From the NCBI RefSeq assembly GCF_002252155.1, contig NZ_NEFD01000003.1, positions 186,001 to 250,000 of the forward strand: 64,000 nucleotides of DNA. Direction: 5' to 3'. Each line of letters begins with the position of its first letter. Position 1 is the stretch's first letter. Positions 1-64,000 of the stretch are shown here, piece after piece. The notes beneath the pieces are model-generated. The model was given only the letters and a program-made list of their open reading frames with translations, made no database searches and had not been told where the DNA came from. The stretch is from Wohlfahrtiimonas sp. G9077. GTDB lineage: Bacteria; Pseudomonadota; Gammaproteobacteria; Cardiobacteriales; Wohlfahrtiimonadaceae. The translations under genes and the position numbers were made by a program.

Positions 1-1527
1 AGTTTTACTAATTGTGTAGGATTCTACGCCTTCCATTGCCTGACAAATTTTTTCTAATTGCTTGGCAATATAGTCTCCTTGGCGGTATTCATTGTCATGC
101 CAATTAAAAGTCATGCGTGCAAGTGGAATCCCCCAAATATCTTTATAAGTGGGGTCGAGATCAATATAAGCATCTTTATACGACATGACAGAACCTTCTG
201 CATCCATGCCTATTAGACGTTGATAACCATCTTTTTTACCTTGCTTCCAACCTTTGCCCCATTTAGGTGTACCAGGTGCAGAACCAACTTGTGCAATCGG
301 TCGACCACCGGCATTTGCTGCAGTGATATAAGCACCACCAATAAAATTACCTTCTCTATGATCGAAATGTAAACCATTAAAGTCATCAATAACAGTGCCC
401 GCAGCGCCTGCACCAATGAATGGATTATTTTGCGCACCTTCTTTCATGTATACAGTGGCGCTTGTATAGTATTGATACGCAAAATTTTTGCCCACAACAC
501 CTTCACCAGTGTGCGGATTATAAGGTTTTCCAATATTAGAGACCAATAAAAGTTTGACGTTATGGACTTGGAAAGCACAGAGTAAAACTAAGTCAGCTGG
601 TTGAAAAACAAGCTGACCTTCACCATTAACATAGGTCACACCTGTAGCAATATCACCCTGATCATTGGTATTGACTTTAATTACTTCACATTGTGTACGT
701 AACTCAAAATTTGGGCTTGGCATTAAAGCAGGTAAAATAGTGGTTTGTGGGCTGGCTTTAGAGTACATATAACAACCAAAGTCCTCACAGTAACCACAGT
801 AGTTACAAGGACCTAAGCGAACGCCATATGGATTGGTATAGGGCTTAGAGGCATTTGATGCAGGCAATGGAAATGGATGTAGCCCAATTTTCTTTGTGGC
901 TTTCTCAAAAACTTGGCCACTGAAAAGAGTTTTAAGGGGAGGATTTGGATAATTACCACTTCTTGGTGCATCGTAGGGGTTGCCGCCTGGAATGATTTTG
1001 CCATTGATGTTGCCAGCTTGCCCAGAAGTACCGCACACATTTTCGAACATGGTAAAGTGTGGCTCTAACTCTTCATAGGAAACAGGATAATCCTGAATGG
1101 TCATGTCTTCGGGAATGAAATCAGCTCCATATTTTTCTGTATACATGGTACGAATTTTTAAATCTTCAGGTAGAGCTCGCCATGTCATACCATTCCAATG
1201 GAAGCCGCAGCCACCGACATTGGTACCTAAATAAAAGGAGCCCAGTTCCCGATAAGGAACAGCAGTATCCTTTAGATTATAGCGAATGGTCACCGTATTA
1301 TTTTTCATGCGTTGAAAGAGTTTAAATCGTTGAACATAAGCCAATTCATCTGCAACACTTGGATAAGGTGCAGCAGTCGCAGTTGTACGATGATCACCGC
1401 GTTCTAAAGCAACAACGTCTAAGCCGATGTCAGTGAGCTCTTTTGATACAATTGCACCTGTCCAGCCAAGACCAACCACCACAACATCTTTTTTTGGCAT
1501 CACTTTTTCAGGGTTTTTATTTAGCAT
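1..1527 (-). CDS. GMC-family dehydrogenase flavoprotein, gluconate 2-dehydrogenase-like large subunit (partial, C-terminus beyond left edge)
   Basis: The minus strand is open from an ATG at 1527 to the window edge (509 codons), so the C-terminus is missing. The N-terminus has an FAD-binding Rossmann motif (VVVVGLGWTGA, about residues 15-25), then a GGCGFHWNGMTWR stretch typical of the gluconate/2-ketogluconate/fructose dehydrogenase branch of GMC flavoproteins. A cysteine cluster CNYCGYCEDFGC lies near residues 238-250. Equivalent cysteines in fructose/gluconate dehydrogenases are reported to hold an Fe-S cluster. The protein should oxidise a sugar acid, polyol or alcohol in the periplasm, exported by piggyback on the Tat-targeted small subunit encoded just upstream (5-bp gap). 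The usual partner, a multihaem cytochrome c, would lie off the left edge. Substrate cannot be read from the sequence. Confidence 0.88.
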   Translation of the reverse strand, partial: MLNKNPEKVMPKKDVVVVGLGWTGAIVSKELTDIGLDVVALERGDHRTTATAAPYPSVADELAYVQRFKLFQRMKNNTVTIRYNLKDTAVPYRELGSFYLGTNVGGCGFHWNGMTWRALPEDLKIRTMYTEKYGADFIPEDMTIQDYPVSYEELEPHFTMFENVCGTSGQAGNINGKIIPGGNPYDAPRSGNYPNPPLKTLFSGQVFEKATKKIGLHPFPLPASNASKPYTNPYGVRLGPCNYCGYCEDFGCYMYSKASPQTTILPALMPSPNFELRTQCEVIKVNTNDQGDIATGVTYVNGEGQLVFQPADLVLLCAFQVHNVKLLLVSNIGKPYNPHTGEGVVGKNFAYQYYTSATVYMKEGAQNNPFIGAGAAGTVIDDFNGLHFDHREGNFIGGAYITAANAGGRPIAQVGSAPGTPKWGKGWKQGKKDGYQRLIGMDAEGSVMSYKDAYIDLDPTYKDIWGIPLARMTFNWHDNEYRQGDYIAKQLEKICQAMEGVESYTISKT

Positions 1528-1532
1528 AGTTT

Positions 1533-2222
1533 TTAACCTCTCTTGCCAGCAATATCAACAGGACCATAAGGATAGACAGCCCCAGGTTTATCAACGAAAT
1601 CCATAAAATCAGCACGCGCGCCTGGAAAGCCTACTAATTTCCAGCCGATCATATTTTTATTGCCGCCATATTTTGGATCAGATAGAAACCCTTCTTGTGT
1701 ATTTTTCCATAAGAGATTGAAAAATGTGGTGGACGATGAAATGCCTTTTAGTGGAATTTTTCCATTTTCCATGGCATGCATCATCTCAATTTTTAGATCA
1801 TCACTTAACGCATGAAACGGTTGCTGATGTTTTTCAATAACATATGCATCAATCTGCGCAATGGCATGGCGATACAATTCATTTGGCGCATATTGCTCTT
1901 GATAGCCCAATGTTGGCAGTGCATCAATATGGTAAGGCGGATGCATATAAAAGAGCTCGCCTTTCCCAAATTCTGTGAGCATTTGACGATCAATAAACTC
2001 AGGCACGCCCGCCTCTAATGCACCGCCGCCCAGTTCATCAGCGGGAATGAGCTGATCTGTAATGGCATTGATGAATGCCCACTCATCAGAATTAAAATAT
2101 TGTGGTTGGTACGTGGCATTTTTCTGACTTTGTGCCAGTGCGATCGTTGGCACAAAGCAAAGTGTAGATGTGGCAATGGAAGTTTGAATGAACTTCCGAC
2201 GAGATGGATCATATTTTTTCAT
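1533..2222 (-). CDS. Gluconate 2-dehydrogenase subunit 3 family protein (Tat-exported small subunit)
   Basis: A 229-residue protein with a twin-arginine signal (SRRKFIQTS, then a hydrophobic stretch ending near ALAQS). The body matches the gluconate dehydrogenase subunit 3 family (WAFINAITDQLIPADELGGGALEAG near residues 50-75). This subunit is thought to carry the cofactor-loaded flavoprotein through the Tat pore. Two in-frame ATGs are close together at 2228 and 2222. The GGAG at 2230-2233 sits 7 nt before the 2222 ATG but only 1 nt before the other, so 2222 is chosen. It is the first gene of the operon with the GMC flavoprotein. Confidence 0.87.
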   Translation of the reverse strand: MKKYDPSRRKFIQTSIATSTLCFVPTIALAQSQKNATYQPQYFNSDEWAFINAITDQLIPADELGGGALEAGVPEFIDRQMLTEFGKGELFYMHPPYHIDALPTLGYQEQYAPNELYRHAIAQIDAYVIEKHQQPFHALSDDLKIEMMHAMENGKIPLKGISSSTTFFNLLWKNTQEGFLSDPKYGGNKNMIGWKLVGFPGARADFMDFVDKPGAVYPYGPVDIAGKRG

Positions 2223-2375
2223 CAGCATTCTCCATAAGCACAGTGGTTAATTTTATAAATAATTATTAATTAATATTTTATTGTAGTTTATCAAAAATAA
2301 TTATTTTAATTAATGATTTTTTTATAGTTATAAAATTGATAAATATCAAGTTTGTTATGGGATAGGGTGTGAATC

Positions 2376-2400
2376 AAAAGCCCGCAATGCGGGCTTTTTT
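2376..2400 (-). terminator. Rho-independent terminator behind ttrA (possibly bidirectional)
   Basis: A perfect hairpin AAAAGCCCGC / GCGGGCTTTT with a 3-nt loop, followed by T-runs on both strands. It lies directly after the ttrA stop (2406) and ahead of the dehydrogenase operon that starts at 2222, so it separates the two minus-strand operons. The remaining 2223-2375 stretch is very AT-rich and probably holds the dehydrogenase promoter; I could not assign boxes. Confidence 0.85.
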
Positions 2401-2405
2401 TAATC

Positions 2406-5400
2406 TTAAGCTTTCGTGATGCGGGCAGGGATGCCTTGGCGCACCACAGCGCCGGTTGCCCAATCAAGCCACGGCGCCGGAATGGGGCGACTTGGATCTT
2501 GGATCGCTAAATCATTGAGGTTGAGGCCGCTGCCCACATGGCGATTAAAATAGAGCGGTTCGCCATCAATGTAGTGCGCGCGGGCGCCCATATCGCGGTG
2601 ACCATAACCATGTTCAATGGCAATCACACCCGGCATCACGCCATCGAGTACCATGATTTGCGCCTCTTTTCGACCGGAGGGCGATTCGATGAAGACAGAA
2701 TCACCGTTGGTAATGTTCAGCAAATCTGCATCCACTTGACTGATGGCCACAATGTTGGTGGGTTTGATCATGCGCATGCGAAGGTTAGAGCCTGCCGTGC
2801 TGCTAATCAGGTTGGACTTAAATGAGGTGAGTAAAAATGGCCATTGATCTTTACGATAATGGCTGCGCATGTCCGAGCCATCCATAAAGCGCGCAGGATA
2901 ATAGGTTGGGCAACCGCTGTAACGCTCACCATTGGTGCTGTGCGTGTGTACGCTGACATTTTCATTCCACAATTGCATCGTCATGGGCCATTTTTTACGA
3001 AGGTGATCACCATCCCAACCGGTGTCAAAATGGTTGGTTCGCCCACCGCGTGCATACACATAGGCCACTTTGGCTTGTTCTTCTGGTTTCAGCACGGCTT
3101 GAATCTTTGGCAAAATGCGCGTCACGCCCGTCAGCACAAGGTCAGATTCTGTTGCATTGTTCACGGGTGCATCATCAAAGGCCACATTTGCGGCGGCGCG
3201 CAAATAATAATCCTCAGGGCGTTTGAATGGATAATGAATGGATGGATCTTTGGCATCCTGAATCGCTTCATCACCAAAACCTGGTAAATTCATGCGCTCG
3301 CCAATGGCGATGAAAAAGCTCTCCATGCAGATGGGATCGCCATTGACGGTTTTCTCAACACGCGGTTCCACCACCGGCCAACGCGCCGTTGTGGCTTTAA
3401 AGGGTACGCCGCCCCAAGGCGCGGTAAAGCCCCAGCTTTCAAAGTTATGCGTATCTGGCACGATGTAATCGGCAAAGGCGGTGGTTTCATTGATGAATGC
3501 ATCCACAGCGACAAAGAGCGGCAACACTTTTGGATCGGCCAATTGCTTGCCCAATAATTGCCTGAAGCCTGCAATGCCGTACACCGGATTGGTCATGTGG
3601 CTGATCCATGCTTTTAATGGATAAGGATCTTGGGCAAGGGCAGAGATCAACACTTCAGAGCTTTGTCCGCCGGCAAATGGATACCAAGGGCGCTTGGCAG
3701 GATATGGATTTTTACCGGCTTTGATGAGTGCTTTATAATCCGTGGAGGTTTCATACGGCTTTTTCGCGCGGGCAAGCAGCATCCCTTTTGGTTGCACCAT
3801 GCCTTTAAAATTGACTAGGTTATAACGTGGTCCGGGTGCGTACTCTTTAAATTTACCGCCATTGACCAACAAACCGCCTTTGTGATTCATATTGCCAATC
3901 AACACATTGAGCGCCATGACAGACCAAGCATTGTAAAAACCATTGCCGCTCATCATACCGCCATGCGTAATGACTGCCGCTTTTCTGCCGTGACTTGTGA
4001 ATTTTTTGGCCAATGCTTCAATGGTTGCAACGGGCACGCCGCATAAGTCACTATATTCTTCTAAAGTGTAGCGATGGGCCGATTCTGTCAATAAGGTAAA
4101 GCTTGATTTGACAAGTGGCGTGCTGCCATCTTTTAAACGAACCGGCGCTTCGACATAAAGGCGGCCGGTGAGACAATCATCGGCTTTCATTAAAGCATTG
4201 CTTGCCTCATCCATCACCAACAATGCACTCTCTAAACGTGGGCCATCCATTTCGGTGATGTCCCATTCGCGCAAAAATTGGCCATACAAAGGATGCGATT
4301 CATCACTGATCACAAGATGCGTCGCATTGGAAACACTCACTTCTTGATGGTGCGCCATGCCGGCTTTGCCCGGTGTTTGAAGATAGGTTGCGTTGTACCA
4401 TTGTTGATCGATGATCACGCGCATCAACGCCATGGCCATCGCGGAATCTGTCCCCGGTAAAATGGGAATCCAGCGGTTGTCATCCACCGCCAATGTATTG
4501 GTGAGTTGAAGATTGGGCGCGATCACCACATAAGAGAATTCTTCAGGCGTTTTGGTGCGGGCTTTGGCCAATAAGCGGCCTTGGCGTTTGAATGGATTGC
4601 CCGATTGCGCAGGCGATGTGCCCATAAACAGGGCAAATTCAATGTGATCAAAATCTGGTTTGGCATGGGCATTTTTTTGCATGTCATCCATGACGGCGCC
4701 AGAACCTAAACGGTATGCGAGCCCGCAATAGGAGCCATGCTGTGCAAAGTTTTTACTGCCAAATGAGTTAAAGGTAAAGCGTTTTGCAAGCTCTTCGCGT
4801 CCTTCATTGCCGGCATCGGTGACCAAAAGCTGATTGGCTTTCGGGCCATATTCCGGGAAATTGGGGTCAATTGGCGTCTCTAAATCTCGAATGGCACGTA
4901 AACCCTCCACATGACCTTCGCCAAAAAGATCACCGCCTTCCACCACTTCTTTGACCAATTGCTCAAAGGAGATGCGTTGCCATTTGCCTTCGCCGCGTTT
5001 GCCGACGCGTTTTAATGGCGTTAAAACGCGGTAAGGACTTGTTAAACCTTCGCCCATCGCCGCGCCACGTGCACACGCTGTTGAGCGATCATTGATGCCG
5101 GACTCGCCGCCTAAGCGCACCCAAGCCTCTTCAATGGGTAGATCATAAGGGTAATGTTCATCATGGGATAATGGGCTATAAGGATTGCCACAAATGCGTA
5201 AAACCTCATTTTTCCCTTGATCCACGCGCACACGCACGCCGCACACTGTCCAGCAGCCAAAGCATTGCGTATTGGACATCACTTGTCCCGGCGTTTGGGT
5301 GAAGTGTCCATCTTTAATCACACCTTCCACTGTTAAGGCATTGCCAAAAATGCGGTTGTCCGTGGGCTCAGCTGAGGTGCCTTTGATCATGCCCACCGCC

Positions 5401-5504
5401 ATGTTTTTAGCGGTATTGCTATAACCTGCAATGAATGCACCAACACCGCCTGCGGCTGCGAGGCCTTTGAGAAGATTGCGACGTTTTTTGTTGGTTTTAT
5501 CCAT
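2406..5504 (-). CDS. ttrA: Tetrathionate reductase catalytic subunit TtrA (molybdopterin)
   Basis: A 1032-residue molybdopterin oxidoreductase that reduces tetrathionate to two thiosulfates in the periplasm. The N-terminus is a Tat signal (KKRRNLLKGLAAAGG). A cysteine set CFGCWTVC plus a later ICGNPYSP cysteine (about residues 81-110) forms the [4Fe-4S] cluster near the active site. GSYCGLAYR (about residue 258) carries the likely Mo-ligand cysteine. The length agrees with Salmonella TtrA (about 1020). The ATG has AAGGAG 6 nt upstream and overlaps the ttrC stop by 8 bp. The order ttrB-ttrC-ttrA plus the divergent TtrSR pair supports TtrA over the related polysulfide or arsenate reductases. 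Confidence 0.93.
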   Translation of the reverse strand: MDKTNKKRRNLLKGLAAAGGVGAFIAGYSNTAKNMAVGMIKGTSAEPTDNRIFGNALTVEGVIKDGHFTQTPGQVMSNTQCFGCWTVCGVRVRVDQGKNEVLRICGNPYSPLSHDEHYPYDLPIEEAWVRLGGESGINDRSTACARGAAMGEGLTSPYRVLTPLKRVGKRGEGKWQRISFEQLVKEVVEGGDLFGEGHVEGLRAIRDLETPIDPNFPEYGPKANQLLVTDAGNEGREELAKRFTFNSFGSKNFAQHGSYCGLAYRLGSGAVMDDMQKNAHAKPDFDHIEFALFMGTSPAQSGNPFKRQGRLLAKARTKTPEEFSYVVIAPNLQLTNTLAVDDNRWIPILPGTDSAMAMALMRVIIDQQWYNATYLQTPGKAGMAHHQEVSVSNATHLVISDESHPLYGQFLREWDITEMDGPRLESALLVMDEASNALMKADDCLTGRLYVEAPVRLKDGSTPLVKSSFTLLTESAHRYTLEEYSDLCGVPVATIEALAKKFTSHGRKAAVITHGGMMSGNGFYNAWSVMALNVLIGNMNHKGGLLVNGGKFKEYAPGPRYNLVNFKGMVQPKGMLLARAKKPYETSTDYKALIKAGKNPYPAKRPWYPFAGGQSSEVLISALAQDPYPLKAWISHMTNPVYGIAGFRQLLGKQLADPKVLPLFVAVDAFINETTAFADYIVPDTHNFESWGFTAPWGGVPFKATTARWPVVEPRVEKTVNGDPICMESFFIAIGERMNLPGFGDEAIQDAKDPSIHYPFKRPEDYYLRAAANVAFDDAPVNNATESDLVLTGVTRILPKIQAVLKPEEQAKVAYVYARGGRTNHFDTGWDGDHLRKKWPMTMQLWNENVSVHTHSTNGERYSGCPTYYPARFMDGSDMRSHYRKDQWPFLLTSFKSNLISSTAGSNLRMRMIKPTNIVAISQVDADLLNITNGDSVFIESPSGRKEAQIMVLDGVMPGVIAIEHGYGHRDMGARAHYIDGEPLYFNRHVGSGLNLNDLAIQDPSRPIPAPWLDWATGAVVRQGIPARITKA

Positions 5505-6573
5505 GATGTGCTCCTTTAAACGTAAACCAGCGATCGTTGAGTAGGCTCCAAACGGTGATCAAAAGGGTGATCCATAAGCCAAAGGTGGAGATGATGCCAA
5601 GGGCACCATCAAATCCCCATGAGAGATGGTAAGGATTGATGAAAATATTGTATTTTGGCAACGTTTGCGCTTGCATAAGGATCGCCCAGCGAATCGTCCA
5701 TGCCAACGATAAACTCATGAGGGAGAGCAACAAATAGAGATAAGGGGAGAGCGTACGTTTGCTTGTCCATGTCAACAGTGTAAAGAGCATTAAAGAAACC
5801 CAATACACCACCAACCCTAAACCAATGGTGAACCAAACGCTGCCTTGTTCGGGCAAGGCGCGAAAAGCTGCCCCCGCTGGCGACTCGGACAAACCCCACC
5901 CCACCAATGTCACGAGTACGCCAGAGAGCGCAATGAGCTGGATGTGCGTTAAACACGCAGCGTTTTCTGTGATGTTTGCAAAACGTTGCCAAGTTTTCAC
6001 CAGCATCGGCAAGGTTTGCAAAGCCGTAAAAAAGAGCACCCATGGCAGCCACGGCGTGTGCCAAATGGCTTGGGCTTGCACGATGTTCACCTCTTTACCG
6101 GTGTAGAGCAAAATGCCAAAGGCAAAAAGGGCAAGGCAAATGCCCGTCCATGGTAAGATTTTGCTTTCGTTAAAGTTAAACCAATGAAGCGCTCTGAACC
6201 ATTTAAAGAGCTTGTCAGGATCAGTATTTTCACGCAGCACCAGTAAAAATTGTGCCAATAAGAAGATCACAAAAAATGGCACAATGATGGCACCAATCCA
6301 CATCCATGACCATGGTGTAAAGGAGAGATAAAAGTTTAGAATGCGCCCGGGTTGATGAAGGTCAGCGCTCAAAGCAATCGGGCCCACAATGCCGGTTGTG
6401 ACGGCAATGGCCAATGTGATGAGTTCTGCACTTTGGTATTGTCCGCGGTGAAATAATCGTAAATACACCGCAAGCAAGGCGCCAGTTGCGGCAATGCCAA
6501 TGAAGAAAAAGTATTGCACCGCCCATGGGAGCCATGCCAATTCTTGGGGATGAGTCAACAATTCACGGATCAT
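5497..6573 (-). CDS. ttrC: Tetrathionate reductase membrane subunit TtrC (NrfD/PsrC family quinol oxidase)
   Basis: A 358-residue integral membrane protein with about nine hydrophobic segments, of the NrfD/PsrC family. It takes electrons from quinol and passes them to the TtrB iron-sulfur subunit. The start ATG overlaps the ttrB stop as ATGA (6570-6573) and has AGGAGG about 7 nt upstream, a typical translational coupling. The stop overlaps the ttrA start. Confidence 0.92.
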   Translation of the reverse strand: MIRELLTHPQELAWLPWAVQYFFFIGIAATGALLAVYLRLFHRGQYQSAELITLAIAVTTGIVGPIALSADLHQPGRILNFYLSFTPWSWMWIGAIIVPFFVIFLLAQFLLVLRENTDPDKLFKWFRALHWFNFNESKILPWTGICLALFAFGILLYTGKEVNIVQAQAIWHTPWLPWVLFFTALQTLPMLVKTWQRFANITENAACLTHIQLIALSGVLVTLVGWGLSESPAGAAFRALPEQGSVWFTIGLGLVVYWVSLMLFTLLTWTSKRTLSPYLYLLLSLMSLSLAWTIRWAILMQAQTLPKYNIFINPYHLSWGFDGALGIISTFGLWITLLITVWSLLNDRWFTFKGAHHG

Positions 6574-7304
6574 AATTTCACCTCCTGCCAGAGCATCGCT
6601 TGACCGTGGACATTACGCGTAAAGGCTTCATCGAGCCCGATGTAAAAGACTTGAGGAATCGTGCCTTGTTCGGGTTTGAGCACTTTAATCTCATCTTTGA
6701 ATGTATTGAGTATTTGACTGATCTCGCTGTCAGGATCTTTCATATCCCCGATGATGCGCGCACCGCCCACACAAGATTCCACACAGCCTGGCAACAATCC
6801 TGCCTCTAAACGATGGACGCAAAAGGTGCATTTATCCGCCGTGCCCGTTTCATGGTTAATGAAGCGCGCTTCATAAGGGCAAGCTTGTACGCAGTAAGCA
6901 CAGCCAACGCAGCGTTTATTGTCCACAACCACAATGCCATCTTTACGCTGAAAGGTGGCTTGAACAGGGCAGACAGGCACACATGGCGGATTGTCACAAT
7001 GATTACACAAACGCGGTAAAACCACATTGGTGGCTTCTTGATGATGCTCATTGATCACTTGATATTGGCGCACTGTGGTGCGAAATTGCCCAGGCGGCAT
7101 TTGATTTTCTACAGAACAGCTCACTGTGCACGCTTGGCAGCCGATGCAGCGCCTTAAATCGATGATCATGCCATAGCGTTTTGTGCCATCACCTTCGCGG
7201 CGATCCGGTGCCATCAAAGCTTGGGCTTGCGTTAAGCTCATGACTGTTGCGCCTGCTGTGATGGTGGCGAGTTGTTTTAAAAGATCTCGACGATTCAAAT
7301 TCAT
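6570..7304 (-). CDS. ttrB: Tetrathionate reductase iron-sulfur subunit TtrB
   Basis: A 244-residue ferredoxin-like electron-transfer subunit with a Tat signal (NRRDLLKQLATITAGA). Four cysteine groups are visible: CIGCQACTVSC, CNHCDNPPCVPVC, CVGCAYCVQAC and CTFC...CVESC, enough for four [4Fe-4S] clusters as in DmsB/PsrB/TtrB. It links TtrC to TtrA. An in-frame ATG at 7313 has an AGG directly against it; the ATG at 7304 has better-spaced purine-rich sequence (AGGATGAGG) and puts the twin arginines nearer the N-terminus, so 7304 is preferred. It is the first gene of ttrBCA. Confidence 0.92.
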   Translation of the reverse strand: MNLNRRDLLKQLATITAGATVMSLTQAQALMAPDRREGDGTKRYGMIIDLRRCIGCQACTVSCSVENQMPPGQFRTTVRQYQVINEHHQEATNVVLPRLCNHCDNPPCVPVCPVQATFQRKDGIVVVDNKRCVGCAYCVQACPYEARFINHETGTADKCTFCVHRLEAGLLPGCVESCVGGARIIGDMKDPDSEISQILNTFKDEIKVLKPEQGTIPQVFYIGLDEAFTRNVHGQAMLWQEVKL

Positions 7305-7448
7305 AAACCTCATCCTTTTTATTTGTGATTTCCCAAAAAACCACTAGAATCATGTGAATATCATCGAGGTTTTTGCATATTCTCTCTATTGTGGGAAACC
7401 ACATTCAGGGGCAAAGATTGATCTGTGGCAAGAAAGGAAACAACTATA
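7305..7448. promoter_or_regulatory. Divergent ttrB/ttrS control region with a perfect dyad
   Basis: The 144 bp between the ttrBCA operon and ttrSR must contain both promoters. A perfect dyad TGTGG-GAAA-CCACA lies at 7390-7403 and is a candidate TtrR site. An FNR-like sequence TTGATctgtGGCAA at 7418-7431 matches one half-site fully and the other partly. In Salmonella, ttrBCA needs both TtrR and the FNR homologue, so both elements are plausible. Assignment is inference from position and symmetry. Confidence 0.5.
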
Positions 7449-9209
7449 ATGATCAAAAGGTTTCGGCAGTGGTGGTTTTGTGTGTGTTTGCTCACAAGTG
7501 GCATGATGGCGTATGCACAAGATGTGGAAGATGCCTTAACGATTGCCATTTTAGCGCCGATGGGTGCACAAGAGACCTTAGAGAGTTGGCAAGGCTTTCA
7601 AACGTTGCTGGCCAGTCATTTAGATCGTTCAGTGGTTGTGTTACCGGTGACGTTTGAAGAATTTCAAACAGTGGCAAAAGATGCATCGGTCGATTTATTG
7701 ATTGCAAATCAAACGGCATTTTTATCCATTTTTCCAGAGGTCAAATGGCGCTGGTTGGCAAGCCTTGATCAAAACAGCGCCTTGTTTAATCCTGAATCTG
7801 CCATTGGCAGTGCAATTGTGGTGCGAAAAAACAGCCAGATTCGCACGTTAGAAGATTTAAAAGGCCAGCGAGTGACGGCCGTGTCTAAAGATGCATTGGG
7901 TGGATTTTTACTGGGGTATAAAGCCATTTATGATGCAGGATTGTCCGCGCCTGATGATTATTTCATTGAGATGACAGGCTTTCCCATTGAGCGCGGTATT
8001 TTTCTGGTGGAAAGCGGTTTGGCGGCAGCGGCCATTTTACCCACCTGTTTATTGGAAACTTTAGGGCAATCAGGGTTGCTGAATGTGGCAGATTTTCGGG
8101 TATTAAATGAGGTGCAAGGTGGGCGTTGTCGAAGTTCAACGCCATTGTCCTATCATTGGTCATTGGCCGCATTGCCAAGTGTGGATGAAGCTTTGGCACA
8201 AAAGATCGTGCAAATTTTATGGCAGAACACAGATCCTGCCCTCACCACTTGGCAAACCCCAAGCAGTCTTGGGGAAGTGTATGCCATGAAGCGTTTTGCA
8301 GGGCTCATTGAAATTGATGAAACATTGTGGGAAACCTTTGTGCGCCTTGCGAATGAATATAAATTAGGCTTGCTTGCCATCATCTTATTGATGCTCGTGT
8401 TGGCCATGAATCATCTATGGCTCACATATGTTGCCCGTCAGCGCCGCTTTGCTCTAGAGAGCACATATCATCGTCTACATGATTATGAGGCATTGTTGTC
8501 AAAGGCAGATCGCATGAATATTTTGGGTGAAGTGGCCAGCGGCATCGGCCATGAGCTCAATCAACCCTTGATGGCGATTCGCAATTATGCCGAAGGTACA
8601 TTGCTTGGCATTGAGCGCGGCAAAGCACCGAATCAATTCATTCAGCCTTTATCGCGCATCGTGACGCAGGTTGAACAGTGCAGTGCCATCATTAAAAATC
8701 TACAAGCGTGGGTCAAGCCAAAAACCATGCAGCAGTTTGAGTGGTTTAATTTTCATGATTTTATGAATCGGATGCTAGAGATCATTCGGTTACAGACCAA
8801 AAATCGCGTTGTCATCACGTTAGACATCAATTGTGAACAGCAAATTTACACGGTGGTGTCTGTGCTTGAGCAAGTGATGATGAATTCGCTGTTAAATGCG
8901 GTGCAAGCTGGCGCCAGTGAAATCATGATTGAGGCCAGTTGTCATCAGGATTTTTATAAAATCCTCATCAGCGACAATGGCCCCGGATTCACGCAAAGTG
9001 AGTTAGATGCACCTTTTGTGCCATTTCGCACCTCAAAGCCCACCGGTTTAGGTTTAGGCTTGGTGATTTGTGACCGCTTAATGATGGCGGTTGGCGGCAA
9101 ATTCAGAATAGATAACCGCAAAGATGGGATTAAAGGTGCATGTGTGCGCATTATTTTATCGAGCGGATCACAACAGGAGGCAAAGAATGAAGATACACAT
9201 CGTGGATGA
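7449..9209 (+). CDS. ttrS: Tetrathionate sensor histidine kinase TtrS
   Basis: A 586-residue sensor kinase. A signal peptide (MIKRFRQWWFC...AYAQD) is followed by a PhnD-like periplasmic substrate-binding domain (about residues 28-290), one membrane segment (about 305-330), a HisKA helix with the phospho-acceptor in ASGIGHELNQPL, and a HATPase domain with an N-box (NSLLNAVQAG), DNGPGF and GLGLGL motifs. This layout is typical of TtrS. The ATG at 7449 is preferred over the upstream in-frame ATG at 7425 because AAGGAAA precedes it and the signal peptide then starts correctly. It is divergent from ttrBCA and overlaps ttrR by 23 bp. Confidence 0.92.
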   Translation: MIKRFRQWWFCVCLLTSGMMAYAQDVEDALTIAILAPMGAQETLESWQGFQTLLASHLDRSVVVLPVTFEEFQTVAKDASVDLLIANQTAFLSIFPEVKWRWLASLDQNSALFNPESAIGSAIVVRKNSQIRTLEDLKGQRVTAVSKDALGGFLLGYKAIYDAGLSAPDDYFIEMTGFPIERGIFLVESGLAAAAILPTCLLETLGQSGLLNVADFRVLNEVQGGRCRSSTPLSYHWSLAALPSVDEALAQKIVQILWQNTDPALTTWQTPSSLGEVYAMKRFAGLIEIDETLWETFVRLANEYKLGLLAIILLMLVLAMNHLWLTYVARQRRFALESTYHRLHDYEALLSKADRMNILGEVASGIGHELNQPLMAIRNYAEGTLLGIERGKAPNQFIQPLSRIVTQVEQCSAIIKNLQAWVKPKTMQQFEWFNFHDFMNRMLEIIRLQTKNRVVITLDINCEQQIYTVVSVLEQVMMNSLLNAVQAGASEIMIEASCHQDFYKILISDNGPGFTQSELDAPFVPFRTSKPTGLGLGLVICDRLMMAVGGKFRIDNRKDGIKGACVRIILSSGSQQEAKNEDTHRG

Positions 9210-9774
9210 TGAAATGGCGGTGCGTGAGTCATGCCAATTTTTGATCGAGCAATTGACAGATGCCGCGGTTGAACAGTGGGAAAATGGTGAAAGCTTTGTG
9301 CAATCGGTGGCACTTTATGAGCCTGCGGTGGTGATTTTGGATCTGCGCATGCCCAAAATGGATGGCGCAAGTGTTGTAGAATATTTAAAACGTGAAAATA
9401 GCGTGATTGCGCCCATCATTTTAACGGGGCATGGTGAATTGTCCCAAGCGGTGAGTCTATTAAAGCAAGGCGTTGTGGATTTTTTAGAAAAGCCGGTCTC
9501 TTCGTTAAAATTAGAGGCAGCCTTGCAGCATGCAGAGGCACAAACGGCGCGTTTGTGGCAAAGTTTTTGTCTGCGTCAACAATTTTTAGCGCTCACAGAG
9601 CGTGAACAGCAGGTGAGTCGTTTGGTGTATGAAGGAAAAACCAATCGCGACATCGCCGAGCAACTTCATGTATCCGTACGCACTGTGGAAGTGCAGCGGG
9701 CAAGTGCCATGAAAAAACTCGGCGCAGAGACCTTAGCCGAGTTCATTGTATTGTGTAATGGCATGTATGATTGA
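9187..9774 (+). CDS. ttrR: Tetrathionate response regulator TtrR (FixJ/LuxR type)
   Basis: A 195-residue two-domain regulator. The receiver domain has IVDDE, the phospho-acceptor Asp in VVILDLRMPKMDG, LTGHGE and the Lys in DFLEKP. The C-terminal LuxR/FixJ helix-turn-helix reads LTEREQQVSRLVYEGKTNRD through VSVRTVEVQRA. The ATG at 9187 has a strong AGGAGG 6 nt upstream that lies inside the ttrS coding sequence. An upstream in-frame ATG at 9124 would lengthen the protein by 21 residues with no ribosome site. It should be phosphorylated by TtrS and activate ttrBCA. Confidence 0.92.
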   Translation: MKIHIVDDEMAVRESCQFLIEQLTDAAVEQWENGESFVQSVALYEPAVVILDLRMPKMDGASVVEYLKRENSVIAPIILTGHGELSQAVSLLKQGVVDFLEKPVSSLKLEAALQHAEAQTARLWQSFCLRQQFLALTEREQQVSRLVYEGKTNRDIAEQLHVSVRTVEVQRASAMKKLGAETLAEFIVLCNGMYD

Positions 9775-10752
9775 TCATGCCACACCATTTTTCACCCGCA
9801 CAATGTCCGCAAGGATCGCGAGCGCAATTTCTGCAGGTGTTTTGCTACCAATTTTAAGGCCAATCGGTGCATGAATGCGTGCAAGAGTGGCTTCTGAATG
9901 ATCTGTCACTTCTCTAAGGCGCGCCATGCGATTGTCACTGTTGCGTTGTGAGCCCATTGCGCCAATGTAAAATGCATCCGTATCGAGCGCCGCCATCATG
10001 GTTAAATCATCAATGCGCGGATCATGGGTGAGGGATAAAATGGCTGTTTGTGCATTTGCGCCATGTTTTTCTAAATGGGTGCAAGGGAATGTTTCAACGA
10101 GCTCAATTTTGCGCATCAATTCTGGCCGTGATCTCAGTTGGCGCAACTCCTCTTCACGATCTTCGAACACCAATACATGAAAACCCAACGCATGGGCAAA
10201 CTCAATACAGTAAAGCGCCACCGCAGAAATACAGCCAATGAATACAGTGGTAAAGCTTTGCAGCGTAATGGTGATGAAATCATCGTGCAGGGTAACGCGA
10301 GTTTCAAGGGCATCGTGGTTGTTATTTAGGCTCGCTTTTTCGCCAATTTTCACCACTTTATGGGCAATCCAGTCACCTTTTAATGCACTGTGCATGGATT
10401 GCAAATAAGCGATGCTCTCAGCTGTTGGGGTCAGATATTCCACCAAAACTTCAATGGTGCCACCACACGGCAGGGCAACAGAAGGCGGAAAATCCCCTGC
10501 GCCATAACCATAACTCACCACTTGGCTTAGCGCCATAAAGCTCTGTTGATGGATGCGTTTTAAGAAATCTTCTTCAATACAACCGCCCGACAATGAACCC
10601 ACATATTTACCATCTTGTGTGGCAGCAAAGAGCGCGCCCGGTGAGCGCGGCGCAGAACCATAAGTGCTCACCACTGTGCACAGCCACACAGCTTCACCTT
10701 GATGCAGCCAAGTGATGGCATCTTCTAAAACAGTTAAATCCAACATGCGCAT
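9775..10752 (-). CDS. XdhC/CoxI family molybdenum hydroxylase maturation protein
   Basis: A 325-residue protein with the N-terminal XdhC/CoxI domain (VVSTYGSAPRSPGA and GSLSGGCIEEDF) and a C-terminal Rossmann-like domain (FIGCISAVALYCIEFAHALGF, then MGSQRNSDNR). XdhC-type proteins bind the Mo cofactor, promote its sulfuration and insert it into xanthine-dehydrogenase-family enzymes. It is the last gene of the molybdenum hydroxylase operon. Its stop is directly abutted tail-to-tail by the ttrR stop (TGA then TCA, no gap). The 10752 ATG has GGAGAG about 5 nt upstream. Confidence 0.9.
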   Translation of the reverse strand: MRMLDLTVLEDAITWLHQGEAVWLCTVVSTYGSAPRSPGALFAATQDGKYVGSLSGGCIEEDFLKRIHQQSFMALSQVVSYGYGAGDFPPSVALPCGGTIEVLVEYLTPTAESIAYLQSMHSALKGDWIAHKVVKIGEKASLNNNHDALETRVTLHDDFITITLQSFTTVFIGCISAVALYCIEFAHALGFHVLVFEDREEELRQLRSRPELMRKIELVETFPCTHLEKHGANAQTAILSLTHDPRIDDLTMMAALDTDAFYIGAMGSQRNSDNRMARLREVTDHSEATLARIHAPIGLKIGSKTPAEIALAILADIVRVKNGVA

Positions 10753-10770
10753 GGAATCTCTCCAAAATAA

Positions 10771-10791
10771 AGGCTGCCCAAATGGCAGCCT
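10771..10791 (-). terminator. Hairpin between the cytochrome c gene and the xdhC-type gene
   Basis: Perfect stem AGGCTGCC/GGCAGCCT with a 5-nt loop. Read on the minus strand it is followed by TTATTTT, then the xdhC ribosome site. It resembles an intrinsic terminator or attenuator that would lower xdhC expression relative to the three structural genes. Confidence 0.65.
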
Positions 10792-10802
10792 ATGTATGAT
10801 GA

Positions 10803-12047
10803 TCAGCGCAGGGCTTTGACCATTTCAGGGGTGACATCAGAAGGCAATCCGCCCCATTGTACGCGTAAGAAGTTCACGAGATTGGCAATGGCTTCATCTG
10901 ATAGATCATTGGCAAATGCAGGCATGGCTTGTAAACGCTCATCATTCGGGAAGGTTTGCCAAGGCAATCCCTCTAAAATCGCTGTGATGAGATTGTGGGC
11001 ATCAGCATTACGCACCGTGCTATTGCCCACCATGGCGACAGCAACATTCGGTTTACCCAAGCCATCGCTACTGTGACAACCTGAACAAAGGGTGAGATAA
11101 GTATCGCGCCCAGCTGGATTGCCATTGCCTTCTGTGATGGCTTTGGGTGCCAAAGGTTGATCGCCCATTAAATAGGTTGCAATCGCCGTAATGTCTTGCG
11201 CGGTCAAATATTGCGTGCTGTTATGGATCACCAAATACATGTCACTGAAGGCAGAGCCTTGCGGTGCAAGTCCAGTGCTTAAATATTGTTGCAGATCTTT
11301 AGATGTCCAACCGCGATTCGCTAAGCCTTCGGGCGTGATGTCGGGCGCTGCGAAGCTGCCCATGATGCCGCCTTTGAACATTTGATCACGTTTAACTTCA
11401 CCAAAGGCACCCATCGGCGTGTGGCACATCGCGCAGTGCCCTAAAGTATCGACGATGTATTTGCCCCGTTGCCATTCTTGGGAATCACCTTTTGAAGCTG
11501 ACGGTAACGGCGATTTATCCAAAAAGAGCACATTCCAACCCATCAACATTGCGCGCAGATTAAACGGAAAATGGAGGTCATTTTGCGGTGGCGCCACATC
11601 AATGGCGGGAATGGACATCAAATAGGCATAGAGCGCATCTGAATCTTCGCGGGTGATGTTTGTAAAATAGGCATATGGCATCGCCGGATAGAGGTTGTGA
11701 TACACCGGTGAAACACCCTCTGTCATGGCGTGATAAAAGTCATTGGCTGTCCATCGCCCAATGCCAAAGTCAGCCGATGGCGTGATGTTTGAGCTGTACA
11801 GGGTGCCAAAGGGCGTGGCCATTTGATAACCGCCTGCTAACAGTGCACCATTGGTTGTGGTGTGGCATGATGCACAATCGCCCATGGCCGCTAAATAACG
11901 TCCTTGATTGATTTGTGCCTCAGTGAATTGTGCCACTTGTGGCGGATTACCGGGGCGAAGACGCTCAATCCATGTGAGCACCACTACAATCACAATGGCT
12001 AGGATCACCACAGCACTTACAATGCTTAAAATTCGTGATTTTTTCAT
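10803..12047 (-). CDS. Tri-haem c-type cytochrome, electron acceptor of the Mo hydroxylase
   Basis: A 414-residue protein with an N-terminal uncleaved-looking membrane anchor (about residues 5-27) and three CXXCH haem sites: CASCH, CAMCH and CSGCH. This is the arrangement of the cytochrome subunits of membrane-bound aldehyde, alcohol and gluconate dehydrogenases. It follows the 2Fe-2S subunit with a 3-bp gap, so it should accept electrons from the Mo enzyme and pass them to quinone or an oxidase. Because gluconate dehydrogenase cytochromes look alike, sharing with the GMC enzyme at the left edge cannot be excluded. Confidence 0.88.
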   Translation of the reverse strand: MKKSRILSIVSAVVILAIVIVVVLTWIERLRPGNPPQVAQFTEAQINQGRYLAAMGDCASCHTTTNGALLAGGYQMATPFGTLYSSNITPSADFGIGRWTANDFYHAMTEGVSPVYHNLYPAMPYAYFTNITREDSDALYAYLMSIPAIDVAPPQNDLHFPFNLRAMLMGWNVLFLDKSPLPSASKGDSQEWQRGKYIVDTLGHCAMCHTPMGAFGEVKRDQMFKGGIMGSFAAPDITPEGLANRGWTSKDLQQYLSTGLAPQGSAFSDMYLVIHNSTQYLTAQDITAIATYLMGDQPLAPKAITEGNGNPAGRDTYLTLCSGCHSSDGLGKPNVAVAMVGNSTVRNADAHNLITAILEGLPWQTFPNDERLQAMPAFANDLSDEAIANLVNFLRVQWGGLPSDVTPEMVKALR

Positions 12048-12050
12048 GAA

Positions 12051-12599
12051 TTACCCCTTGATCAGTCCGGGTGTATTAAGGATCACATCGCGCACCGCAT
12101 CATAATAGCGCACATAACCGGTGCAGCGACAAATGTGATGATTGAGTGCTTCGATGATGGCATCTTCAAGATCCGCGCGGGCAATGGGTTCGCGCATCAA
12201 TTTTTCTGCAAAGACCGTTGCCGCATTGACAAAGCCCGGTGCACAGTAGCCGCATTGGAAGGCAAAATTATCAATGAAAGCTTGCTGGATTTTAGAGAGC
12301 TTTTCTTTGTGTGGATCGTTCGGATCTTTTTGTGCGATGCCCTCGATGGTGCGCACAGTTTTGCCATTAAAAAAGTGAGCGCCGGTGATGCATGTACGCA
12401 TCTCTTCGCTTGTACCATCGGGATGATCTAAAATCAGCACGCAGGCATGACAAATGCCTTGGCCACAACCCATACGCGAGCCGGTTAAATCCATATATTC
12501 ATGTAAAAAATCGAGCATCATTAAGCCTTCAGGGACATCGATGGGGCCGACTTTGTTGCCATTGATGGTCATTGATAGTGGTTTATAGATGATTGGCAT
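12051..12599 (-). CDS. (2Fe-2S)-binding small subunit of a xanthine dehydrogenase-family Mo hydroxylase
   Basis: A 182-residue protein with a plant-type ferredoxin domain (GCGQGICHACVL) and the second four-cysteine domain of Mo hydroxylases (CGYCAPGF, then HHICRCTGY). It relays electrons from the Mo centre. GGAGG lies 6 nt before the ATG, and the start overlaps the large-subunit gene by 17 bp. No signal peptide is visible, so export would be as a complex with the Tat-targeted large subunit. Isoquinoline 1-oxidoreductase alpha-type and aldehyde dehydrogenase small subunits are the closest families. Confidence 0.9.
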   Translation of the reverse strand: MPIIYKPLSMTINGNKVGPIDVPEGLMMLDFLHEYMDLTGSRMGCGQGICHACVLILDHPDGTSEEMRTCITGAHFFNGKTVRTIEGIAQKDPNDPHKEKLSKIQQAFIDNFAFQCGYCAPGFVNAATVFAEKLMREPIARADLEDAIIEALNHHICRCTGYVRYYDAVRDVILNTPGLIKG

Positions 12600-15387
12600 T
12601 TAAGACCTCCAAAACTTGTTTTGGCAAAATGGGATGATGATTAAAATAGTGACCGGTTGCAGCAGCGATGGCGTTGGTGATGGCAGATACTACAGGAATC
12701 ATCACAACTTCTGCCATGCCTTTAGGTGGATCGGTTTCTGATAAGGGCGGCAAGACTTCGCTTGTTTGTGTCCAAACAGCCACCTCACTTGCTAAAGGTA
12801 AATGATAGCGGTTAAAGTTCCATGTGCCATTGCCGGGGCCATCTTCAAATTGTGGTAAATATTCATATAACGCATGACCAATGCCCATGGCAACGCCTCC
12901 TTCAATTTGTCCTGAAACCAATTGCGGTACGATGACATTACCACATTCTACAACTGTATGGTGATTGAGCACAGTCACAGTGCCGCTTGCTTCTTCGATG
13001 TCTAATTCCACACATGTTGCGAGCGCTGTATAATATGTGACGCCTGCATTACTGCGCTGTACATAAGGATAATATGCGCGGGTGCGTGGATTGACTTGAT
13101 ATTCTTTTGCATCTCCAAAACGCAATGAGATGGCATCTAAGGCGCGGCGTGTATTTTCACCCAAAATGGTGAAATCTGCTTCTGCCCACTGCCAACGGTT
13201 AAATGCGTGGGTAACGGCGCCCGTTAAACCGCCCATTTCATACACGCGTTTTGCAAGGCGCGCTAAGCTTAAAGGCTCAAGCCCATTTGCAGTTAAGCCG
13301 TGCTCATTCCAGCGGGCATCCTCTTTACGAACCACAAGCGGTGCGGCTTGTCCGCCACCAATGCCTTCTGTCCAAATGGAGACAGCCGCTGGCCATAGGC
13401 CATAATCAAAGAGTAAACGCCCAGTTTCTGTGGTGGTGTGAGAGAAGAAATAGGCAGAGTTGCTTGCACTGGCAGGAGAACTGTACGCTGGTGACCACAA
13501 TGGATTAAGCTGCAAATGATCTTGTTCTTTTTGGGTAAGGGCAGAAGGGGCATGATTGACAATGATGGGTAAATCCGGCCACTTTGATAAACCGTACGAT
13601 GACTCATCGGCAGGGCGCCCAAACCATTTGGCACACATCACTGCTTGGGATGTTGACATGCCGGTGCCAATCTCGATGCCGCTATGCCATAGTGAAATTT
13701 TACCATCTGCAGAGAGTTCAATTTTGGCAAACGAGGATTCTTGTCCTGTACCATAATCTTTTTGTACACAAGAAATTCCGGTGGTGAAGATGTGTCCTGG
13801 ATGCTTGTCTTCATACGCTTGTTTTCGGGCAGCGCGATCTTTCCAAATGGGATGCTCTGCGCACTTTGTGAGGACTTCATCACCGCGCATCATGCCGCCT
13901 GGAATGGCACCTTGTGTGTTTTTCATCCCTGCTTTTAAAAGATTATTGAGGCGAAATTCAACAGGATCAGCGCCTAAAAGATGTGCCGCTTCATCCATCA
14001 ATGTGTCTAATGAAGGCATCGCTTGTAATGTGCCATAACCGCGTGCTGAACCAGAATCCACAGAGCGCGTTGCGAGCCCCACAGCAGAGAGGTCACTTTT
14101 AGGAATGTAATAAATGCCTTGCACACCCGTTGCGCCAACCGCCATCACGCCTGGCGTAAAGTTACAGCGACCGCCACCATTGCCGATGAATTCACCAATG
14201 AAGGATTCAATTTTGTGCGTTTTTTTATTCACTGCCATTTTAAAATGCATGTCAAAAGGATGACGTTTTAAGGCGGATTGAAATTGCTCATAGCGATCAT
14301 TGGCCAATCGCACAGGTAAACCATTGCCATATAATGCTGCCATTGCCCCTAAAATGGGTTCAGGTGCATGATCTTTTGAGCCGTAGCCCACTGTGAAACA
14401 TGGGTGTAAAAAGAGATTTTTAAGGGCAAAGCGCGAGCGACTGATCATTTCAATGACCGAAGCCATCACTTCTGTGGGCGATTGGGCTGCCACCACTAAA
14501 TGCAGAGATTGGGTCTTTTCATCGTACCAACCATTGGAGTTATTCGGCTCCATCGCGCAGGTGTCAATGGATTGCGAATGGTAAGTGCGATCAAGCACCA
14601 ACCAATCTTCCGGTGGATTTGCCATCTCGTTTGCCAATTGATCTGCATAATACATGCCTTCTTGATCAAGTTTTCCGCCTTCTTTACCCTTTGGCCATAC
14701 GGGTAAGAATTTTTTAAAGCCAGAAGGATTGATGCTCATGTCCTTCATGCTTGAATAAACATCTGGCGCATAAGGATCAGCCGCACCAATGCGCACGCCG
14801 CGATAAGTGCCCCATGGATCACGCTCAAGGAAACCTGTGGTTTCACCATATTTTATGATGTCGGGTTTGAATTTAAGGGCATTTTTAGCAAAGCGAAAAC
14901 GATCAAAATCATTGTAAATCAACAGCGCGACAGATTGTCCAAGGTAGGCGGGCGTTTTGCCTTCAGGCAATAACATGTCATCCCCAAAGAAAGCGGGGAA
15001 GGAGATGTGATCACGTTCAAGGTCTTTTGCCGTGACGATGCGATCAGGCATTAAGCCATCTTTTAACACTGAAAGGTCAAAGCCTTGATAGATTTTATCA
15101 GCTTCAGTGACGCGCAAGAAGAGGGCGTGTGATTGTTGTTTTGGCCAATTGGGCATGTCTTTTGCACGAATGTCCATGGAGAAGACTTTCTCTCCTGTGA
15201 CTTTGGCAAAAGCATCGGTGCGATATAAAACGCGCTTGGTTTTAGGATCCCAATTCGGGGATTGCAAAATGTTCTCTTCAAACAGCGCAGCATGTGCTTT
15301 GCTAAAGGGTTTGGCGATGTAAACCGATACGCCTGCCACCATTAGGCACTTTAAGAAGCTTCTACGAGAAAACCCTGACTCTTTCAT
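12583..15387 (-). CDS. Periplasmic molybdopterin-binding large subunit, aldehyde / N-heterocycle oxidoreductase type
   Basis: A 934-residue Mo hydroxylase large subunit with a Tat signal (FSRRSFLKCLMVAGVSVY). Family motifs include GGGRCNFTPG (about residue 400), SARGYGTLQAMPS and the C-terminal KGMAEVVMIPVVSAI, whose Glu sits at the position of the catalytic glutamate. The operon Mo subunit / 2Fe-2S / cytochrome c / XdhC matches membrane-linked aldehyde dehydrogenases of acetic acid bacteria and the isoquinoline and nicotinate hydroxylases. The substrate cannot be fixed from sequence. GAGGT precedes the ATG by about 7 nt. Confidence 0.88.
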   Translation of the reverse strand: MKESGFSRRSFLKCLMVAGVSVYIAKPFSKAHAALFEENILQSPNWDPKTKRVLYRTDAFAKVTGEKVFSMDIRAKDMPNWPKQQSHALFLRVTEADKIYQGFDLSVLKDGLMPDRIVTAKDLERDHISFPAFFGDDMLLPEGKTPAYLGQSVALLIYNDFDRFRFAKNALKFKPDIIKYGETTGFLERDPWGTYRGVRIGAADPYAPDVYSSMKDMSINPSGFKKFLPVWPKGKEGGKLDQEGMYYADQLANEMANPPEDWLVLDRTYHSQSIDTCAMEPNNSNGWYDEKTQSLHLVVAAQSPTEVMASVIEMISRSRFALKNLFLHPCFTVGYGSKDHAPEPILGAMAALYGNGLPVRLANDRYEQFQSALKRHPFDMHFKMAVNKKTHKIESFIGEFIGNGGGRCNFTPGVMAVGATGVQGIYYIPKSDLSAVGLATRSVDSGSARGYGTLQAMPSLDTLMDEAAHLLGADPVEFRLNNLLKAGMKNTQGAIPGGMMRGDEVLTKCAEHPIWKDRAARKQAYEDKHPGHIFTTGISCVQKDYGTGQESSFAKIELSADGKISLWHSGIEIGTGMSTSQAVMCAKWFGRPADESSYGLSKWPDLPIIVNHAPSALTQKEQDHLQLNPLWSPAYSSPASASNSAYFFSHTTTETGRLLFDYGLWPAAVSIWTEGIGGGQAAPLVVRKEDARWNEHGLTANGLEPLSLARLAKRVYEMGGLTGAVTHAFNRWQWAEADFTILGENTRRALDAISLRFGDAKEYQVNPRTRAYYPYVQRSNAGVTYYTALATCVELDIEEASGTVTVLNHHTVVECGNVIVPQLVSGQIEGGVAMGIGHALYEYLPQFEDGPGNGTWNFNRYHLPLASEVAVWTQTSEVLPPLSETDPPKGMAEVVMIPVVSAITNAIAAATGHYFNHHPILPKQVLEVLNANHL

Positions 15388-15604
15388 AAGCTGACCTCTA
15401 CATTGTTATTCTAAATGTATAGTTGTTTATACAAATGAAAATTAATCTTATTATCCATTGAGTATTACAAGTTTGATTTCTATTATAGCAACGATTCAAT
15501 CAATAAATCATCCCCGCCTTGAATTTATGATTTCCATAGCCATTATTGAGCGTATCCATGGCATAATATGTCATTCATTTTTAATCGATGAGGAAAATTG
15601 TCAG

Positions 15605-18499
15605 ATGTCATTTACCCAACTAAAATCCACTTATATCGACTCGTTGAACGTCACTTTAGAAGAGTATGTTCACAACGAAACGAAAGCAAAACATTTTCAC
15701 ATCGCTTCTGAAGATACAAACAATACATTTTTAGTGGGCTTTTTGACGGTGCCGCAAGATTCAACGGGTGTTGCACACATTCTTGAACATACGGCGTTGT
15801 GTGGTTCAAAAAATTATCCGGTGCGTGACCCATTTTTCATGATGATTCGCCGCTCTTTGAACACCTTTATGAATGCGTTCACCTCTTCGGATTGGACGGC
15901 GTATCCATTTTCTAGCCAAAATGAGAAAGACTTTTACAACCTCATGAACATCTATTTAGATGCGGCGTTTTTCCCGAACTTAAACTATTATGATTTCTTG
16001 CAAGAAGGGCATCGCTTTGAGTTTGAAGAGCCGAACAATCCTGAAAGTCCATTGGTGTATAAAGGCGTTGTGTTCAATGAGATGAAAGGCGCGATGAGTT
16101 CGCCGATTTCATTACTCTATCAAGAGATCTCTACAAACTTATTCCCAACCGTGACATATCATCACAACTCAGGCGGCGATCCTAAGAACATCCCTGATTT
16201 AACACACGATGCGTTAAAAGCTTTCCATGCCAAACATTATCACCCATCGAACAGCGTGATCATGACGTATGGTAATTTAGATCCTAAAGAACATCAAAAA
16301 GTGTTTGAAGAGCGCGTATTATCCCATTTCTCTGAAGAGAAATTTGACTTTGCTGTGCCAGATGAACATCGCTTCAGTGCCCCTAAATATGTCACCAGTT
16401 ACTATCCATTGCCAAAAGAAGAGTGCATGGAGAAGAAAACCCATGTGATCAATGCATGGTTGCTTGGGCCAATTTATGATACGTATGATGTGATGCGTGC
16501 CCGCATTTTAAGTGGCGTATTGTTAGATAACTCAAGCTCGCCATTGCGTTTAGCATTAGAATCCTCTGATTTAGGTGTTGCGCCCTCCACATTCTGTGGT
16601 TTAGAAGACAGCACCAAAGAGATTTTCTTCAGCGCAGGCTTAGAAGGTGCAGAGGCAGAAGATGCTGCAAAAGTGGATGAATTGATTGTATCCACGCTCC
16701 TTAAAGTGCGCGATGAATCTGTGGATGTTTCGGTGGTGGAATCAGTGTTGCATCAAATTGAATTGTCCGCGCGCGAAATCACAGAAGGCAGAATGCCCTA
16801 TGGCTTAAACTTGATTTTACAATGCTTAGCGCCTGTACTTCATGGCGGTGAAGCGGTTGATGCTCTGGCAATTGACAACGTTTTATTAACCATGCGTGAA
16901 GAGATCAAAGATCCTAAATTCATTCCGAATTTGATTGATCGCTTACTCATCAACAATCCACATAAATTGTGTTTAACGGTCAAACCGAGCCATACGCTTG
17001 CTGATGAATTGGTGGCGGATGAAAAAGCCCGTTTAGGGGCGATTCAAGCAGAATTAACCGATGAAGAGAAAGCAAAAATCATCGCAGAAGCTGCCGAATT
17101 AAAACGCCGCCAAGATGAAACAGATGACATCAGCTGCTTACCGATGGTGACGCGTGAAGACATTCCTGAAACTTTAGCCATCCCACATGTGGAAGCAAGC
17201 ACAGTTAATGGTCAAACCATTTATACGGGTTCTGTGAACACCAATGGCATGATCTATCAAAGTTTATTGGTGAAATTGCCTGCCTTAACCGAAGCAGAAA
17301 GCCGTTTGTTGCCTTATTTAAACAGTATTTTAACGGATGTGGGCTGTGGTCAATTGAGCTACACTGAGCAGCAAGCACGCATTTATGCGGTGACGGGCGG
17401 TTTGAGCGCGGCAACGGTGTATCAAACCGATCGTAAAGATGGTCAATTAAAAGGTTTGTGGACGTTATCAGGTAAAGCGCTTGCGAGCAACAGCACCCAT
17501 TTAAGTGATCTATTAAAAGAGACATTTTTCAATGCGCGTTTTGATGAAATCAAACGCATTCAAGAGCTGTTGAGCCAATTGAAATTATCCCGTGAAGAAG
17601 GTATTGTGTCTAATGGTCACATGTATGCGATGGGCGCTGCGAGTCAAAACCTTTCTGAGATCAATTATCTCTCTGAAGAGCTTGGCGGCATGCGCGGCAT
17701 TCAGCAGGGTAATCAATTGACGAATCGCCTAAAAGATGTGGCAGCGTGTGAAGCATTTGCCGCTGACTTAAAAGCATTGCTTGAAAAATTGCAAGCGGCC
17801 GAGTATGAGTTGATGGCCGTGTCCAGCGTTGTAGAATTGCCAAGCTTCAGTGATTATTTCACCCGTACATTGAGCCATGAAGTGCGTGATCATGCACCGT
17901 ATCAATTCCCATTTGCCGTACCAACAGATGCTTTAAACATCGGTTGGGCCATCAATGCACCAGTGCATTATTGTGGCAAAAGTTATCGTGCCGCCACAAG
18001 TGGAGATGCCGATGCGCCGGCATTGACCATTTTAGCGGGATTCTTACGCAACGGTTATCTACACCGTGCAATTCGTGAACAAGGAGGGGCTTATGGCGGT
18101 GGTGCAAATTACAATCCAAGAGGTGGCGCATTTAATTTCTTCAGTTATCGTGATCCTCGTTTAACAGAAACCTTACAAGACTTTGATGCAGCCATTGACT
18201 GGATGCTGAATACCAAGCATGATCAATTAGCATTGGAAGAAGCAGTGCTTGGCGTGATCTCCGGTATTGATAAACCGGCATCTCCGGCGGCTGAATATCA
18301 ACAAACAGTGATTGCCAATTACTTTGGCAATACGCCAGATGTGCGTGAAGCATTCCGTGCCAATGTCTTGAAGGTGACGTTAGATGACTTAAAAGCCGTG
18401 ACTGAGAAGTATTTTGTGGGTCAAAGGGCAGACATTGCCGTCCTTGGGCCAAAAGAGGCGCTAGAAAAGGCGGATCTCAAGGTTTATACTTTGGCTTAA
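15605..18499 (+). CDS. M16C family zinc metallopeptidase, presequence protease (PreP)-like
   Basis: A 964-residue peptidase with the inverted zinc motif HILEH near residue 60, followed by TALCGSKNYPVRDPFF, a signature of the M16C (PreP/Cym1) group that degrades unstructured peptides inside a closed chamber. A C-terminal Arg/Tyr substrate motif region (REQGGAYGGGANYNPR) is present. The open frame extends back to 15458, but the ATG at 15605 is chosen because homology begins there and a GAGGA-type site precedes it. No export signal is seen, so it is probably cytoplasmic. It is divergent from the Mo hydroxylase operon. Confidence 0.9.
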   Translation: MSFTQLKSTYIDSLNVTLEEYVHNETKAKHFHIASEDTNNTFLVGFLTVPQDSTGVAHILEHTALCGSKNYPVRDPFFMMIRRSLNTFMNAFTSSDWTAYPFSSQNEKDFYNLMNIYLDAAFFPNLNYYDFLQEGHRFEFEEPNNPESPLVYKGVVFNEMKGAMSSPISLLYQEISTNLFPTVTYHHNSGGDPKNIPDLTHDALKAFHAKHYHPSNSVIMTYGNLDPKEHQKVFEERVLSHFSEEKFDFAVPDEHRFSAPKYVTSYYPLPKEECMEKKTHVINAWLLGPIYDTYDVMRARILSGVLLDNSSSPLRLALESSDLGVAPSTFCGLEDSTKEIFFSAGLEGAEAEDAAKVDELIVSTLLKVRDESVDVSVVESVLHQIELSAREITEGRMPYGLNLILQCLAPVLHGGEAVDALAIDNVLLTMREEIKDPKFIPNLIDRLLINNPHKLCLTVKPSHTLADELVADEKARLGAIQAELTDEEKAKIIAEAAELKRRQDETDDISCLPMVTREDIPETLAIPHVEASTVNGQTIYTGSVNTNGMIYQSLLVKLPALTEAESRLLPYLNSILTDVGCGQLSYTEQQARIYAVTGGLSAATVYQTDRKDGQLKGLWTLSGKALASNSTHLSDLLKETFFNARFDEIKRIQELLSQLKLSREEGIVSNGHMYAMGAASQNLSEINYLSEELGGMRGIQQGNQLTNRLKDVAACEAFAADLKALLEKLQAAEYELMAVSSVVELPSFSDYFTRTLSHEVRDHAPYQFPFAVPTDALNIGWAINAPVHYCGKSYRAATSGDADAPALTILAGFLRNGYLHRAIREQGGAYGGGANYNPRGGAFNFFSYRDPRLTETLQDFDAAIDWMLNTKHDQLALEEAVLGVISGIDKPASPAAEYQQTVIANYFGNTPDVREAFRANVLKVTLDDLKAVTEKYFVGQRADIAVLGPKEALEKADLKVYTLA

Positions 18500-18512
18500 C
18501 ATTGTTAAAATG

Positions 18513-18537
18513 AGCGCTCGCAAGGGCGCTTTTTTTA
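18513..18537 (+). terminator. Rho-independent terminator after the PreP-like gene
   Basis: Stem AGCGCTC/GGGCGCT (one G-T pair) with a GCAA tetraloop, followed by seven Ts, 13 bp after the stop codon. Confidence 0.88.
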
Positions 18538-18559
18538 TTCACGCAATCAAGGAGATGAT

Positions 18560-20245
18560 GTGGTTAGACAACGATTCCTGATGGGTTTACACACCCTTTT
18601 GATCATGGGGCTTTTAGTGATGGGCATCGCTCATGCCAATGACAGCGGCCAATTTGCTGAGCTCAATCGCGTGGAGCAATCGTTGAGTGATAACTTAGAA
18701 AAACAAAAAAGCCTACAGGCAACCTTGAAAAAAACGCGCGATGAAGAGCAGCAAAGAGAACTGCAAGCCCAATTAAAAACGTTAAAGTCACAAGAAAAGA
18801 GTTTGGAAGATGTTTTCAATAAGATGGTGTTTGGTGGCATCAATCCACAAAATTTTAAAACCCAAGAGCAAGTGGACAATTACAATTGGCAAGAAGAGCT
18901 GTTGGTGATTGTCAAACCGCTCTTTGCTGAGCTTCGCTCATTGACGGCCAAACCGCGGGAGAAAGATCGCCTCAATTATGAAAACAGCGTGTTAACAGAG
19001 CGATATAAAACCTTAACCAATGGCTTAAATGCCTTAAAAGAGATCCCGCAAGATCAATTGACAGCGAGTGCAAAAAAACGCATTGAACAATTGAGTAAAG
19101 AATGGGGCGCTCATCAGCAGGAATTGCTGAATCAAAAAAACATTATTGAACTGCAGATTAAAGAGCTTGAAAGCAGCGACATTCCCTTAGAAGTGCGCAT
19201 TAAAAATGCATTGAGTTCCATTTTTCTTGGGCGGGGATTGATTTTATTGTTAGCGGTGTTAGCGGGTGCGACGATTGTGCTCATTTTTGGCGTGGGCGCT
19301 AAGCGATTATTCATGTGGTTTGATAAAAAGCGCAACCGCAATTGGCACAAAGCCCGCTCAGAAGCACATAAACAGGTCAATACGCGCCTGCGTTTTTTAT
19401 GGATCATTTACAGCATTGTGGTGTACATCGCAGCGATGCTGGCATTTTTAAGCGTGATTTACATTCAAGGAGATATGGTGCTCTTTGGTTTGGCGGTGCT
19501 GGTGATTTTTCTTGGCATCATCAGTTTACGCAATTATGCGCCACAATATGTCAGTGAGCTGAAAATCTTTTTGAATTTAGGCGCAGTGCGTGAAGGTGAG
19601 CGCATTATGTATCGTGGCATTCCATGGGTGGTGACGCGCTTGAGCTTTTATTGCACGTGCGTCAATCCATTATTGGAAAATGGCCGCATTCGTATTGCAT
19701 TGAGCGAGATCGCCCATTTAAATTCGCGCCCATTTAATTCAGAAGAGGATTGGTTCCCAACAAAAGTGGGGGATGACATCTTTTTACCCAATGGCAAATA
19801 TGCCAAAGTGCGCCGTCAAACGCCAGAAATGGTCTATTTAGACAGCTTCTTTCGCGAAACCATGATTCCAACGCCCGAATTTTATGCCATGAAGGTGGAA
19901 AATTTGATCAATGGTTTTTATGTCTCCCCAACCTTTGGTCTGGATTATTGTCACGTGGACTTGCCCGTCAGTACAGTGACGCGTGCTTTTGAAGAAAAAG
20001 TGCGTGAAAAATTGATAGAGATTGGTGTCACCGAGTATTTACGCAGTTTAAGTGTACAGGTCAAACGCATCATTTACGGGCAAGCCATTGAATATGCCAT
20101 CATCATGGAGTTTGATGGCGCATGTGGCGGCTCCTATTTTAGGATTGAACGTTTGGTCAATCACGCTTGTTTAGAAGTGTGTCAGGAACACGGGTGGCAA
20201 TTGCCGCGCCAACAGATTGCCATGAGTGAAGGAGCTCAGATATGA
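18560..20245 (+). CDS. MscS-like mechanosensitive channel family protein with periplasmic coiled coil
   Basis: A 561-residue membrane protein. A signal peptide (ends near AHAND) is followed by a charged, Gln/Lys/Glu-rich coiled coil of about 180 residues that should lie in the periplasm. Three hydrophobic segments (about residues 220-335) come next, then a cytoplasmic MscS-like beta domain (GERIMYRGIPWVVTRLSF) and alpha/beta C-domain. It resembles uncharacterised MscS relatives rather than E. coli MscS or MscK. The start is a GTG at 18560, chosen because AAGGAG is 5 nt upstream and the neighbouring ATG is out of frame. The stop overlaps the next gene (ATGA). Confidence 0.78.
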   Translation: MVRQRFLMGLHTLLIMGLLVMGIAHANDSGQFAELNRVEQSLSDNLEKQKSLQATLKKTRDEEQQRELQAQLKTLKSQEKSLEDVFNKMVFGGINPQNFKTQEQVDNYNWQEELLVIVKPLFAELRSLTAKPREKDRLNYENSVLTERYKTLTNGLNALKEIPQDQLTASAKKRIEQLSKEWGAHQQELLNQKNIIELQIKELESSDIPLEVRIKNALSSIFLGRGLILLLAVLAGATIVLIFGVGAKRLFMWFDKKRNRNWHKARSEAHKQVNTRLRFLWIIYSIVVYIAAMLAFLSVIYIQGDMVLFGLAVLVIFLGIISLRNYAPQYVSELKIFLNLGAVREGERIMYRGIPWVVTRLSFYCTCVNPLLENGRIRIALSEIAHLNSRPFNSEEDWFPTKVGDDIFLPNGKYAKVRRQTPEMVYLDSFFRETMIPTPEFYAMKVENLINGFYVSPTFGLDYCHVDLPVSTVTRAFEEKVREKLIEIGVTEYLRSLSVQVKRIIYGQAIEYAIIMEFDGACGGSYFRIERLVNHACLEVCQEHGWQLPRQQIAMSEGAQI

Positions 20246-21000
20246 ATATTTTTGAATTAGAACGCATCCTAGATGCCAAACTCAATGCCAAAGCCATTAA
20301 AGATTATGCGCCCAATGGCTTACAAATCGAAGGGCGCCATGAGGTGAACAAAATCATCACAGGTGTCACCGCTTCCATGCGTCTGATTGAGGCGGCCATT
20401 GAGCATGATGCGGATCTCATTTTGGTGCATCATGGTTATTTTTGGCGTGGGGAAGACATGCGTTTGATTCATGCCAAATATCGTCGCATTAAGGCGCTCA
20501 TGCAGCATGATATTGGTTTGATGGGCTATCATTTGCCGCTCGATATGGCGCCAGAAATTGGCAATAATGCGCGTTTAGGCCAACTTTTGAACATTCAGGA
20601 TGTGACGGGACTTGATCCAAATGATCCCGCGCCATTGATTTTAAAAGGGCGCTTGGCTGTGCCGATGAGCGGTGAAGCTTTCAGTCAGGTGATTGCTCAG
20701 GCATTGCACCGTGAGCCTTTGCACATTCCATCTGAGCGCAATCAATCGATTGAAACCATCGCTTGGTGCAGCGGCGGGGCGCAAGATTATATTGATCAAG
20801 CAGCATTGGCGGGCGTGGATGCTTATTTAACCGGCGAAGTGAGTGAGCGCACCACGCACAGTGCCCGTGAAATGGAGATCCATTTTTATGGTGCAGGGCA
20901 TCATGCCACTGAGCGCTATGGCATCGAAGCATTGGGCAAATGGTTGGCCGAAACCCATCGACTTGATGTAGAATTCATTGATTGTGACAATCCTGTATAG
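20242..21000 (+). CDS. Nif3-like dinuclear metal centre protein (YbgI / GTP cyclohydrolase I type 2 family)
   Basis: A 252-residue Nif3-family protein with the metal-binding histidines in VHHGYFWRGED and GYHLPLD, and the C-terminal GHHATERYG motif. The family forms hexamers with a dimetal site; its role is unsettled, with E. coli YbgI linked to radiation resistance and others proposed as cyclohydrolases. It is translationally coupled to the channel gene and 8 bp ahead of tamB. Confidence 0.9.
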   Translation: MNIFELERILDAKLNAKAIKDYAPNGLQIEGRHEVNKIITGVTASMRLIEAAIEHDADLILVHHGYFWRGEDMRLIHAKYRRIKALMQHDIGLMGYHLPLDMAPEIGNNARLGQLLNIQDVTGLDPNDPAPLILKGRLAVPMSGEAFSQVIAQALHREPLHIPSERNQSIETIAWCSGGAQDYIDQAALAGVDAYLTGEVSERTTHSAREMEIHFYGAGHHATERYGIEALGKWLAETHRLDVEFIDCDNPV

Positions 21001-21008
21001 ATAATGAT

Positions 21009-24000
21009 ATGACTGAAGAATCTGATAAGAAGCACACAGTAATCACGACAGACGCGACGGCAAAACCGATGCGTAAAAGCCCTTGGCGTTGGCTCAAACG
21101 CTTGGTCTATGCATTGCTGGGTTTAGTGGTGATGATGGTGGGATTGATCGCCTTTATCCTCTTGACGGAAAGTGGTTTAAAACTCGTCAATTATGGGCTA
21201 AAAAAATCACCTCTCAATGAAATGGTACAGATCGATGCATTAAGCGGCACATTGTGGCGCGGCATTGCGTTTGATCGTCTGTATTTACAATTACATGATG
21301 ACAATCACATTGAGCTCAATCACGGCGCATTATTTTGGGATTTAAAAGGTTTACTTGATCGCAAAGTGGTGATTGAAAGTGTGCACCTTAAAAGTGGCGA
21401 TGTGATGCTTGAAACACCCGGTGAACCAACACCAGAAGATCCAAATGAACCGCCATTTTTACCGTTCTCCTTTGAGCGCGGTCAATTGCCGGTGGACATT
21501 TACATTCAAACGGTCAACGCCAATGATGTGGCAGTGATTCTGCCAGATTTATCCGTCTATGTGGAGAGCGCAAGCGTTAAAGATGGCGAAATTAGCCAAA
21601 CCACATGGGCCTTTAAAGATGTTTTGTATCAAGGATTGTTAAATATTGGTGAAGAGGTGACTTTGCCACTGAACATGAGTGCGAGCATCGATGCCGATAA
21701 AGTCAATGATCACATCAACATTCGTTTAAAAAATGCCACGCGAGAAATGCGCGTGGGCGATGATTATTTTGATCATGCCATGAATTTGATTTTAACGGGC
21801 TCTTTAAATGATCTTAAAATCCATGACAGCATCACCTTTAACTGGCCGAATAAATTGGCTAAGCCCTTGGTGATTGAAAGCGCGATCGACATTCGCAATC
21901 AAGCGGATGTGGCATGGGATTTGACACTTTTTAACATCTCCAATCAGTTGGCAACAACAGGGCAATGGTCACTGAGTCGCCCCACAGAGATTCAAGCGAA
22001 TTTAGATCTTTATCTTGCACAGCTAAAAGATGCCTATCCTGACATTTCAGGGGCTTTAAAAGGTGATTTTAGCATCGCGGGTGATGTGAAAAAGCCGCTC
22101 TTATCCGGTGACATTAAAGGCCATGACATTGAAGGCTTTGGCTTGATACTTGATGAGCTCACCGTGACGGCTGAGCACAATGAGGTGCAAACCACCAATT
22201 TTGTGGCGGCACTGAACAACTTAAAGTTTGATGAATTTTCCATGCAGTCGGCTAAGGTTGAGCTTCATGCAGAAAAGATCGAACATTTTGACATTGCCGT
22301 GACCGCAAAAAACATTGTGGATAAAGAGAAAACCCTCATTGATCAAATGACATTTACCACTGTGGGATCGCTTGATCAGCATGACATTGAATTTAAAATT
22401 CGCAGCATCTTTAACACGACGGATTTTAAAGGCATTGGGCACGTGGCCACAAATGCAGAAGGTGAACAAGAATGGACGCTTGATATTAATCGCTTTGATG
22501 TGTACAGCGACATCATTGGCCGCTATCGATTGCTCAATCCTGCAAAAGTGGTGGCATCCAGTGGTGACATTACGCTCTCGCAGCTCTGTTTAGCGGAGTT
22601 GCCCACCACCATTTGTGTGCAAGGGCAGCATCATCAAGACAACAGCTTTGGGACTTTAGCGGTGCGCCGCCTGCAACCAAAGCGCATCAATGCATTTTTG
22701 CCGCCGGAAATTCAGGTCAACACCACGGCAGATCTTGTGGTGGCGGGGCAATTTAAAGATCAAAAGAGTTTCAATGGGATTGTGGATGCATCATTGTCAT
22801 CGGGGCAAATTCGCTATCGCATGCAAGGCTATGAGATCAACGTGCCATTAACAAAAACGCAAGTGTTGGTGCGCGCTAAACCTGAAGCCATTACCTCGAC
22901 GGTGGATGTGGATTGGGGACAATATTTGCAGGTCCATGGCGGTGGTTCATTAGATGATCCTTTTGGCCGTCAAATGGTCAAAGCGAGCATTGATGGTAAT
23001 GCGCCGACGTTAAAATGGATTTTACCTCTCGTGCCGCAGCTGCAAAAATTGGAAGGTCAATTGACCATGAAGGCAGAAGCCGCTGGCGAACTCTCCAAAC
23101 CAAAAGGCGTGGAAATGGGCTTTAGAATGGGGCTGGCCAATGGCGAGATCTATAATGCTGAGTACAACACATCGCTGAAAAACATTGCGTTGAATGTGGT
23201 GCTCAATAAAGGGCAACCCACATTGAATCTCACCGGCGGTTTGATGGCCGGCAAAGGACGAATGACGATCCTTGGTGACATTGATTTAGTGACCCTCAAT
23301 GCCAATTTAAAACTGAGGGGCGATCAACTGCTCCTTGCTGACAGCACCAACGTTAAGGCGCTTGTTTCGCCAAATGCGGATGTCACCATGCGTAATGGTC
23401 AGCTCAACATTCAAGGGGGATTGAAAATTCCGGAATTGCGCTTTATTTATAAAAGCTCAGATGATCCAAGGGGCAGCGTTGAACATGTCTCGCCCGATAC
23501 TATTGTGATTTCATCGAAATTGCCTGCGCCTAAAGATAAGGATCAACCTGATTTTTGGAAAAAAGCCTCCATGAACTTTAACATCTCCTTAGGTGATAAA
23601 GTTTCTGTGGGTGCCGTTGGCTTTGTGGGTAAATTGACAGGGGGGATTGACCTTAAAAAGAGCATCAATGAGCCTTTAATGGCCATTGGCATCATCAATA
23701 TTGGCAGCGGTGTGTACAATGTGCTTGGGCAAGAATTGACGCTCGATAAAGGGCGCATTCAGTTCACGGGGCTGAACATGACCAATCCCAACATTGAGTT
23801 TCAAGCCACGCGCGTGTTTGACAATAAACGCACTGGCTCAAAAGTGAGCGTGGGTGTCCGCGTGACGGGTACGGCCAACAATCCTAAACTCAATTTATTC
23901 TCACAGCCCACCATGCCGGCGAACTCCATTGTCTCTTACTTAGCGTTAGGGACGGATGTGGACTCATTGACGGCGATTGAAGTGCTGCAAATTGCCAAAA

Positions 24001-24293
24001 TGGCCCAGCGCATTGCATCCGGTGAAATTGTCACATCGCCTGAAGATGGCTTTGCCAAAAGTGTCGGTTTAACGGATTTTGGTGTGATGAAAGATTTATC
24101 TGGTAACACGAGTCTTGGCATCGGTAAATATTTAACGCCAAACTTTTATGTGGGCATTGGCTTTAGTATTTTCGAGGAGAGCAATGGTGCCTTTGGCATC
24201 ATGCGTTATAACTTCTTAAAGCACTTTAGTTTTGACACACAAGTGAGTGATGAATACTCAACGATTGATCTAAGATTCTCGAAAGAGATTTAG
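21009..24293 (+). CDS. tamB: Translocation and assembly module inner-membrane protein TamB
   Basis: A 1094-residue AsmA-like protein with one N-terminal membrane anchor (about residues 28-54), a long beta-rich periplasmic body and the C-terminal DUF490 domain (YNVLGQELTLDKGRIQFTGL, later MPANSIVSYLALG). TamB spans the periplasm and works in outer-membrane protein insertion and phospholipid transport. TamA, its usual upstream neighbour, is not beside it. The length is somewhat shorter than E. coli TamB (about 1260). Confidence 0.9.
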   Translation: MTEESDKKHTVITTDATAKPMRKSPWRWLKRLVYALLGLVVMMVGLIAFILLTESGLKLVNYGLKKSPLNEMVQIDALSGTLWRGIAFDRLYLQLHDDNHIELNHGALFWDLKGLLDRKVVIESVHLKSGDVMLETPGEPTPEDPNEPPFLPFSFERGQLPVDIYIQTVNANDVAVILPDLSVYVESASVKDGEISQTTWAFKDVLYQGLLNIGEEVTLPLNMSASIDADKVNDHINIRLKNATREMRVGDDYFDHAMNLILTGSLNDLKIHDSITFNWPNKLAKPLVIESAIDIRNQADVAWDLTLFNISNQLATTGQWSLSRPTEIQANLDLYLAQLKDAYPDISGALKGDFSIAGDVKKPLLSGDIKGHDIEGFGLILDELTVTAEHNEVQTTNFVAALNNLKFDEFSMQSAKVELHAEKIEHFDIAVTAKNIVDKEKTLIDQMTFTTVGSLDQHDIEFKIRSIFNTTDFKGIGHVATNAEGEQEWTLDINRFDVYSDIIGRYRLLNPAKVVASSGDITLSQLCLAELPTTICVQGQHHQDNSFGTLAVRRLQPKRINAFLPPEIQVNTTADLVVAGQFKDQKSFNGIVDASLSSGQIRYRMQGYEINVPLTKTQVLVRAKPEAITSTVDVDWGQYLQVHGGGSLDDPFGRQMVKASIDGNAPTLKWILPLVPQLQKLEGQLTMKAEAAGELSKPKGVEMGFRMGLANGEIYNAEYNTSLKNIALNVVLNKGQPTLNLTGGLMAGKGRMTILGDIDLVTLNANLKLRGDQLLLADSTNVKALVSPNADVTMRNGQLNIQGGLKIPELRFIYKSSDDPRGSVEHVSPDTIVISSKLPAPKDKDQPDFWKKASMNFNISLGDKVSVGAVGFVGKLTGGIDLKKSINEPLMAIGIINIGSGVYNVLGQELTLDKGRIQFTGLNMTNPNIEFQATRVFDNKRTGSKVSVGVRVTGTANNPKLNLFSQPTMPANSIVSYLALGTDVDSLTAIEVLQIAKMAQRIASGEIVTSPEDGFAKSVGLTDFGVMKDLSGNTSLGIGKYLTPNFYVGIGFSIFEESNGAFGIMRYNFLKHFSFDTQVSDEYSTIDLRFSKEI

Positions 24294-24310
24294 CAAAACA
24301 AAGTCAAACA

Positions 24311-24339
24311 AAAAGCCATCAGAAATTGATGGCTTTTTT
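24311..24339. terminator. Bidirectional terminator between tamB and the pseudopilin pair
   Basis: Perfect 11-bp stem AAAAGCCATCA/TGATGGCTTTT with a 5-nt loop and A/T runs on both sides, between two convergent operons. Confidence 0.9.
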
Positions 24340-24368
24340 ATGATGCGTAAGTCATGAAATTCTATGAT

Positions 24369-25448
24369 TTATGCATCTTTATGCAATGAGCTTAAATGCA
24401 TGTTTTTAAAACGGATGACGCGCTCAAGGGTGCTTTTTTCATTGGTTTTAGGATTCACAAGCGTGAAAGTAAAACGGATGGCGCGCACTTGCTCAGTCGC
24501 CTTTTTATTTAAAGGATAGGTGATCATATCTTTAATTGGTGCTGCAAACTCACTGTGAAGTCGATTGTTCACCTTTTTAGCGGTTTCGTGGTTGCCTGTT
24601 TTGTCCACAATTAAATTGTATTTGGTTTCATTCTCATAAGGATCTAACCAGCCACCTGTGGTTAAGCTAGTCATTTTGATGTTTGGTACAGAAGAGGACT
24701 CTTGATGATTTGAGAAGCCTAATTCAATTTTTACGTCATTTTGTTTAAAGGGTAGGCGCATTTCCTGTGCATTGGCCATCAGTAACAGAGAAACCCCATC
24801 ATGAATGCTTAAAGGATAAGGAGAAACCACCGTTTTATGGGTATTGTTAGTTTTCCAACCTGTGGGTACCAAGTCACTTTCTTTACTGACGCGTGTTTGA
24901 TATGTAGAGAGAATGACGAAATCTGTATATTGAGACGTAAACTCTTGTGTGGTGATGAAAATGCCATGTTTAGCTTTTGGTGGAATCACTTCAAGAATGG
25001 TGGCACCCACATATAGACTGCTGTCGTCTTGCCCGCAGCTTGATGCCACTTTAATAGGGCTATAATTGAGCTCATCGCCCGTTGCTTCAATGATGCCAAG
25101 ACTGTCCATCACATGTGCTTCTGTGATCGGATGGGCAAACACAAATTGTTTACGATCTTTATTTTTATAATCACCAAGAGCGATGACATTGCGTGGGAAG
25201 CGATTGTCATTAAAGATGTCGCTGTTTTTAGCGCATTCAAACGCGCCCACATTTTCTAAATCTTTTGACAAGAGGTTGAAGAGTTTGCGCAATTGTTGTT
25301 GCTCTTGATTGGCCATGCGATGAGTGGTGACATTTTGCTGCGTCACGGCATAAAACGCCAACATGGAGAAAAGAAGTAAAATGCCAAGGGCCAATGCCAC
25401 CATCAATTCAATGATGGACAACCCTTTACTGTGAGGTATTTTTAACAT
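24369..25448 (-). CDS. PilW-like type IV pilus minor pseudopilin
   Basis: A 359-residue protein with a type III (prepilin) signal: a short basic leader, then cleavage before the hydrophobic helix (KGLSIIELMVALALGILLLF) with the conserved Glu at +5. The size and N-terminus resemble PilW. It should be processed by prepilin peptidase PilD and sit at the tip or base of a type IV pilus or related transport machine. It lies 21 bp behind the FimT/GspH-like gene in a two-gene operon. The other minor pilins (PilV, PilX, PilY1, PilE) are not nearby. Confidence 0.8.
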   Translation of the reverse strand: MLKIPHSKGLSIIELMVALALGILLLFSMLAFYAVTQQNVTTHRMANQEQQQLRKLFNLLSKDLENVGAFECAKNSDIFNDNRFPRNVIALGDYKNKDRKQFVFAHPITEAHVMDSLGIIEATGDELNYSPIKVASSCGQDDSSLYVGATILEVIPPKAKHGIFITTQEFTSQYTDFVILSTYQTRVSKESDLVPTGWKTNNTHKTVVSPYPLSIHDGVSLLLMANAQEMRLPFKQNDVKIELGFSNHQESSSVPNIKMTSLTTGGWLDPYENETKYNLIVDKTGNHETAKKVNNRLHSEFAAPIKDMITYPLNKKATEQVRAIRFTFTLVNPKTNEKSTLERVIRFKNMHLSSLHKDA

Positions 25449-25469
25449 GTGATGTCCTAACTTAACGTT

Positions 25470-26321
25470 TTATTGCATGAAAACTGAATGGCAGGCTGAA
25501 TTGCCAAAGGCAAATGCTGGGGAAAATTTATTCGCCGAATCCATCGCGAAAAGATCCGCAGGGAGCATGGCATCTTGGTTAAACGTGTAACTGATGGTGT
25601 CTGCAATTTTGCCTTGATGGGTGCGACAACCGCCTAAGAGCGCCACAACATTGCCGGTGGATTTACCTTTTGCAAAGCCTTTATATGTGCCATCAAAGAC
25701 ACCACGCCATTTTTCTGAAAGGCTGGTGAATGCGTGGTTTTCCCCCTCTTTAGCAATGACAAAAATGGGCAATGTCACCTCACCTGACGGTGAAAATTTA
25801 AGAAAACCTGGTTTGCCACCATTTTGACTGCGATAACCATTGAGCGCATAAATGCCATCAGGTTTACTGATCAAACCATTGCTTGCATTCATAGCGCTTT
25901 CTAGAGTGTAGATGTTAAATTGGCCATTATCTTTAAAGACTCTTTGACGGGCAATTTCATACGGTGAATTGTCTTTTAATAAAAGCTCTTTTTCTTGCTT
26001 TTCAAAGGTCACAAAATCTCTGCCCACAGGTTTAAAGGACATGATCCAAGGTTGATTCCAGTAGTTTTCTTTTTGGGCTTTGTCTGCAACATCATAACCT
26101 TCTGTATAAACATAAACTGTGCGGTTCGTGGCTGTGGCAATCTCTTGGGCAGAGCGTAGGAAGTTTGCGGCTTGTGCCACTTGATTTTTCATGTCTGATT
26201 TGCCCAAAAATGCATAAAATGCGGGCAAGCCAAAGAGGGCAATGATGGCGAAAATCACCAAAGTTATCATCAGCTCAATGAGCGTATAACCTTTGCTGTG
26301 AAGGGTTCTATGTGATCGCAT
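25470..26321 (-). CDS. GspH/FimT-family prepilin-like protein
   Basis: A 283-residue pseudopilin with a short basic leader and the N-methylation helix KGYTLIELMITLVIFAIIAL (Glu at +5). The globular part is unusually long for FimT (about 160-180 residues) and contains a Gly/Lys-rich segment and four cysteines. It is the first gene of the minus-strand pair. The function is inferred only from the prepilin domain. Confidence 0.8.
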   Translation of the reverse strand: MRSHRTLHSKGYTLIELMITLVIFAIIALFGLPAFYAFLGKSDMKNQVAQAANFLRSAQEIATATNRTVYVYTEGYDVADKAQKENYWNQPWIMSFKPVGRDFVTFEKQEKELLLKDNSPYEIARQRVFKDNGQFNIYTLESAMNASNGLISKPDGIYALNGYRSQNGGKPGFLKFSPSGEVTLPIFVIAKEGENHAFTSLSEKWRGVFDGTYKGFAKGKSTGNVVALLGGCRTHQGKIADTISYTFNQDAMLPADLFAMDSANKFSPAFAFGNSACHSVFMQ

Positions 26322-26531
26322 TTGTTATAACCTTATGTTGGCCAATAGAATACAAGTAAGTATGATTAAAATTTTGCTATTGTAGCATTATGAGGGCAAA
26401 AATACCGCCCCATAATGTTGAATCTAGATCAAAATTGTGGTGATTGAGCCATCGGGAAAAGTGTGTGATCTTTTCGGCAGTCGTTGCCTTTTTTGTTACA
26501 ATTGAACCTTTCTCATTATTTGGAAGTGTTT

Positions 26532-27200
26532 ATGGAATTTGATTTGCCCACCTTATTGTTGATGATCATCCCATTGATATTTGCCATCACTGTTCATGAA
26601 GCGGCGCACGGCTATATGGCCAATCTGTTAGGCGATAATACGGCGAAAATGCAGGGGCGTTTGTCTTTGTCACCGTTAAAGCACATTGACCCGATTGGGA
26701 CGATTGTGGTGCCTTTGGTGATGCTTGTGGTGTCAAGCATGGCAGGCTCGATGTTTGTCTTTGGTTGGGCAAAGCCGGTGCCATTTGATCCGCGTAATTT
26801 TAAAAATCCACGCAAAGACATTGCATTGACTGCGTTTGCAGGGCCATTATCGAACCTCATTCAAGGGTTTATTTGGGCGCTGGTGTTGATGATTGTCTCC
26901 AGCACCATGCATGTGACCAATGAGCCGAGCATGGGGCTTGGATTGTTAAAAATGGCGTATTTTGGCATCTCCATCAATGTCTTTTTAATGGTGCTCAACC
27001 TAATGCCCATTCCACCCCTTGATGGCGGACGCATCGCGATGATGCTGTTGCCATACAATGCAGCAAAACAATTAGAAAAAATTGAGCCTTATGGTGTGTG
27101 GATTTTGCTTGGGTTATTGTATGTCAACATTTTACCGTTAGGCTTGATCTCAAACTATGTGATCAAACTTATTTTATCCATTGTCGGAGTCTTTTTTTAG
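26532..27200 (+). CDS. Site-2 protease family (M50) intramembrane metalloprotease
   Basis: A 222-residue multi-pass protein with the zinc motif HEAAHGYMAN (HEXXH) in the first membrane segment and NLMPIPPLDGGRI, the conserved NPDG-type third ligand region, in a later one. It is the short, PDZ-less M50 form common next to trpS and scpA. The frame opens upstream with a TTG at 26484, but the ATG at 26532 fits the family start. It lies 9 bp ahead of trpS. Confidence 0.88.
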   Translation: MEFDLPTLLLMIIPLIFAITVHEAAHGYMANLLGDNTAKMQGRLSLSPLKHIDPIGTIVVPLVMLVVSSMAGSMFVFGWAKPVPFDPRNFKNPRKDIALTAFAGPLSNLIQGFIWALVLMIVSSTMHVTNEPSMGLGLLKMAYFGISINVFLMVLNLMPIPPLDGGRIAMMLLPYNAAKQLEKIEPYGVWILLGLLYVNILPLGLISNYVIKLILSIVGVFF

Positions 27201-27209
27201 GATAGTCAA

Positions 27210-28202
27210 ATGTCTCAACGAATTATATTAACGGGGATTACCACCACAGGCACGCCACATCTTGGCAATTATGCAGGCGCCATTGGTCCTGCCATTGAAA
27301 TGAGTCAGCAAAATGATAACTGCTTTTTCTTTTTAGCCGATTATCATGCCTTGATCAAATGCCAAGAGCCTGAGCGCATCATTCAGTCGCGTCAAGAGAT
27401 TGCTGCAACGTGGCTCGCTTTAGGATTAGACACAGAAAAAGCCACGTTTTATCGTCAATCAGACATTCCTGAAATCACGCAATTGATGTGGTTATTGACC
27501 TGTGTGACGGCGAAAGGGCTGATGAATCGCGCACATGCTTATAAAGCGGCTGTGGATGCGAATACAAGCAATGATGAAGATGCAGATAAAGGCATCACCA
27601 TGGGTTTATTCTCGTATCCTGTGTTGATGGCAGCGGACATTTTGATGTTCAATGCCACCGATGTGCCTGTCGGGCGCGATCAGATTCAACATGTGGAAAT
27701 GGCGCGTGACATTGCCCAGCGTTTTAACTACTTATATGGTGAGCATTTTGTCTTGCCAGAAGCCAAAATTGCTGACAATGTTGCATTATTGCCCGGCACA
27801 GATGGCCGTAAAATGAGTAAGAGTTATAACAACACCATTCCATTGTTCTTGCCTGAAAAACAGTTGCGTAAAGCGATTATGCGCATTGTGACTGATTCCA
27901 GTGAGCCTGGTGAGCCTAAAGACCCCGATCAATCCATATTGTATGAAATGTACAAAGCCTTTGCCACTGAAGCAGAGTGCGCACAGATCCGTCAAGCGTA
28001 TGCAGATGGCATTGCGTGGGGCGAGATGAAGCAAGTGCTCTTTGAAAAGGTCAATGCTTTACTCAGTGAACCACGTGAAAAATACAATGAATTGATGGCC
28101 AATCCGCAATATGTGGAAAACATTTTATTGCAAGGCGCTGAGAAAGCACGCGCGCATACTGTGCCATTTATTGAGAATTTGAAAAAAGCTGTGGGTCTAT
28201 AA
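27210..28202 (+). CDS. trpS: Tryptophanyl-tRNA synthetase
   Basis: A 330-residue class I aminoacyl-tRNA synthetase that charges tRNA-Trp. The HIGH-type motif is PHLGNY near residue 17 and the KMSKS loop is [10 protein letters not shown] near residue 200. Length is normal for bacterial TrpS. It lies between the M50 protease and scpA and is likely co-transcribed with both. Confidence 0.96.
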
Positions 28203-28203
28203 G

Positions 28204-28995
28204 ATGCAGTTATCCTTTGAGCAGGACAACGTTGGAGCGATTTATAAAGGGGAAACGGTGGCAGCACCAATGGATCTCTTTATTCCGCCCGATGCGCTTG
28301 AGCTGTGGCTCGATGCTTTTGAAGGTCCCTTTGACTTATTGCTTTATTTGATCCGTAAAAATCACTTTGATATTTTGGACATTCCCTTGTCTGAAATTGC
28401 GCGTCAATATATGTCCTATGTGGATGTGCTGAAAAAAGATCGCTTTGAGTTGGCATCTGATTACTTAGTGATGGCGGCCTGGCTCGCTGAAATTAAATCG
28501 CGCCTTTTATTGCCAAAGCATCCCACGGTGGAAGAGGAAGAAGAGGGCACAGATCCGCGTCAAGAGCTCATGGAACGCTTACAATTGTATGCTCAATATA
28601 AAGAGGCCGCCCAAACGCTGCAGCAGATGGCTCGTTTTGAGGAGGAAATTTTCCCCATCACGCCGGTGCTGCCAGAGCTCATTGTCAATGAAGCCTTACC
28701 CGAGGTGCACATTGATCAGCTCACAGCGGCGTTAAAGCGTCTATTGAAGGATCAAGCGCACTATACGCAGCATGTGATCACGACGGAAGTCTTATCGGTG
28801 CAAGAGCGCATGGTGAACATTTTAGACTGTTTAAGTGATGTGGCCTTTGTCTCATTTGAAGCGCTGCTGAATCTCAAAGAGGGTAAGCTTGGCATTGTGG
28901 TCTCGTTTATGGCGATTTTAGAGTTGACGAAGCAACAAATGGTGGAAATTGTCCAAGATGATGCATATGGCACCATTCATTTGAAGCTCAAATGA
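28204..28995 (+). CDS. scpA: Segregation and condensation protein A (kleisin)
   Basis: A 263-residue kleisin that bridges the SMC (or MksB-type) heads during chromosome condensation. The conserved N-terminus LDAFEGPFDLLLYLIRKNHFDI begins near residue 31, with acidic linkers and a C-terminal winged-helix region. It starts 2 nt after the trpS stop. ScpB, which normally follows scpA, is absent; a strong terminator comes next. Confidence 0.92.
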   Translation: MQLSFEQDNVGAIYKGETVAAPMDLFIPPDALELWLDAFEGPFDLLLYLIRKNHFDILDIPLSEIARQYMSYVDVLKKDRFELASDYLVMAAWLAEIKSRLLLPKHPTVEEEEEGTDPRQELMERLQLYAQYKEAAQTLQQMARFEEEIFPITPVLPELIVNEALPEVHIDQLTAALKRLLKDQAHYTQHVITTEVLSVQERMVNILDCLSDVAFVSFEALLNLKEGKLGIVVSFMAILELTKQQMVEIVQDDAYGTIHLKLK

Positions 28996-29009
28996 GGATC
29001 GCTGATATC

Positions 29010-29044
29010 AAAACCGCCTAATTTTTAGGCGGTTTTGTTTTTTT
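29010..29044 (+). terminator. Rho-independent terminator after scpA
   Basis: Stem AAAACCGCCT/AGGCGGTTTT with a T-rich loop and a TTTTGTTTTTTT tail. It closes the M50-trpS-scpA operon. Confidence 0.9.
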
Positions 29045-29049
29045 GGCAC

Positions 29050-29097
29050 TTTTTTTAAAAGTTTTTTCAGAATTTTTTAAAAAGAATCATAAAAAAA
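29050..29097. other. Phased A/T tracts (probable intrinsically curved DNA)
   Basis: T-runs at 29050-29056, 29062-29067 and 29073-29078 have centres about 11 bp apart, followed by an A7 run at 29091-29097. Tracts in phase with the helix bend DNA. The stretch lies in the non-coding 28996-29278 region, upstream of the tRNA-Gln promoter. I see no gene in that region. Confidence 0.5.
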
Positions 29098-29237
29098 TGG
29101 GGTGAAAAAAGGTATATTGTCAGGGGTCAAGCTGTGCGCAACAACTTTTTTCAAAAAAAATCAAAGAAATTTTTAATGTAAATTACTGAAAAATAATGAT
29201 TTATCATAATTGATCAAAAGTTACGCACATATAGGGG

Positions 29238-29265
29238 TAGACAAGTCCTCAAAAATCCCTATAAT
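29238..29265 (+). promoter_or_regulatory. Sigma-70 type promoter of tRNA-Gln
   Basis: TAGACA (29238) and a perfect TATAAT (29260-29265) with a 16-bp spacer end 13 bp before the tRNA. Confidence 0.75.
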
Positions 29266-29278
29266 GCAATCCATCTTT

Positions 29279-29353
29279 TGGGCTGTAGCCAAGCGGTAAG
29301 GCAGCGGGTTTTGATCCCGCCATTCCCAGGTTCGAATCCTGGCAGCCCAGCCA
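29279..29353 (+). tRNA. tRNA-Gln (anticodon UUG)
   Basis: A 75-nt cloverleaf with acceptor TGGGCTG/CAGCCCA, a weak U1-A72 pair and G73 as is typical of glutamine tRNAs. The anticodon stem GCGGG/CCCGC encloses loop TTTTGAT with anticodon TTG. The T-loop is TTCGAAT and CCA is encoded. Confidence 0.97.
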
Positions 29354-29477
29354 AATTTCTTCTTTTCTATTGAGTTTGCAGTTTTGAGCTTCTAATGCTT
29401 ATGAAAAATATAGTCATATATCCATGCTGCAAACATCACCTTCATATCCATCACTTTTTAATCAAGGAAATATAGTC

Positions 29478-30428
29478 ATGAGCGGCGCTCAGATGATGAT
29501 CTTTGCTGGTAACGCAAACCCAGAATTAGCGGAAAAAATTGTTGAACACCTAGGAATGACTCTCGGTAAAGCTACTGTTGGTCGTTTTTCTGATGGTGAA
29601 GTTATGGTTTCTATTGATGAAAACGTTCGTGGTAAAGATGTTTTCTTAATTCAGCCAACTTGCTACCCAACCAATGACAACTTAATGGAGTTATTGGTGA
29701 CTGTTGATGCACTTCGTCGTGCTTCTGCAATGCGTATCACAGCGGTTATCCCTTACTTTGGTTATTCAAGACAAGATAGACGCCCTCGTTCAGCTCGTGT
29801 TCCAATTTCTGCGAAAGTTGTGGCCAATATGATCACAAGCGTTGGTTGTGACCGTGTATTGACCATCGATCTTCACGCTGACCAAATTCAAGGTTTCTTT
29901 GAAATTCCAGTTGATAACATCTATGCAACTCCAGTAATGTACCGTGACATCATCGGTTTACAACCAGAAAACTTATGTGTTGTTTCGCCTGACGTTGGTG
30001 GTGTATTACGTGCACGCGCGATTGCTAAACAATTAGAAACCAATGATTTAGTGATCATTGATAAACGTCGCCCTGCACCTAACGTGTCTGAAGTGATGAA
30101 CATCATTGGTGATGTGCGTGGTAAAAACTGTGTGATCGTTGATGACATCGTAGATACAGCAGGTACTTTAGCTTCTGCTGCCAATGTATTAAAAGAAAAC
30201 GGTGCATTGTCTGTTCGCGCTTACTGTTCTCACCCAATTTTATCGGGTAAAGCGATTCAAAACATCGAGAACTCAGCGTTAGATGAAATGATCGTAACAG
30301 ATACCATTCCATTGCGTCCTGAAGCAGAAGCGTGCGAAAAAATTCGTGTATTGTCTGTGTCTCACATCATTGCCAATACCATTCGCCGCATCCATGCCGA
30401 AGAATCAGTGAGCAGCCTTTTTGCTTAA
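29478..30428 (+). CDS. prs: Ribose-phosphate pyrophosphokinase
   Basis: A 316-residue PRPP synthetase, making phosphoribosyl pyrophosphate from ribose 5-phosphate and ATP for nucleotide, His and Trp synthesis. Motifs are [28 protein letters not shown] (ATP loop) and the PRPP-binding [12 protein letters not shown]. The frame extends upstream to 29424, but the ATG at 29478 has AAGGAA upstream and gives the standard length. It follows tRNA-Gln, a common arrangement with tRNA-prs neighbours. Confidence 0.96.
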
Positions 30429-30450
30429 TTGAAAATTTAAGTTATATTAT

Positions 30451-30480
30451 AAAGCCAGATTTTATCTGGCTTTTGTTTTT
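30451..30480 (+). terminator. Rho-independent terminator after prs
   Basis: Stem AAAGCCAGAT/ATCTGGCTTT with a 3-nt loop and a TTTTGTTTTT tail. Confidence 0.88.
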
Positions 30481-30495
30481 TATAGAGGATTTAAA

Positions 30496-30768
30496 ATGTC
30501 GCGCACTGTATTTTGTCAAAAATTAAAAAAAGAGGCTGAAGGTTTAGCTCGTCCGATGTACCCTGGTGAAATCGGTCAAAAAATCTTTGAAAACGTGTCT
30601 AACGAAGCTTGGCAGCAATGGTTAAAACAACAAACCATTTTGATCAATGAGTATCGCGTCAATCCTTTAGATCCAAATGCGCGTAAATTCATTGAAGAGC
30701 AAATGGTTAAATTCTTCTTTGAAGACAGTGACATTCAATTGCCGGATCAATTTGTCCCTGAGAAATGA
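30496..30768 (+). CDS. yggX: YggX family Fe(II)-trafficking / oxidative damage protection protein
   Basis: A 90-residue cytoplasmic protein that matches YggX from end to end: the conserved Cys in TVFCQKLKKEAEGL, then PGEIGQKIFENVSNEAWQ and MVKFFFE. YggX protects Fe-S clusters from oxidation. AGAGGAT precedes the ATG. In E. coli yggX follows mutY; here it follows prs. Confidence 0.95.
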   Translation: MSRTVFCQKLKKEAEGLARPMYPGEIGQKIFENVSNEAWQQWLKQQTILINEYRVNPLDPNARKFIEEQMVKFFFEDSDIQLPDQFVPEK

Positions 30769-30770
30769 TG

Positions 30771-30796
30771 AAAACCGCTCGTTTGAGCGGTTTTTT
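30771..30796. terminator. Bidirectional terminator between yggX and the dipeptidase gene
   Basis: Perfect stem AAAACCGCTC/GAGCGGTTTT with a GTTT loop and T-runs on either strand, between convergent genes. Confidence 0.9.
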
Positions 30797-30797
30797 G

Positions 30798-31355
30798 TTA
30801 TTCAATGACGCCTAAACGATCATCTTCCACCAACGGGTACTCATAGCTGTTAAAAAACTGATAATGCCACCATTCGTGGGAATAGTTATCAAAGCCTGCA
30901 TTGAGCATCATGCCTGCAAGCATCAGGCGATTTTTTTGTGCCTCAATGGAGACATTGTAGTTAGCATGCCAAGATTCGGGTAAAAAGCTGTCAAAGGGCG
31001 TGCCCATGTCGAGGTATTGCTGCGTTTTCATGTCCACTAAACCAACATCAAGGGCAACGCCACGAGAATGCGGTGAGCCTCGTTTATGTGGATTGGCTAA
31101 AAAATCAGGATCTGGCGTGTGATCCCAGAAGATAAATTGCGCCTTTGGTGGGCGATAGGCATCATACACCACAAACTGGAGTCCTAAATGGGCGGCTTGT
31201 TCGATGGCCTTACGGAATTTAAGTTCTGCATCTTTGTGCAATAATACACGCGCTTTGTCATAAACAGCACGGCCGGTGAAATTTCTTTCATCCGCATAGG
31301 GCATATCTATGATAATATTGTGAGATTCGGGCGTCAGTTCGACTAAATCACTCAT
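30798..31355 (-). CDS. D-alanyl-D-alanine dipeptidase (VanX/DdpX family)
   Basis: A 185-residue zinc dipeptidase of the M15D family. Zinc-binding and catalytic motifs are SPHSRGVALD (SxHxxGxAxD) and EWWHY; the conserved Arg is in VYDAYRPP. It cleaves D-Ala-D-Ala, usually for peptidoglycan recycling or as a nutrient source rather than for vancomycin resistance in Gram-negatives. No signal peptide is visible, so it is likely cytoplasmic. Confidence 0.92.
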   Translation of the reverse strand: MSDLVELTPESHNIIIDMPYADERNFTGRAVYDKARVLLHKDAELKFRKAIEQAAHLGLQFVVYDAYRPPKAQFIFWDHTPDPDFLANPHKRGSPHSRGVALDVGLVDMKTQQYLDMGTPFDSFLPESWHANYNVSIEAQKNRLMLAGMMLNAGFDNYSHEWWHYQFFNSYEYPLVEDDRLGVIE

Positions 31356-31447
31356 GGCTAACCTCGTTATAAGACAAGGAGTTATGATAGCGCTCTGAAA
31401 AGATTTGTGTTATTTTGCATAAAGAATGATCAAATCTAAAAATAGTG

Positions 31448-31476
31448 TTGACGACTCTATAGAACCTCTCTATAAT
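31448..31476 (+). promoter_or_regulatory. Sigma-70 promoter of tRNA-Met
   Basis: TTGACG (31448-31453), 17-bp spacer, perfect TATAAT (31471-31476), 20 bp before the tRNA. Confidence 0.85.
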
Positions 31477-31496
31477 GCGACTCCTCAACACAGCAC

Positions 31497-31573
31497 GGAC
31501 ATGTAGCTCAGCTGGTTAGAGCACAGCACTCATAATGCTGGGGTCGGTGGTTCGATTCCACCTATGTCCACCA
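31497..31573 (+). tRNA. tRNA-Met (elongator, anticodon CAU)
   Basis: A 77-nt cloverleaf with acceptor GGACATG/TATGTCC (one G-U pair), anticodon stem CAGCA/TGCTG, loop CTCATAA and encoded CCA. The D-arm and the CACTCATAATG...TGGGGTC body follow the elongator Met pattern. Initiator features (unpaired first position, GGG/CCC anticodon stem) are absent, and a lysidine-type tRNA-Ile2 seems less likely. Confidence 0.95.
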
Positions 31574-31585
31574 TATAAAACATCT

Positions 31586-31612
31586 AAGCCCTTGTAATTC
31601 AAGGGCTTTTTT
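31586..31612 (+). terminator. Terminator after tRNA-Met
   Basis: Perfect stem AAGCCCTTG/CAAGGGCTT with a 5-nt loop and a T6 tail, 12 bp after the tRNA. Confidence 0.88.
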
Positions 31613-31765
31613 GTTATCTGAAGATAATTTGTCCCCTTTTTGTCCACATTTGTTTTTTTGGCTTCGCCCATTCATTAAAAGAGCAGTACACGCCAAATGT
31701 GAGTCTATTTGTGTCTGTAGATCATCAGGAAGGATATGCCTATAGGTTTCATAGGAACGCACTAG

Positions 31766-31993
31766 GATCGTATTGAGAAGCTTTTTATTGGCTCAAATGA
31801 ATATGGGCAGGGCATTGACAAACAATTGCTAGAATACGTCTTAAATGAGCAGAATCCACAGGCAATAGGTTTTTATCAATATATGGACTGTGTCGTGGTT
31901 AAGCACATCGAAACTGATGGAGAGAGTGATCCTTATCCTATTTTGACGATGAAATATCAAAAGTATTCATGTACACGCAATCAACATGTTTGA
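31766..31993 (+). pseudogene. Remnant of a GNAT-family acetyltransferase (C-terminal part only)
   Basis: 75 codons are open from just after an in-frame stop (31763) to TGA at 31993, without a proper start. The translation contains a GNAT coenzyme-A motif (LFIGSNEYGQGIDKQLLEYV), then PQAIGFYQYMDC and a SDPYPILTMKY ending typical of YafP/YjaB-like acetyltransferases. The normal GQGIGKxL glycine has become Asp. The N-terminal half is missing, so this is a decayed or transferred fragment. The rest of 31613-32136 has no supportable gene. Confidence 0.7.
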
Positions 31994-32136
31994 ATAACGT
32001 GTCGATTTTTTTGGATTTTTTAAACATGTTTTTTGTATTGGTTGATTGCATCAACATAAAATAATTTTGTTATGATATGCACATTCAGTCTTTAATCACA
32101 GTATGCAGATTTTGCATGCAAAACCGAGAATCTCTC

Positions 32137-32370
32137 ATGACACAAAAAACTAAATTCTATCTTGAAAACCATCCTCATGTTGCTTTAAATGACCTATTGA
32201 AAATGGAAGGCATAGCCGATACAGGCGGGCGCGCAAAATTGATGGTGGCAGAAGGCAATATTCGCGTCAATGGCGACATTGAACTTCGTAAAACTGCCAA
32301 AATCCAAGCAGGCAGCCTCGTCACAGGTGCAGGCTTTGAAATTCTGGTCTGTGAAGGTTATGAAGCATAA
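32137..32370 (+). CDS. ybcJ: S4-domain RNA-binding protein, YbcJ-like
   Basis: A 77-residue protein that is almost entirely an S4 RNA-binding domain (LNDLLKMEGIADTGGRAKLM, then EGNIRVNGDIELRKTAKI). Small S4 proteins of this type bind structured RNA, possibly ribosomal. The frame opens upstream to 32077, but the ATG at 32137 fits the family. The ribosome site is weak. Confidence 0.88.
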   Translation: MTQKTKFYLENHPHVALNDLLKMEGIADTGGRAKLMVAEGNIRVNGDIELRKTAKIQAGSLVTGAGFEILVCEGYEA

Positions 32371-32372
32371 TT

Positions 32373-32399
32373 AAAAGTCGGCCATGTGCCGATTTTTTT
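32373..32399 (+). terminator. Terminator after the S4-domain gene
   Basis: Stem GTCGGC/GCCGAT (one G-T pair) with a 5-nt loop and a T7 tail. The following 32400-32655 region holds no gene I can support; it ends in a good ribosome site (GGAGGA) for the aminotransferase. Confidence 0.8.
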
Positions 32400-32655
32400 A
32401 TTCATTAACAAAGATTAGGAAGACTCAGAATATAATGTGGATATGAGGATCGTACGCGTGATTGACTCAGGACCTTTTAGAACTGTGTGCGATGAATGAT
32501 AAACACTAAAGTCAATGGCCAGATGTACTTAAAATAAGCGCGGAAAAAAAGGAATAAACCACCGCATTTTTTTCGTTTGAATCACCTAGGTAATTTTGTT
32601 GTTATAGAGCCATTCTACAACATATAAGGCATCTGCCACCTCGGAGGATTCAACC

Positions 32656-33915
32656 ATGCAAGTGACACCTGCGCTCTCGATTGTGCATCCTGTTTTGCTC
32701 TCACACGGTCAAAATGCCACTGTGTGGGACACGGATGGACAATCGTACATTGATTTTATCGGCGGCATTGGCGTCCTCAATTTAGGCCATTGTCATCCAA
32801 AGATTGTGGCGGCGATTGTGGATCAAGCCCAAAAGCTCACCCATTATGCATACAATGCTGCACCGCATGAAGCATATCAATCTTTGATGACGGCGCTCTC
32901 ACAATTCATCCCAACGCGCAGCCCGATGATGGGTATGTTGACCAACTGCGGGGCAGAAGCGACAGAAAATGCCCTTAAAATTGCCCGCATTCATACAAAA
33001 CGCACGGCAAGCATTGCCTTTGATGGCGGCTTTCATGGTCGCACATTGGCTGCCCTTAATTTAAATGGCAAAGTTGCGCCTTATAAGCAAGGTTTGGGGC
33101 CATTGCCGGGGCCTGTGTATCATTTGCCATTTCCAAGCCCGGACAATGGCATCAGCTGTCAGATGGCGATTGCGGCATTAGAGCGCCTCATTCAGGTGGA
33201 GATTGATGTCAACGAGATTGCCAGTATCTTTGTGGAGCCTGTGCAAGGTGAGGCGGGTTTTCAGCTCTTAGATCGTGACTTTGCCCATTATCTTCGCGCA
33301 TTTTGTGATGAACACGGCATTGTGCTCGTGTTAGATGAGATTCAGTCGGGCTTTGGACGCACAGGCAAACCCTTTGCTTTTGAGCACTTAGGGATTGAGC
33401 CCGATTTATTGTTACTGGCCAAAAGCATTGCCGGCGGCATGCCGCTTGGCGCTGTGATGGGCAAGGTGCATCTGATGGAGCATGTACCAAAAGGCAGTTT
33501 AGGCGGCACCTATTCAGGCAATCCGATTGCGTGTGCCGCAGCATTGGCCACTATTGACATTCTATCCGATCGTGATGCCTTGACACATTGGGGCGCGCAT
33601 TATGAAAAAACCGTCAAAGCACATCATGCTCAATGGATGAAAGAGGGCTTGACATGTGTTGCACCACTAACGGGCATTGGCGCAATGCGTGGCATCCCGT
33701 TGATCACAGAGAATGGCGAGCCAAACACACAACTATTGGCAGAATTATTACCAATGGCGCGTGAGCGCGGCTTATTGTTGATGCCAAGCGGTAAGCATCG
33801 CAACATCATCCGCCTTTTAGCGCCGTTGACGATAGAACCTGAACAACTTGAGGCAGGCTTGACCATTTTAGGTGATTGCCTGCACACCATAACCAAACCA
33901 TCGATGGAGAAATGA
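32656..33915 (+). CDS. Class III (PLP) aminotransferase, GABA / 2-aminoadipate aminotransferase-like
   Basis: A 419-residue omega-type aminotransferase. The PLP lysine is in LLLAKSIAGGMPLGAV, the cofactor Asp in LVLDEIQSGFGRTGKPFAFE, and the family signature FVEPVQGEAGF near residue 195. The sequence resembles 4-aminobutyrate transaminases. The substrate is uncertain, but the gene is 1 nt ahead of a 2-oxoadipate dioxygenase gene, so 2-aminoadipate (giving 2-oxoadipate) or another lysine-derived amino acid is a reasonable inference. GGAGGATT lies before the ATG. Confidence 0.85.
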   Translation: MQVTPALSIVHPVLLSHGQNATVWDTDGQSYIDFIGGIGVLNLGHCHPKIVAAIVDQAQKLTHYAYNAAPHEAYQSLMTALSQFIPTRSPMMGMLTNCGAEATENALKIARIHTKRTASIAFDGGFHGRTLAALNLNGKVAPYKQGLGPLPGPVYHLPFPSPDNGISCQMAIAALERLIQVEIDVNEIASIFVEPVQGEAGFQLLDRDFAHYLRAFCDEHGIVLVLDEIQSGFGRTGKPFAFEHLGIEPDLLLLAKSIAGGMPLGAVMGKVHLMEHVPKGSLGGTYSGNPIACAAALATIDILSDRDALTHWGAHYEKTVKAHHAQWMKEGLTCVAPLTGIGAMRGIPLITENGEPNTQLLAELLPMARERGLLLMPSGKHRNIIRLLAPLTIEPEQLEAGLTILGDCLHTITKPSMEK

Positions 33916-33916
33916 T

Positions 33917-35305
33917 ATGTCCAATGCTGTATTTGTCTCGCCGGATGTGATCCGCGCGCAGTTTTCTGCGGCGATGTCCGATATGTATCAAAACGAAGTG
34001 CCCCTGTATCGTGATTTGATGAATTTGGTGTCCGATGTCAATGCGGCCACATTACAAAAAGATGGCGCATTATATGATCGCCTTGCCCAAACAGGTGAGC
34101 TTGAACGCTTAGATGAGGAGCGTCACGGTGCCATTCGCGTGGGCACAGCCGAGGAGCTCAGCACCATTCGCCGCCTGTTTGCTGTGATGGGCATGCATCC
34201 TGTGGGTTATTATGATTTAACGCCCGCAGGCGTGCCGGTTCATTCTACGGCGTTTCGAGCCATTCATGAAGATGCCCTTAAAATCAGTCCATTTCGTGTG
34301 TTTACGTCGCTGCTGCGTTTAGAATTGATTGAGGATCAAGCACTGCGGGACGAAGCGGCGCAGATTTTATCTGAGCGCAAAATTTTCACAGATGAAGCAT
34401 TGCGCCTCATTGAGCAATATGAGCAGGCTGGTGGTTTGACAGAAGCAGAAGCGGCACAATTTGTGCAAGAAGTGCTGGAAACGTTCCGTTGGCATGCCGA
34501 TGCCACTGTGACGGCAGAGCAGTATCAGAATCTACATGATCAGCACCGCTTAATTGCCGATGTGGTGGCATTTAAAGGGCCGCATATCAACCATTTGACG
34601 CCAAGAACGGTGGATATTGATGTGATTCAGCAACAGATGCCTGCGCGCGGCATGAATGCAAAAGCTGTGGTGGAAGGTCCACCGCGCAGACGATGCCCAA
34701 TTTTATTGCGTCAAACCAGCTTTAAAGCTTTAGAAGAGGCAGTTTCTTTTAAAAATCAGCCAGCGGATGATACTGGCAGCCACACGGCACGCTTTGGGGA
34801 GATTGAGCAGCGTGGGGCAGCATTGACGCCCAAAGGTCGAGCTTTGTATGACCAACTATTAAATCAAACGCGTGCAGAAGTGCCGTCAACCACTGAGCGC
34901 AATGCCGATGCGTATTATGCGGCGCTTGAAAAGAATTTTGCAGCCTTTCCTGATGATTATGCCACGCTCCATGATGAAGGCTTGGCCTTCTTTGCCTATT
35001 ATCCCACAGAAAAAGGGTTGGCCAATCGTGGGCAATACTCAAAAGAGATGAGCACTGCTGATTTAATTGCCGAAGGCGCCATCACTTATGAGCCGATTGT
35101 GTATGAAGATTTCTTGCCAGTCAGCGCTGCGGGAATCTTTCAATCGAATTTAGGTGAAGGGGCAAAGGCGGATTATGCACAAAACTCAAGCCAAGCGCAG
35201 TTTGTGGCGGATTTGGGTGCCGCGGTGATTGATGAGCTTGAGCTGTATGCCGCTTCCCAAGCGCGTTCATTAGAACAGTGCAAAGCGGCATTGGGCATGG
35301 TGTAA
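33917..35305 (+). CDS. hglS: 2-oxoadipate dioxygenase/decarboxylase (HglS/YdcJ, DUF1338 family)
   Basis: A 462-residue DUF1338 protein. HglS converts 2-oxoadipate to D-2-hydroxyglutarate with O2 and Fe(II), the last specific step of lysine catabolism through 2-aminoadipate in Pseudomonas. From memory the HglS residues are His70, Arg74, His226 and Glu294; here H70 and R74 fall in ERHGAIR, H226 in HINHLTPR, and a Glu at about 295 in GEIEQRG, so the active site looks intact. It is co-transcribed with the upstream aminotransferase and closed by a terminator. Confidence 0.88.
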   Translation: MSNAVFVSPDVIRAQFSAAMSDMYQNEVPLYRDLMNLVSDVNAATLQKDGALYDRLAQTGELERLDEERHGAIRVGTAEELSTIRRLFAVMGMHPVGYYDLTPAGVPVHSTAFRAIHEDALKISPFRVFTSLLRLELIEDQALRDEAAQILSERKIFTDEALRLIEQYEQAGGLTEAEAAQFVQEVLETFRWHADATVTAEQYQNLHDQHRLIADVVAFKGPHINHLTPRTVDIDVIQQQMPARGMNAKAVVEGPPRRRCPILLRQTSFKALEEAVSFKNQPADDTGSHTARFGEIEQRGAALTPKGRALYDQLLNQTRAEVPSTTERNADAYYAALEKNFAAFPDDYATLHDEGLAFFAYYPTEKGLANRGQYSKEMSTADLIAEGAITYEPIVYEDFLPVSAAGIFQSNLGEGAKADYAQNSSQAQFVADLGAAVIDELELYAASQARSLEQCKAALGMV

Positions 35306-35324
35306 ATTTTCCTTTCATCAGATG

Positions 35325-35352
35325 AATCGGCGCCCTGTGTGCCGATTTTTTG
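35325..35352 (+). terminator. Terminator after hglS
   Basis: Stem AATCGGC/GCCGATT with a 9-nt loop and a T6 tail. Confidence 0.82.
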
Positions 35353-35530
35353 TTACAATCGGGTTCATTTTCATAACAACATGAGCACAATAAAAAATGA
35401 AATGACATGAACCAATCGCGTTTTGATGTTAGAAAATCAATTAAAAGTCATGAACACTCGGCTGAATCAAATCCTCAATCCCGCAGCATAGCACCCGCTT
35501 GATTTGACAGTCACCCATTATCTCGGATAT

Positions 35531-35576
35531 TATTTATTAATAAATAAAGATTAATTTATTTTAAGTTAATCTTTAT
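35531..35576. promoter_or_regulatory. Paired palindromes upstream of cyoA
   Basis: The 324-bp gap 35306-35629 has no gene. Within it is a 16-bp perfect palindrome TATTTATTAATAAATA (35531-35546). Overlapping it is an 11-bp perfect inverted repeat ATAAAGATTAA...TTAATCTTTAT (35544-35554 and 35566-35576) with an 11-nt spacer. Position, about 55-100 bp before cyoA, suggests an operator. I do not recognise a specific regulator; AT-richness alone makes some chance symmetry likely. Confidence 0.45.
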
Positions 35577-35629
35577 GTTAAACGACAGATTTTAATTTAC
35601 ATAATGCAGTTCGTTTATGGGTGACTACA

Positions 35630-36535
35630 ATGAGAAAAACCTACACAAAAGCGGTACGCACCGGCGTCATTCTCATGGCCATGATGGTTTTATCAGGCTG
35701 TGATCTTGCGCTCTTTAACCCAAAAGGTGAAATTGCCGAATATGAAAAATGGCTATTGATCTTCAGTGCGGGGATCATGCTGCTGGTGATCATTCCGTGC
35801 ATCATTATGGCGGTGGTGTTTCCATGGTGGTTTCGCGAGTCGAACCAAAAGGCCAAATATCATCCCGAGTGGCGTGAGTCAAAAATTTTAGAGAAGTTCA
35901 TGTGGGGCGTGCCGATTGTCATTACGGTGATTTTAGCCTTCATCGTGATTCAAAGCACCATTGACCTTAATCCGAAAAAGCCCATTGAATCAGAGCATGA
36001 TGAATTGGTGATCGAAGTGGTTTCGATGGATTGGCAATGGCTTTTTATCTATCCCGAAGAGGGCATTGCCACCATCAATGAGCTCTATTTACCGGTGGAT
36101 CGACCATTGAAATTTCGCTTAACCTCGCAAACAGTCATGAATGCCTTTTTTGTGCCGCAATTGGGCACACAGCTTGATGTGATGAGCGGCATGGAAAACG
36201 TTCTTCATTTGATTGTCAATGAGCCAGGTCGTTTTCAAGGTGCATCATATGGCTACAGTGGCGCGGGTTATTCTGACATGAAATTCCCCGTCATCGCGGT
36301 GCCAATGGCGGATTTTGATGCATGGGTTTTAAAAATGCAGAGCACTGATGACAATCCATTGACGTGGGCAAAATACCAAGAGATGGTCAAAGCGCAGCCC
36401 ATCAATGCACCGGTGCAATATTTTCATCCCATCGATAAGGGCATTTATTTGCGAGTCATCGGGCAATTTATGGATTTAAAAATGCTCGAAGAACACATGA
36501 TGCACATGCATCACATGCCTGCCTCTCAACCCTAA
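35630..36535 (+). CDS. cyoA: Cytochrome bo3 ubiquinol oxidase subunit II
   Basis: A 301-residue lipoprotein with lipobox VLSGC near residue 23, two membrane segments, then a periplasmic cupredoxin-fold domain. The CuA ligands of cytochrome c oxidases are absent, as expected for a quinol oxidase. A GTG at 35621 is in frame 9 nt upstream; the ATG at 35630 is preferred. It is the first gene of cyoABCDE, the terminal oxidase of high-oxygen growth. Confidence 0.95.
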   Translation: MRKTYTKAVRTGVILMAMMVLSGCDLALFNPKGEIAEYEKWLLIFSAGIMLLVIIPCIIMAVVFPWWFRESNQKAKYHPEWRESKILEKFMWGVPIVITVILAFIVIQSTIDLNPKKPIESEHDELVIEVVSMDWQWLFIYPEEGIATINELYLPVDRPLKFRLTSQTVMNAFFVPQLGTQLDVMSGMENVLHLIVNEPGRFQGASYGYSGAGYSDMKFPVIAVPMADFDAWVLKMQSTDDNPLTWAKYQEMVKAQPINAPVQYFHPIDKGIYLRVIGQFMDLKMLEEHMMHMHHMPASQP

Positions 36536-36545
36536 GGAGCCGAAT

Positions 36546-38552
36546 ATGTTTGGACGATTAACCATTGATAGCATTCCATGGAGCCATCCCATTCCCTTAG
36601 CGGCGTTTGGTTTCATCATTTTGGTGGTGTTGGCGGTTTTAACCACCATCACTGTAACGCGCCGTTGGGGCTGGCTTTGGACGAACTGGCTGACCACAAC
36701 AGATCATAAACGCATCGGCATCATCTATATTATTGTGGCGATTGTCATGTTGCTGCGCGGTTTTTCCGATGCCATCATGATGCGCACACAAATGGCGCTC
36801 GCCTCCACTGGTGATCGCGTGGGATATTTACCGCCTGAGCATTATGATCAGATTTTCTCAGCCCACGGCGTCATCATGATCTTCTTTATGGCGATGCCAT
36901 TCATCATCGGTTTGATGAACATCATCATCCCGCAGCAACTTGGGCGCCGTGATGTGGCATTTCCTGTGTTAAATGCGGTCAGCGTTTGGCTCACCGTTGC
37001 TGGGGCGATTTTAATCAACTTATCCCTCGGGATTGGTGAATTTGCCAAAACAGGTTGGGTTGCGTATGCACCGCTCTCTGAAAGTTTATACAGCCCCGGC
37101 GTTGGTGTGGATTATTACATTTGGAGTATTCAGATCTCTGGCCTTGGCACCACCTTTGCGGCCATCAATATGTTTGTGACCATTTTACGCATGCGCGCGC
37201 CTGGCATGAAGATGTTTCAAATGCCACTTTTTTCTTGGTCAACCTTCTGTACATCCATCTTGATTTTAGCCACATTTCCCATTTTAACGGCCACCATGAT
37301 CCTGTTAGCGCTGGATCGTTATTTAGGCTTTGAGATCTTCACCAATACATTGGGCGGCGGCAGTCAAATGATGTATGTGAACCTCATTTGGGCTTGGGGC
37401 CATCCTGAAGTGTACATTTTGATTTTGCCAGTCTTTGGGATCTTCTCAGAAGTGGTCTCCACCTTTAGCCGTAAATATCTCTTTGGTTATAAAGCATTGG
37501 TTTGGGCGATCATTGCCATTTTATTCATGTCGCTGACTGTATGGCTCCATCATTTCTTTACGATGGGGGCAGGCGTGAATGTGAACGCTTTCTTTGGCAT
37601 TACTACCATGCTGATCGCGATTCCGACAGGTGTGAAGGTCTTTAACTGGCTGTTTACCATTTATCGTGGGCAAGTGCGCATGGAACCGCCAATGTTATGG
37701 GCAGTGGGCTTTTTGGTACTCTTTGTATTGGGTGGAATGACAGGTGTGATGCTGGCGATTCCGGGGGTGAACTATTCTGTGCACAACACCATGTTTGTGG
37801 TGGCGCATTTTCACAATACGATCATCGGCGGCGTTGTCTTTGGTGTGATGGCGGGCTATAACTATTGGTTCCCGAAAGCTTTTGGCTTCAAGCTCAATAA
37901 AGGTTGGGGCGTGGCTTCGTTCTATCTTTGGTTCTTTGGCTTCCTCTTTGCTTTCGTCCCGCTCTATTTAGTGGGCTTTGATGGCATGCCGCGCCGCGTC
38001 AGTCAAAACATTGATTATCGTTATGGCCCTTATTTGGTGGTGGCATTCTTTGGGGCAGTGATGATTCTCTTTGGCATCATCACCATGTTGATCCAGCTTT
38101 TTGTGAGCATTAAAAATCGTGAACAGTTGCGCGATGAAACTGGGGATCCTTGGAATGGCCGTACATTAGAGTGGTCGATTCCATCGCCGCCACCTGCATA
38201 TAACTTTGCGGTGATTCCAGAGGTTGATGACATCGACATGTTTTGGAAGCTCAAACAAGAGGGCAAAGCGTATGATCCGCATCGAACTTATGAGGACATT
38301 TATGTGCCCAAACATACAGCCCTTGGGTTTGTGTCAGGCGGTGTTTTAGCGGGATTAACAGCCTTCTGTTTGGTGTGGAGCATTTGGTGGCTTGGCATCA
38401 TTTTCTTTGGTGCAGCGATCATCTTCTGGATTGTGGAAAGTTTCCGTGAACATGAAGAGGTGAGAATTCCAAAAGAGGACATAGCTGCGGCCGATCAAGC
38501 CTTTTTACAACATGTTCAGCAATATCAACTGGCACAAGGAGGTCGCTCATGA
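36546..38552 (+). CDS. cyoB: Cytochrome bo3 ubiquinol oxidase subunit I
   Basis: A 668-residue haem-copper oxidase catalytic subunit with about 15 membrane segments. It shows the haem ligand region SAHGVIMIFFM, WGHPEVYILILP with the cross-linked His-Tyr and the proton-channel Glu, HH in VWLHHFFTMGA for CuB, and VAHFHNTI for the two haem-binding His. It reduces O2 to water and pumps protons. Confidence 0.97.
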   Translation: MFGRLTIDSIPWSHPIPLAAFGFIILVVLAVLTTITVTRRWGWLWTNWLTTTDHKRIGIIYIIVAIVMLLRGFSDAIMMRTQMALASTGDRVGYLPPEHYDQIFSAHGVIMIFFMAMPFIIGLMNIIIPQQLGRRDVAFPVLNAVSVWLTVAGAILINLSLGIGEFAKTGWVAYAPLSESLYSPGVGVDYYIWSIQISGLGTTFAAINMFVTILRMRAPGMKMFQMPLFSWSTFCTSILILATFPILTATMILLALDRYLGFEIFTNTLGGGSQMMYVNLIWAWGHPEVYILILPVFGIFSEVVSTFSRKYLFGYKALVWAIIAILFMSLTVWLHHFFTMGAGVNVNAFFGITTMLIAIPTGVKVFNWLFTIYRGQVRMEPPMLWAVGFLVLFVLGGMTGVMLAIPGVNYSVHNTMFVVAHFHNTIIGGVVFGVMAGYNYWFPKAFGFKLNKGWGVASFYLWFFGFLFAFVPLYLVGFDGMPRRVSQNIDYRYGPYLVVAFFGAVMILFGIITMLIQLFVSIKNREQLRDETGDPWNGRTLEWSIPSPPPAYNFAVIPEVDDIDMFWKLKQEGKAYDPHRTYEDIYVPKHTALGFVSGGVLAGLTAFCLVWSIWWLGIIFFGAAIIFWIVESFREHEEVRIPKEDIAAADQAFLQHVQQYQLAQGGRS

Positions 38553-39157
38553 TCAATGCCATCAGCAGTCAAGAGATCAAAATGCGCCAATTAGAAGAGA
38601 GCGCACACAATAAAATCTTTGGCTTTTGGATCTATTTAATGGCCGATGCCATCATCTTTGGCACATTCTTTGCGGTGTTCGTGGTGCTTGTGCGAAATAC
38701 AACCGATGGTCACACGCCACAAACGCTGTTTGATCTGACCAATGCCTTTGTGGAGACGATGGCGCTCTTAACGAGTAGCTTAACCTGCGGGTTGGCAATG
38801 CATGCTTTAAATGCAGGGCGCATCAAAAAAACCTTATGGTTATTGGTGGCAACGTTTATCTTTGGCGGGATTTTCCTCACCTTAGAAATCCGTGAGTTCA
38901 TCGGCTTTATTGACATTGGCGCAACACCCCAAAGCAGTGGATTTTTATCAGGATTCTTCTCCTTGGTGGGACTCCATGGTTTTCACTTATCCATCGGGAT
39001 GATCTGGATGCTTGTGATGATGTTTCAATTGGCGTTTAAAGGCTCAACATTAGAAACACGCACACGCCTTAAACTCTTTAGCCTCTTTTGGCACTTTTTG
39101 GACATCATTTGGATCTGTATTTTCTCCATCGTCTATTTAATGGGGGTATCGCTATGA
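38549..39157 (+). CDS. cyoC: Cytochrome bo3 ubiquinol oxidase subunit III
   Basis: A 202-residue protein with five membrane segments and the conserved GLHGFHLSIGMIW motif of oxidase subunit III. It overlaps cyoB by 4 bp (ATGA). Confidence 0.96.
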   Translation: MINAISSQEIKMRQLEESAHNKIFGFWIYLMADAIIFGTFFAVFVVLVRNTTDGHTPQTLFDLTNAFVETMALLTSSLTCGLAMHALNAGRIKKTLWLLVATFIFGGIFLTLEIREFIGFIDIGATPQSSGFLSGFFSLVGLHGFHLSIGMIWMLVMMFQLAFKGSTLETRTRLKLFSLFWHFLDIIWICIFSIVYLMGVSL

Positions 39158-39480
39158 CCACAAACAATCGCTCAGAATTGCTTCACTATTGGGTGGGCTA
39201 TGGCTTTTCCATTGCATTAACTTTGGCCGCGTTTGGTGCTGTGGTGTATTTAAAAGATGTGGTGGCCATCGGCTTATTGGCTTCAATCATTGCTGTGTGC
39301 GGCATCACACAGATCTTTGTTCAGATTGTTTATTTTCTGCATGTGAAAAAATCAGACAACGATGGCTGGAATGTGGCATCGCTCTCTTTTACGGGGATCA
39401 TTTTATTGATTGTCATTGGCGGTTCCGGTTGGGTGATGTATTACCTGCACATGAACATGATGCCTGAGTTGCCGATGTGA
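39154..39480 (+). CDS. cyoD: Cytochrome bo3 ubiquinol oxidase subunit IV
   Basis: A 108-residue protein with three membrane helices and the family HVKKSDNDGWN loop. The ATG at 39154 overlaps the cyoC stop by 4 bp and gives the normal CyoD length; the longer frame from 39088 runs inside cyoC. Confidence 0.95.
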   Translation: MTTNNRSELLHYWVGYGFSIALTLAAFGAVVYLKDVVAIGLLASIIAVCGITQIFVQIVYFLHVKKSDNDGWNVASLSFTGIILLIVIGGSGWVMYYLHMNMMPELPM

Positions 39481-40337
39481 CGCGCATGCGCCCCTATTTA
39501 AAGCTCATCAAGCATGGCATCATTTTAGGTAATTTGATGCCGGTGCTGGCAGGTTTTTTGCTGGCATATGCCGCTGTGGGGCAATGGCAGGGTTTGCGCC
39601 TTGTGTATACTTTGGTGGGTATGATGGCTGTAATGATCTCTGCCACTGTGTGGAACAATATCATCGACCGTGACATTGATCGGCACATGGCGCGCACGAA
39701 AAATCGCCCGTTGGTGAATGGTGAAATTTCGCTTGAGATTGCCGTTGCCATTGCGGTGATCGCATCGCTGATTGGCTTTAGTGTGCTCTATGGATTGGTC
39801 AATCCCCTCAGTGGACATTTGGCGATGATTGGTTTTGTGGATTATGTGATCATTTATTCACTTTTTTTCAAACGCCATTCTCGATTGAGCATTGTGGTGG
39901 GCAGCATTTCTGGCGCTGTGCCGCCATTGGTGGGTTATGTGGCGCTTAAAGGCGCGATGGATGTGATGGTGTTGTGTCTATTCATCATTTTTTCCACATG
40001 GCAAATTGCTCACTCTTATGCGATTGCCCTCTATCGCAAAGCCGATTATTTGGCCACCAACATTCCAATGCCGCCACTTTTTATGAGTTTTGCACGCACA
40101 CAAATGCGCATGCTTGCTTATGTCAGCATGATGTTGTTGGCCGTTTTGTATCTGGCGGCGTTTGAAGTGCGTGGTTTTTGGCTGCCAAGCGCGATGGTGA
40201 TCACGGTTGCCGCTTGGTGGATCAGCTTACAACGCCCCATAAGAACCGATGTGGAAAAATGGGGCAAACAACAATTCATACATTCGTTGTGGGTGATCAT
40301 GGCGCTTTGCCTATGGATGATGCTCACAGCCCTTTAG
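39477..40337 (+). CDS. cyoE: Protohaem IX farnesyltransferase (haem O synthase)
   Basis: A 286-residue UbiA-family prenyltransferase with several membrane segments. The Asp-rich motif NNIIDRDIDRHMARTKNRPL binds farnesyl diphosphate. It makes haem O for CyoB. The GTG start overlaps the cyoD stop (GTGA); an ATG 9 nt later is possible. It closes cyoABCDE. Confidence 0.95.
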   Translation: MTRMRPYLKLIKHGIILGNLMPVLAGFLLAYAAVGQWQGLRLVYTLVGMMAVMISATVWNNIIDRDIDRHMARTKNRPLVNGEISLEIAVAIAVIASLIGFSVLYGLVNPLSGHLAMIGFVDYVIIYSLFFKRHSRLSIVVGSISGAVPPLVGYVALKGAMDVMVLCLFIIFSTWQIAHSYAIALYRKADYLATNIPMPPLFMSFARTQMRMLAYVSMMLLAVLYLAAFEVRGFWLPSAMVITVAAWWISLQRPIRTDVEKWGKQQFIHSLWVIMALCLWMMLTAL

Positions 40338-40346
40338 GAGGAAGTG

Positions 40347-40922
40347 ATGACAAAACGATTGACCACAGTGAACAGTGCAACAGATGCTTTTGGCGAATTG
40401 CCCCGCGGCATTCATCATTTAGGAGTAACTGTACCGAACATTGATGCGGCCACCGAGTTTTTCCGCAAAGCCCTTGGGGCAAAATGGTGTTATGACGGCT
40501 TAACATTGCAAGATGAACCGCGCGGCGGGCAGATTGTGGAGTTGCAATTGGGTTTACCAAAAGGGGCAAAGATTGTCCGTCAACGCATGCTTAGAATTGG
40601 CAATGGCCCCGGGCTTGAATTGTTTGAGATTAAAGCATTAGAGCAGCGCCCGCCTTTGCGTTTGTCCGATTTTGGCATCAATCACATGGCGCTTTATTGT
40701 GATGATTTAGAAGGTTGTGTGGCGCGCATTCAAGCAGCGGGCGGCAAATTGCTCGATCAAATTCATGGCAATTCACGCCACGAAGACAGCGAGGGCAATG
40801 GCAGCATTTATGCTTTATCGCCGTGGGGCATGCTCATTGAGCTGCAATCGATTCCCAATGGTTACTATTATGATGAAGACTCCGAAGCCATCGCATGGTT
40901 GCCCAATCGTCGCGGCGGATGA
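40347..40922 (+). CDS. VOC family (glyoxalase/bleomycin resistance-like) protein
   Basis: A 191-residue protein with one vicinal-oxygen-chelate domain (IHHLGVTVPNIDAATEFFRKAL, later GINHMALYCDDLEG and WGMLIELQS), which supplies His/Glu metal ligands. Substrate unknown; lactoylglutathione-lyase or dioxygenase-type chemistry is possible. A strong AGGAGG lies 5 nt before the ATG at 40347, only 10 nt after cyoE, so it is probably read from the cyo transcript. Confidence 0.85.
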   Translation: MTKRLTTVNSATDAFGELPRGIHHLGVTVPNIDAATEFFRKALGAKWCYDGLTLQDEPRGGQIVELQLGLPKGAKIVRQRMLRIGNGPGLELFEIKALEQRPPLRLSDFGINHMALYCDDLEGCVARIQAAGGKLLDQIHGNSRHEDSEGNGSIYALSPWGMLIELQSIPNGYYYDEDSEAIAWLPNRRGG

Positions 40923-41026
40923 TCACAAAGTGTAAAAACTTTGATATTTATCAAGGTTTACAAAATGTGGTATGATGCGCGCGAGTGAGGATTCATCCCC
41001 ACATCGATACTATTGAAGGAGTTTAT

Positions 41027-41518
41027 ATGCGTTTAAAAAGTTTATTATTATGTGTGCCATTTGCCTTGAGTTTAGCAGCAGCTGATACAAAAGCAGAAGC
41101 GGTGATCACACATAAAATGGACAATTTCCCAATTGCTGAATCTGTAGAGATCAATGCAGGTAAAGACATCATCTTTTTAAGTGGCAAAGTGCCAACGAAA
41201 AAAGCAGCCGATTTACCCAATACAGAATTGGCATCTTACGGTAACACAGAAGAGCAAACCATCAATGTTTTAGAACAAATTCAAGCGCATTTGGCTCAAT
41301 TAGGCTTAAGCATGGAAGATGTGGTTAAAATGCAAGTGTTTTTAGTGGGTGGTGAAGAAACAGACGGCACTATGGACTTTAAAGGCTTCATGGATGGTTA
41401 TACCAAATTCTTTGATGGCAAAAGCAGCAAATTGCCCGCGCGTTCTGCATTTCAGGTGGCTAAGTTAGCAAACCCTGCATGGCGTGTAGAAATCGAAGTG
41501 ACTGCGGTTCGTCCGTAA
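41027..41518 (+). CDS. RidA (YjgF/YER057c) family protein with a signal peptide
   Basis: A 163-residue protein: a signal peptide (MRLKSLLLCVPFALSLAAA, cleavage near TKA-EAV) then a RidA domain. The deaminase Arg (LPARSAF) and the C-terminal VEIE Glu are kept. RidA removes reactive enamine/imine intermediates; cytoplasmic RidA has about 128 residues and no leader, so this one is likely periplasmic with another role. GAAGGAG precedes the ATG at 41027. Confidence 0.88.
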   Translation: MRLKSLLLCVPFALSLAAADTKAEAVITHKMDNFPIAESVEINAGKDIIFLSGKVPTKKAADLPNTELASYGNTEEQTINVLEQIQAHLAQLGLSMEDVVKMQVFLVGGEETDGTMDFKGFMDGYTKFFDGKSSKLPARSAFQVAKLANPAWRVEIEVTAVRP

Positions 41519-41528
41519 GCATTCGATG

Positions 41529-41557
41529 AAAAAGCCTTGGGACGCCAAGGCTTTTTT
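41529..41557. terminator. Bidirectional terminator between the RidA gene and the esterase gene
   Basis: Perfect 12-bp stem AAAAAGCCTTGG/CCAAGGCTTTTT with loop GACG. Confidence 0.92.
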
Positions 41558-41569
41558 TATGCCTAAAAT

Positions 41570-42355
41570 TTAAGGCGCATCCACTTTTGATAAGAATTGA
41601 TCGATAGCACGAACCACCGCATCGGTTTTTTGGGCATGCACCCAATGACCTGCGCCTGCAATCACTTTTGCCTGCACATTTGGCAATTGCGCGGTGATCG
41701 CGGCTTGATCTTTACGGGAAACATACGGTGAATCACCACCCACAATGAATAAACAAGAACCGTTCCATGGGGCAATGGTTTCCCAACCCACAATGTTTGC
41801 GTATTGATTCTCTAAAACTGGCACATTGAATTTCCATTCACCTTTGCCCGCGCGAAAGGATTTTAATAAAAACTGAATCACAAAGGGTTCGTCTAAATAT
41901 TCAGCCATCGCAGCTGCGGCGATTTTACGATCCGTAATGCCTTGAGCACTCACCCCTTTGAGGGCGGCAAAAATCTCACTGTGACGATTTTCTTGATAAG
42001 CAACAGGTGCAACATCGATCACCACCAAAGCTGTGATGCGATCGTTCATCATTTCTGTCATGCGCATGGCGATTTTTCCGCCCATTGAATGGCCAATGAT
42101 GATGGCTTTTTCCACATTGAGATGATCAAGCAGCGCCACCACATCTTTGGCCATTTCGCCATAATTCATGACATCGGTGTGAAAGGATTCGCCGTGATTG
42201 CGCACATCCACTTGAATGGTGGTGTAATCGGTCAATGCTCGGGCAATCATGCCAAGGTTGTTCATGTCGCCAAATAGGCCATGAATGAGCACAATCGGTG
42301 TGGTATGTCGCGGTGCATCGGGTGTTGTGATTTTATGATTGAGTAATGTTTGCAT
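41570..42355 (-). CDS. Alpha/beta hydrolase, YbfF-like esterase
   Basis: A 261-residue alpha/beta hydrolase: oxyanion region LIHGLFGDMNNLG, nucleophile elbow GHSMGG, likely acid in VGGDSPYV, and catalytic His in GAGHWVHA. It fits the YbfF family of small acyl-CoA/ester hydrolases. No signal peptide is seen. Confidence 0.9.
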   Translation of the reverse strand: MQTLLNHKITTPDAPRHTTPIVLIHGLFGDMNNLGMIARALTDYTTIQVDVRNHGESFHTDVMNYGEMAKDVVALLDHLNVEKAIIIGHSMGGKIAMRMTEMMNDRITALVVIDVAPVAYQENRHSEIFAALKGVSAQGITDRKIAAAAMAEYLDEPFVIQFLLKSFRAGKGEWKFNVPVLENQYANIVGWETIAPWNGSCLFIVGGDSPYVSRKDQAAITAQLPNVQAKVIAGAGHWVHAQKTDAVVRAIDQFLSKVDAP

Positions 42356-42467
42356 AATGGTGTTTAAAATGAAGGATCATGGCAGAATTCTAACATAATG
42401 CATCACAATTGCTCATTATGCTCTATGCTTTAACCATGATTCATCCACAATAAAGAAAGATAGAATA

Positions 42468-43712
42468 ATGAACAGTACCGTCATCATATTTTTACTGGTT
42501 TACATCGTCATGGCCTTAGGCAAATTTCCCGGGCTGAAATTAGATCGCACGGGCGCTGCGCTCGTGGGGGCGCTTGCCATGTTGGTGATGGGCGCAATCA
42601 GTGGGCAAGAAGCATGGAATGCCATCAGTTATCCAAGTTTGGGCTTATTGTTTGGCTTAATGGTAGTGTCAGGCGCCTTTGGCGTGTCGGGATTTTACCG
42701 TTTTGCCGCAGAGCGCGTGGCCACTTTAAAAGTCAGCCCGCCAAAATTATTGGCCATTTTAATAGTGGTGTCCGGCACGTTGTCCTCTGTGTTGACCAAT
42801 GATGTTGTGGTGGTGGCCATGACGCCGCTTTTGATCGCGGTGACACTGTCGCGCGGCTTAAATCCTGTGCCATTTGTGTTGGCATTTTGCTTTGCGGCCA
42901 ATACAGGATCTGCAGGCACATTGATCGGTAGCCCACAAAACATGATCATCGCTCAGCAACTGGAATTGTCATTTACAGGATTGTTGAAGGTTGCCGGTGT
43001 GCCTGCGGTATTGTCACTTGTGATTGTATGGGCGGCGATTGTGCTCATTTATCGCAATCGTTGGGATTTGCCGCCGTTTTACCGCAAAAGCCATGACAGC
43101 GCGCCAAATGTTGCGGTGCTCAATACATTAGAAACCACCAAAGCCCTCATTGTGACTGTTGCGGTGATCATCGCCTTTATGCTGAACATTTGGCCGCAAG
43201 CCATTGTGGCGCTTGCAGGTGCTGCGGTGTTGTTGATGAACCGTAAAATCTCTTCTCAAGATCTGCTCAAAGAGGTGGATTACAGCTTACTCATTTTGAT
43301 CATGAGTCTATTTGTGGTCAATGCCGCGATGGCAAAAACAGGGTTGCCTCAAGCATTGCTTGGAGATTTAAAGGCAATCGGTTTGAATCTTAATGATCCC
43401 TTGTCCCTCTTTTTCTCCAGCGCTATTTTAAGCAACATTGTGGGCAATAATCCTGCCGTGATGCTCCTTGCGCCCTATGTGCATGTGGGCAGCAATGCCG
43501 ATGTGTTAGGGGCAGCCTTGGTGCTTGGCACCGGTTTTTCCAGTAATTTAATTGTGTTTGGCAGTTTAGCGGGCATCATCGCAGTGGAGGAGAGCGCAAA
43601 ATATGGCATTATGATCTCCTTTAAAGAGTTTGCCAAAGCGGGCGTGCCGGTGGCATGCATCTGTTTAGCGATGGCAGCGGCATGGATTGTGTTGTTAAAT
43701 TTCATCCATTAG
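42468..43712 (+). CDS. SLC13/ArsB-superfamily anion permease
   Basis: A 414-residue membrane protein with about eleven hydrophobic segments and two inverted halves: SVLTNDVVVVAMTPLL in the first and SNIVGNNPAVMLLAP in the second, plus NTGSAGTLIGSPQN. These are ion-transporter (IT) superfamily signatures found in SLC13, CitM and ArsB proteins. The transported anion (dicarboxylate, sulfate or other) cannot be told. It is 8 bp ahead of the DUF1622 gene. Confidence 0.82.
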   Translation: MNSTVIIFLLVYIVMALGKFPGLKLDRTGAALVGALAMLVMGAISGQEAWNAISYPSLGLLFGLMVVSGAFGVSGFYRFAAERVATLKVSPPKLLAILIVVSGTLSSVLTNDVVVVAMTPLLIAVTLSRGLNPVPFVLAFCFAANTGSAGTLIGSPQNMIIAQQLELSFTGLLKVAGVPAVLSLVIVWAAIVLIYRNRWDLPPFYRKSHDSAPNVAVLNTLETTKALIVTVAVIIAFMLNIWPQAIVALAGAAVLLMNRKISSQDLLKEVDYSLLILIMSLFVVNAAMAKTGLPQALLGDLKAIGLNLNDPLSLFFSSAILSNIVGNNPAVMLLAPYVHVGSNADVLGAALVLGTGFSSNLIVFGSLAGIIAVEESAKYGIMISFKEFAKAGVPVACICLAMAAAWIVLLNFIH

Positions 43713-43720
43713 GAGGCAAT

Positions 43721-44065
43721 ATGTTGCATTTAATCACCCATTACACGGTGCTCGCACTCAATGTTTTTTCCATCGCCATTTTGCTTGTGGGCGTCGTTAA
43801 AGCCTTTTTTGGATTCATCATCAATGAAGGCAAGGGCGGCGATCGCTTTGATGTGGCCTCTAAAAATAACCATATTAAAATCTATTTAGGCTCGTACATT
43901 TTATTGAGTTTAGAGGTGTTGATTGCCTCGGACATCATCGAAACCATCATGAATCCAAGTTTAGATGACATTTTAGTGCTTGCTGGCATTGTGGTGATTC
44001 GTACGACCATCTCTTACTTTTTAGGCAAAGAGATCGAAGTGGCAGAAAAAGAGCGCACATCTTAA
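43721..44065 (+). CDS. DUF1622 family small membrane protein
   Basis: A 114-residue protein with three hydrophobic segments and the DUF1622 pattern (IKIYLGSYILLSLEVLIASD, IVVIRTTISYFLGKEIE). Function unknown. AGGAGG lies 4 nt before the ATG at 43721. Co-transcription with the SLC13-like permease suggests a related role, but that is inference. Confidence 0.85.
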   Translation: MLHLITHYTVLALNVFSIAILLVGVVKAFFGFIINEGKGGDRFDVASKNNHIKIYLGSYILLSLEVLIASDIIETIMNPSLDDILVLAGIVVIRTTISYFLGKEIEVAEKERTS

Positions 44066-44082
44066 GTCAAAGTGATCCTAGG

Positions 44083-44105
44083 TTATCCACATCTTCTGTG
44101 GATAA
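44083..44105. promoter_or_regulatory. Two perfect inverted DnaA boxes
   Basis: TTATCCACA (44083-44091) and TGTGGATAA (44097-44105) both match TTATNCACA exactly and face each other across 5 bp, with one further base pair of symmetry. They lie in the non-coding stretch between the DUF1622 gene and rsmH. A likely DnaA binding site for gene control or replication. Confidence 0.7.
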
Positions 44106-44130
44106 CTTTGTGAAAAACTCATGATTAATG

Positions 44131-44164
44131 CCATAAAACCCCATTGAAAAGTGGGGTTTTATGG
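44131..44164 (+). terminator. Hairpin terminator after the DUF1622 gene
   Basis: Perfect 13-bp stem CCATAAAACCCCA/TGGGGTTTTATGG with an 8-nt loop. The T-run lies inside the 3' arm, so it may be symmetric and bidirectional. Confidence 0.75.
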
Positions 44165-44230
44165 TGTGTTTTTTTAAAAAATATTTTAAATTCAAATAGA
44201 TGAATTATGAGCGCTCAAAGAGCGAAGCAT

Positions 44231-44239
44231 TGTGCATAA
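44231..44239 (-). promoter_or_regulatory. Third DnaA box
   Basis: TGTGCATAA, the complement of TTATGCACA, an exact TTATNCACA match. An AT-rich stretch (about 44168-44211) separates it from the inverted pair. Confidence 0.6.
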
Positions 44240-44295
44240 CGTGTGAAAACAAGTGCGCAATAATGATGCAGCAAAGGCAGCGCTTGGAAATAAGA

Positions 44296-44330
44296 GTGGA
44301 AAAAAGTGGGGAAAAGTGGTAAAAGTATGG
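44296..44330 (+). promoter_or_regulatory. Tandem GTGG array, MraZ-operator-like, before rsmH
   Basis: GTGG occurs at 44296, 44306 and 44316, exactly 10 bp apart, each followed by an A-rich half-turn, with a weaker copy (TATGG) near 44326. MraZ binds direct repeats of GTGG/TGGG-type boxes on one helix face in the promoter of mraZ-dcw operons. Here the array precedes rsmH, and mraZ itself is absent. Confidence 0.6.
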
Positions 44331-44359
44331 CATAAAACTATATTTGGATCGATTTTTTC

Positions 44360-45286
44360 ATGTCAGAGTTTCAGCACGTTTCCGTTCTTTTAGATGAGGC
44401 GATTAATGCGCTCAATATTCAACCTGCCGGCGTCTACGTGGATGGGACATTTGGTCGCGGCGGTCATTCCTCTGAAATCCTCAAGCGTTTGGCAACAGGA
44501 CACTTGATCAGCATTGATCGTGATCCAATGGCACAAGCCTGTGCCAAAGAGCGTTTTAAAGGGGCTGAAAATTTCACATTTTTTGCCGGCTGCATGAGTG
44601 ACATCAAAGCGGCGGTGGCTTCTGCACATTTTGAAAAAGTCGATGGCGTATTGTTAGACATTGGTGTGTCATCGCCACAATTAGACGATGCTGAGCGCGG
44701 ATTTAGCTTCATGAAAGATGGTCCGCTTGACATGCGCATGGATCCAACCTCTGGCGTCAGTGCCGCGCAATGGGTGGCAGAGAGTGATTTTGCCACCATG
44801 GCCAGCGTGTTTCGTGAATTTGGGGAAGAGCGTTTTGCCGGTAAAATTGCTGGTCACATCATTAAATGCCGTGAGCTTGCACCGATTGAAACCACCCATC
44901 AATTGGCCGACATCATCTCAGAGGCTGTGCCTTTTAAAGATAAGCATAAACACCCGGCAACACGTGTATTTCAAGCCATTCGCATTGCCGTCAATGAAGA
45001 GCTGACGGAGCTGAGCCAAACCTTAAATGCCGCCTATGATTTATTAAATCCTGGGGGTCGTTTAGTGGTGATCAGCTTCCATTCATTAGAAGATCGCATC
45101 GTGAAAAACTTTATGAATCACTATGCTAAACCTAAAGATTTATTGCCTGATTTACCTGTGGCGCAGTTTGTGTCTGAGCCCACGCTTAAATTAATCGGCA
45201 AACCTGTCAAAGCAAGCGATGAAGAGTCGCGTCATAATCCTCGGGCCAGAAGTGCCATCATGCGTATAGCGGAGAAATTACCGTGA
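44360..45286 (+). CDS. rsmH: 16S rRNA (cytosine(1402)-N(4))-methyltransferase RsmH (MraW)
   Basis: A 308-residue methyltransferase. It has the SAM-binding YVDGTFGRGGHS motif near residue 26, GVLLDIGVSSPQLD and the C-terminal ISFHSLEDRIVK. It methylates C1402 of 16S rRNA. It is first in the local division/cell-wall cluster, where mraZ would normally precede it. Confidence 0.97.
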   Translation: MSEFQHVSVLLDEAINALNIQPAGVYVDGTFGRGGHSSEILKRLATGHLISIDRDPMAQACAKERFKGAENFTFFAGCMSDIKAAVASAHFEKVDGVLLDIGVSSPQLDDAERGFSFMKDGPLDMRMDPTSGVSAAQWVAESDFATMASVFREFGEERFAGKIAGHIIKCRELAPIETTHQLADIISEAVPFKDKHKHPATRVFQAIRIAVNEELTELSQTLNAAYDLLNPGGRLVVISFHSLEDRIVKNFMNHYAKPKDLLPDLPVAQFVSEPTLKLIGKPVKASDEESRHNPRARSAIMRIAEKLP

Positions 45287-45606
45287 ATATCACAAAAAGT
45301 TTGGTGATTTTGTGTGGTTTAGCGCTCATTGCTGTGGGAATGTTAAAAATTCACACCACACAAGAGCATCGTCATTTATGGCATCAGTACGAAAAAGCAC
45401 TGACGCAAAAAATGGACTACGATACAGAGTGGAACAAACTCAAGTTAGAAGAGAGCATGTTGATTACAGCGGTGTTGATGGACAAAACGATCCGTGATCG
45501 CTTGAACATGGTATTACCTAAACAAGAGAGCATCGTCTATGTGACAGAGAAAAAGACTGCAACATTGGTGAGTGCTCAAAATGATAAAGATCGTTACATT
45601 CAATAA
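45283..45606 (+). CDS. ftsL: Cell division protein FtsL
   Basis: A 107-residue bitopic protein: short cytoplasmic tail, one membrane helix (about residues 7-23) and a periplasmic coiled-coil. FtsL joins FtsB and FtsQ to activate septal synthesis. The GTG start overlaps the rsmH stop (GTGA). Identification rests on topology, size and position between rsmH and ftsI. Confidence 0.9.
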   Translation: MNITKSLVILCGLALIAVGMLKIHTTQEHRHLWHQYEKALTQKMDYDTEWNKLKLEESMLITAVLMDKTIRDRLNMVLPKQESIVYVTEKKTATLVSAQNDKDRYIQ

Positions 45607-45609
45607 TTC

Positions 45610-47364
45610 ATGATGCGTCAAACTCCAAAGAAGCGTCGCTCGAAAAAGGCGAAAAGCAAACGGCCAGTGTTGCCCGGTCAAAATTACCGTCGTGTTTTCG
45701 TGCTGGGTATTTTTTATCTATTAGCGATCGCATTGATGATCAGCGCCTTTGATTTACAGATTCTCAATCAGCAATTTTTGCAATCAGAGAGCAATAACCG
45801 CGTTTTACGCACCCAAAACATTCCTGCGGTGAGAGGGGCAATCATGGATCGCAACCATGAGTCTTTGGCCATCTCGACGGAAGTTTATTCCATTTGGGCA
45901 GACCCCAAAATTTTATTGCCTTATGCGGAGTATTTGCCAGATTTAGCCAAAGCCCTCGACATGAAGGAAAAGCATCTGTATGAGTTATTGACCAAGCGTG
46001 ACAATTCCCGTTTTGTGTGGTTAAAGCGCCAATTGCCGCCCCATGCAACGAATGATGTGGTCAAACTGAATTTACCGGGCGTGACCATTGAAAAAGAGTA
46101 TAAGCGTTATTATCCGGATGCGGAAGTGACCGCCCAGCTCCTTGGCTTTACGAATTCAGAAGATGTGGGTATCGAGGGAATTGAACTGACGTTTGAGGAT
46201 CACCTCAAAGGTAAAATGGGCAAAAAACAGGTGGTGAAAGATTCGGCCAACCGCATCATTGATCAGTTTAAATTGATAGAAGGGGCAGAGTCTGGTAAGA
46301 ATTTGGTGCTCACCATTGATCGACGCATTCAATTGGCCGCTTATCAAGCCCTTAAAAATGCCATCATTGAGCATAAGGCAAAAAGCGGCACAGCCATGGT
46401 GGTGGATGCTTGGACGGGCGAAGTGCTGGCATTGGTCAGTCAGCCATCGGGGAACCCCAATAATTTGCAGCACCGCATTCCTGAAATGATGAAAAACCGC
46501 GCCATTGCCGATGTCTATGAGCCAGGTTCCACCATTAAGCCTTTTGTGATTGCCCTTGGCCTTGAGTCTAAAAAATGGCGCCCAACGAGCGTTGTGCCAA
46601 CCGGTTATCAATTCATGGTGAGCGGCAATGCCATCAAAGACGTGTCTAAATCAGAATCCATGGATTTGATCACCGTACTGGTGAAGTCGAGTAATATTGG
46701 TGTGGCGCGTGTGGCTTTATCGATGCCGCCTGAAGTTTTGTGGAATTTATACAAATCCTTAGGCATTGGCCATAAAACGGGCTTAGGCATTGTCGGTGAG
46801 CAAGCAGGCCATTTGGGCAGCGTTCGCCCTTGGCAGCGCAATCAGTTTGAGCATGCCACCAAATCCTTTGGGTATGGCATCAGCTTAAATACGGCACAAT
46901 TGGCACAGATGTATTCTGTGTTTGCCAATGGTGGCGTTTATGAGCCTTTAAAAATTGTCAAAGATTTACCTGCCCAAACGGATCAACAGCGCCGCCGGAT
47001 TTTCTCAAAACAAGTGGCAGCCTCGATGGTGGGCATGCTTGAAAAAGTGATCACCAACAATCCCAACTCAAAAGCGAAGGTTCAACATTATCGCGTGGCC
47101 GGTAAATCGGGTACAGCGCGTAAAATTGAAAAAGGACGCTATAGTAATACCAAACACCGGGCATTTTTTGCAGGCTTTGGCCCCATCTCAAATCCGCGCT
47201 ATGTTGTGGTGGTGATGATTGATGAGCCTTCTGCCGGTCAATATTATGGTGGCGCGGTCGCAGCACCTGTATTTGCTGAAATTATGGGTGATACGCTGCG
47301 CATTTTGAATGTCAAACCCGATGGTTTAGCGGAGCTACCTAAACTACAAATGTTATCCCACTGA
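45610..47364 (+). CDS. ftsI: Peptidoglycan D,D-transpeptidase FtsI (PBP3)
   Basis: A 584-residue class B penicillin-binding protein: one N-terminal membrane anchor, the pedestal domain, and a transpeptidase with STIK (in EPGSTIKPF), SSN (in KSSNIGVAR) and KSGTA. It cross-links septal peptidoglycan with FtsW. Little ribosome-binding sequence is visible, so translation may rely on coupling to ftsL (3-bp gap). Confidence 0.96.
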   Translation: MMRQTPKKRRSKKAKSKRPVLPGQNYRRVFVLGIFYLLAIALMISAFDLQILNQQFLQSESNNRVLRTQNIPAVRGAIMDRNHESLAISTEVYSIWADPKILLPYAEYLPDLAKALDMKEKHLYELLTKRDNSRFVWLKRQLPPHATNDVVKLNLPGVTIEKEYKRYYPDAEVTAQLLGFTNSEDVGIEGIELTFEDHLKGKMGKKQVVKDSANRIIDQFKLIEGAESGKNLVLTIDRRIQLAAYQALKNAIIEHKAKSGTAMVVDAWTGEVLALVSQPSGNPNNLQHRIPEMMKNRAIADVYEPGSTIKPFVIALGLESKKWRPTSVVPTGYQFMVSGNAIKDVSKSESMDLITVLVKSSNIGVARVALSMPPEVLWNLYKSLGIGHKTGLGIVGEQAGHLGSVRPWQRNQFEHATKSFGYGISLNTAQLAQMYSVFANGGVYEPLKIVKDLPAQTDQQRRRIFSKQVAASMVGMLEKVITNNPNSKAKVQHYRVAGKSGTARKIEKGRYSNTKHRAFFAGFGPISNPRYVVVVMIDEPSAGQYYGGAVAAPVFAEIMGDTLRILNVKPDGLAELPKLQMLSH

Positions 47365-47377
47365 TAAGGAAAACCCC

Positions 47378-48862
47378 ATGAAACTTTTACACTTATTTCC
47401 AACGCTTGAACTGCCCATTTCGTTGCAAGAAGTGACGGTCTCGGGGTTGTCGTCAGACAGTCGCTATGCGCAAAAAGGCGATCTCTTTTTTGCATTGCAA
47501 GGGGCAAATGGTCACGGTTTAGATTATATGGATGCATTGCGTGAAACCGGCATTGCCGCGATCTTTTATGAAGGTGAACCGAGCAATGTACCGGCTGACA
47601 TTCCAACGATGCAAGTTGAAAACATTCACACACTGATTCAACATGCGGCAACAACGTTTTATGCTGCTGCTTTGCAAAAATCGAACATTGTGGGCATCAC
47701 TGGCACAGAAGGCAAAACATCAGTGGCGATGTTTACAGCCGTTGCACTGCAAAAATTGGGCCGAGCGGTGGGAATGATTGGCACCAATGGCATTGGTCCA
47801 TTGGATAATCTGAAAGAAAATACACACACAACGCCGGATTTTCTTGCGCTTTACCGCTCCATTGATGAGATTGTGGCGGCGTTTGAAACCGCTAAATCTG
47901 TGGACATTGTCTTAGAAGTCACGTCCCACGCTTTAGATCAAGGGCGCGTGGCCGGTTTATCTTTTGCCGTGTCAACCTTTTTAAACCTTGCCCGTGATCA
48001 CTTAGATTACCACGAAACGGTGGCCAATTATCGCGCCGCGAAAGAGCGCTTATTTAATGAGTATCCATCGATTGCCTCAGTGTTGAACATTGATGATGTT
48101 GTTGGATATGATTTATTTAAGGCTTTACAAGCAAAAGGTGACCGTGCGTTGTATCCCTTTGGTGCACAAGCGTGCGCGCATGAGAACTATTTACGCATTT
48201 CAGAGATTGATCTGCATGCCCAAGGTTTACGTTTTACATTGACGCATCAAGGGCAATCTTATGCCATTGAGAGCCCCTTGTATGGTCACTTTAATGCATA
48301 TAATTTGGTGGCGATGGTGGGTAATTTACTCGCGCTTGGCATCGAGATGCCGCGCATCATTGCCTTATTGCCTCAGATCACTTTGGTGAAAGGGCGCATG
48401 GAGGCGATCTTTTTAGACAATGGCGCGGTGGCGGTGATTGATTACGCTCATAAGCCTAACGCTTTATTACAAGTGTTAAAAGCCTTGAAAAAACACATTC
48501 CAAACGGCGATTTATACTGTATTTTTGGTTGTGGCGGTGATCGTGATCGTGGCAAACGTCCATTGATGGCGGAGATTGCCGAAGCGAATGCCGATCATGT
48601 GATTGTGACCAATGATAATCCGCGCACTGAAGATGATGTGGCCATCAGTAATGAGATTTTCACAGGTTTTAAAGCCCCTGAAAAAGTGGCGCGCATTTTA
48701 GATCGCAAATCGGCCATTGAACATGCCATTGGCGTGGCCAAAGCCGGTGACATTGTATTGATTGCCGGTAAAGGACATGAAGATTACCAAATCATTGGTC
48801 ACACTAAACACCATTTTTCCGATGCTGAAATTGTTGCAGCATTCATTACACAGGATCGTTGA
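47378..48862 (+). CDS. murE: UDP-MurNAc-tripeptide synthetase MurE (meso-diaminopimelate ligase)
   Basis: A 494-residue Mur ligase. It carries the P-loop GITGTEGKTSV, the carbamylated-Lys region and DNPR (VTNDNPRTED), the hallmark of enzymes adding meso-diaminopimelate. The usual P-loop Asn-Gly-Lys-Thr-Thr reads Glu-Gly-Lys-Thr-Ser here, a mild departure that keeps the key Lys and Thr. Confidence 0.95.
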   Translation: MKLLHLFPTLELPISLQEVTVSGLSSDSRYAQKGDLFFALQGANGHGLDYMDALRETGIAAIFYEGEPSNVPADIPTMQVENIHTLIQHAATTFYAAALQKSNIVGITGTEGKTSVAMFTAVALQKLGRAVGMIGTNGIGPLDNLKENTHTTPDFLALYRSIDEIVAAFETAKSVDIVLEVTSHALDQGRVAGLSFAVSTFLNLARDHLDYHETVANYRAAKERLFNEYPSIASVLNIDDVVGYDLFKALQAKGDRALYPFGAQACAHENYLRISEIDLHAQGLRFTLTHQGQSYAIESPLYGHFNAYNLVAMVGNLLALGIEMPRIIALLPQITLVKGRMEAIFLDNGAVAVIDYAHKPNALLQVLKALKKHIPNGDLYCIFGCGGDRDRGKRPLMAEIAEANADHVIVTNDNPRTEDDVAISNEIFTGFKAPEKVARILDRKSAIEHAIGVAKAGDIVLIAGKGHEDYQIIGHTKHHFSDAEIVAAFITQDR

Positions 48863-48868
48863 TATTGT

Positions 48869-50218
48869 ATGAAACTTTCACAAGCAGCCCAAATCCTACA
48901 AGGTGAGCTCAAAGGCATTGATGCCATTTTTTATGGTGCATCCACCGATACGCGCTTGATCCAAGCCGGCCAGCTCTTTTTTGCATGGAAAGGCGATAAG
49001 CACGATGCCCATAATTTTTTGGACAGCATTGAGGCAAAAGGTGCCATTGGTGCCGTGGTTGAGCGTTATACGCCTTCTGTGAACATCAGCCAAATTGTGG
49101 TCAAAGACAGTCAAAAGGCGCTTGGCATGTTGGCAAAAGCATGGATGGACGATTGGCAAGGCACAACGGTTGCCTTGACGGGATCCAATGGCAAAACCAC
49201 ATTAAAAGAGATGATTGCCTCCATTTTGCGTGGCAAAGGAGCAACGCTGGCCACAGAAGGTAACTATAACAATCATGTGGGCTGTCCTTTGACGATTTTA
49301 AAGCTCACAGATCAATATGAATATGCCGTGTTAGAAATGGGTGCCAATCACTTTGATGAGATTCGTTATTTAACGCACATTGCGCGCCCTGATGTGGCAA
49401 TTCTCAACAATGCAGGGCCTTGTCATTTAGAAGGGTTTGGCAGTATTGAAGGGGTTGCCCGCGCAAAAGGTGAAATCTTTGAAGGATTAAAACCGGGCGG
49501 CGCGGCCATCATCAATCAAGATGATGATTATGCCGATTATTGGCACAGCCTGAATACAGAAAATCGCATTTTAACTTTTGGCATTCGCAACAATGCCGAT
49601 GTGATGGCTAAAAACATCAGCGGTCAATCGTTTGATTTGGTGATTCATGGTCAATCAGTGCCCGTGACGCTAGCGCTGGTGGGCATTCATAACATTTTAA
49701 ATGCTTGTGCGGCTGCGGCGGCAACGTTTGCCCTTGGTGCCACGTTAGATGAGATCAAAACGGGGCTTGAGAATCTGCACTGCGTCAAAGGGCGCTTAGA
49801 GAAGATTCAGCTCAGTGATCATCACATTTTGCTCAATGATGCCTATAACGGCAATCCGGCCTCTTTACGCGCTGGCATTGATGCCTTAGAGGGGATTGCG
49901 GATCATACATGGCTTGTGCTCGGCGACATGCGTGAGCTCGGCACACAAGCGGTACAAATGCATGAAGAGTGCGGCCGCTATGCAAAAGTGCGCGGTTTTG
50001 ATCAGTTATTGGCCTTAGGAGAAATGGCGGCAAAGAGCGCAAAAGCCTTTGGCGAAGGTGGGCAAGTCTATGCAGATCATGATGGGATCATAGATCACAT
50101 TAACCAAGCATTGGCAACACTGAAAGATGAATCGGTCGCCATTTTGGTGAAGGGTTCTAATTCCATGAAAATGTATTTAATTGCCGAGGCGATGGTTCAA
50201 AAAGAGAAGGAAGTTTAA
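48869..50218 (+). CDS. murF: UDP-MurNAc-tripeptide:D-Ala-D-Ala ligase MurF
   Basis: A 449-residue Mur ligase with P-loop ALTGSNGKTTLKEM, VLEMGANHFDEI and NDAYNGNPASL. It adds D-Ala-D-Ala to complete the pentapeptide. It is 6 bp after murE, and mraY starts at its stop codon. Confidence 0.96.
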   Translation: MKLSQAAQILQGELKGIDAIFYGASTDTRLIQAGQLFFAWKGDKHDAHNFLDSIEAKGAIGAVVERYTPSVNISQIVVKDSQKALGMLAKAWMDDWQGTTVALTGSNGKTTLKEMIASILRGKGATLATEGNYNNHVGCPLTILKLTDQYEYAVLEMGANHFDEIRYLTHIARPDVAILNNAGPCHLEGFGSIEGVARAKGEIFEGLKPGGAAIINQDDDYADYWHSLNTENRILTFGIRNNADVMAKNISGQSFDLVIHGQSVPVTLALVGIHNILNACAAAAATFALGATLDEIKTGLENLHCVKGRLEKIQLSDHHILLNDAYNGNPASLRAGIDALEGIADHTWLVLGDMRELGTQAVQMHEECGRYAKVRGFDQLLALGEMAAKSAKAFGEGGQVYADHDGIIDHINQALATLKDESVAILVKGSNSMKMYLIAEAMVQKEKEV

Positions 50219-51301
50219 ATGTTATATGCGTTACTCACCTACTTAGCCGAGCATCAATGGGGTGCTTTGCGAGTGTTTCAATATTTATCGATGCGTGGCA
50301 TCTGTGCTGTGTTAACAGCGCTTGTGTTTGCGCTCTTTTTTGGTCCGAAATTCATTCGTAAATTGCAGGCCAATCAAATTGGGCAGTTTGTGCGTGATGA
50401 TGGTCCGCAATCCCATTTATCCAAAAAAGGGACGCCAACGATGGGCGGCGTGCTCATCATCGCGAGCATTTCTGTGGCGGTGTTATTGTGGGCTGACTTA
50501 AGCAACATCAATGTTTGGGTTGTGATGGGCGTGTTGTGGGGCTTTGGTTATGTGGGCTTCATTGATGACTATCGTAAAGTGGTGAAAAAGCAATCCCTTG
50601 GGCTGCGTGCGAAAGAAAAATATCTCTATTTAACGATTGGCGGCTTATTGGCAGCAGTGATTTTGTACTACAACGCAGGCGAACAGGGCACGCAATTGCT
50701 CATTCCATATTTTAAAGAGTGGTACATTCCTTTGGGTATTTTCTTCATTCCATTTGTCTACTTTGTGATTGTGGGTGCCAGTAATGCCGTGAATTTAACC
50801 GATGGTTTAGATGGCTTGGCCATCATGCCCACCATTTTAATTGCCGCAGCGCTTGCCATTTTTGCCTATGCCACAGGGCATGTTGAATTTGCCAACTATT
50901 TAGCGATTCCATATGTACAAGGCGCCGGTGAAATGGCCATCATTTGTGCTGCCATCTTTGGCGCCGGCTTAGGGTTTTTGTGGTTCAATACTTATCCTGC
51001 TCAAGTGTTTATGGGCGATGTTGGGGCATTGGCATTGGGTGGTGCATTGGGGGCAATCTCTGTTGTGGTGCGCCAAGAGCTCGTATTTTTCATCATGAGT
51101 GGTTTATTTGTGGTGGAAACATTGTCTGTCTTTATTCAAGTGGGTTCATATCGCATGTTTAAAAAGCGCGTCTTTAGAATGGCGCCGATCCATCATCACT
51201 TTGAGCTCAAAGGTTGGCCAGAGCCACGCGTGATTGTGCGTTTTTGGATTTTAACGGTGATTTTGGTATTAATTGGTTTAGCATCCCTTAAAATCCGTTA
51301 A
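50219..51301 (+). CDS. mraY: Phospho-MurNAc-pentapeptide transferase MraY
   Basis: A 360-residue membrane protein with about ten helices. Motifs are [17 protein letters not shown], the Mg-binding IDDYRKV and [10 protein letters not shown], and the [11 protein letters not shown] loop. It makes lipid I. It is the last dcw gene here; murD, ftsW and murG do not follow. Confidence 0.97.
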
Positions 51302-51303
51302 GC

Positions 51304-51903
51304 ATGACCGAAACCTACTTTGAAATTGCCGCTGATGTGCACTCAGAATTTACCGAGCAAAAGAGTAAATTTCTGGGTTTTGCCCATCGAGTGCAATCTG
51401 AAGAGGCGGCAAAAGCCATCATTGCTGAGTTGCGTGCTTTGCACCCGAATGCCAATCATGTGTGTTATGCCTATCGTTTAGGGCAACATTATGAGCGCTA
51501 TCGTTTCAGTGATGATGGTGAGCCAGGCGGTACAGCAGGGCGCCCAATTTTTGGGCAGATCGAAGCCTTTAAAGTCACCAATGTTTTGGTGGCGGTGGTG
51601 CGCTATTTTGGTGGCATTAAACTTGGCACGGGCGGCCTTGTGGCCAATTATCAGAAGTCTGCACGCCTAACATTAGACGCAGCTCAAGTGATTGAGCATA
51701 AAATTTTACAATCCCTACAATTCGTTTATGATTATGATGTAACCAGTGATATTCAACAACTGTTACATGTGTCAAAAGCGGTGGTCAAAGCCACCGATTA
51801 TGCAGAACGTTGTGTATGCACAGTGGCGCTTGAGCCATCGCAAATCGACGATTTTCAACATAAATTGATACAAATAAAAAACACGCAGTTACTCAGTCCT
51901 TAA
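51304..51903 (+). CDS. yigZ: YigZ/IMPACT family protein
   Basis: A 199-residue protein with the N-terminal IMPACT domain (RFSDDGEPGGTAGRPI and VRYFGGIKLGTGGLV) and the small C-terminal DUF1949 domain. Function uncertain; related proteins affect translation factors. It begins 2 nt after mraY and is probably on the same transcript. Confidence 0.93.
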   Translation: MTETYFEIAADVHSEFTEQKSKFLGFAHRVQSEEAAKAIIAELRALHPNANHVCYAYRLGQHYERYRFSDDGEPGGTAGRPIFGQIEAFKVTNVLVAVVRYFGGIKLGTGGLVANYQKSARLTLDAAQVIEHKILQSLQFVYDYDVTSDIQQLLHVSKAVVKATDYAERCVCTVALEPSQIDDFQHKLIQIKNTQLLSP

Positions 51904-51944
51904 CAGATGCCAATGGATCATTGGCCCGTGATATAAAGTGAGCA

Positions 51945-52388
51945 ATGATGCAGGTGTGGAAACGTTTGATGATTGTAATGTTGGTTGTGTTTTCCGTCAC
52001 GCTTGCATGGAGCCGAACATATGATGAGCTCGTGTGGCACAATGGCCATGTGCAATATGTGGTCTTGCATCATCCTGAGCGGGCAGAATTTGAAATTCAA
52101 CGCACACAATTTGCCAATCAGCCCATTCATCCGCCGACAGCCATTTTTATTCTATCTGCAAATGTCACAGCCTTTGAAGAAGAGTATCTCTACTCATTTT
52201 TATCCCAAATCTTTAATTTAACCAGCATTTATACCAATACGGATCATGATCCGAACCCTGATTGTGTGGTGCATTTATGCCAATCTAACAGTTATCATTG
52301 TGTACGCGTCAGTACGCAACTCTTTGAGCATCAAGGGGATCGCTTTGTATTTGACCGCTATATGCAAAGCTTATCTTGGCCAGAATAA
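51945..52388 (+). CDS. Hypothetical exported protein
   Basis: A 147-residue protein that I do not recognise. An N-terminal hydrophobic segment (LMIVMLVVFSVTLAW) looks like a signal peptide. The mature part is about 120 residues with three cysteines close together (CVVHLC, YHC) and several aromatic residues. Start choice between two adjacent ATGs is unclear. It lies after yigZ and before a bidirectional terminator, so it ends the division operon or is a separate short unit. Confidence 0.65.
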   Translation: MMQVWKRLMIVMLVVFSVTLAWSRTYDELVWHNGHVQYVVLHHPERAEFEIQRTQFANQPIHPPTAIFILSANVTAFEEEYLYSFLSQIFNLTSIYTNTDHDPNPDCVVHLCQSNSYHCVRVSTQLFEHQGDRFVFDRYMQSLSWPE

Positions 52389-52410
52389 AAAACCCTGCAA
52401 GCAGGGTTTT
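52389..52410. terminator. Bidirectional terminator
   Basis: Perfect stem AAAACCCTGC/GCAGGGTTTT with a 2-nt loop, between convergent genes. Confidence 0.85.
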
Positions 52411-52432
52411 AGCATCAATGGTTTAATGTCAT

Positions 52433-53230
52433 TTATTTAAAACTGTCTGGAAAATCTAAGGTGCCCACAAATTGATTGAGCGCCCAGTGATTTTTAATGC
52501 CTTTTTTGATGGCTTCTTTGGCTTCAAAAACAGATTCACGTGGGGAGAAGCCTTTGCAAAGGTTTGCAGCCACATGTGCGGCAAATGTACAGCCTAAACC
52601 ATGTGTATGATGGGTATCGATGAAATCACCTTCCATTAAGATGAATTCATGGCCATCATAAAATAGATCGCCCGAAGTTTTAGGTTCCATCACGCGGCCA
52701 ACATTGGTGATGGCCACAGCTTTACAGCCTAAGGCAAGAATGCGGCGCGCCGCTTCTTTGGCTTCTTCGTAGCTTGTGATCTCTTCCATATCAGCCAATT
52801 GCGCTGCTTCAAATAAGTTTGGCGTTGTGACAGTGGCATGTTTGATCAAATGTGTTTGGATGGCTTTTGCATGCTCAGGGAATAAAGGTTTATTGCCTTT
52901 ACACACCATCACAGGATCGACAACCACAGGCACTTTTTTGGACCAAGTGTTTAAATAGCCGTCCACATTCTCAATGATGGCAGGCGTTGGCAACATGCCA
53001 AGTTTAATCGCATCGACGCCCACGCCATCAAGGGCCGTTTTAATTTGAGCATCAATCACGGGCAATTCAATGGGAAATACACCGTGTGACCATGTGTCCG
53101 TTTCCATCGTCACGATCACTGTGAGGGCAGAAAAGCCATACAAATCATGCTTAGCAAAGGTGCGTAAATCCGCTTGAATGCCAGCGCCGCCGCTTGAGTC
53201 TGAACCTGCAATGGTCAATATCTTTTTCAT
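52433..53230 (-). CDS. pdxK: Pyridoxine/pyridoxal kinase of the ThiD-like (Bacillus PdxK) type
   Basis: A 265-residue ribokinase-fold enzyme. GSDSSGGAGIQADLRTF and GLGCTFAAH place it in the ThiD/PdxK clan. Several stretches (VIVTMETDTWSHGVFPIE, DGVGVDAIKLGMLPT, VDPVMVCKGNKPLFPEHAKA, ALNQFVG) agree better with Bacillus-type PdxK than with ThiD, as I recall those sequences. It would phosphorylate pyridoxal/pyridoxine, possibly also hydroxymethylpyrimidine. It stands alone, not in a thiamine operon. Confidence 0.72.
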   Translation of the reverse strand: MKKILTIAGSDSSGGAGIQADLRTFAKHDLYGFSALTVIVTMETDTWSHGVFPIELPVIDAQIKTALDGVGVDAIKLGMLPTPAIIENVDGYLNTWSKKVPVVVDPVMVCKGNKPLFPEHAKAIQTHLIKHATVTTPNLFEAAQLADMEEITSYEEAKEAARRILALGCKAVAITNVGRVMEPKTSGDLFYDGHEFILMEGDFIDTHHTHGLGCTFAAHVAANLCKGFSPRESVFEAKEAIKKGIKNHWALNQFVGTLDFPDSFK

Positions 53231-53281
53231 CGAAAATCCTTTGTGTTATATCCAGCAAATTAGGTGGAAAATATAGAGTAC

Positions 53282-53310
53282 AAAAAAAAGCTCTAAATTT
53301 ATAGAGCTTT
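53282..53310 (-). terminator. Terminator after hemN
   Basis: On the minus strand, stem AAAGCTCTA/TAGAGCTTT with a 6-nt loop and a long T-run, just past the hemN stop. Confidence 0.85.
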
Positions 53311-53322
53311 TCAGGAAGTTTT

Positions 53323-54699
53323 TTAAATGACGCGGGAGAAGCGTTGATCATTTTTTTGCAAATAGGCATCAAACACCATGCCAATGTTGCGAATGAGTAA
53401 GCGGCCGCGATCTTGCACGTAATAGGTATCGCCCTCAACAACGATTAAGCCATCGGGCGCCATTGCACGTAGATCTTCCAATTCGATTTTAAAGTGTTCT
53501 TTGGCATCGATGTTAAAGCGGCGGCTGACATCATTGATGTCGAGCTTTAAGTTACACATAAGCTCTGTGATCACATAACGGCGAAGTTCATCTTCAGGTG
53601 TTAAGGTGACGCCGCGCCAAATCGGCAACTGTTCGCTGTTGATCACCGCTTCATAATCGGGCATATCTTTGACATTTTGTGCGTAGATGTTGCCAATTTG
53701 CGAGATGGAAGATAAGCCCATGCCCACCAAATCACAATCAGAATGAGTGCTGTAACCTTGGAAGTTGCGGTACAAATTGCCTTCACGTTGGGCGATCGCC
53801 AATTGATCGGTTGGTTTTGCAAAGTGATCCATGCCAATGTACACGTAGCCTGCCTCTGTTAAGCGCTCAATGATGTTTTTAAGGATCAAGAGCTTCTCTT
53901 CAGGCTTTGGCATGTCTTCTGCGTTCATCTGCTTTTGTGTTTTAAAGAGATGCGGCATGTGCGCATAGTTAAAGACAGATAAACGATCAGGAGAGATCTC
54001 AATCATCTCTTCTAATGTTTGATTAAACGTGTCCACTGTTTGGAAGGGCAAGCCATAAATCAAATCCACCGAGATGGAGCTAAAACCACATTCGCGCGCA
54101 GCGGTTAAGGTTTCAAGGGTGATCTCTTTAGGCTGAATGCGGTTGACGGCCACTTGCACTTTCGGGTTAAAGTCTTGCACGCCCATGCTCAAACGGTTAA
54201 AACCGATGCTGCGTAAAAAGCGCACTGTGTCCGCATTTGCTTCACGTGGGTCCACTTCAATGGAGTATTCGCCTTGATCTTGATCGAGCAATGTGAAGTG
54301 TTTAGCGGTGGCATCCATCACCGTGAGCATTTCATCACGGGATAAAAATGTGGGCGTGCCGCCGCCCCAATGGAGCTGCTTCACTTTGCGTTGACGATCA
54401 AAAAGATTGCCTTGCATTTCAATCTCTTTGAGTAAATGTTCAACGTAAGGCAAAGAGCGCTTGCGGTTTTTGGTGATGATTTTGTTACAGCCACAGTAAA
54501 AACAGATGGTGTCGCAAAATGGCATGTGGAAATAAAGGGATAAATCACGATCAGATTCATTAGAGGCTAAAGCGGCCTGAATGTAATCCTCACGGGTAAA
54601 TTCGGTGGTAAATTGTACAGCGGTGGGGTAAGAGGTATAACGAGGACCAGCCTTGTCATATTTATCGATGAGTTCACGATTAAAAATAGATTGTGTCAT
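53323..54699 (-). CDS. hemN: Oxygen-independent coproporphyrinogen III oxidase HemN
   Basis: A 458-residue radical-SAM enzyme that makes protoporphyrinogen IX without oxygen. The cluster motif is CDTICFYCGCNK and the SAM-binding HWGGGTPT follows; VDPRE, FNRLSMGVQDF and the C-terminal GRLLIRNIGMVFD match HemN over the full length. The ATG at 54699 is preferred over a TTG at 54708. I saw no convincing FNR site upstream. Confidence 0.95.
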   Translation of the reverse strand: MTQSIFNRELIDKYDKAGPRYTSYPTAVQFTTEFTREDYIQAALASNESDRDLSLYFHMPFCDTICFYCGCNKIITKNRKRSLPYVEHLLKEIEMQGNLFDRQRKVKQLHWGGGTPTFLSRDEMLTVMDATAKHFTLLDQDQGEYSIEVDPREANADTVRFLRSIGFNRLSMGVQDFNPKVQVAVNRIQPKEITLETLTAARECGFSSISVDLIYGLPFQTVDTFNQTLEEMIEISPDRLSVFNYAHMPHLFKTQKQMNAEDMPKPEEKLLILKNIIERLTEAGYVYIGMDHFAKPTDQLAIAQREGNLYRNFQGYSTHSDCDLVGMGLSSISQIGNIYAQNVKDMPDYEAVINSEQLPIWRGVTLTPEDELRRYVITELMCNLKLDINDVSRRFNIDAKEHFKIELEDLRAMAPDGLIVVEGDTYYVQDRGRLLIRNIGMVFDAYLQKNDQRFSRVI

Positions 54700-54830
54700 G
54701 TTGCCCAACTAGTATATTCGTTAATAAAGTAATCATGGGGTATATTGTACTGAATTACACCACAAACTGCGATTTTGTTTTATCGATGGGGCAGATTTAT
54801 ATTCATAATGCATGAAAAAAGGAGCAATTG

Positions 54831-56261
54831 ATGAAAAGAAGGACAAAGATTGTTGCAACATTAGGGCCAGCGAGTGATCGCCCGGGTGTGTTAGAAGGTA
54901 TGATCAAAGCAGGTGTGAATGTGGTTCGCCTGAATTTCTCTCACGGCACCCATGAAGATCACATCAAACGTGTCAATGCGGTGCGTGAAATTGCCGCGCG
55001 CTTAAAAGTGAATGTGGGCATTTTATCGGATTTGCAAGGCCCTAAAATTCGCATTGAGAAGTTTAAAAATGGTTCAGTCGAATTGATAGAAGGCGCACCG
55101 TTTATTCTAGACAGCACGCATGCCGATGATGCTGGCGATGAAACGCGCGTTGGCATTGCCTATAAAGCCTTGGTCAATGATGTGAAGCCCAAAGACATTT
55201 TACTCCTAGATGATGGCAAAATCGTGCTTGAAGTGACGGCAGTGAAAGATTCAGAAGTGTACACCAAAGTGGTGATTGGCGGCACATTGTCTAACCGTAA
55301 AGGTATCAATTTGCAGGGCGGCGGTTTGTCTGCGCCCGCTTTGACGGATAAGGATCGAGAAGATCTCATTTGTGCGGCGAACTTTAACACCGATTACATC
55401 GCCGTCTCTTTCCCAAGAAATGGCAGTGACATGGATGAGGCGCGCGAATTGCTCAAAAAAGCAGGTTCACAGGCGCATTTGGTGGCGAAAATTGAGCGCA
55501 TTGAAGCGGTGGCAAACATCGATGAGATCATTTTAGCCTCCGATGCCATCATGATTGCCCGCGGCGATTTGGCGGTGGAAATTGGTGATGCAAAATTGAT
55601 GGGCGTGCAAAAGCGCTTCATTTTACGGGCGCGTGAATTGAATCGTGCCACGATTACAGCGACGCAAATGATGGAATCAATGATTGAAAACTCATGCCCA
55701 ACGCGCGCCGAAGTGATGGATGTATCAAACGCTGTGTTAGATGGCACCGATGCGGTGATGCTCTCTGCTGAAAGCGCCGCCGGTAAATATCCTGTGGAAA
55801 CGGTGAAAGCGATGGCAGAGATCTGCATTGGGGCAGAGAGCGAAATGATGAACCATTTGAGCGCGAACTCCATGATTAAAAATAAACAGTTCACGCAAAC
55901 GGATGAAGCGATCGCTATGTCCTCAATGGTGTTGGCCAACCACTATGATGTGCAAGCGTTGGTGTGCCTAACAGAATCAGGCACCACAGCAATGCTCATG
56001 AGCCGCGTTAATTCAGACATTCCCATTTATGCTTTAACGCGCCATGCGAAAACTGCCGGTTGGATGACATTGTATCGTGGTGTCGAGCCATTAGAATTCA
56101 ACATTCATCATGCGAATGAAGAAGATGTGGTCAATGAAGTGATTGAGGTTTTAAAGGTGAATCAAGCGGTTAATGTGGGTGATCGCATCATCATTACACG
56201 CGGTTCACTCAATTATGTACAAGGCGGAACGAATAACCTTCGCATCGCGGTGGTTGAATAA
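54831..56261 (+). CDS. pyk: Pyruvate kinase
   Basis: A 476-residue glycolytic enzyme. It has RTKIVATLGPAS at the N-terminus, NFSHG, MIARGDLAVEIG and the signature TATQMMESMIENSCPTRAE. It matches the PykA/PykF family. AAAGGAG lies 6 nt before the ATG at 54831; a TTG 3 nt earlier is less likely. Confidence 0.96.
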   Translation: MKRRTKIVATLGPASDRPGVLEGMIKAGVNVVRLNFSHGTHEDHIKRVNAVREIAARLKVNVGILSDLQGPKIRIEKFKNGSVELIEGAPFILDSTHADDAGDETRVGIAYKALVNDVKPKDILLLDDGKIVLEVTAVKDSEVYTKVVIGGTLSNRKGINLQGGGLSAPALTDKDREDLICAANFNTDYIAVSFPRNGSDMDEARELLKKAGSQAHLVAKIERIEAVANIDEIILASDAIMIARGDLAVEIGDAKLMGVQKRFILRARELNRATITATQMMESMIENSCPTRAEVMDVSNAVLDGTDAVMLSAESAAGKYPVETVKAMAEICIGAESEMMNHLSANSMIKNKQFTQTDEAIAMSSMVLANHYDVQALVCLTESGTTAMLMSRVNSDIPIYALTRHAKTAGWMTLYRGVEPLEFNIHHANEEDVVNEVIEVLKVNQAVNVGDRIIITRGSLNYVQGGTNNLRIAVVE

Positions 56262-56276
56262 CCGTTGATAGCCATG

Positions 56277-56304
56277 AAAATCCCGAGCATTGCTCGGGAT
56301 TTTT
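56277..56304. terminator. Bidirectional terminator between pyk and queH
   Basis: Stem AAAATCCCGAGC/GCTCGGGATTTT with a 3-nt loop, between convergent genes. Confidence 0.92.
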
Positions 56305-56306
56305 AT

Positions 56307-56951
56307 TTATTGATAGTACATGACACCGAGTTTAATCGGCGCGCGACCTTTGCTTTTACGGAATTGATTGGTGTCACGCAGTGAATAGGCGCAACCACAA
56401 TACTCTTGTTGATAAAAGTTTTCGCGCTTACTGATCTCGATCATGCGTGCAGAACCGCCGCCTTTACGCCAATTGTAATCCCAATAAGTGAGGTTGGGAT
56501 AAGGAGCAACGGCGCGTTCACCGCAATCATTGATTTGTGCCATGTTTTTCCAGCGCGAAATGCCAAGGGAACTGGTCATCACATCAAAGCCATGTTCATG
56601 GGCATAAAGGGCAGTGCGCTCAAAGCGCATGTCAAAACACATGGTGCAACGAATGCCGCGTTCAGGCGCCATTTCCATGCCTTTTGCACGCTCAAACCAA
56701 TTGTCTTTATCATAATCGGCATCGATGAAGGGAATGTTGAATTTTTCAGCAAAGCGAATATTTTCCTCTTTGCGAATCTCATACTCTTTCAATGGATGAA
56801 TATTCGGGTTATAAAAATAGATGGTAAAGTCTATGCCTGAAGCCACCATTGCTTCCATCACTTCACCTGAGCACGGGGCGCAGCAAGAGTGGAGCAGTAA
56901 TTTTTGGCCATTGTTTGGCAAGGTTAATGTGTCGCGGATGAGTTCAGTCAC
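56307..56951 (-). CDS. queH: Epoxyqueuosine reductase QueH
   Basis: A 214-residue DUF208 protein. The cysteine pairs [10 protein letters not shown] near residue 22 and EYCGCAYSL near residue 188 bind the cluster and metal of QueH. It performs the last queuosine step, replacing the cobalamin-dependent QueG. No queuosine genes are adjacent. Confidence 0.92.
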
Positions 56952-57025
56952 GTGGGCTCCGATGGGGTCAAAAGGTCTTAGATTACAATAAATTTCGAGA
57001 AAATCAATCCTTTAAGGAGGTCAAT

Positions 57026-57877
57026 GTGTCAAACCTTTCATCCCTCATTTCTGTCTCTGATTTGCAACAGAAAATGCTGTCCTCAGAATCACTCGTGATT
57101 TTAGCCGCAGAGTCGAGCATGCAGCCCATTGACAAGGATCATTGTTACATTAAAGGCGCGCGGCGCATCGATTTAGAACAAGATGTGTGCGCAGAACCAA
57201 CGCCTTTATCCGGGCGTCATCCTTTAAAAAGTATGGATGAATTGATCGCAGTAATGCAGCGCTTAGGCATTGATCAAGGCGACACCGTGGTGGTGTATGA
57301 TGCCGGTAACACCATGATGGCTGCATACATTTGGTGGATTTTGCACCATTTAGGCCATGGGCACACATTTGTGCTCAATGGCGGTTTACGTGCATGGCAA
57401 GCGGCCGGTGGCGATGTGATGTCTCTGGCGGAATCTTCGCCAAAATGTGGAAACATTGTATCACTGCCATCGGATTTTCAGCGTGTGACGGCTGCAGTGA
57501 TCATGGATTCCATTGATGAATCTGAACCGCCGCTTTGCATCATTGATGCCCGTAGCCACGCACGTTTTAGAGGTGATGTTGAACCGCTTGATCCTGTGGC
57601 AGGGCACATTCCGACTGCGATTAATCGCCCATTTGAGCGCAATTTGCAAAGCGATGGCACATTTAAGCCAAAAACAGTCTTGGCAGAAGAATTCAAGGAT
57701 TTGCTCAAGCATCATCAGGGTCAAACCATTGTGCATCAATGTGGTTCTGGCGTGTCAGCGTGCCACAATGTATTGGCGATGGCGTACGCGGGTTTAGGGG
57801 CAACGGCATTGTATGACGGTTCATGGAGCGAATGGTGTAAAAATCCGGCGCATCCGGTTGCCCGCGGGGATGATTAG
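57026..57877 (+). CDS. sseA: Sulfurtransferase, 3-mercaptopyruvate type (two rhodanese domains)
   Basis: A 283-residue protein with two rhodanese domains. The active-site loop CGSGVSACHN near residue 237 fits mercaptopyruvate sulfurtransferase (CGSGVTA) rather than thiosulfate sulfurtransferase (CRxGxR). The GTG start at 57026 is chosen because AAGGAGG lies 5 nt upstream; the overlapping ATG at 57024 is out of frame. Confidence 0.9.
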   Translation: MSNLSSLISVSDLQQKMLSSESLVILAAESSMQPIDKDHCYIKGARRIDLEQDVCAEPTPLSGRHPLKSMDELIAVMQRLGIDQGDTVVVYDAGNTMMAAYIWWILHHLGHGHTFVLNGGLRAWQAAGGDVMSLAESSPKCGNIVSLPSDFQRVTAAVIMDSIDESEPPLCIIDARSHARFRGDVEPLDPVAGHIPTAINRPFERNLQSDGTFKPKTVLAEEFKDLLKHHQGQTIVHQCGSGVSACHNVLAMAYAGLGATALYDGSWSEWCKNPAHPVARGDD

Positions 57878-57945
57878 AACTCCTCACATTTGCCGGTAAT
57901 GATCTACAATAGAGACTTTCAATCAGATGAACAGATGGAGCAAAC

Positions 57946-58800
57946 ATGCGCTGGGAAAATGAAAGACGCAGTGAAAATGTCGAAGATCGTCGCCGCTCAG
58001 GCGGTAAAAACAGTTTAGGGGGCTTGCCCATCCCGATGAATGGTAAAGCGGGCGTGGTGTTGTTTATTGTGGTGATGATTGCCGGTTATTATGGCGTTGA
58101 TTTATCACCATTGTTAGAAGGGCAAGTGCCCACGCAAACCAATGCACAATCGGCCAATGTCTCCCCACAAGAAGAGCGCATGGCCAATTTTACGGCCACT
58201 TCCTTAGGGATGACGGAAGATCTTTGGCAACGTGAATTTAAAAAGCTTGGCAAAACGTATCAAGAACCAACGCTTGTGCTCTATTCGGGGCAAACATCGA
58301 CGGCATGTGGTTATGGTCAAGCGGCGATGGGGCCATTTTATTGTCCTGCCGATTATAAAGTGTACATCGATCTCTCGTTTTATGATGACATGCGTAAAAG
58401 CTTAGGCGGTGGCGGCGATTTTGCTCAAGGTTATGTGGTGGCGCATGAAGTGGGTCATCATGTGCAAAATTTATTGGGCATCAATCAGCAAGTGCGCCAA
58501 TTACAGCAACGCGCCAGCAAAAAAGAGGCCAATCAGCTGTCCGTGAAAATGGAGCTGCAAGCTGATTGCTTGGCCGGCATTTGGGGCAAGTATGTGCAAG
58601 AACGTGGTTTGCTTGAAATGGGTGATTTGGACAAAGCCATGAAAACAGCAGAAGCGATTGGCGATGACCGTTTACAAAAACAAAGTGGCGGCGCTGTGGT
58701 GCCTGACAGCTTTACACACGGGACATCCGCACAGCGCAAAGCATGGTTTGAGCGCGGATTTAAAACCGGCGACATCAACGCGTGCAATACCTTTCAATGA
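57946..58800 (+). CDS. ypfJ: YpfJ-like neutral zinc metallopeptidase
   Basis: A 284-residue protein: basic N-terminus, one membrane segment (about residues 34-52), then a periplasmic peptidase with [10 protein letters not shown] (HEXXH) and [11 protein letters not shown] (third ligand). Full-length match to the YpfJ/putative neutral zinc metallopeptidase family. Substrate unknown. Confidence 0.9.
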
Positions 58801-58945
58801 GGAAAATGCAGTCATTGCGTGATTCTTCGGTGTGCTTGATTGCGTTTGTTTAAATCATTTGTGATATTTTTTTCGGAAATATTGTTTTTTAAAGCACTTT
58901 TCTAGTAAATTAGCAGCTTGATTAAAATGCGATTTAGGAGATTAG

Positions 58946-60097
58946 ATGTACAAAAAAATTCAATACTTTTTTTCTTTACCCACGGCAGGCGGCATTGTCT
59001 TGATGATTTCAGCGCTGCTTGGCCTTGTGATTGCCAACAGTCCATTGTCTGGTCAGTACTTTGCCATCTTAGAAAGTTATGTGGCAGGTTTATCCGTCTT
59101 ACATTGGATCAATGATGCCTTCATGGCAATCTTCTTTTTGTATGTGGGCCTTGAATTAAAACGTGAATTTTTGGTGGGTGAGCTGGCAACGAATTCTCAG
59201 CGTATTCTTCCAGGGTTAGCCGCGTTAGCAGGGCTTGCAATGCCAGCTGTGATCTATTATCTCTTTAACCGAAATGATGGCGCAGCCCTTAATGGTTGGG
59301 CGATTCCAACAGCGACAGACATCGCCTTTGCCCTTGGGATTGTGGCATTGTTAGGCAGCCGCGTGCCATTGTCATTGAAGGTGTTTTTAACGGCATTGGC
59401 CATCATTGATGACTTAGCGGCCATCATCATCATCGCAGTGTTCTACACTAGTGAATTGCACTTGATTTACTTATTAGGGGCGCTTGCGAGCATCATTGCG
59501 CTTGTGATCCTTAATAAGAAAAAAGTGGTGCAACCTTACTTGTATCTCTTGTTCGGTGTGATTTTATGGTTCATGGTGTTAAAGTCCGGCATTCATGCCA
59601 CTTTAGCGGGCGTAACATTGGCCTTGACCATTCCATTAAGTGGCGTGAAAGAGAATGCTAAAGGTGAAACCCCATTATTGGCTTGGGAACACGGTTTGGC
59701 CAATTGGGTGAGTTTTCTCATCATTCCGGTGTTTGGTTTAGCAAATGCGGGCGTTTCCTTTGCTGGTTTGGAATTGTCAATGTTGGCGCATCCTGTGGTG
59801 ATGGGCGTGGCTGTGGGCTTGTTTTTGGGCAAACAGATCGGTATTTTTGGCATTGTGTACATCGGTGAAAAATTGGGTCTCTTCAATCGCCCAACGGGTG
59901 CAACATGGTTACAAGTGTACGGTGTGGCATTATTATGCGGCATCGGCTTTACCATGAGTTTATTCATCAGCATGTTGGCATTTGCCGCCCCTGAATTGCA
60001 AGATTTAAGTAAGATTGGTGTGTTTATTGGCTCATTCTTATCGGGCATTTTGGGTTACTTGATTTTGCGTTTCCATCCTGTGGTGAAAACTGCATAA
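58946..60097 (+). CDS. nhaA: Na+/H+ antiporter NhaA
   Basis: A 383-residue antiporter with twelve membrane segments. The ion-binding Asp pair is in ALAIIDDLAAIIIIAVFY, and PTATDIAFALG and GFTMSLFIS are family motifs. It exports Na+ at alkaline pH. GGAG precedes the ATG. Confidence 0.95.
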   Translation: MYKKIQYFFSLPTAGGIVLMISALLGLVIANSPLSGQYFAILESYVAGLSVLHWINDAFMAIFFLYVGLELKREFLVGELATNSQRILPGLAALAGLAMPAVIYYLFNRNDGAALNGWAIPTATDIAFALGIVALLGSRVPLSLKVFLTALAIIDDLAAIIIIAVFYTSELHLIYLLGALASIIALVILNKKKVVQPYLYLLFGVILWFMVLKSGIHATLAGVTLALTIPLSGVKENAKGETPLLAWEHGLANWVSFLIIPVFGLANAGVSFAGLELSMLAHPVVMGVAVGLFLGKQIGIFGIVYIGEKLGLFNRPTGATWLQVYGVALLCGIGFTMSLFISMLAFAAPELQDLSKIGVFIGSFLSGILGYLILRFHPVVKTA

Positions 60098-60115
60098 TAT
60101 AGGGTTTTAAAGATG

Positions 60116-60143
60116 AAAAAAGGCAGCCTAAGCTGCCTTTTTT
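60116..60143. terminator. Bidirectional terminator between nhaA and the SQR-like gene
   Basis: Perfect 12-bp stem AAAAAAGGCAGC/GCTGCCTTTTTT with loop CTAA. Confidence 0.93.
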
Positions 60144-60159
60144 ATTGTGATGCGGTTGA

Positions 60160-61443
60160 TCAGAAATCTTCTGCCAAGATGCGCGCCACTTCTTCACCCC
60201 AAACGGGCACTTTGCCATCGGTATTAAAGAAGATGTCTTTATATTGCATTTTGAGCATGTATGGGATGCGCCCCATTTTGAGCACTTGTGTCTCGCCACC
60301 AAACCAAGAATCTGAGCGAATGTAAAAGCCTTTGCCGCTGCCAATGTCACCAATGCAAAAGACAACAGGTTTGAGTGGTTCATTGGCTTTATCCGCACTC
60401 ATGTGCCCTAAATCTAAGGCAATTTGTCGGCCGATGATTTCACATTCTTGATGGCCAATGGCGCCAAGTTTTGGCATGGTCACCGCCGCGCAATCGCCGG
60501 CGGCAAAGATGTTTTTGTAAGTTGGGTTACGCATGAGAAGATCGGTGATCACAAAGCCTTTGCTGTCGGCTACATGCTCGATGTTTTTGACAAAATCATG
60601 CGCCACCCAATCAGGGAAGACAATTTTCAGCTCGGCAGGGAGCTCTAAACCATTGGCAAAAACGATGGAATCTTTCGTGAGTTTGACCACATCTTGCACA
60701 TTGTTGTAGTACTTAAAGCCCATTTTCGATGCCGTATCGAGAAGCTCTGTGACCACTTTTTCCCCAGCATCCTCCGCAATCATTTTGCCTGGTGTGACGA
60801 GCGAGATTTTACTGGCATCGCCCATTTTGTGGCGCACCAACCAATCGGCGAGCCCAAGGCTGATTTCAACGGGTGGTCCTTCACATGCCGCCATTGCTTG
60901 TGGAATGGTGCCGCCCGGATAAGGTGCTAAACCATCTGCGCCATCACCTTGATGGAAGCGGGCAGAAGTCACCACAATCGGTCCGCCTTTGTAGGTGCCA
61001 TCATGCAACTTTTTACGCAATTTATTGCCATGATAAAAGTCAGAAACGGTATCACCATATTCAGCAAAGCCTTCGATGTGATCATAGGCGAGTTTTGCCC
61101 CAACGGCGATGACCAAATAATCATAATCAATGGTTTGTGGCTCAGCGCCGGGGCGTTCATTTGGCGTGATTGTGACGGTTTGTTTAATAGGATCAACCTG
61201 CGTGATTTCCGCTTGAATGAAATCGATGTGTTCTTTATGGAGAACCTTACGAATGTCCATCGTGAGGGAAAGCTCAGGATTGCGATTTTCTAAGACTTCA
61301 GCAGGGATATTTGGCACATACAATAAATAAGATTTTCGATCAATGACCGTAATGGCCACATCATCTTTTGAGTATTCTTTGATTTTTTGTGCCGCGCCAA
61401 GGCCCGCAAAATTACCACCTAAAACAACAACTTTCTTTTGCAT
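60160..61443 (-). CDS. Sulfide:quinone oxidoreductase-like FAD-dependent oxidoreductase
   Basis: A 427-residue flavoprotein. The N-terminal FAD motif is VVLGGNFAGLGAA and the second FAD contact is FAAGDCAAV (about residue 314). Only four cysteines occur: 187, 318, 334 and 363. C187 (in ACEGPP) and C363 (in VVFCIGD) fit two of the three SQR redox cysteines; the first SQR cysteine appears absent. The protein is therefore SQR-like, of uncertain substrate, and could also be a type II NADH dehydrogenase relative. It stands alone, divergent from the autotransporter gene. Confidence 0.75.
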   Translation of the reverse strand: MQKKVVVLGGNFAGLGAAQKIKEYSKDDVAITVIDRKSYLLYVPNIPAEVLENRNPELSLTMDIRKVLHKEHIDFIQAEITQVDPIKQTVTITPNERPGAEPQTIDYDYLVIAVGAKLAYDHIEGFAEYGDTVSDFYHGNKLRKKLHDGTYKGGPIVVTSARFHQGDGADGLAPYPGGTIPQAMAACEGPPVEISLGLADWLVRHKMGDASKISLVTPGKMIAEDAGEKVVTELLDTASKMGFKYYNNVQDVVKLTKDSIVFANGLELPAELKIVFPDWVAHDFVKNIEHVADSKGFVITDLLMRNPTYKNIFAAGDCAAVTMPKLGAIGHQECEIIGRQIALDLGHMSADKANEPLKPVVFCIGDIGSGKGFYIRSDSWFGGETQVLKMGRIPYMLKMQYKDIFFNTDGKVPVWGEEVARILAEDF

Positions 61444-61644
61444 AAAAGACTCCTTGTGTGATCAGTGATGAGTAAATTAAATAATATAATTATAATATTA
61501 GTTTAATTATTTTAATAATAACATGGTATAAGTACCATGGGAATTTAAAAATTATATGAGTTTTAAGAAACTGTATTTGATATTTTAATATGCTTTCGAA
61601 TACATCAAAAAAATAGTACCACTTAATGAAAAGGGTCATGCATT

Positions 61645-64000
61645 ATGAATAATATTTTTAAAGTTGTTTGGAATCAGTCTTTAAACATGTTGGTGGTGGC
61701 ATCAGAATATGCCAAACATTCAAGTGGTATGGGCGGCAGTGTCGTGACAGAGGGGGCACGCACATTTAAACGCACTAAGATCGCAGCGAGCATTTTATTG
61801 TTGCTTTCGGCAGCCCTAGGTGGTGCGCAGGCCGACAGCTTAAAAGATTTACTCAATAATGGTCAGGACAGTGGGACATCTGCAAAGCGTGCCTTTTATT
61901 ACACAACAGAGTCCATTTTGACGAAAGATAAGACTTATACGCTTAATTTTGCTTCTAATATTACCGATGAAAGAGAGATCAAATGGGTCAATAATGGCGG
62001 TAAAGCAGGGGATACCAGTTGGACAGTGGACAACAGTCATTTGACCATTAACGGACGTTATTATACAGGCTATGATCCTTCTGGCGTGACCTCCACTGAT
62101 CAAAATACGTATTATACAAAGATCATCAATAACAGTCAGGTGACATTTAATGATTGGCTGTATATCGGTGTGGGCAATCCTGTAGTCTCAGATACCACTA
62201 AATTCATTATGCAAGTTGATAATAATAGCCAGTTAACAGGGCGAGTGCTCACACTCGGTTATACTGGTGGCGTAGAGGTGGACAATGGCAGTGTGTTCAA
62301 TGTTTGGAATACGAACTTATATATCAAATCTGTGATTAATTCTAATACGCCACGTGAGCTTAAGCCATACATTAAAATTACCAATGGTGGTGTGCTCAAT
62401 AATGGTTATGGTGAGACTAAAGATTCTAACGATAACTTACGCCTCATCACAGATGGTACGGGTTTTTATAACTTAAGTGGTGTGATGCAGGCTTACACCT
62501 CTAACCCCGATTTTAAAGCAAAATTCACCATCGGGACGCAAGATGGACAAGATGCCAGTGCGACAGTGAATTTACATAAATTAGATGCCTTTGGCTCTGA
62601 AAAGATGTATTTGACCAATACAAAAGCGGTGGTGCAAACGCTTGCCGATGGTCGTTTTCTCAATACCTTGATCGGTAATGGTGCTTTATATGTTAAAGCG
62701 AATAACAGTTTTGAACACGCACAGTCTGATTTTACAGGCACAGCGACCATTACAGCTGGTAACTCTGCGACGGTATCAATCAATGAAGGTTTAGGGACAA
62801 ATAACAGCATTTATACCCTTGAGAATGCGACATTAAACTTTGTCGATGGTACCGTCACTGAGCTCAACAGTAATTTATATGGTGCGGGCACCATCAATGT
62901 GGGTAAAAATAACATTAAAGTGACCGGTAACCATGCTTCATTAAATGGCTTGGTGGTGGTGGGCTCTGAGGATTCAACATGGAATCTTCAAAAACTCTAT
63001 AACTATGATTTCCGTTATCGTTTGCAAGGCACAGGGAACGTTAACATCAGTGCCGGTAATCAAAATCAAATGATTACTTTTAAAAATGAAACGAAAAATC
63101 AAGATTTTACGGGTAAATTTACAGTAGAGCGCGGCATTTTAAAAGTAGACTCATTGAGTGAAAATGCATTAGGCAATGCGTATCTTGGCATTTTGCCAAA
63201 TGGTACAGGGCAGGTGCATGACAATGTTTCTGTGGGCAGCTTAGGATTACAAAATGCTAAATTGCATGTGTTAAATAATGGCACGGCATTTAATTTATTG
63301 ACGGCGAAAAATGGCATCACTTTGACAGGTAAAAACACCATTATGATTGATGATGCCAATTTATTGGGTCAAAAATCTGCCATTGATCAAATGAAGCCCA
63401 CAGGCACTTTATTAGATCAACAAAATCAATTGACTTTAGGGGAAACCTTTGCCGCAGGTAAAACTTCAGGAGATCGTGATGATGTGACATTAGTGGCCAA
63501 CAGTGGCGATATTAATGCCATGAACATTAAAAAAGACATCGTGGGTCAAGAAGCGAAGGGGCAAGGTGTTTACGGTTATCAAAAAGTGGTGGCAGATGAC
63601 ACCGGTTTACATGCGGGTTATGGTTTAAAAGCACTGTCTGCCAATGAAAACCAATCTGTGACCATTGATAGTACAGGGGCAAGCGAGCAAAAACTCTTTG
63701 TACAATTGACGGGCAAAGGTGGTTTTACCTTTACTGGTGCACCCTTGGTGACAGTGACCGGGCAAACGAATGATTATGAAGGCGCGACGGCATTAACAAA
63801 TGATGCAAAAGTGGCGCTGGGCGTGGATCAAGCCCTTGGTCAAAAAGGGGCATTGACGCTATCTGATCAAGCTCAATTAGATTTAGGCACACACACACAA
63901 AATGTGGCGGGAGTAACAGCAAGCAATAAGACACAGTTGAACCTTAACACAGGGACATTGAATTTAACTGGAAATCAAATCCATGAGATTGATGGACAAT
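61645..64000 (+). CDS. Autotransporter adhesin, N-terminal 785 residues (C-terminus beyond right edge)
   Basis: An open frame of 785 codons runs to the window end with no stop. It begins with an extended signal peptide (ESPR: MNNIFKVVWNQSLN then WVVAS-like MLVVASEYAKHSSG), a basic linker, a hydrophobic core and cleavage near GGAQA. The mature part is Asn/Thr/Gly-rich, beta-helical in style, and has passenger repeats such as DFTGKFTVERGILKVDSLSE and NDYEGATALTNDAKVALGVD. The beta-barrel domain would be off the edge. AAAAGGG lies about 9 nt before the ATG. Confidence 0.87.
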   Translation, partial: MNNIFKVVWNQSLNMLVVASEYAKHSSGMGGSVVTEGARTFKRTKIAASILLLLSAALGGAQADSLKDLLNNGQDSGTSAKRAFYYTTESILTKDKTYTLNFASNITDEREIKWVNNGGKAGDTSWTVDNSHLTINGRYYTGYDPSGVTSTDQNTYYTKIINNSQVTFNDWLYIGVGNPVVSDTTKFIMQVDNNSQLTGRVLTLGYTGGVEVDNGSVFNVWNTNLYIKSVINSNTPRELKPYIKITNGGVLNNGYGETKDSNDNLRLITDGTGFYNLSGVMQAYTSNPDFKAKFTIGTQDGQDASATVNLHKLDAFGSEKMYLTNTKAVVQTLADGRFLNTLIGNGALYVKANNSFEHAQSDFTGTATITAGNSATVSINEGLGTNNSIYTLENATLNFVDGTVTELNSNLYGAGTINVGKNNIKVTGNHASLNGLVVVGSEDSTWNLQKLYNYDFRYRLQGTGNVNISAGNQNQMITFKNETKNQDFTGKFTVERGILKVDSLSENALGNAYLGILPNGTGQVHDNVSVGSLGLQNAKLHVLNNGTAFNLLTAKNGITLTGKNTIMIDDANLLGQKSAIDQMKPTGTLLDQQNQLTLGETFAAGKTSGDRDDVTLVANSGDINAMNIKKDIVGQEAKGQGVYGYQKVVADDTGLHAGYGLKALSANENQSVTIDSTGASEQKLFVQLTGKGGFTFTGAPLVTVTGQTNDYEGATALTNDAKVALGVDQALGQKGALTLSDQAQLDLGTHTQNVAGVTASNKTQLNLNTGTLNLTGNQIHEIDGQ

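Follow-up and report, generated by a model that had tools for sequence, protein, structure and literature searches.

What purpose is served by a group of DnaA boxes that lies directly in front of a bacterial division cluster? The question arises in a 64,000-nucleotide stretch of the genome of Wohlfahrtiimonas sp. G9077 (hereafter the window; the source genome is G000), where an initial annotation made from sequence alone noted three perfect 9-mer boxes within 44083–44239 and offered a DnaA-controlled division promoter, a DnaA titration site, or an origin-like element as their role. DARS sites of Escherichia coli recharge spent DnaA so that a new replication round can start. We find that two of the three boxes belong with a further one, and that these together (44083–44117) are probably the core of a DARS-type DnaA-reactivating site. 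For comparison we used six genomes of the genus (G000–G005), all sampled members of its order (G000–G031), and wider sets of 57 relatives and 229 Gammaproteobacteria.

DnaA boxes and their surroundings

The intergenic region lies between a DUF1622 gene, which ends at 44065, and rsmH, which starts at 44360 and opens a division and cell-wall cluster that includes ftsL, an ftsI-type gene, and a Mur ligase gene. It contains, in order, a facing TTATCCACA pair, a terminator, an AT-rich spacer, a lone TTATGCACA box, and three GTGG repeats. The features are as follows.

43721–44065, plus strand: gene for a DUF1622 protein (PF07784), the last gene upstream of the intergenic region
44075–44124, no strand: 50-bp block holding the entire core, identical in the nearest relative, G001
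44083–44091, plus strand: DnaA box I, TTATCCACA, exact; faces box II and aligns with box I of E. coli DARS1 and DARS2
44097–44105, minus strand: DnaA box II, TTATCCACA, exact; starts 14 bp after box I, with a 5-bp gap between them, and aligns with the E. coli cores
44109–44117, minus strand: DnaA box III, TTTTTCACA, an exact TTWTNCACA; starts 26 bp after box I
44128–44177, plus strand: intrinsic terminator of the upstream operon, an 18-pair stem (44128–44167) and then a T-tail
44231–44239, minus strand: lone TTATGCACA box, outside the core and not kept in G001
44296–44319, plus strand: three GTGG repeats (period 10 bp) directly in front of rsmH; by pattern probably MraZ boxes
44360–45286, plus strand: rsmH (mraW; PF01795, E 1e-112), opening the division and cell-wall cluster
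45283–45606, plus strand: ftsL (PF04999)
45610–47364, plus strand: gene for an ftsI-type penicillin-binding protein (PF00905, PF03717)

The three 9-mers are present as described, the two TTATCCACA boxes on opposite strands with their 5-bp gap and TTATGCACA on the minus strand. A TTWTNCACA scan adds box III, which the initial annotation lacks; it points the same way as box II, from which 3 bp separate it, so that boxes I–III have the orientation > < < and starts at 0, 14, and 26 bp. Each has 0 mismatches to TT[A/T]TNCACA, as compared to 0 or 1 per box in the E. coli cores. The original trio was therefore grouped wrongly: the box at 44109–44117 had been overlooked, and a single element that includes the 44231 box is ruled out by the loss of that box in the closest relative.

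Three exact 9-mers had been called far above chance. As to box number this fails, the window containing five TTATNCACA boxes against 3.45 expected, a number that is unremarkable because 28 of 100 shuffles reach at least five; what counts instead is the clustering, for which the statement holds. The three-box core pattern, derived partly from the window site itself, matches the window once with up to 3 mismatches and 0 of 100 window shuffles, which makes these boxes a plausible genuine DnaA site and not a product of chance. Across the whole genome there are 196 TTATNCACA matches versus 40 for the reversed control, and the facing TTATCCACA pair (gap 0–12) occurs a single time.

Match to E. coli DARS1 and DARS2

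We scanned the bioD–uvrB stretch and the stretch before mutH of E. coli K-12 MG1655 in the same way as the window. The boxes start at 208 (+), 222 (−), and 234 (−) of the scanned stretch for DARS1, and at 236 (+), 250 (−), and 262 (−) for DARS2; the 0/14/26 starts and the > < < orientation are thus identical in the window core and in both E. coli sites. The cores align without gaps, the window sharing 30 of 37 letters with DARS2 and 26 of 37 with DARS1. Primer letters in the available portion of PMC4585315 flank the DARS1 and DARS2 boxes. The accessible text of one review gives DARS1 and DARS2 equal box spacing, with box I opposite to II and III (PMC5742627); that of another describes the head-to-head box arrangement as typical of DARS and essential for function (PMC10380432); and a head-to-head AAA+ contact is described in an excerpt of a research paper (PMC8682772). 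At 44083–44117 we find both three DnaA boxes with box I opposite to II and III and a spacing equal to that of DARS1 and DARS2.

DARS1, in the bioD–uvrB gap, shares with the window core the three boxes, their orientation and starts, and an intergenic position. It is active in vitro without additional factors (PMC5742627, in the same portion) and needs a flank beyond box III (PMC4585315, likewise), whereas the likeness of the window site is one of core geometry and letters. The window core further differs in lying between the DUF1622 gene and rsmH instead of before uvrB, in having boxes closer to the consensus, and in that its activity is a prediction. DARS2, before mutH, has the same core geometry and the nearer core letters; the window site differs in its locus, in having one further exact box only (44231), and in having no IHF or Fis site nearby. 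In 43850–44400 we found neither an IHF site, with up to 1 mismatch allowed, nor an exact Fis site, by a scan that is weak, since the 780 bp around E. coli DARS2 gave three IHF-like matches (shuffle mean 0.84) and, for Fis, one palindromic site counted as two strand matches (shuffle mean 1.42). The regulatory part of DARS2 is thus not seen, and the site does not qualify as DARS2 proper; its surroundings, where no IHF or Fis site was found, more closely resemble those of DARS1, and its core letters those of DARS2. Other DnaA-binding elements are less similar. The double DnaA boxes that are ChIP-seq targets in E. coli are like boxes II and III (same direction, 3 bp apart), whereas the window core adds box I, inverted and separated from box II by 5 bp. 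datA and oriC likewise consist of DnaA boxes, outside or at the origin, but the window site has neither an IHF site nor a large box array, and the skew turn was seen on contig C10 (see below).

If the core behaves as its E. coli counterparts do, it would hold three DnaA molecules: boxes I and II would carry a head-to-head pair, and the third, on box III, would steady the DnaA of box II. ADP-DnaA bound there would shed its ADP, depart as apo-DnaA, and take up ATP; more ATP-DnaA would then be at hand when oriC, located elsewhere, next fires. We infer DnaA binding, ADP release, and a cell-cycle role by analogy with E. coli.

Conservation in the genus and family

Conservation, which the initial annotation had named as a check, is partial: the core stands before rsmH in three of the six genus genomes (G000 included, with G001 and G003), while no core was found before rsmH in G002, G004, or G005, nor at 11 rsmH loci from other genera in the family. 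G001 keeps the core in full, but has a different terminator and spacer and has lost the lone 44231 box. Identity of the 50-bp block is supportive, not decisive, because the window holds 29 identical intergenic runs of at least 40 bp (by frame list) and intergenic DNA differs at just 349 of 4387 aligned positions (8%). The 29% difference at 4-fold sites had suggested strong selection; we dropped this inference, as intergenic DNA differs by only 8% and has 29 such long identical runs.

The G003 core has two mismatches and precedes rsmH by 273 bp, as compared to 277 bp in G000; the gene upstream of it is a different one. In G002 a zero-mismatch core adjoins a trkH gene (PF02386). G000 itself has two further DARS-like cores, both also present in G001, where the trkH gene beside the first was identified by its protein start:

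G000:C9:38621–38652: core with 2 mismatches, beside a trkH gene (PF02386)
G000:C1:270433–270464: core with 3 mismatches, between a KDPG/KHG-aldolase gene and a cytidylyltransferase (kdsB-like) gene

DARS-like sites thus appear to relocate while their geometry is retained. The facing TTATCCACA pair as such is more widespread (16 of 31 genomes), at unrelated places and with gaps of 4, 5, and 6 bp. The seven pairs with a 4-bp gap all come from a single genus, where they adjoin a Ham1-family (rdgB-type) gene and further boxes, and four of the six with a 6-bp gap lie within a coding frame. We therefore ruled out the pair as a family-wide element, its places being unrelated and its gaps different; it is the 5-bp gap together with box III that marks the DARS type.

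Core geometry across the Gammaproteobacteria

A core pattern drawn from E. coli DARS1 and DARS2, the window site, and G003 retrieves, at up to 3 mismatches, 111 sites in 45 of 57 genomes, and its reversed form none. With box I shifted 3 bp further, 7 sites in 6 of the 57 genomes remain, four of them overlapping sites of the unshifted pattern (reversed control, 1). Quality among the 111 sites varies: 59 have 3 mismatches, and 35, chiefly from one sister genus, are without the TGTG of box III, which is kept by at least one site in 35 of the 57 genomes. Since the pattern was derived from E. coli DARS1 and DARS2, the window, and G003, we also left the gap free, requiring TTATNCAC, 0–30 bases, TGTGGATA, 4 bases, and TGTG, all exact, in 229 Gammaproteobacteria. 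A match was found in 106 of the 229 genomes, and among the matches listed the 5-bp gap of DARS occurs at 146 of 150 sites (two of the 146 entries being the second strand of a near-symmetric site, in G235 and G114) and in 102 of 105 genomes. One of the four exceptions is inside the G000 oriC candidate. In at least 102 of the 229 gammaproteobacterial genomes, therefore, the 0/14/26 arrangement yields candidate DARS cores.

We read 40 of these sites, one per genome in listing order (in G125 and G209 the second listed, because the first is at the edge of a contig; G050 and G052 were passed over). A mechanical frame test puts 39 of them in intergenic DNA, and the sites have 1–4 exact TTWTNCACA boxes within 400 bp, which makes them unlike origins. 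Their neighbor genes vary. Fifteen of the 40 cores are found a short way upstream of priA, a gene recognized by tblastn with the E. coli PriA protein (L245, L247–L249, L255, L256, L258, L259, L265, L266, L270, L276, L277, L282, and L283); even with 7 mismatches allowed, the 8 kb around E. coli priA gave no core match. In G024, which belongs to the order of Wohlfahrtiimonas, a two-mismatch core with a weak box III directly precedes uvrB; E. coli DARS1, in the bioD–uvrB gap, is about 420 bp before uvrB.

A 2009 paper reportedly described DARS, and its statement on conservation is known to us through the available portions of PMC4245941 and PMC10380432. According to the former, the DARS2 core is conserved in E. 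coli-related species; the latter, a 2023 review citing the 2009 paper, has DARS1- and DARS2-like sequences conserved in many proteobacterial species; and PMC8682772, as far as its text was accessible, compares seven E. coli relatives for DARS conservation. DARS-like sequences in proteobacteria are thus already known, and the window site is another candidate example. Word searches of open papers, titles, and abstract starts found no description of a DARS core before rsmH or priA. In the portions of the literature available, DARS function has so far been studied in E. coli, and conservation is detailed for seven relatives and otherwise given one line. An arrangement that picks out candidate cores in at least 102 of 229 genomes makes the age of DnaA reactivation testable, along with its dependence on Hda, IHF, and Fis and the role of genomic address. 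For G000 it replaces the “DnaA-controlled division promoter” with a sharper, assayable DARS hypothesis.

A wider reading is possible, though doubtful: DARS cores may form a class-wide relocating network in Gammaproteobacteria, fixed in their 0/14/26 spacing and changing in address (priA, uvrB, trkH, rsmH). As no Hda is detected in the order to which the window core belongs, DnaA reactivation would then predate the Hda/IHF/Fis circuit known from E. coli and be the more general of the two. The copy before the division cluster in this genus could then link recharging to the time at which that cluster is replicated.

Alternative roles for the core

The alternative that survives best, though we consider it unlikely, is transcription control, in which DnaA bound at the core would repress or activate the division cluster or alter read-through from the upstream operon. 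The core does lie between two operons and before rsmH in three genus genomes, and boxes II and III, 3 bp apart, correspond to the double box preferred by E. coli DnaA at its targets (PMC11317965, in the portion available); yet a double box by itself leaves the inverted box I and its fixed spacing unexplained, and the GTGG repeats are kept before rsmH in relatives without the core. The division promoter proposed at the outset is weakened in that the facing pair is 277 bp from the rsmH start with the terminator in between, and the box nearest the promoter is lost in G001. Because a terminator separates core and division promoter, and because relatives have their cores at other places, the location before the division cluster is probably incidental.

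Passive titration, in which a cluster of strong boxes soaks up DnaA and leaves its nucleotide unchanged, seems to us a little less plausible again. The boxes are indeed strong, two being perfect consensus and one an exact TTWTNCACA, and TTATCCACA is over-represented genome-wide (102 versus 9 for the reversed control, 100 places listed). Titration needs no fixed inverted geometry, however, and a single spacing recurs at 146 of the 150 class-wide sites listed; the initial annotation was right to take the boxes for more than chance, but their exact agreement with the DARS core geometry favors reactivation of DnaA, a role that it had not considered.

The palindrome could also act as RNA, as a 3′-end hairpin or a processing or attenuation structure of the upstream transcript, since a stable hairpin is followed by the terminator and the 115-nt fold has z = −7.56, much of the energy coming from the terminator itself. 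We regard this as very improbable: the short hairpin does not include box III, which G001 retains, the genes next to the 40 sites are varied, and arm letters are constant and loop letters variable across genomes, a contrast that is only suggestive because the search pattern fixes the arms. An origin-like element or chance clustering, for which three boxes close to an AT-rich stretch might speak, has next to no likelihood given the core pattern in 0 of 100 window shuffles and 14 TTATNCACA boxes with a GC-skew minimum at C10:110339–111004. The AT-rich stretch had been thought meltable; a melting region is ruled out, since the stretch opens with the T-tail of the intrinsic terminator (stem-loop 44128–44167; 0.8 terminator-like sites expected in shuffles).

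Replication origin, dnaA, and Hda

We reject an origin at 44083–44239 in favor of a candidate on another contig:

G000:C10:110339–111004: oriC candidate, 14 TTATNCACA boxes in 666 bp, low GC, with a turn of the cumulative GC skew

The GC-skew check suggested by the initial annotation found its turn on C10, in a profile that covers 20 kb of that contig (100–119.9 kb) and has its minimum within them. The many boxes expected of oriC are found on C10 and not at the window site, and the stretch of C10 that was profiled has the skew switch as well; TTATCCACA places also cluster on C10. On one side the candidate is flanked by a solute-binding-protein gene and a Ham1-family (rdgB-type) gene, and it is without dnaA. 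The dnaA gene is on a different contig (G000:C8:84993–86363), adjoining a type IV pilin-family gene (PF07963, ComP-like PF16732), and the closest exact TTATNCACA box within the 16 kb examined is 4.6 kb upstream of it. In one sister genus, the 4-bp-gap facing TTATCCACA pair lies in a box-rich region beside a Ham1-family gene (L177–L183, Ham1 confirmed at L177), perhaps the oriC of that genus. A word search found no open paper containing both “Wohlfahrtiimonas” and “oriC”.

Hda is a main producer of ADP-DnaA in E. coli. It was found above the cut-off in 18 of the 57 genomes and in none of the 32 genomes of the order of G000 (G000–G031); the best match in G000 is DnaA itself, and G020 has a weaker match, in a 252-aa frame. 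Many of these Hda-negative genomes have DARS-like cores nonetheless. Since Hda was not found there, the need for DnaA reactivation in this order is unproven; ADP-DnaA, if not made by Hda, must come from DnaA’s own ATPase or another system.

Likely MraZ boxes and a displaced mraZ

The GTGG triple at 44296–44319 we take to be MraZ boxes, as is likely from its pattern. The label agrees with the accessible part of PMC8475190. An exact triple precedes rsmH in 15 of 18 family genomes; of the others, G007 and G009 have an imperfect triple (by eye) and G016 is without an rsmH match. The direct repeats of an MraZ-controlled dcw promoter are thus present before the cluster, by pattern only, and mraZ is not the first cluster gene. 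All 18 family genomes have mraZ, on another contig or at least 20 kb from rsmH in all 17 with rsmH found, which rules out an mraZ beside rsmH; in G000 it is at C1:608818–609231, adjoining a glutamate racemase gene (region L055:2286–2804), with no GTGG repeat near it in the 5 kb read. From these sequences, mraZ appears to have moved out of the division cluster in this family and its boxes to have stayed in place, and MraZ may still control the cluster in trans. Five family MraZ proteins show 25–36% identity to 14 other gammaproteobacterial MraZ (locus L127, in which no frame was found, is left out), as compared to 35–88% among those 14; the family MraZ is perhaps foreign or fast-evolved.
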